Positions 1 to 9,936 of a DNA stretch of 9,936 nucleotides are shown here, in pieces. Source of the stretch: an uncultured Lachnospiraceae bacterium. GTDB lineage: Bacteria > Bacillota_A > Clostridia > Lachnospirales > Lachnospiraceae. The stretch covers positions 1 to 9,936 of the forward strand of contig CAMYVI010000083.1 in the NCBI GenBank assembly GCA_947302185.1, written 5' to 3'. The notes beneath the pieces were generated by a model. That model worked only from the letters and a program-made list of their open reading frames with translations. It was not told the DNA's origin and ran no database searches. The position numbers and the translations under genes were made by a program. Every line of letters starts with the position of its first letter. The stretch's first letter is position 1.

Positions 1-16
1 GACGGTTATTGTATAT

Positions 17-45
17 ATTATAATGCAATAAACCATTTCTGTAAA
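17..45 (-). promoter_or_regulatory. Sigma-A-like promoter reading off the left edge
   Basis: On the minus strand a TTTACA -35 box (45-40) is followed by a 17-base spacer and a perfect TATAAT -10 box (22-17). The predicted start is around position 10. It lies just past the end of the pqqD-like gene, so it would drive a gene to the left of the window rather than the operon described here. Boxes and spacing are seen directly; activity is inferred. Confidence 0.6.
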
Positions 46-85
46 TGAATGGCAGGAATTTATTGTGTTTTTTTGCCATTTTTAC
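41..85. repeat. Imperfect inverted repeat overlapping the left promoter
   Basis: Bases 48-54 (AATGGCA) pair with 74-80 (TGCCATT), and 41-45 (GTAAA) pair with 81-85 (TTTAC), with two unpaired bases (46-47) on the left arm and a 19-base loop. The left arm overlaps the -35 box of the promoter at 17-45, so it could be an operator. It could also be a poor transcription terminator for the operon, but no T-run follows it on the minus strand. A second small inverted repeat, CGGCT/AGCCG, lies at 94-98 and 114-118, also without a T-run. Confidence 0.3.
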
Positions 86-139
86 AGGTTTTTCGGCTAT
101 TTTTCATCCTAAAAGCCGCAATACAGATAATAATGAATT

Positions 140-403
140 TCACTCCAGAATATCACATTTTATGAGGACACCGAGAAATTCCCGAGTATCCGACTCCGCA
201 GTCTCCCTGTCCACCTCGTACTCATCCATCATGGCTTTAATAAGGGTCTCCTCGTCCGTATCTTCCTGCAGTTTCTGCCAGAGGAAATTTCCGGTCTCAT
301 TGATCGTGATCAGCCCGTTCAGTTTGAGCGCCATCTCACCCGTCGGTACAATGATGTACTCATCCGCTATTTCTCTCACTACAAATTCATTTTTGACTTT
401 CAT
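140..403 (-). CDS. PqqD-family protein (RiPP recognition element)
   Basis: An 87-residue protein of usual PqqD length. PqqD-type proteins are small winged-helix proteins that bind the leader of a precursor peptide and present it to a modifying enzyme, often a radical SAM-SPASM protein. The family pattern is clear: an N-terminal beta region (REIADEYIIVPTGE), then LNGLITINETGNFLW leading into the first helix, then a helical half with YEVDRETAESDTREFL and a hydrophobic end. I chose Met at 403 because AAAGGG lies 5 bases upstream (414-409). A start at 421 would add six charged residues and has no clear ribosome site. The gene overlaps the end of the protease gene by 17 bases, so translation is probably coupled. 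It is the last gene of the operon in view. Family assignment is firm; the partner peptide is inferred to be the product of 4093-4383. Confidence 0.85.
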   Translation of the reverse strand: MKVKNEFVVREIADEYIIVPTGEMALKLNGLITINETGNFLWQKLQEDTDEETLIKAMMDEYEVDRETAESDTREFLGVLIKCDILE

Positions 404-983
404 AGGTTCCCTTTCTCGCAATATTACAGTATATGCTGTAGACTTTTATGCATACAGGTCTGAACAGCACCATCCGTATCCAAATTCTCTCAAAAAAGTC
501 CCAAAAAGCATCTCCGCTTTTCAGAACCTTACCCTTTCGTTCAACCGCCGTCGCCAAAGCAGCAATCTGGCTCTTCCTGACCGGTCCTTCAATATAGGTC
601 TGTGCATCACCGACCATATAATAGTTCTCTCCGGATATCCTTTTGATTCTATGTAAGACATATTCGCCGTTCTGTCTGCGAAAAAGTACAATGTCCCCGA
701 CAGAGAGCTCACGGAACGGTTTTTCGAGTACTACGTGGTCACGCCCATCGGCAAGAAACGGAGTCATACTGCCGCCGGCAATCAACAGGCTGACCGACCT
801 ACCCTCATTCATGATAGAAAGCAGCAGATCAATATACTCTTCTGTCCTTACCTTTCTGATATCGGCCGGCAGGTCAGCAGCTGTCGGCACAGCGCCCCGC
901 AGAAACGACGATAGAAGCAGTGGACATGCTCTCTGCCCCGCTGTCAGGTATTTCTTAGCAGAATTATCCCTCATCTGTGTCAT
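387..983 (-). CDS. S24/S26 signal-peptidase-like protease, Ser/His type
   Basis: A 198-residue protein with the signal peptidase/LexA-like fold signature. The likely nucleophile is Ser72 in GGSMTPFL. The second conserved block, GDIVLFRRQNGEYVLHRIKRI, has His111 where bacterial signal peptidase I has the general-base Lys. The third block is YYMVGDA (Asp126). A His in this place is typical of archaeal/ER-type and SipW-like enzymes. There is no clear N-terminal membrane anchor; residues 1-50 look soluble. The C-terminal part (about 160-188) is aromatic and hydrophobic with scattered Arg/Lys, perhaps an amphipathic membrane contact. The start overlaps the preceding gene by 20 bases, and GGTGAG lies just upstream of the ATG. 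Inferred role: cleavage of the peptide leader, or of the VWA or membrane-anchored partner. It could instead be a non-secretory S24 peptidase. Fold assignment is strong, substrate unknown. Confidence 0.8.
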   Translation of the reverse strand: MTQMRDNSAKKYLTAGQRACPLLLSSFLRGAVPTAADLPADIRKVRTEEYIDLLLSIMNEGRSVSLLIAGGSMTPFLADGRDHVVLEKPFRELSVGDIVLFRRQNGEYVLHRIKRISGENYYMVGDAQTYIEGPVRKSQIAALATAVERKGKVLKSGDAFWDFFERIWIRMVLFRPVCIKVYSIYCNIARKGTYESQK

Positions 984-2022
984 ATATTCTCACCATCAGT
1001 ACTTTGCTGAAGCCTGTTGCATAGTGTGACGGACTCACTGTAACTTTACTGCCTTCTGTGAGATCACTGATTTTTACTGTATAAGTGATGCCGCCGACAT
1101 ATGCATCGTTTTCCTCACTATAGAACTTGTAGTAAATGCGCACGACAGGAATATCCTTATTTGAAATATTCTCAACTATAAGAGAATTATTCTCACCCTC
1201 AGTAACAATAACTTCTCCTTCAGACATCTCAAGTTCATCAAGGCGGGCAACTGCAGCTTCGCACCTTCTCCATGAGATATCCTCTCTCATTGCTGCAGCC
1301 TCTTTTTCCTGAACTACCGCCACGCCGCCCGCCGGAATATCTGTACATATAAACACGAATTGCCCTGCTGTTCCGGATAATTCGACTTCTGCGTATTCTA
1401 CAGCTTCGTCTCCTGTATTTTCAAGGATGATGGCTGCAATACCCTCTACTTCGGTGTCAGACCCATCTTCCAGGAAAATACCGTCGTAAGCCGAAATCTT
1501 CCTTACGACAAGATTCCTGTCTGGTATACTGTACGGAAATGAAATATCCTCTGTAATTCCCGGAGTCGGAGATACTTCCGGGTTCTCGTTACCGGGGCTG
1601 TCTATTCCGATATTATCCCAGGTGATTCTTTGAGAAGAGATGCTGTGATTCGTCATTTCTCCCTGATTGCCTTCATCACCCTGATAATTGTTGTCCTCAT
1701 AATAGCCGTCAGAAGATCTGTCATCAGCAGTATCCGAGGTGATGTTTGACGCCTCTCCGACCTCTTTATCCTTCGCTGATTCTTCCGAAACAGCTTCATT
1801 TGCAGACTCAACAGGCCGTCCATCTGACTGATCGATATCACTGCTGTCTTCACCTTTACTATCAGACGAATACGCATTCACATTTCCGCTATCATCTGTA
1901 ACTGCAGTCTGTACCGATATATCGTCTGCGGTATTGACCGACATCTGCCGGTTGAAAAGCACGAAAATTAATATCAAAACTACTACAGCGCCTATAGCAG
2001 CCATTACTTTTTTATCTTTCAT
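964..2022 (-). CDS. Membrane-anchored Asp/Ser-rich protein with two beta-type ectodomains
   Basis: I do not recognise a named family. The 352-residue protein begins with a short basic stretch (MKDKK) and one hydrophobic helix at about residues 7-23, which fits a signal anchor without an obvious cleavage site. Residues about 30-160 are low complexity, rich in Asp, Ser, Glu and Asn, as in an extended wall-spanning linker. Two beta-rich segments follow at about 163-245 and 268-350, with alternating hydrophobic patterns (EGIAAIILENTGDEAVEY; NSLIVENISNKDIPVVRIYYKF) resembling Ig/FxLYD-like folds. Cys226 and Cys254 are its only cysteines. The start is fixed by AAAGGAGG 5 bases upstream (2035-2028), embedded in the end of the interrupted radical SAM reading frame. 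The end overlaps the protease gene. Inferred: an extracellular partner or receptor for the peptide or the VWA protein. Confidence 0.75.
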   Translation of the reverse strand: MKDKKVMAAIGAVVVLILIFVLFNRQMSVNTADDISVQTAVTDDSGNVNAYSSDSKGEDSSDIDQSDGRPVESANEAVSEESAKDKEVGEASNITSDTADDRSSDGYYEDNNYQGDEGNQGEMTNHSISSQRITWDNIGIDSPGNENPEVSPTPGITEDISFPYSIPDRNLVVRKISAYDGIFLEDGSDTEVEGIAAIILENTGDEAVEYAEVELSGTAGQFVFICTDIPAGGVAVVQEKEAAAMREDISWRRCEAAVARLDELEMSEGEVIVTEGENNSLIVENISNKDIPVVRIYYKFYSEENDAYVGGITYTVKISDLTEGSKVTVSPSHYATGFSKVLMVRIYDTDEG

Positions 2023-2215
2023 TGCTGCCTCCTTTCAGTATTTCTTTTTCCACCTGTCTCAAGGCATCCGGATAGGCTGCTGCCATCTCACATCGATAGG
2101 CCGGCACTTTTGAATACTCTCCTGTCTCCGCCTGTGCCATCGCGGCGCATGCCCGGCATTCCCCCCGGGCCGCGCAGTCTGTACACTTTGCCGGCAGTCG
2201 AATCTCAGCCGCAGC
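2012..2215 (-). pseudogene. Severed SPASM tail of the radical SAM gene
   Basis: Directly after the TAA at 2218-2216, the same reading frame runs on for 67 codons to a TAA at 2014-2012, and its translation is a typical SPASM C-terminus. Counting the stop as codon 313, it carries Cys324, Cys327, Cys333 and Cys336 in KCTDCAARGECRACAAM, then AETGEYSKVPAYRC with Cys355. These cysteines normally bind the auxiliary iron-sulfur cluster(s). There is no frameshift and no good ribosome site for separate translation, and the only internal Met (339) lies after four of the five Cys. The frame overlaps the next gene by 11 bases, as expected for an originally coupled gene. One base change (for example GAA to TAA) explains the break. 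Mutation, sequencing error or readthrough cannot be told apart here. Confidence 0.85.
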
Positions 2216-3154
2216 TTACATTGTTTTTACCCAAGCATCACTGAACCCGATTGAGAACACTTCGGGAGCATTTTCCGATATGACCATACCGCATGGCAGC
2301 ATGCGTCCATCCCACGTGACCCAAAAGCTGCTTTTCCCGGCACGGCATCTGATTCCTTCCCCCTGCTCCAAGCAGGTTTCATCTATGTCTGAGGGAAGAG
2401 CAAAGCTTCGTGTCTTCATTCGCTCCAGATACTTCTCGTCACCATACTGCAGCCGTTCCGCGAGTGCCGTCACATATGCAGCTTCCTTCGGGGCAAACCG
2501 GTCATTGGTCCCGACCAAGTCTTTGCTCTTTCGCATCGGCGGAAACATATATGCAGTAGTCTCAAGAATAAGCTTTTGATCTTTCGCATAGTTCACCATC
2601 GCTTCAAGGTCACATACGTTATATGGCGTAAGACTGCAGTTGAGCTTGACAGACAGCCCTGCCTCCCGCAGCTTTTCAATCGATTTTCTGACTCTTGTAA
2701 ATCCGTCCGGCAGGCGACACAGGCGTCCGTATGTTTCATCCGAAGCTCCGTATAACGTAACATTGAGCCTCGCAGGCGGTGTGTTTTTAAGCCATGAGAT
2801 AACTCTCTCATCAATCAGAGTTCCGTTGGTATTAACAGAAATCACCAAACCGATTCTATGCAACTCTGTGAGTATATCCTCTAAATCCGGCCGGCTGAAG
2901 GGTTCTCCTCCTGTTATAAGAAGATACAACATGCCACGCTCTGCTGCGTCCTTTCCTAATTGTATCCACTTTTCTGCCGGGAAAAGCGCATGCTGTTTTT
3001 CCTGCTCCTCCTTGGAAAGCCTAATATAACACATTCGGCAGTTCATATTGCACAGGGGAGTAAGTTCAAATGTCCCACCGAGCGGTATCCTGCGCTGTGT
3101 AGCCTTTCGGTACATATATTCTGTTAAAGCCGGTTCACGAGGCAAATCAATCAT
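2216..3154 (-). CDS. Radical SAM peptide-maturase-like enzyme, C-terminally truncated
   Basis: A 312-residue open frame with the radical SAM cluster motif CxxxCxxC at Cys35-Cys39-Cys42 (LCNMNCRMC). The usual barrel signatures follow: LLITGGEPFSRPD (79-90) for SAM binding, SVNTNGT (106-112) and LNVTLYGASDETY (130-142). The first half of a SPASM domain is present, with Cys270 (IRCRAGKSSFWVTWDG) and Cys288 (LPCGM). The frame stops at codon 313 with TAA, while the rest of SPASM is intact just downstream (2215-2012), giving a natural length of about 380 residues, normal for this family. Such enzymes typically build thioether, carbon-carbon or related crosslinks in peptides, with a PqqD-like partner as encoded at the operon end. 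The start ATG lies 7 bases after the kinase stop; GGGAGG is about 12 bases upstream, a long spacing. Without the auxiliary cluster ligands the 312-residue form is probably inactive. Confidence 0.85.
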   Translation of the reverse strand: MIDLPREPALTEYMYRKATQRRIPLGGTFELTPLCNMNCRMCYIRLSKEEQEKQHALFPAEKWIQLGKDAAERGMLYLLITGGEPFSRPDLEDILTELHRIGLVISVNTNGTLIDERVISWLKNTPPARLNVTLYGASDETYGRLCRLPDGFTRVRKSIEKLREAGLSVKLNCSLTPYNVCDLEAMVNYAKDQKLILETTAYMFPPMRKSKDLVGTNDRFAPKEAAYVTALAERLQYGDEKYLERMKTRSFALPSDIDETCLEQGEGIRCRAGKSSFWVTWDGRMLPCGMVISENAPEVFSIGFSDAWVKTM

Positions 3155-3161
3155 TTCAGAG

Positions 3162-4013
3162 TCATACCTCCCTTATTAGTTCCTCCTTTAGTATCCTGAC
3201 GGCCCCCTCATCCGGGAGACATGTCAAGCGATACGCAGGCACATCTTTTACCAGTTCCAGAATGTACGCTGAAGCCTCTCTGACATATTCACTGTCCCAC
3301 TGGTGGATCAGGGTTTCAGGATAAAGGGCTTTAAAGGCCTCCACTGGACTTAATCGTCTTACAGTGTTCTCTTTTCCCTGCCCCAGCATCACAATTGCAG
3401 TCAGAGGGGCCGATTCATTTCTGTAAATACCCGATGTCCCGGCATAAGGAAGTCCGTAAGCGTTCCATCTGCCATCCGATTTTCTTATACCGGTCCGATC
3501 CCCGTTCAGGCATTCCGCTTTCTCATATTTAATCCACAAATCCGCCTGCGTTGATTTACCTGTTCCGGATGGAGCAGAAAAAATGATACCGCAATTTCTC
3601 CAGCGAATAAATGATGCGTGGACAATGAGACCGTGATGATTTAAAAGAAGCCTCTCGAGAGACAGGTGATCTACAAAGTCCCGCGAATACTCCATGAAAG
3701 AAACAGCATTTCGGGTATATGCGATATTTATATGCCGTTTTCCATAAACCGCACATGCATATGGCGGTTTCGATTTATTAGGGAAGTAATAGACCTCCTC
3801 CCCATCACTTATGCTATAGAATAATCTGTTCAGTTTCCAGGTTCCCTTATCTTTCGGCTTGCTGATCTCCGTCTCCTCAAAAAAAGAGACTTTTACATCA
3901 CAGAAAATATCTGCCTTCTTCACCAGAAACGGGACAGATTCCTCCAAAACCTTAAGCTCAAATGGAAGTTCACAGCATATTCCGATTCCCGCAATACTAT
4001 AATTAAAACGCAT
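3162..4013 (-). CDS. HPr kinase/phosphorylase-like P-loop protein
   Basis: A 283-residue protein with a Walker A loop SAPSGTGKST at about residues 146-155, preceded by a conserved His132 (LIVHASFI) and followed by LNGDRTGI (Asp172) and GLPYAG, the order seen in HPr kinase-like proteins linked to RiPP clusters. Canonical HPr kinase phosphorylates Ser46 of HPr; the diverged relatives in lasso peptide clusters phosphorylate peptide Ser. The N-terminal 130 residues are beta-rich without the usual HprK N-domain. I place the start at 4013: AGAGGG (4026-4021) lies 7 bases upstream. The longer start at 4061 falls in the loop of the terminator at 4027-4072 and has no ribosome site. The next gene starts 7 bases after the stop, so these two are tightly coupled. 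Substrate is inferred to be the 96-residue peptide; not the housekeeping HprK, given context and divergence. Confidence 0.8.
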   Translation of the reverse strand: MRFNYSIAGIGICCELPFELKVLEESVPFLVKKADIFCDVKVSFFEETEISKPKDKGTWKLNRLFYSISDGEEVYYFPNKSKPPYACAVYGKRHINIAYTRNAVSFMEYSRDFVDHLSLERLLLNHHGLIVHASFIRWRNCGIIFSAPSGTGKSTQADLWIKYEKAECLNGDRTGIRKSDGRWNAYGLPYAGTSGIYRNESAPLTAIVMLGQGKENTVRRLSPVEAFKALYPETLIHQWDSEYVREASAYILELVKDVPAYRLTCLPDEGAVRILKEELIREV

Positions 4014-4020
4014 CAAAAAG

Positions 4021-4026
4021 CCCTCT
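4021..4026 (-). promoter_or_regulatory. Ribosome binding site fixing the kinase start
   Basis: AGAGGG on the minus strand, 7 bases before the ATG at 4013-4011 and directly after the T-run of the terminator. It supports the shorter protein start, since no comparable site precedes the ATG at 4061. Confidence 0.6.
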
Positions 4027-4072
4027 AAAAAAGCTGCCGCATCAGACGAATTATCCGTCATTCAGCGGCAGC
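4027..4072 (-). terminator. Intrinsic terminator between peptide and kinase genes
   Basis: On the minus strand an 8-bp GC-rich stem, GCTGCCGC (4072-4065) with GCGGCAGC (4040-4033), is followed at once by six T (4032-4027). Inside it an upper 4-bp stem (4059-4056 with 4048-4045) closes a 7-base loop. It starts 20 bases after the peptide stop codon and ends just before the kinase ribosome site. No promoter with both boxes is visible between it and the kinase gene, so readthrough must supply the downstream genes; it probably sets a high peptide-to-enzyme ratio. Confidence 0.8.
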
Positions 4073-4092
4073 CTGAGACTAACTGTCAATTA

Positions 4093-4383
4093 TTACACAG
4101 ATCCGAAAATACCCACGCCTCCTGTGGGCCCATTGTAACAGCCGATTCCAAGGTCATAATCCAGATCCACTATCTCTGTACAGATACCCTCCGATAACCA
4201 ATAAGTAACTGGTTCATCCCCGAAATCAGATTCATTCGAATAAAATCCACAGACACCAACATCTTGAAGGGTCGGTTTGTAATTATCATACCCGGATACC
4301 GGCGTCCCGCAATTTTTCGCTATACTCTGCGTCAGAGCAATCGACTCTATCGTGATTTGTGGTTTTTTATACTCTTTTTTCAT
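4093..4383 (-). CDS. Candidate RiPP precursor peptide, four Cys, YxxP leader
   Basis: A 96-residue peptide, too short and biased for an enzyme and unlike any family I can name. The N-terminus is a charged helix-like leader, MKKEYKKPQITIESIAL, containing Y5-x-x-P8-x-I10. A YxxP motif with a following hydrophobic residue is the leader site bound by PqqD-like RRE proteins in lasso peptide systems. The rest holds Cys25, Cys45, Cys68 and Cys82, spaced 20, 23 and 14 residues apart and mostly next to Gly, and it ends in a Gly-rich tail (CYNGPTGGVGIFGSV) with a penultimate Ser. There is no signal peptide. The start is set at Met 4383 because GGAGG (4393-4389) lies 5 bases upstream; the ATG at 4395 overlaps that site. 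The gene begins 15 bases after the VWA gene and is followed by a terminator. Precursor role is inferred from leader, size, context and Cys content. Confidence 0.7.
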   Translation of the reverse strand: MKKEYKKPQITIESIALTQSIAKNCGTPVSGYDNYKPTLQDVGVCGFYSNESDFGDEPVTYWLSEGICTEIVDLDYDLGIGCYNGPTGGVGIFGSV

Positions 4384-4388
4384 AAACA

Positions 4389-4393
4389 CCTCC
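4389..4393 (-). promoter_or_regulatory. Ribosome binding site fixing the peptide start
   Basis: GGAGG, 5 bases before the ATG at 4383-4381. It overlaps the codons following the alternative upstream ATG at 4395, which makes the four-residue longer product unlikely. Confidence 0.65.
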
Positions 4394-4398
4394 ATGTA

Positions 4399-7300
4399 TC
4401 ATCCAAACAGACTTGCAAGACCGCCAAAGAGGCTCTTCAGAAGCTGATTTATGACACCCTGTAACCTCGCACTCTTCTTTGCCTGCGAAATCGCTGAAGC
4501 ATCGCTCTGAGTAGTACTCTTTCCCAAATCATACCCTTCGGGGTTCTCAATGGTGATGTCGTCTTCGTCGAGTAATACTGTTTCTTCTTCCTGCGTTTGT
4601 TCCGCATCCTGTTCTTCGATTTCTTCCTCTGTCAGAGGAGCTTCATCGCTGACCATGATTGGAAGCGCTCTGAAAGCCATAAGCGCAGCCGGCACATTCG
4701 ATACGTTGAGCGGTCCCATTCCTGCAGAAGATCCTTCTGTCGCCGGTGTGACTGCCCCCGTCATCCGAAGTTTCGTGATGGCTATCTTTCCGTCTCCACT
4801 ATTACTCACGATGATCTGATTTTCATCATTCGGCACCACTCTGTAGAAAAGATCCGTCGTATGATTGATATTAAGTTCCCTTGCTCCCTCATCATATGTG
4901 ACGGACACAGTTGCATCCGCTTCAAGCCTCTTGATTCCGAGATAATATGCGTTGGCACTTCCGGTAGTCTGGATAACGACTGACTGGTCTTTAGCCAGAT
5001 ATATTTCATTGAGCGGAGCCACTTTGCCGAGCTCACTGTTATTATAATCACCGACTGCAGATCCGCCGGCTTCAGTTCCGACCTCACAATTTGACGGAAC
5101 AATGAGGCTGATGGATGTAGCGTCTACCGTGCACTCGACAGCTCCGGATTCCTTCTGGGCAACACTGATCGTGCGTCCGGCCGTATCAACGATAGGTTCT
5201 CCGACAGCGTTGACGAATGTTCCCTTCTCCTCATCAAATGTTCCTCCGGTCGCAAGAATGATATCATCTGTGCCGTCAGAAACATATGTCTTCTCATCTC
5301 CGGACGGCTGATAATAAAGCTTATAGACCTGATCGACAAATGCGGCACTGCCCTCGGCAAAGAGTTCTCTCGCAATCGTAAATGTCGCGCCGAGTTCAGC
5401 GGCACCATATGCAGCCGAGACAACTGCATCGGATTCCAGATTCTGAATCGGATTATACACTCTTATACCATCGATATAATATGTAGAGCGTGTCCCTGAA
5501 GCATCCGTCTTTTTGCCTGCTGTAAGTTCAAGCTTATAGGTCCCGAAATCAAGCGGACCAAATGACAGGGTAGGAATCTGATAATAATCGCCGGATTTTG
5601 AATAATTATCAATTATCTTAGTCGCAATCATCTTGTTCGTACTGTCATAAAGTCTTGCTCTTACCTGACCTGCCTGTGTATTTGTTCTTGTGTAGACATC
5701 CACTCCGGTTCCTGTAAAATTAAATGTCACCTTAGCGCCTGAAGTAGTAGTCTTATGGGCAGAACCATCACTGTAGTCCTTGTCGGTAGAAAGTCCCGGA
5801 TCCTCACTAATCCATCCACCATGAACAAGATTATTGGCAGTTTCGGTGTTTTGACCCGGATTCGTAGTCTCTTCCTGAGACCAGGTTCCTGTGTACACAA
5901 ATCCCACGGCTGCGTTCAGATTGTCCTCTGCCATAAAATCATCTTCATAGTAAATATTGTTGGCAGGCATGACATCAATCTCATTATACATATAGAACTT
6001 GTCTGCTGTATCCGAAGTATTCTCGAATTTAACAGCACCGAACACCTTGTCCACGGTATTCATGAAACTGGTCATAGCATAATGGGAATTTGTCCTCTTC
6101 CCGACCGTGGCCAATGTAAACTTTCCGCTGCCGCCATCAGGTTCTGCCGCTGCCACAGGCGTGATAGCTCCGCTGCCAGAGACCGAGTACATCAATGTCA
6201 TATCCGTGCTGGCCACATAAGGCATATAGCCTGCCAAATCAGCGGTAAATCCTTGCGGGATCTTTGTCAAATCATTTGCGAGAATGTCAATATTTATCGG
6301 CTTAGCGTAGTCAATGACTGCGACATCCCTGGTCAGCTGCATTTTGGGAACAAGGTCATAGCGTACGCCGAAAGCTATATGAGAAGTGATGTGCCTATCG
6401 TCATACTCCTTGCCGGAATTATCATGTTCATATTTTTGTACATCTATGGTAGTCTGTGCGCCGTTCTGTGGTGGAACAGAGGCAGCTTCTGATGGTGCTG
6501 AAATTTCGAGCAGCGGCTCTAATACTGTGCCACTGGATGCACGTACCGTGTAAAATGCGTTAGGATCATACAGCACGTAGCCTTCTGGCAGGAAATCCTC
6601 CGCATTAATAATGGTGTTCTCAGAATGTAACACTGTCTTGTTGATCGGAAATTCTAAATGCTGCAAGTCACCGATCTGTATTCTCAGTGAGAACGGTATG
6701 ATCTGCCCCGTACGATTGACAGGGTTTCCGTCCTTGTCGACCAGATAATATTCAATATCCGTGACTGCATCCTTCCACACGGTCTGCGGTACAGGGAATA
6801 CACCCTGAATATACGAGTCTGTTATATCAAGATAAGTAATCGTTGCCTCGACATTGGTCTGCTCTGCGCCTGAACCATGCTGTCCTTCCATTGAACCTTT
6901 CAGGTAGACATAAAAGCTAAGGGATATCTCTTTGTCCGGAATATCACCGATACTCCAGTCAAAGGTCTCTTTGGCATTGCCGTGACCATCATCTACATCG
7001 GGATCTTTTGTATATGTGAAGTAGCGGGCATTTATTACAACTTTATTCCCTGATACAGTCATAATATTGGTCGCCCCGCCATTGATCTGGTCCGAATAAG
7101 CCTCATTTCCTTCTTCATTGAACGTAACTGTCTCAAGAGTAGTGGTCGTTCCGGTCCTGGTTCCGATGAGATCGGGACTTGGCGCAGTCTGCGCTGTGTA
7201 GAGATCATACGCCTTGACTTCCATATTCGGTACGCCGGCCGGGAAGTCAATGCGTGTGCTTGTCCCGTCCACATCACCTATAACATAGGATTTCGTTTCT

Positions 7301-9300
7301 ACCGTAAACTCTTGAGTATTGACTGTATCAATGACCTGAGCCTCAGTTCCGGCAGGCTTGATCAGATTGGCAAGGCTCCTGTAGAAAGCATCTAGCTCTT
7401 CCGCATCAGCAGTTGCGTTGACCGGGATTTGAGCATCGGTCACCAGGTTCTGCAGCAAATTCACCAAAGTTTCTTCGGTCCACTGGTAAGTGTTAAAGCC
7501 GCCATGCGCAAGATCAAAGCCAATCGCATAAAAATGTCCTTTAACCTGATCGTACAAGCTTTCACAGTAAGTGTTTCTATTGCTGCTGAAATAATTTGTC
7601 CATGCTTGCTGCGTGCCGTAACCGCCGCCGTTATAGTTTCCTGTACCGGTGGGGAGTTTATCTCTTCCCTGATCGCCGGCTGCAGTCTGTCCATTATAGT
7701 GTGACGGCGCTCCATCAGTCATGAAGACAATATAAGTATCACGGCCGGTACTGTTGTAATTTACATCCCACTTCGCAGCATATGCAGACTGAAGAGCGGT
7801 AACAGCAGCGCCTGCCTGTGTAAACGCATAATCATAGTTGGTATTACCGCGGTTGCGACCATTGACTAATACATTTCCGTTATTATCCGTGACTTTCAGC
7901 ATATAATCGCTTGTGTAACTGAGAGTAGTGTTTCTAAAGGAAGTCTGCGCCTTTGTAAAAGAGGTCTCAGCAGTAAAGACGGTCATGACTGAATCTACAT
8001 ATGTATTCTGATCACCCGCATTGTTTGAGCGTTCTTTATCATAACCTGCAAATGTCACAAAAGAGACTGTATTGTCATACTTGCTTCCGCCCGGACTCGT
8101 ACTATTGCCGCTTAGCAAAATCTCCGAAAAGCTTTCAGCCGCTGTCATAGCGTTTTCAAGCTTGGTTTTCTCACCGTCGCGTGCCCTTTTATCTGCGTCC
8201 GCTGTGTTGCCTGATCTCTCCAGAGACCACTGCATCGAATTTGAAACGTCGACAATCAGAACAACGTCAACACCCGGTCTGAGACCGACACCGGCTACAT
8301 CCAATTCAACTTTAGACAGACCGTAATCATCCATCAGATCGCTGGTCGCAGTTTTGTTAAGCTTTACAGCTCCTTCTTCAGGATACTGTCTGTTATTCGT
8401 CCCCGGTGATGCTCCATCAGAAATGTCACGATCAACGTTGACCTTGACAGAAGCAGATATAGGTTCGGCAAGTGCCGTGCCATTCACGCTTGTCAGAGTT
8501 GCTGTGACCATGGCAGAGCCTCGCTCGTAGCCCGTCACATTTCCATTTTCGTCGACTGTGACTACATCAGTGTCGGATGACGACCATGTTATCGTGTAGT
8601 TCGTAATTGTTGAGCCATCAAGTGCAACACTGCCGGTAATGGCTGCGCCGGTACCACCAGCAACAATGTCTGTCACAAAGGGGGAGAGCGTAAGGGTAGC
8701 TTCTCTTGAGCCTGTAACATTTTTTTCGTAGAGATACAGGGTGTTACCGGTAGTTCCAACACTCCAGCCGTTTGAGTAACGAAGATATCTGTCGCTGTAA
8801 TTAAGATTACGATATGCATTAAATGCATTACCATTCTGGCTGACAGTTATGTTGTTGTTATCGGTTGCATCCGACGTTAACGACAATACATTTTGCCCCC
8901 CTGTCCTGGTTATAGAGATAAATCTATCCTGATTCTTAATCCTATAGGCACCGCTGTTTTCTGTAAAAGTCCAGAGTACATTCGCTTCATTACTGATTGC
9001 TCCGGTGATAGTATTGTTGTTTACATTGACACCTGTGTCACTGACTATTCCGCTGTTATTTGTCAGCAGATGACTGTTGTTACCGGTTCCGGACACAATC
9101 AGATACTGATTACCGGATGTTATTGCACTCGTATGCCGCACATAGGTCGTCTCCCCCGGTATCTCCGCCGTCACTGTAACAGACTGCGAATCCGCAGCCA
9201 TGACCTGCTCCGCTGTGAACAGTGAAGTCACAGGGAGGGCAGTTATGACCATTATCAGAGTCATAACGATTGCCATAAGGTTTTTTCCCGTCTTATTCAT
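4399..9300 (-). CDS. Giant secreted VWA-domain protein with Ig-like and CBM-like domains
   Basis: A protein of 1633 residues. Residue numbers here count from the ATG at 9309, three residues longer. A Sec signal peptide (basic MNKTGKN, hydrophobic core 11-30, VMAADS at about 37-41) is followed by a lectin-like beta region (54-200), a bacterial Ig-like domain (205-292, with WSSSDTDVVTVDENGNVTG) and a von Willebrand A domain from about 346 to 650. The VWA metal site is visible: DVSNS (Asp354, Ser356, Ser358), the VTF segment near 418-420, and FMTDGAPSH (Asp532). Long beta-rich regions follow, including a jelly-roll/CBM-like domain near 1160-1287. The C-terminus has an acidic stretch (1557-1585) and an amphipathic tail rich in Leu, Phe and Gly (1617-1636). 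There is no LPxTG sortase signal and no transmembrane anchor, so surface attachment is unexplained. AAAGGAG (9316-9310) is 9 bases before the ATG at 9300 but touches the one at 9309, so I use 9300. Likely an adhesin or binding protein; ligand unknown. Confidence 0.85.
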   Translation of the reverse strand: MNKTGKNLMAIVMTLIMVITALPVTSLFTAEQVMAADSQSVTVTAEIPGETTYVRHTSAITSGNQYLIVSGTGNNSHLLTNNSGIVSDTGVNVNNNTITGAISNEANVLWTFTENSGAYRIKNQDRFISITRTGGQNVLSLTSDATDNNNITVSQNGNAFNAYRNLNYSDRYLRYSNGWSVGTTGNTLYLYEKNVTGSREATLTLSPFVTDIVAGGTGAAITGSVALDGSTITNYTITWSSSDTDVVTVDENGNVTGYERGSAMVTATLTSVNGTALAEPISASVKVNVDRDISDGASPGTNNRQYPEEGAVKLNKTATSDLMDDYGLSKVELDVAGVGLRPGVDVVLIVDVSNSMQWSLERSGNTADADKRARDGEKTKLENAMTAAESFSEILLSGNSTSPGGSKYDNTVSFVTFAGYDKERSNNAGDQNTYVDSVMTVFTAETSFTKAQTSFRNTTLSYTSDYMLKVTDNNGNVLVNGRNRGNTNYDYAFTQAGAAVTALQSAYAAKWDVNYNSTGRDTYIVFMTDGAPSHYNGQTAAGDQGRDKLPTGTGNYNGGGYGTQQAWTNYFSSNRNTYCESLYDQVKGHFYAIGFDLAHGGFNTYQWTEETLVNLLQNLVTDAQIPVNATADAEELDAFYRSLANLIKPAGTEAQVIDTVNTQEFTVETKSYVIGDVDGTSTRIDFPAGVPNMEVKAYDLYTAQTAPSPDLIGTRTGTTTTLETVTFNEEGNEAYSDQINGGATNIMTVSGNKVVINARYFTYTKDPDVDDGHGNAKETFDWSIGDIPDKEISLSFYVYLKGSMEGQHGSGAEQTNVEATITYLDITDSYIQGVFPVPQTVWKDAVTDIEYYLVDKDGNPVNRTGQIIPFSLRIQIGDLQHLEFPINKTVLHSENTIINAEDFLPEGYVLYDPNAFYTVRASSGTVLEPLLEISAPSEAASVPPQNGAQTTIDVQKYEHDNSGKEYDDRHITSHIAFGVRYDLVPKMQLTRDVAVIDYAKPINIDILANDLTKIPQGFTADLAGYMPYVASTDMTLMYSVSGSGAITPVAAAEPDGGSGKFTLATVGKRTNSHYAMTSFMNTVDKVFGAVKFENTSDTADKFYMYNEIDVMPANNIYYEDDFMAEDNLNAAVGFVYTGTWSQEETTNPGQNTETANNLVHGGWISEDPGLSTDKDYSDGSAHKTTTSGAKVTFNFTGTGVDVYTRTNTQAGQVRARLYDSTNKMIATKIIDNYSKSGDYYQIPTLSFGPLDFGTYKLELTAGKKTDASGTRSTYYIDGIRVYNPIQNLESDAVVSAAYGAAELGATFTIARELFAEGSAAFVDQVYKLYYQPSGDEKTYVSDGTDDIILATGGTFDEEKGTFVNAVGEPIVDTAGRTISVAQKESGAVECTVDATSISLIVPSNCEVGTEAGGSAVGDYNNSELGKVAPLNEIYLAKDQSVVIQTTGSANAYYLGIKRLEADATVSVTYDEGARELNINHTTDLFYRVVPNDENQIIVSNSGDGKIAITKLRMTGAVTPATEGSSAGMGPLNVSNVPAALMAFRALPIMVSDEAPLTEEEIEEQDAEQTQEEETVLLDEDDITIENPEGYDLGKSTTQSDASAISQAKKSARLQGVINQLLKSLFGGLASLFG

Positions 9301-9309
9301 ACTCTCCAT

Positions 9310-9316
9310 CTCCTTT
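9310..9316 (-). promoter_or_regulatory. Ribosome binding site of the VWA gene
   Basis: AAAGGAG abuts the ATG at 9309-9307 with no spacer but lies 9 bases before the ATG at 9300-9298. Spacing favours the second ATG, which also gives a more typical signal peptide start. Confidence 0.6.
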
Positions 9317-9368
9317 CACAGACAATAGTCCCGATTCACTAATCCAATTACCACTCTCTGTTCCGCCT

Positions 9369-9396
9369 TATAGTGTATAGTGTCCATAACACTATA
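9369..9396. repeat. Inverted and direct repeats, likely operator
   Basis: A perfect 8-bp inverted repeat, TATAGTGT (9376-9383) and ACACTATA (9389-9396), is separated by 5 bases. A third TATAGTGT copy (9369-9376) overlaps the first by one base in direct orientation, 7 bases apart. The dyad fills the -35/-10 spacer of the second promoter (9374-9402) and touches its -10 box, the usual place for a repressor or MerR-type operator. As RNA from the upstream promoter it could also form a short 5' leader hairpin. The cognate regulator is not in the window. Confidence 0.6.
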
Positions 9397-9402
9397 GTTC
9401 AA
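9374..9402 (-). promoter_or_regulatory. Second promoter of the operon (P2), dyad in spacer
   Basis: TTGAAC (9402-9397), a 17-base spacer, then TATACA (9379-9374) on the minus strand; predicted start near 9367, about 67 bases before the VWA ATG. The inverted repeat at 9376-9396 coincides with the spacer, so a protein bound there would compete with or reshape RNA polymerase binding. The -10 match is moderate. Confidence 0.45.
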
Positions 9403-9427
9403 AAATTTTAACTATTTAGCTATTTCA

Positions 9428-9456
9428 AATATATACTTAATCCCAATATAAGTCAA
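9428..9456 (-). promoter_or_regulatory. Upstream sigma-A-like promoter of the operon (P1)
   Basis: TTGACT (9456-9451), a 17-base spacer, then TATATT (9433-9428), in AT-rich surroundings. The predicted start near 9421 gives a leader of about 120 bases ahead of the VWA gene, which would contain the repeats at 9369-9396. Boxes are seen directly; use is inferred. Confidence 0.65.
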
Positions 9457-9559
9457 TAAAATTAACTGTTTTGCCACGTGTTATAACGCTTTTCCGCTAG
9501 ATTTTACTCTGTTTATAAGCGATGGCGGATTTGACTCATAATTGGTGCCGCACACACGC

Positions 9560-9610
9560 AAAAAGCCCGGAGACCCAAATCACTGCTGTATCGGGTTCTC
9601 CGGACTTTTT
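9560..9610. terminator. Bidirectional intrinsic terminator after tatD
   Basis: An A5 run (9560-9564), a GC-rich stem (9565-9572 with 9598-9605, one G-T pair) extended by CCC/GGG after a small bulge, and a T5 run (9606-9610). The T-run exists on both strands, so it can end transcription both ways. On the minus strand it lies about 20 bases after the TatD stop and separates tatD from the VWA operon. Confidence 0.85.
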
Positions 9611-9630
9611 CTAAATTCACTATATTACTG

Positions 9631-9936
9631 TCACTTATCCGGAAAACCAAATAAAGCTCTCGCGTTCTCCTCGGTTATCCTTATGACATCTTCCTCCGAA
9701 ATCTCTTTGATCCGGGCGATCTCCCGAACAACATAGGGCAGATACAGAGACGAGTTTCTCTTACCCCTGAATGGGACCGGGGCCAGATAAGGGCAGTCGG
9801 TCTCAAGGATCAAATATTCCATCGGCGTGTCAGCAACAACTTCCTTCAGCTTCTTCGCGTTCTTGAAGGTAACGACTCCTCCGATGCCCAGGTAAAAACC
9901 GAGCTTTCTCGTGTAAATGCGGGCCTGCTCGACCGC
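9631..9936 (-). CDS. tatD: TatD-family metal-dependent hydrolase/DNase, C-terminal part
   Basis: The last 101 codons of a gene that starts beyond the right edge; the frame is open to base 9936, so the Met at 9822 is internal. The translated end matches TatD: YLGIGGVVTFKNAKKL, then the highly conserved LETDCPYLAPVPFRGKRNSS, in which the Asp of ETD is a metal ligand, then YLPYVVREIARIKEIS and a terminal NARALFGFP typical of the family end. TatD proteins are TIM-barrel amidohydrolase-like enzymes with 3'-5' exonuclease activity on DNA. This is a housekeeping gene, closed by its own terminator and not part of the operon to the left. Confidence 0.9.
   Translation of the reverse strand, partial: AVEQARIYTRKLGFYLGIGGVVTFKNAKKLKEVVADTPMEYLILETDCPYLAPVPFRGKRNSSLYLPYVVREIARIKEISEEDVIRITEENARALFGFPDK

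Follow-up and report, generated by a model that had tools for sequence, protein, structure and literature searches.

The window analysed here, a stretch of 9,936 nucleotides from an uncultured Lachnospiraceae bacterium, carries an operon that probably makes an undescribed class of RiPP, in which a radical SAM enzyme would take the place of the lasso cyclase, the C-terminal Ser would be capped and the product would belong to the cell surface. Seven minus-strand genes, tightly packed or overlapping, lie between positions 9309 and 140 and encode a giant VWA-type protein, a YxxP peptide, an HprK-like kinase, a radical SAM enzyme, an FxLYD membrane protein, a Ser/His S26 protease and PqqD. The gene-order search suggested in the original prediction found these genes together in other genomes, with their order either kept or permuted. 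The set is seen in dozens of Clostridia genomes, a recurrence that excludes chance.

Gene content and proposed pathway

The operon is laid out as follows:

9428..9456, minus strand: sigma-70-like promoter upstream of the giant gene, a 10/12 consensus match only
4399..9309, minus strand: giant secreted surface protein, 1636 aa, with a signal-peptide-like start, Big_2, VWA-type region, CBM-like module, acidic linker and amphipathic C-tail
4093..4383, minus strand: precursor peptide, 96 aa, with four Cys (25, 45, 68, 82) and the C-terminus F-G-S-V
3162..4061, minus strand: HprK-like kinase, 299 aa, labelled PF27840, with His148, GxGKST (166-171) and Asp188
2216..3154, minus strand: radical SAM maturase, 312 aa, ended by TAA within the SPASM region
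964..2022, minus strand: membrane-anchored acidic FxLYD-domain protein, 352 aa
387..983, minus strand: S24/S26 signal-peptidase-like Ser/His protease, 198 aa
140..403, minus strand: PqqD-family RRE, 87 aa (PF05402 at E 2.4e-17, over cut-off)

The genes are co-directional, as originally described, but number seven rather than eight, a count reached only with the radical SAM gene taken as two parts. The RiPP-like block of leader peptide, RRE, radical SAM, kinase and protease does recur and is linked to the giant protein; the peptide, kinase, radical SAM and PqqD proteins all stay below the NCBIfam cut-offs. The closest NCBIfam entry for PqqD is lasso_PqqD_Bac (31.3 bits, below the cut-off of 80). 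The protease matches PF00717 (peptidase S24) at 1.1e-6, over cut-off, and TIGR02228 at 5.7e-8, below cut-off, while the FxLYD domain (NF038353) is barely over its cut-off at 1.9e-5. Sigma-70-like matches number 24 in the window against 16.9 expected, and an Rfam scan of the window gave zero matches.

Against this background of observed gene content, recurrence, linkage and conservation, and of predicted folds, we infer a pathway that runs from chemical modification and cleavage to a partnership of peptide and giant. PqqD would bind the Y-x-K-P leader and present the precursor, whose Cys-rich core would be modified by the radical SAM/SPASM enzyme, most likely through carbon-sulphur cross-links. 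Like lasso kinases, the HprK/PEPCK-fold kinase would phosphorylate the Ser at or beside the C-terminus, and the resulting phosphate may receive a sugar or nucleotide from an NTP_transf_5 protein encoded in the genome. Following leader removal by the S26 protease after a conserved Ala, the product would work at the cell surface together with two partners, the FxLYD membrane protein and the giant, an adhesive or glycan-handling protein with a CBM-like C-terminal (CT) module that would be dedicated to this RiPP system.

The precursor peptide

4318..4383, minus strand: leader MKKEYKKPQITIESIALTQSIA with the YxxP motif, assigned by conservation, with predicted cleavage after Ala22
4099..4101, minus strand: Ser95, the proposed phosphorylation site, from the Ser rule in related peptides

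A Shine-Dalgarno-like sequence and the relatives make 4383 the most likely start of the peptide, rather than 4395, where the listed ORF begins. A search pattern restricted to the leader, in which the C-terminus was unused, retrieved 61 peptides, 59 of them with a C-terminal Ser. Ser is last or penultimate in 72/72 related peptides (those left after 7/79 profile hits more than 3 kb from a same-strand kinase were dropped) and in 120/120 homologues among the matches listed, two counts biased towards Ser because the peptide profile and the alignment A3 include the C-terminus. A looser pattern gave 104 candidates, 75 with a terminal Ser, most of the others resembling chance frames. One residue follows the Ser in the window peptide (GSV) and in 2/54 CT-type peptides (GSY, SST).

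The Y-x-K-P, C-Y and F-x-S motifs are invariant in the 26 peptides of alignment A3, and F stands at -3 in 44/54 CT-type peptides. In this regard, the radical SAM enzyme could instead make three-residue cyclophane or other C-C cross-links, for which cyclophane precedent exists, at C-Y and at the terminal F-x-S, leaving the Cys to form extracellular disulfides. We consider this improbable, given that Cys conservation is about that of the aromatics, with 4 or 5 Cys in 120/120 homologues among the matches listed. Cys cross-links are nonetheless no rule in the wider family, since 5/18 non-CT peptides carry 1-3 Cys and 4/54 CT-type peptides carry 3.

The radical SAM gene and its stop codon

2021..2215, minus strand: rest of the radical SAM gene in the same frame (65 codons), with the other SPASM cysteines

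The original prediction of a radical SAM-SPASM protein holds for the Radical_SAM domain (PF04055, E 2.9e-24); the SPASM part, complete in aligned relatives, is interrupted in the window. An in-frame TAA at 2216-2218 leaves a portion of it outside the ORF as it stands, and the frame stays open for 65 codons beyond, with the other SPASM cysteines. All 119 other radical SAM homologues among the matches listed (of 5024) are full length, at 376-411 aa. Together with the stop, this would suit a decaying pseudo-operon, a real possibility if not a likely one. The other six genes of the window are open, however, a 93% identical peptide is encoded on another contig, and the 90% cluster of the window radical SAM includes a second member. 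Moreover, conservation persists through the 65 codons past the stop, cysteines included, which points to a recent stop or an assembly error.

The HprK-like kinase

The kinase, pre-labelled PF27840 in the protein database, has 1862 homologues at E <= 0.001, and a comparison with Pfam-A returned no family at cut-off. Its predicted structure, at a mean pLDDT of 89.9, is of the PEPCK/HprK fold type, with PEPCK as the best match and HprK/P chains also listed. The HprK-related kinase A/B families TIGR04352 and TIGR04355 reach 14.2 and 17.1 bits against a cut-off of 200.

Lasso kinases require a His-Lys-Asp-Asp set. This set is incomplete here: the P-loop Lys, the His and the first Asp are kept in 104/104 kinase copies, but the second Asp is replaced in every one, the residue directly after Asp188 being Arg or Lys in 104/104. 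Given this substitution, kinase activity may be different or lost, and the protein could be a nucleotide-dependent pathway regulator or phosphatase rather than a peptide kinase. We hold this to be quite unlikely, as the three other residues are invariant and the partner peptides obey the C-terminal Ser rule.

The giant surface protein

8236..8265, minus strand: MIDAS-like motif VVLIVDVSNS, residues 349-358, in the VWA-type region (DVSNS, residues 354-358)
5437..5970, minus strand: CT1, CBM-like beta-sandwich, residues ~1114-1291, common to giants with differing N-termini
4450..5097, minus strand: CT2, second conserved stretch (consensus GPxNEVYL ... TDMYY) and acidic linker
4402..4473, minus strand: C-terminal tail; roughly half of the giants have an amphipathic one, and that of the window is a weak case

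Big_2 is the sole Pfam match over cut-off in the window giant, which shows no Pfam VWA match; VWA_2 is over cut-off in the giant of relative L001. The original prediction tied the operon to a VWA protein as such, a link we do not retain: the N-terminus is exchangeable between relatives (VWA, GH20, GH88, sialidase-like, PA14), whereas the C-terminal CBM-like module is constant. A VWA-region profile matched 24/43 giant-family rows, some of the others being N-truncated, and VWA was rejected as the linked element. A separate profile for the giant matched 42 loci, including a spurious one, L031, which is missing from the giant-family rows.

A common cell-wall anchor was likewise rejected: a loose amphipathic-tail pattern fits 28/59 complete C-termini, a set that includes that of the window and counts one gene twice (L038/L046). 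On visual inspection, some of the other C-termini appear SLH-like, sortase-like or dockerin-like, and the window tail compares with controls at a moment control fraction of 0.06 and an aromatic p of 0.115. The CT model has a mean pLDDT of 61 and its fold matches beyond CT1 are unreliable; its Foldseek list also includes unrelated proteins at low TM-score. Searched by sequence against the PDB, the alignments of the kinase and of CT gave nothing convincing, with 3nqh, at E 0.14, fitting the fold result. The giant as RiPP substrate is unsupported.

Linkage of the giant to the pathway

Independent occurrence of the VWA gene and the maturase block, named at the outset as evidence against a joint system, was found in one direction. 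Across a 397-genome sample, the CT module is absent from 73/89 kinase-positive genomes, while the kinase is present in 16/16 module-positive genomes (3.6 expected), a count to be read with the CT profile being derived from kinase-linked giants, so that diverged unlinked giants may escape it. Further CT copies within a genome also lie near a kinase, except for a weak partial match in G013. The HprK tree requires 18 CT-label changes against 34 in shuffles (0/500 as low), which indicates a clustered yet not single-origin link, the label itself being noisy owing to contig ends and neighbouring clusters.

The peptide gene lies less than 400 bp downstream of 44/59 giants with a complete 3' end, and no peptide was found on the locus for 5/59. 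FxLYD accompanies mainly the CT type (17/24 CT against 2/19 non-CT anchors), and 11/24 CT and 13/19 non-CT anchors have an ABC transporter within 10 kb. S26 is within 10 kb of only 8/24 CT anchors, as is NTP_transf_5. At genome level, the NTP_transf_5 nucleotidyltransferase is found in 37/38 kinase-positive against 2/20 kinase-negative genomes, the former drawn from more than 100 HprK-positives and the latter being the first 20 listed negatives, not a random set.

A bacteriocin-like precursor layout, the nearby ABC transporters and the many kinases without a CT module would fit a secreted bacteriocin or signal, with the giant as a mere neighbour in a shuffling locus and without functional contact. 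We regard this as unlikely, since none of the 16 CT-positive genomes lacks the kinase, extra CT copies also tend to have a kinase nearby, the peptide gene usually sits close behind the giant and FxLYD keeps mainly to the CT type. Within the proposed surface pathway, a far more speculative extension, which we would consider a long shot, is that the RiPP serves as a docking tag and not as an antibiotic: its phospho-Ser, glycosylated by NTP_transf_5, would be recognised by the CBM-like module of the giant, and the FxLYD-held tag would dock exchangeable effectors (adhesins, sialidases, hexosaminidases).

Comparison with known systems

The gene set is apparently undescribed, no description of it having been found among the matches listed in the open literature searched. 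If our reading is true, it joins a radical SAM RiPP, lasso-type kinase capping of a C-terminal Ser and a giant modular surface protein from the group that deals with host or plant glycans, a combination not met in that literature, and it could explain why some gut bacteria put a RiPP pathway to use at their surface. Two things in it can be tested: the rule that a peptide next to this kinase type has a C-terminal Ser, and the CBM-like module as a partner.

The SynChlorMet cassette (ScmC/ScmD/ScmE/ScmF) brings together HprK-like, PqqD-like and radical SAM/SPASM proteins, as here; it is not known to include a giant protein. All SynChlorMet NCBIfam matches in the window fall below cut-off (ScmC 16.3 of 125 bits, ScmE 69.8 of 400), as they do in relatives L001 and L054.

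Phosphorylated lasso peptides (paeninodin PadeK, ThcoK and SyanK; pseudomycoidin PsmK/PsmN) share with the gene set the YxxP leader, the PqqD-type RRE, the HprK-type kinase, the C-terminal Ser rule and the nucleotidyltransferase and ABC transporter companions. PsmN presumably belongs to PF14907; the open literature searched for PF14907, NTP_transf_5 and FxLYD returned no papers. The present system differs in having a radical SAM enzyme in place of the lasso cyclase, an S26 protease in place of B2, a Cys-rich core of ~60-75 residues, a giant surface protein with its FxLYD partner, and Asp-Arg/Lys where the lasso kinases have Asp-Asp. In line with this, the eight window proteins scanned gave no Pfam match to an asparagine-synthase-like cyclase, and the B2 leader peptidase PF13471 is not found in the window proteins; it is over cut-off in 1/38 HprK-positive genomes (G012 C41, a contig apart from the kinases) and below cut-off in one more (G294).

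With the radical SAM Cys-core RiPPs (sactipeptides and ranthipeptides; StsA/StsB, PapB), the system shares the SPASM radical SAM enzyme (in relatives) and the Cys-rich core, and the leader of one non-CT relative resembles StsA (7.8e-5, below cut-off). The kinase, the C-terminal Ser, the S26 protease and the giant surface partner set it apart from these.

Gene content of the window

The window carries a single minus-strand run of seven genes:

minus strand: giant surface protein, secreted, 1636 aa
minus strand: candidate precursor peptide gene, 96 aa
minus strand, remainder of the operon: HprK-like protein (the kinase), radical SAM protein, FxLYD-domain membrane protein, S26-type protease and PqqD protein
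9631-9936: tatD fragment, upstream of the operon

Family scans back the gene assignments other than those of the kinase and the VWA region of the giant, for which no Pfam match was found at the cut-off and which are based on homologues, motif and predicted fold. A promoter match (10/12) lies upstream of the giant gene, and the RNA family scan of the window matched none. Between the tatD fragment and the operon, an inverted repeat with a T-run (9561-9611; stem 9591-9603 on the plus strand by computation, longer repeat by eye) is likely a terminator.

The radical SAM frame is closed by a TAA at 2216-2218, inside the SPASM domain; the same frame remains open for a further 65 codons, which hold the remaining SPASM cysteines. 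Relatives have unbroken copies; the 119 other entries among the best 120 of 5024 homologues are 376-411 aa long.

Recurrence and linkage of the gene set

The RiPP-type system is real and recurring, and has a dedicated modular surface protein, with which a partnership at the surface is proposed. Kinase homologues number 1862 at E <= 0.001. At least 506 relatives turned up when genome contigs were scanned, and 80 loci were retained from these, chiefly from Lachnospiraceae, Oscillospiraceae and other Clostridia according to database records. Profile searches of these loci, many of them cut by contig ends, recovered radical SAM in 73, PqqD in 61, the peptide in 54, FxLYD in 41, S26 in 28 and the conserved C-terminal module of the giant (CT) in 41. 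Two metagenome assemblies (L066, L070), recorded as Actinomycetota and Bacteroidota, also have the kinase without the module. No description of the gene set as a whole was found in the open literature searched.

Among 397 genomes from the family of G001, the module was found in 16 and the kinase (E <= 1e-10) in 89, all 16 lying within the 89 (hypergeometric 1.3e-11); four of the 16 (G001, G008, G017, G020) had already been reached via kinase loci. In the 24 locus genomes, which were selected by kinase, a kinase lies on the same contig within 7.2 kb at 32/33 CT places. For the 15 genomes that were reached only through CT, the corresponding figure is 15/22, the other seven comprising four at a contig end, two in G302 (one with a kinase 9.9 kb away) and one weak match (G486). 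The module is uncommon, at 3/391 genomes in a class sample and 3/71 in another family, G010 being in both counts. Among 59 giants with complete 3' ends, a count that includes one gene twice, the peptide gene lies less than 400 bp downstream in 44 and elsewhere on the locus in 10; none was found for 5.

Peptide features

A leader-pattern search blind to the C-terminus found 61 peptides in 51/80 loci, 59 of which end in Ser, vs 8.1% Ser overall. Profile-found peptides end likewise in 52/54 CT-type cases, the two exceptions having one extra residue past Ser, and in 18/18 others. Among the best 120 of 531 database homologues, 114 end in Ser and six in Ser plus one residue; the Cys count is four in 111 and five in nine, and Ala precedes the first Cys in 119. 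The GSV end is shared by the window peptide, a 93% identical relative on another contig and one more distant relative.

A longer second class of Ser-ending peptides, often with a ...YVAAC leader, occurs at L054, L059, L062, L070, L075 and L080, in more than one copy at some loci; these adjoin the same kinase together with genes for radical SAM, PqqD or S26, but no giant is present.

Neighbourhood and surface genes

Around many anchor loci there are ABC transporter, NTP_transf_5, CpsB/CapC, Cps-type AAA/Wzz and Ig-like surface genes, a pattern suggestive of a link with exopolysaccharide loci. FxLYD is found mostly with the CT type (17/24 anchors vs 2/19 non-CT).

At L048, L008, L054, L059, L067 and L076, kinase clusters adjoin exopolysaccharide-type genes (CpsB/CapC-like, Cps-type AAA/Wzz; Pfam check covers L048 only) and, in varying sets, ABC transporter or NTP_transf_5 genes. 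Giants lacking the amphipathic C-terminal tail (L089, L090, L098, L028, L053) have, by eye, SLH-like, sortase-like or dockerin-like ends, which suggests that the tail, too, serves to anchor the protein at the surface. L024 encodes an extra VWA protein with SLH domains (5884-8409) close to a GH20-type giant, and L005 (8352-9989), between peptide and kinase, an exo/endonuclease/phosphatase-like protein with a signal-peptide-like start, the match being below or near the Pfam cut-off.

Proposed chemistry and comparison with lasso systems

According to reviews (PMC9266682; PMC8498205), HprK-type lasso kinases phosphorylate the C-terminal Ser of the precursor, which is conserved in systems that have a homologous kinase gene, and hexose is subsequently added by a nucleotidyltransferase. 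In another lasso system, the RRE is reported to speed phosphorylation, there at Ser3 (PMC10368454). By analogy, this kinase, nucleotidyltransferase and RRE logic would fit the window system, a radical SAM protein taking the place of the cyclase. In this regard, NTP_transf_5 is present in 37/38 kinase-positive genomes tested (exception G323; kinase-positive G486 was not among the 38) vs 2/20 kinase-negative ones, and the lasso protease family exceeds the cut-off in only 1/38 of the former. Contig C41 of G012, where two NTP_transf_5 matches flank a B2-type PF13471 match, is likely a lasso cluster.

The S26 protease would cleave the peptide leader, since a conserved Ala precedes the first Cys and the protease has Ser/His motifs (matched by pattern in 26/32 and recognised by eye in the remaining six).

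Against lasso-type logic, however, the Asp-Asp of lasso kinases is replaced by Asp-Arg/Lys in 104/104 kinase copies of this family.
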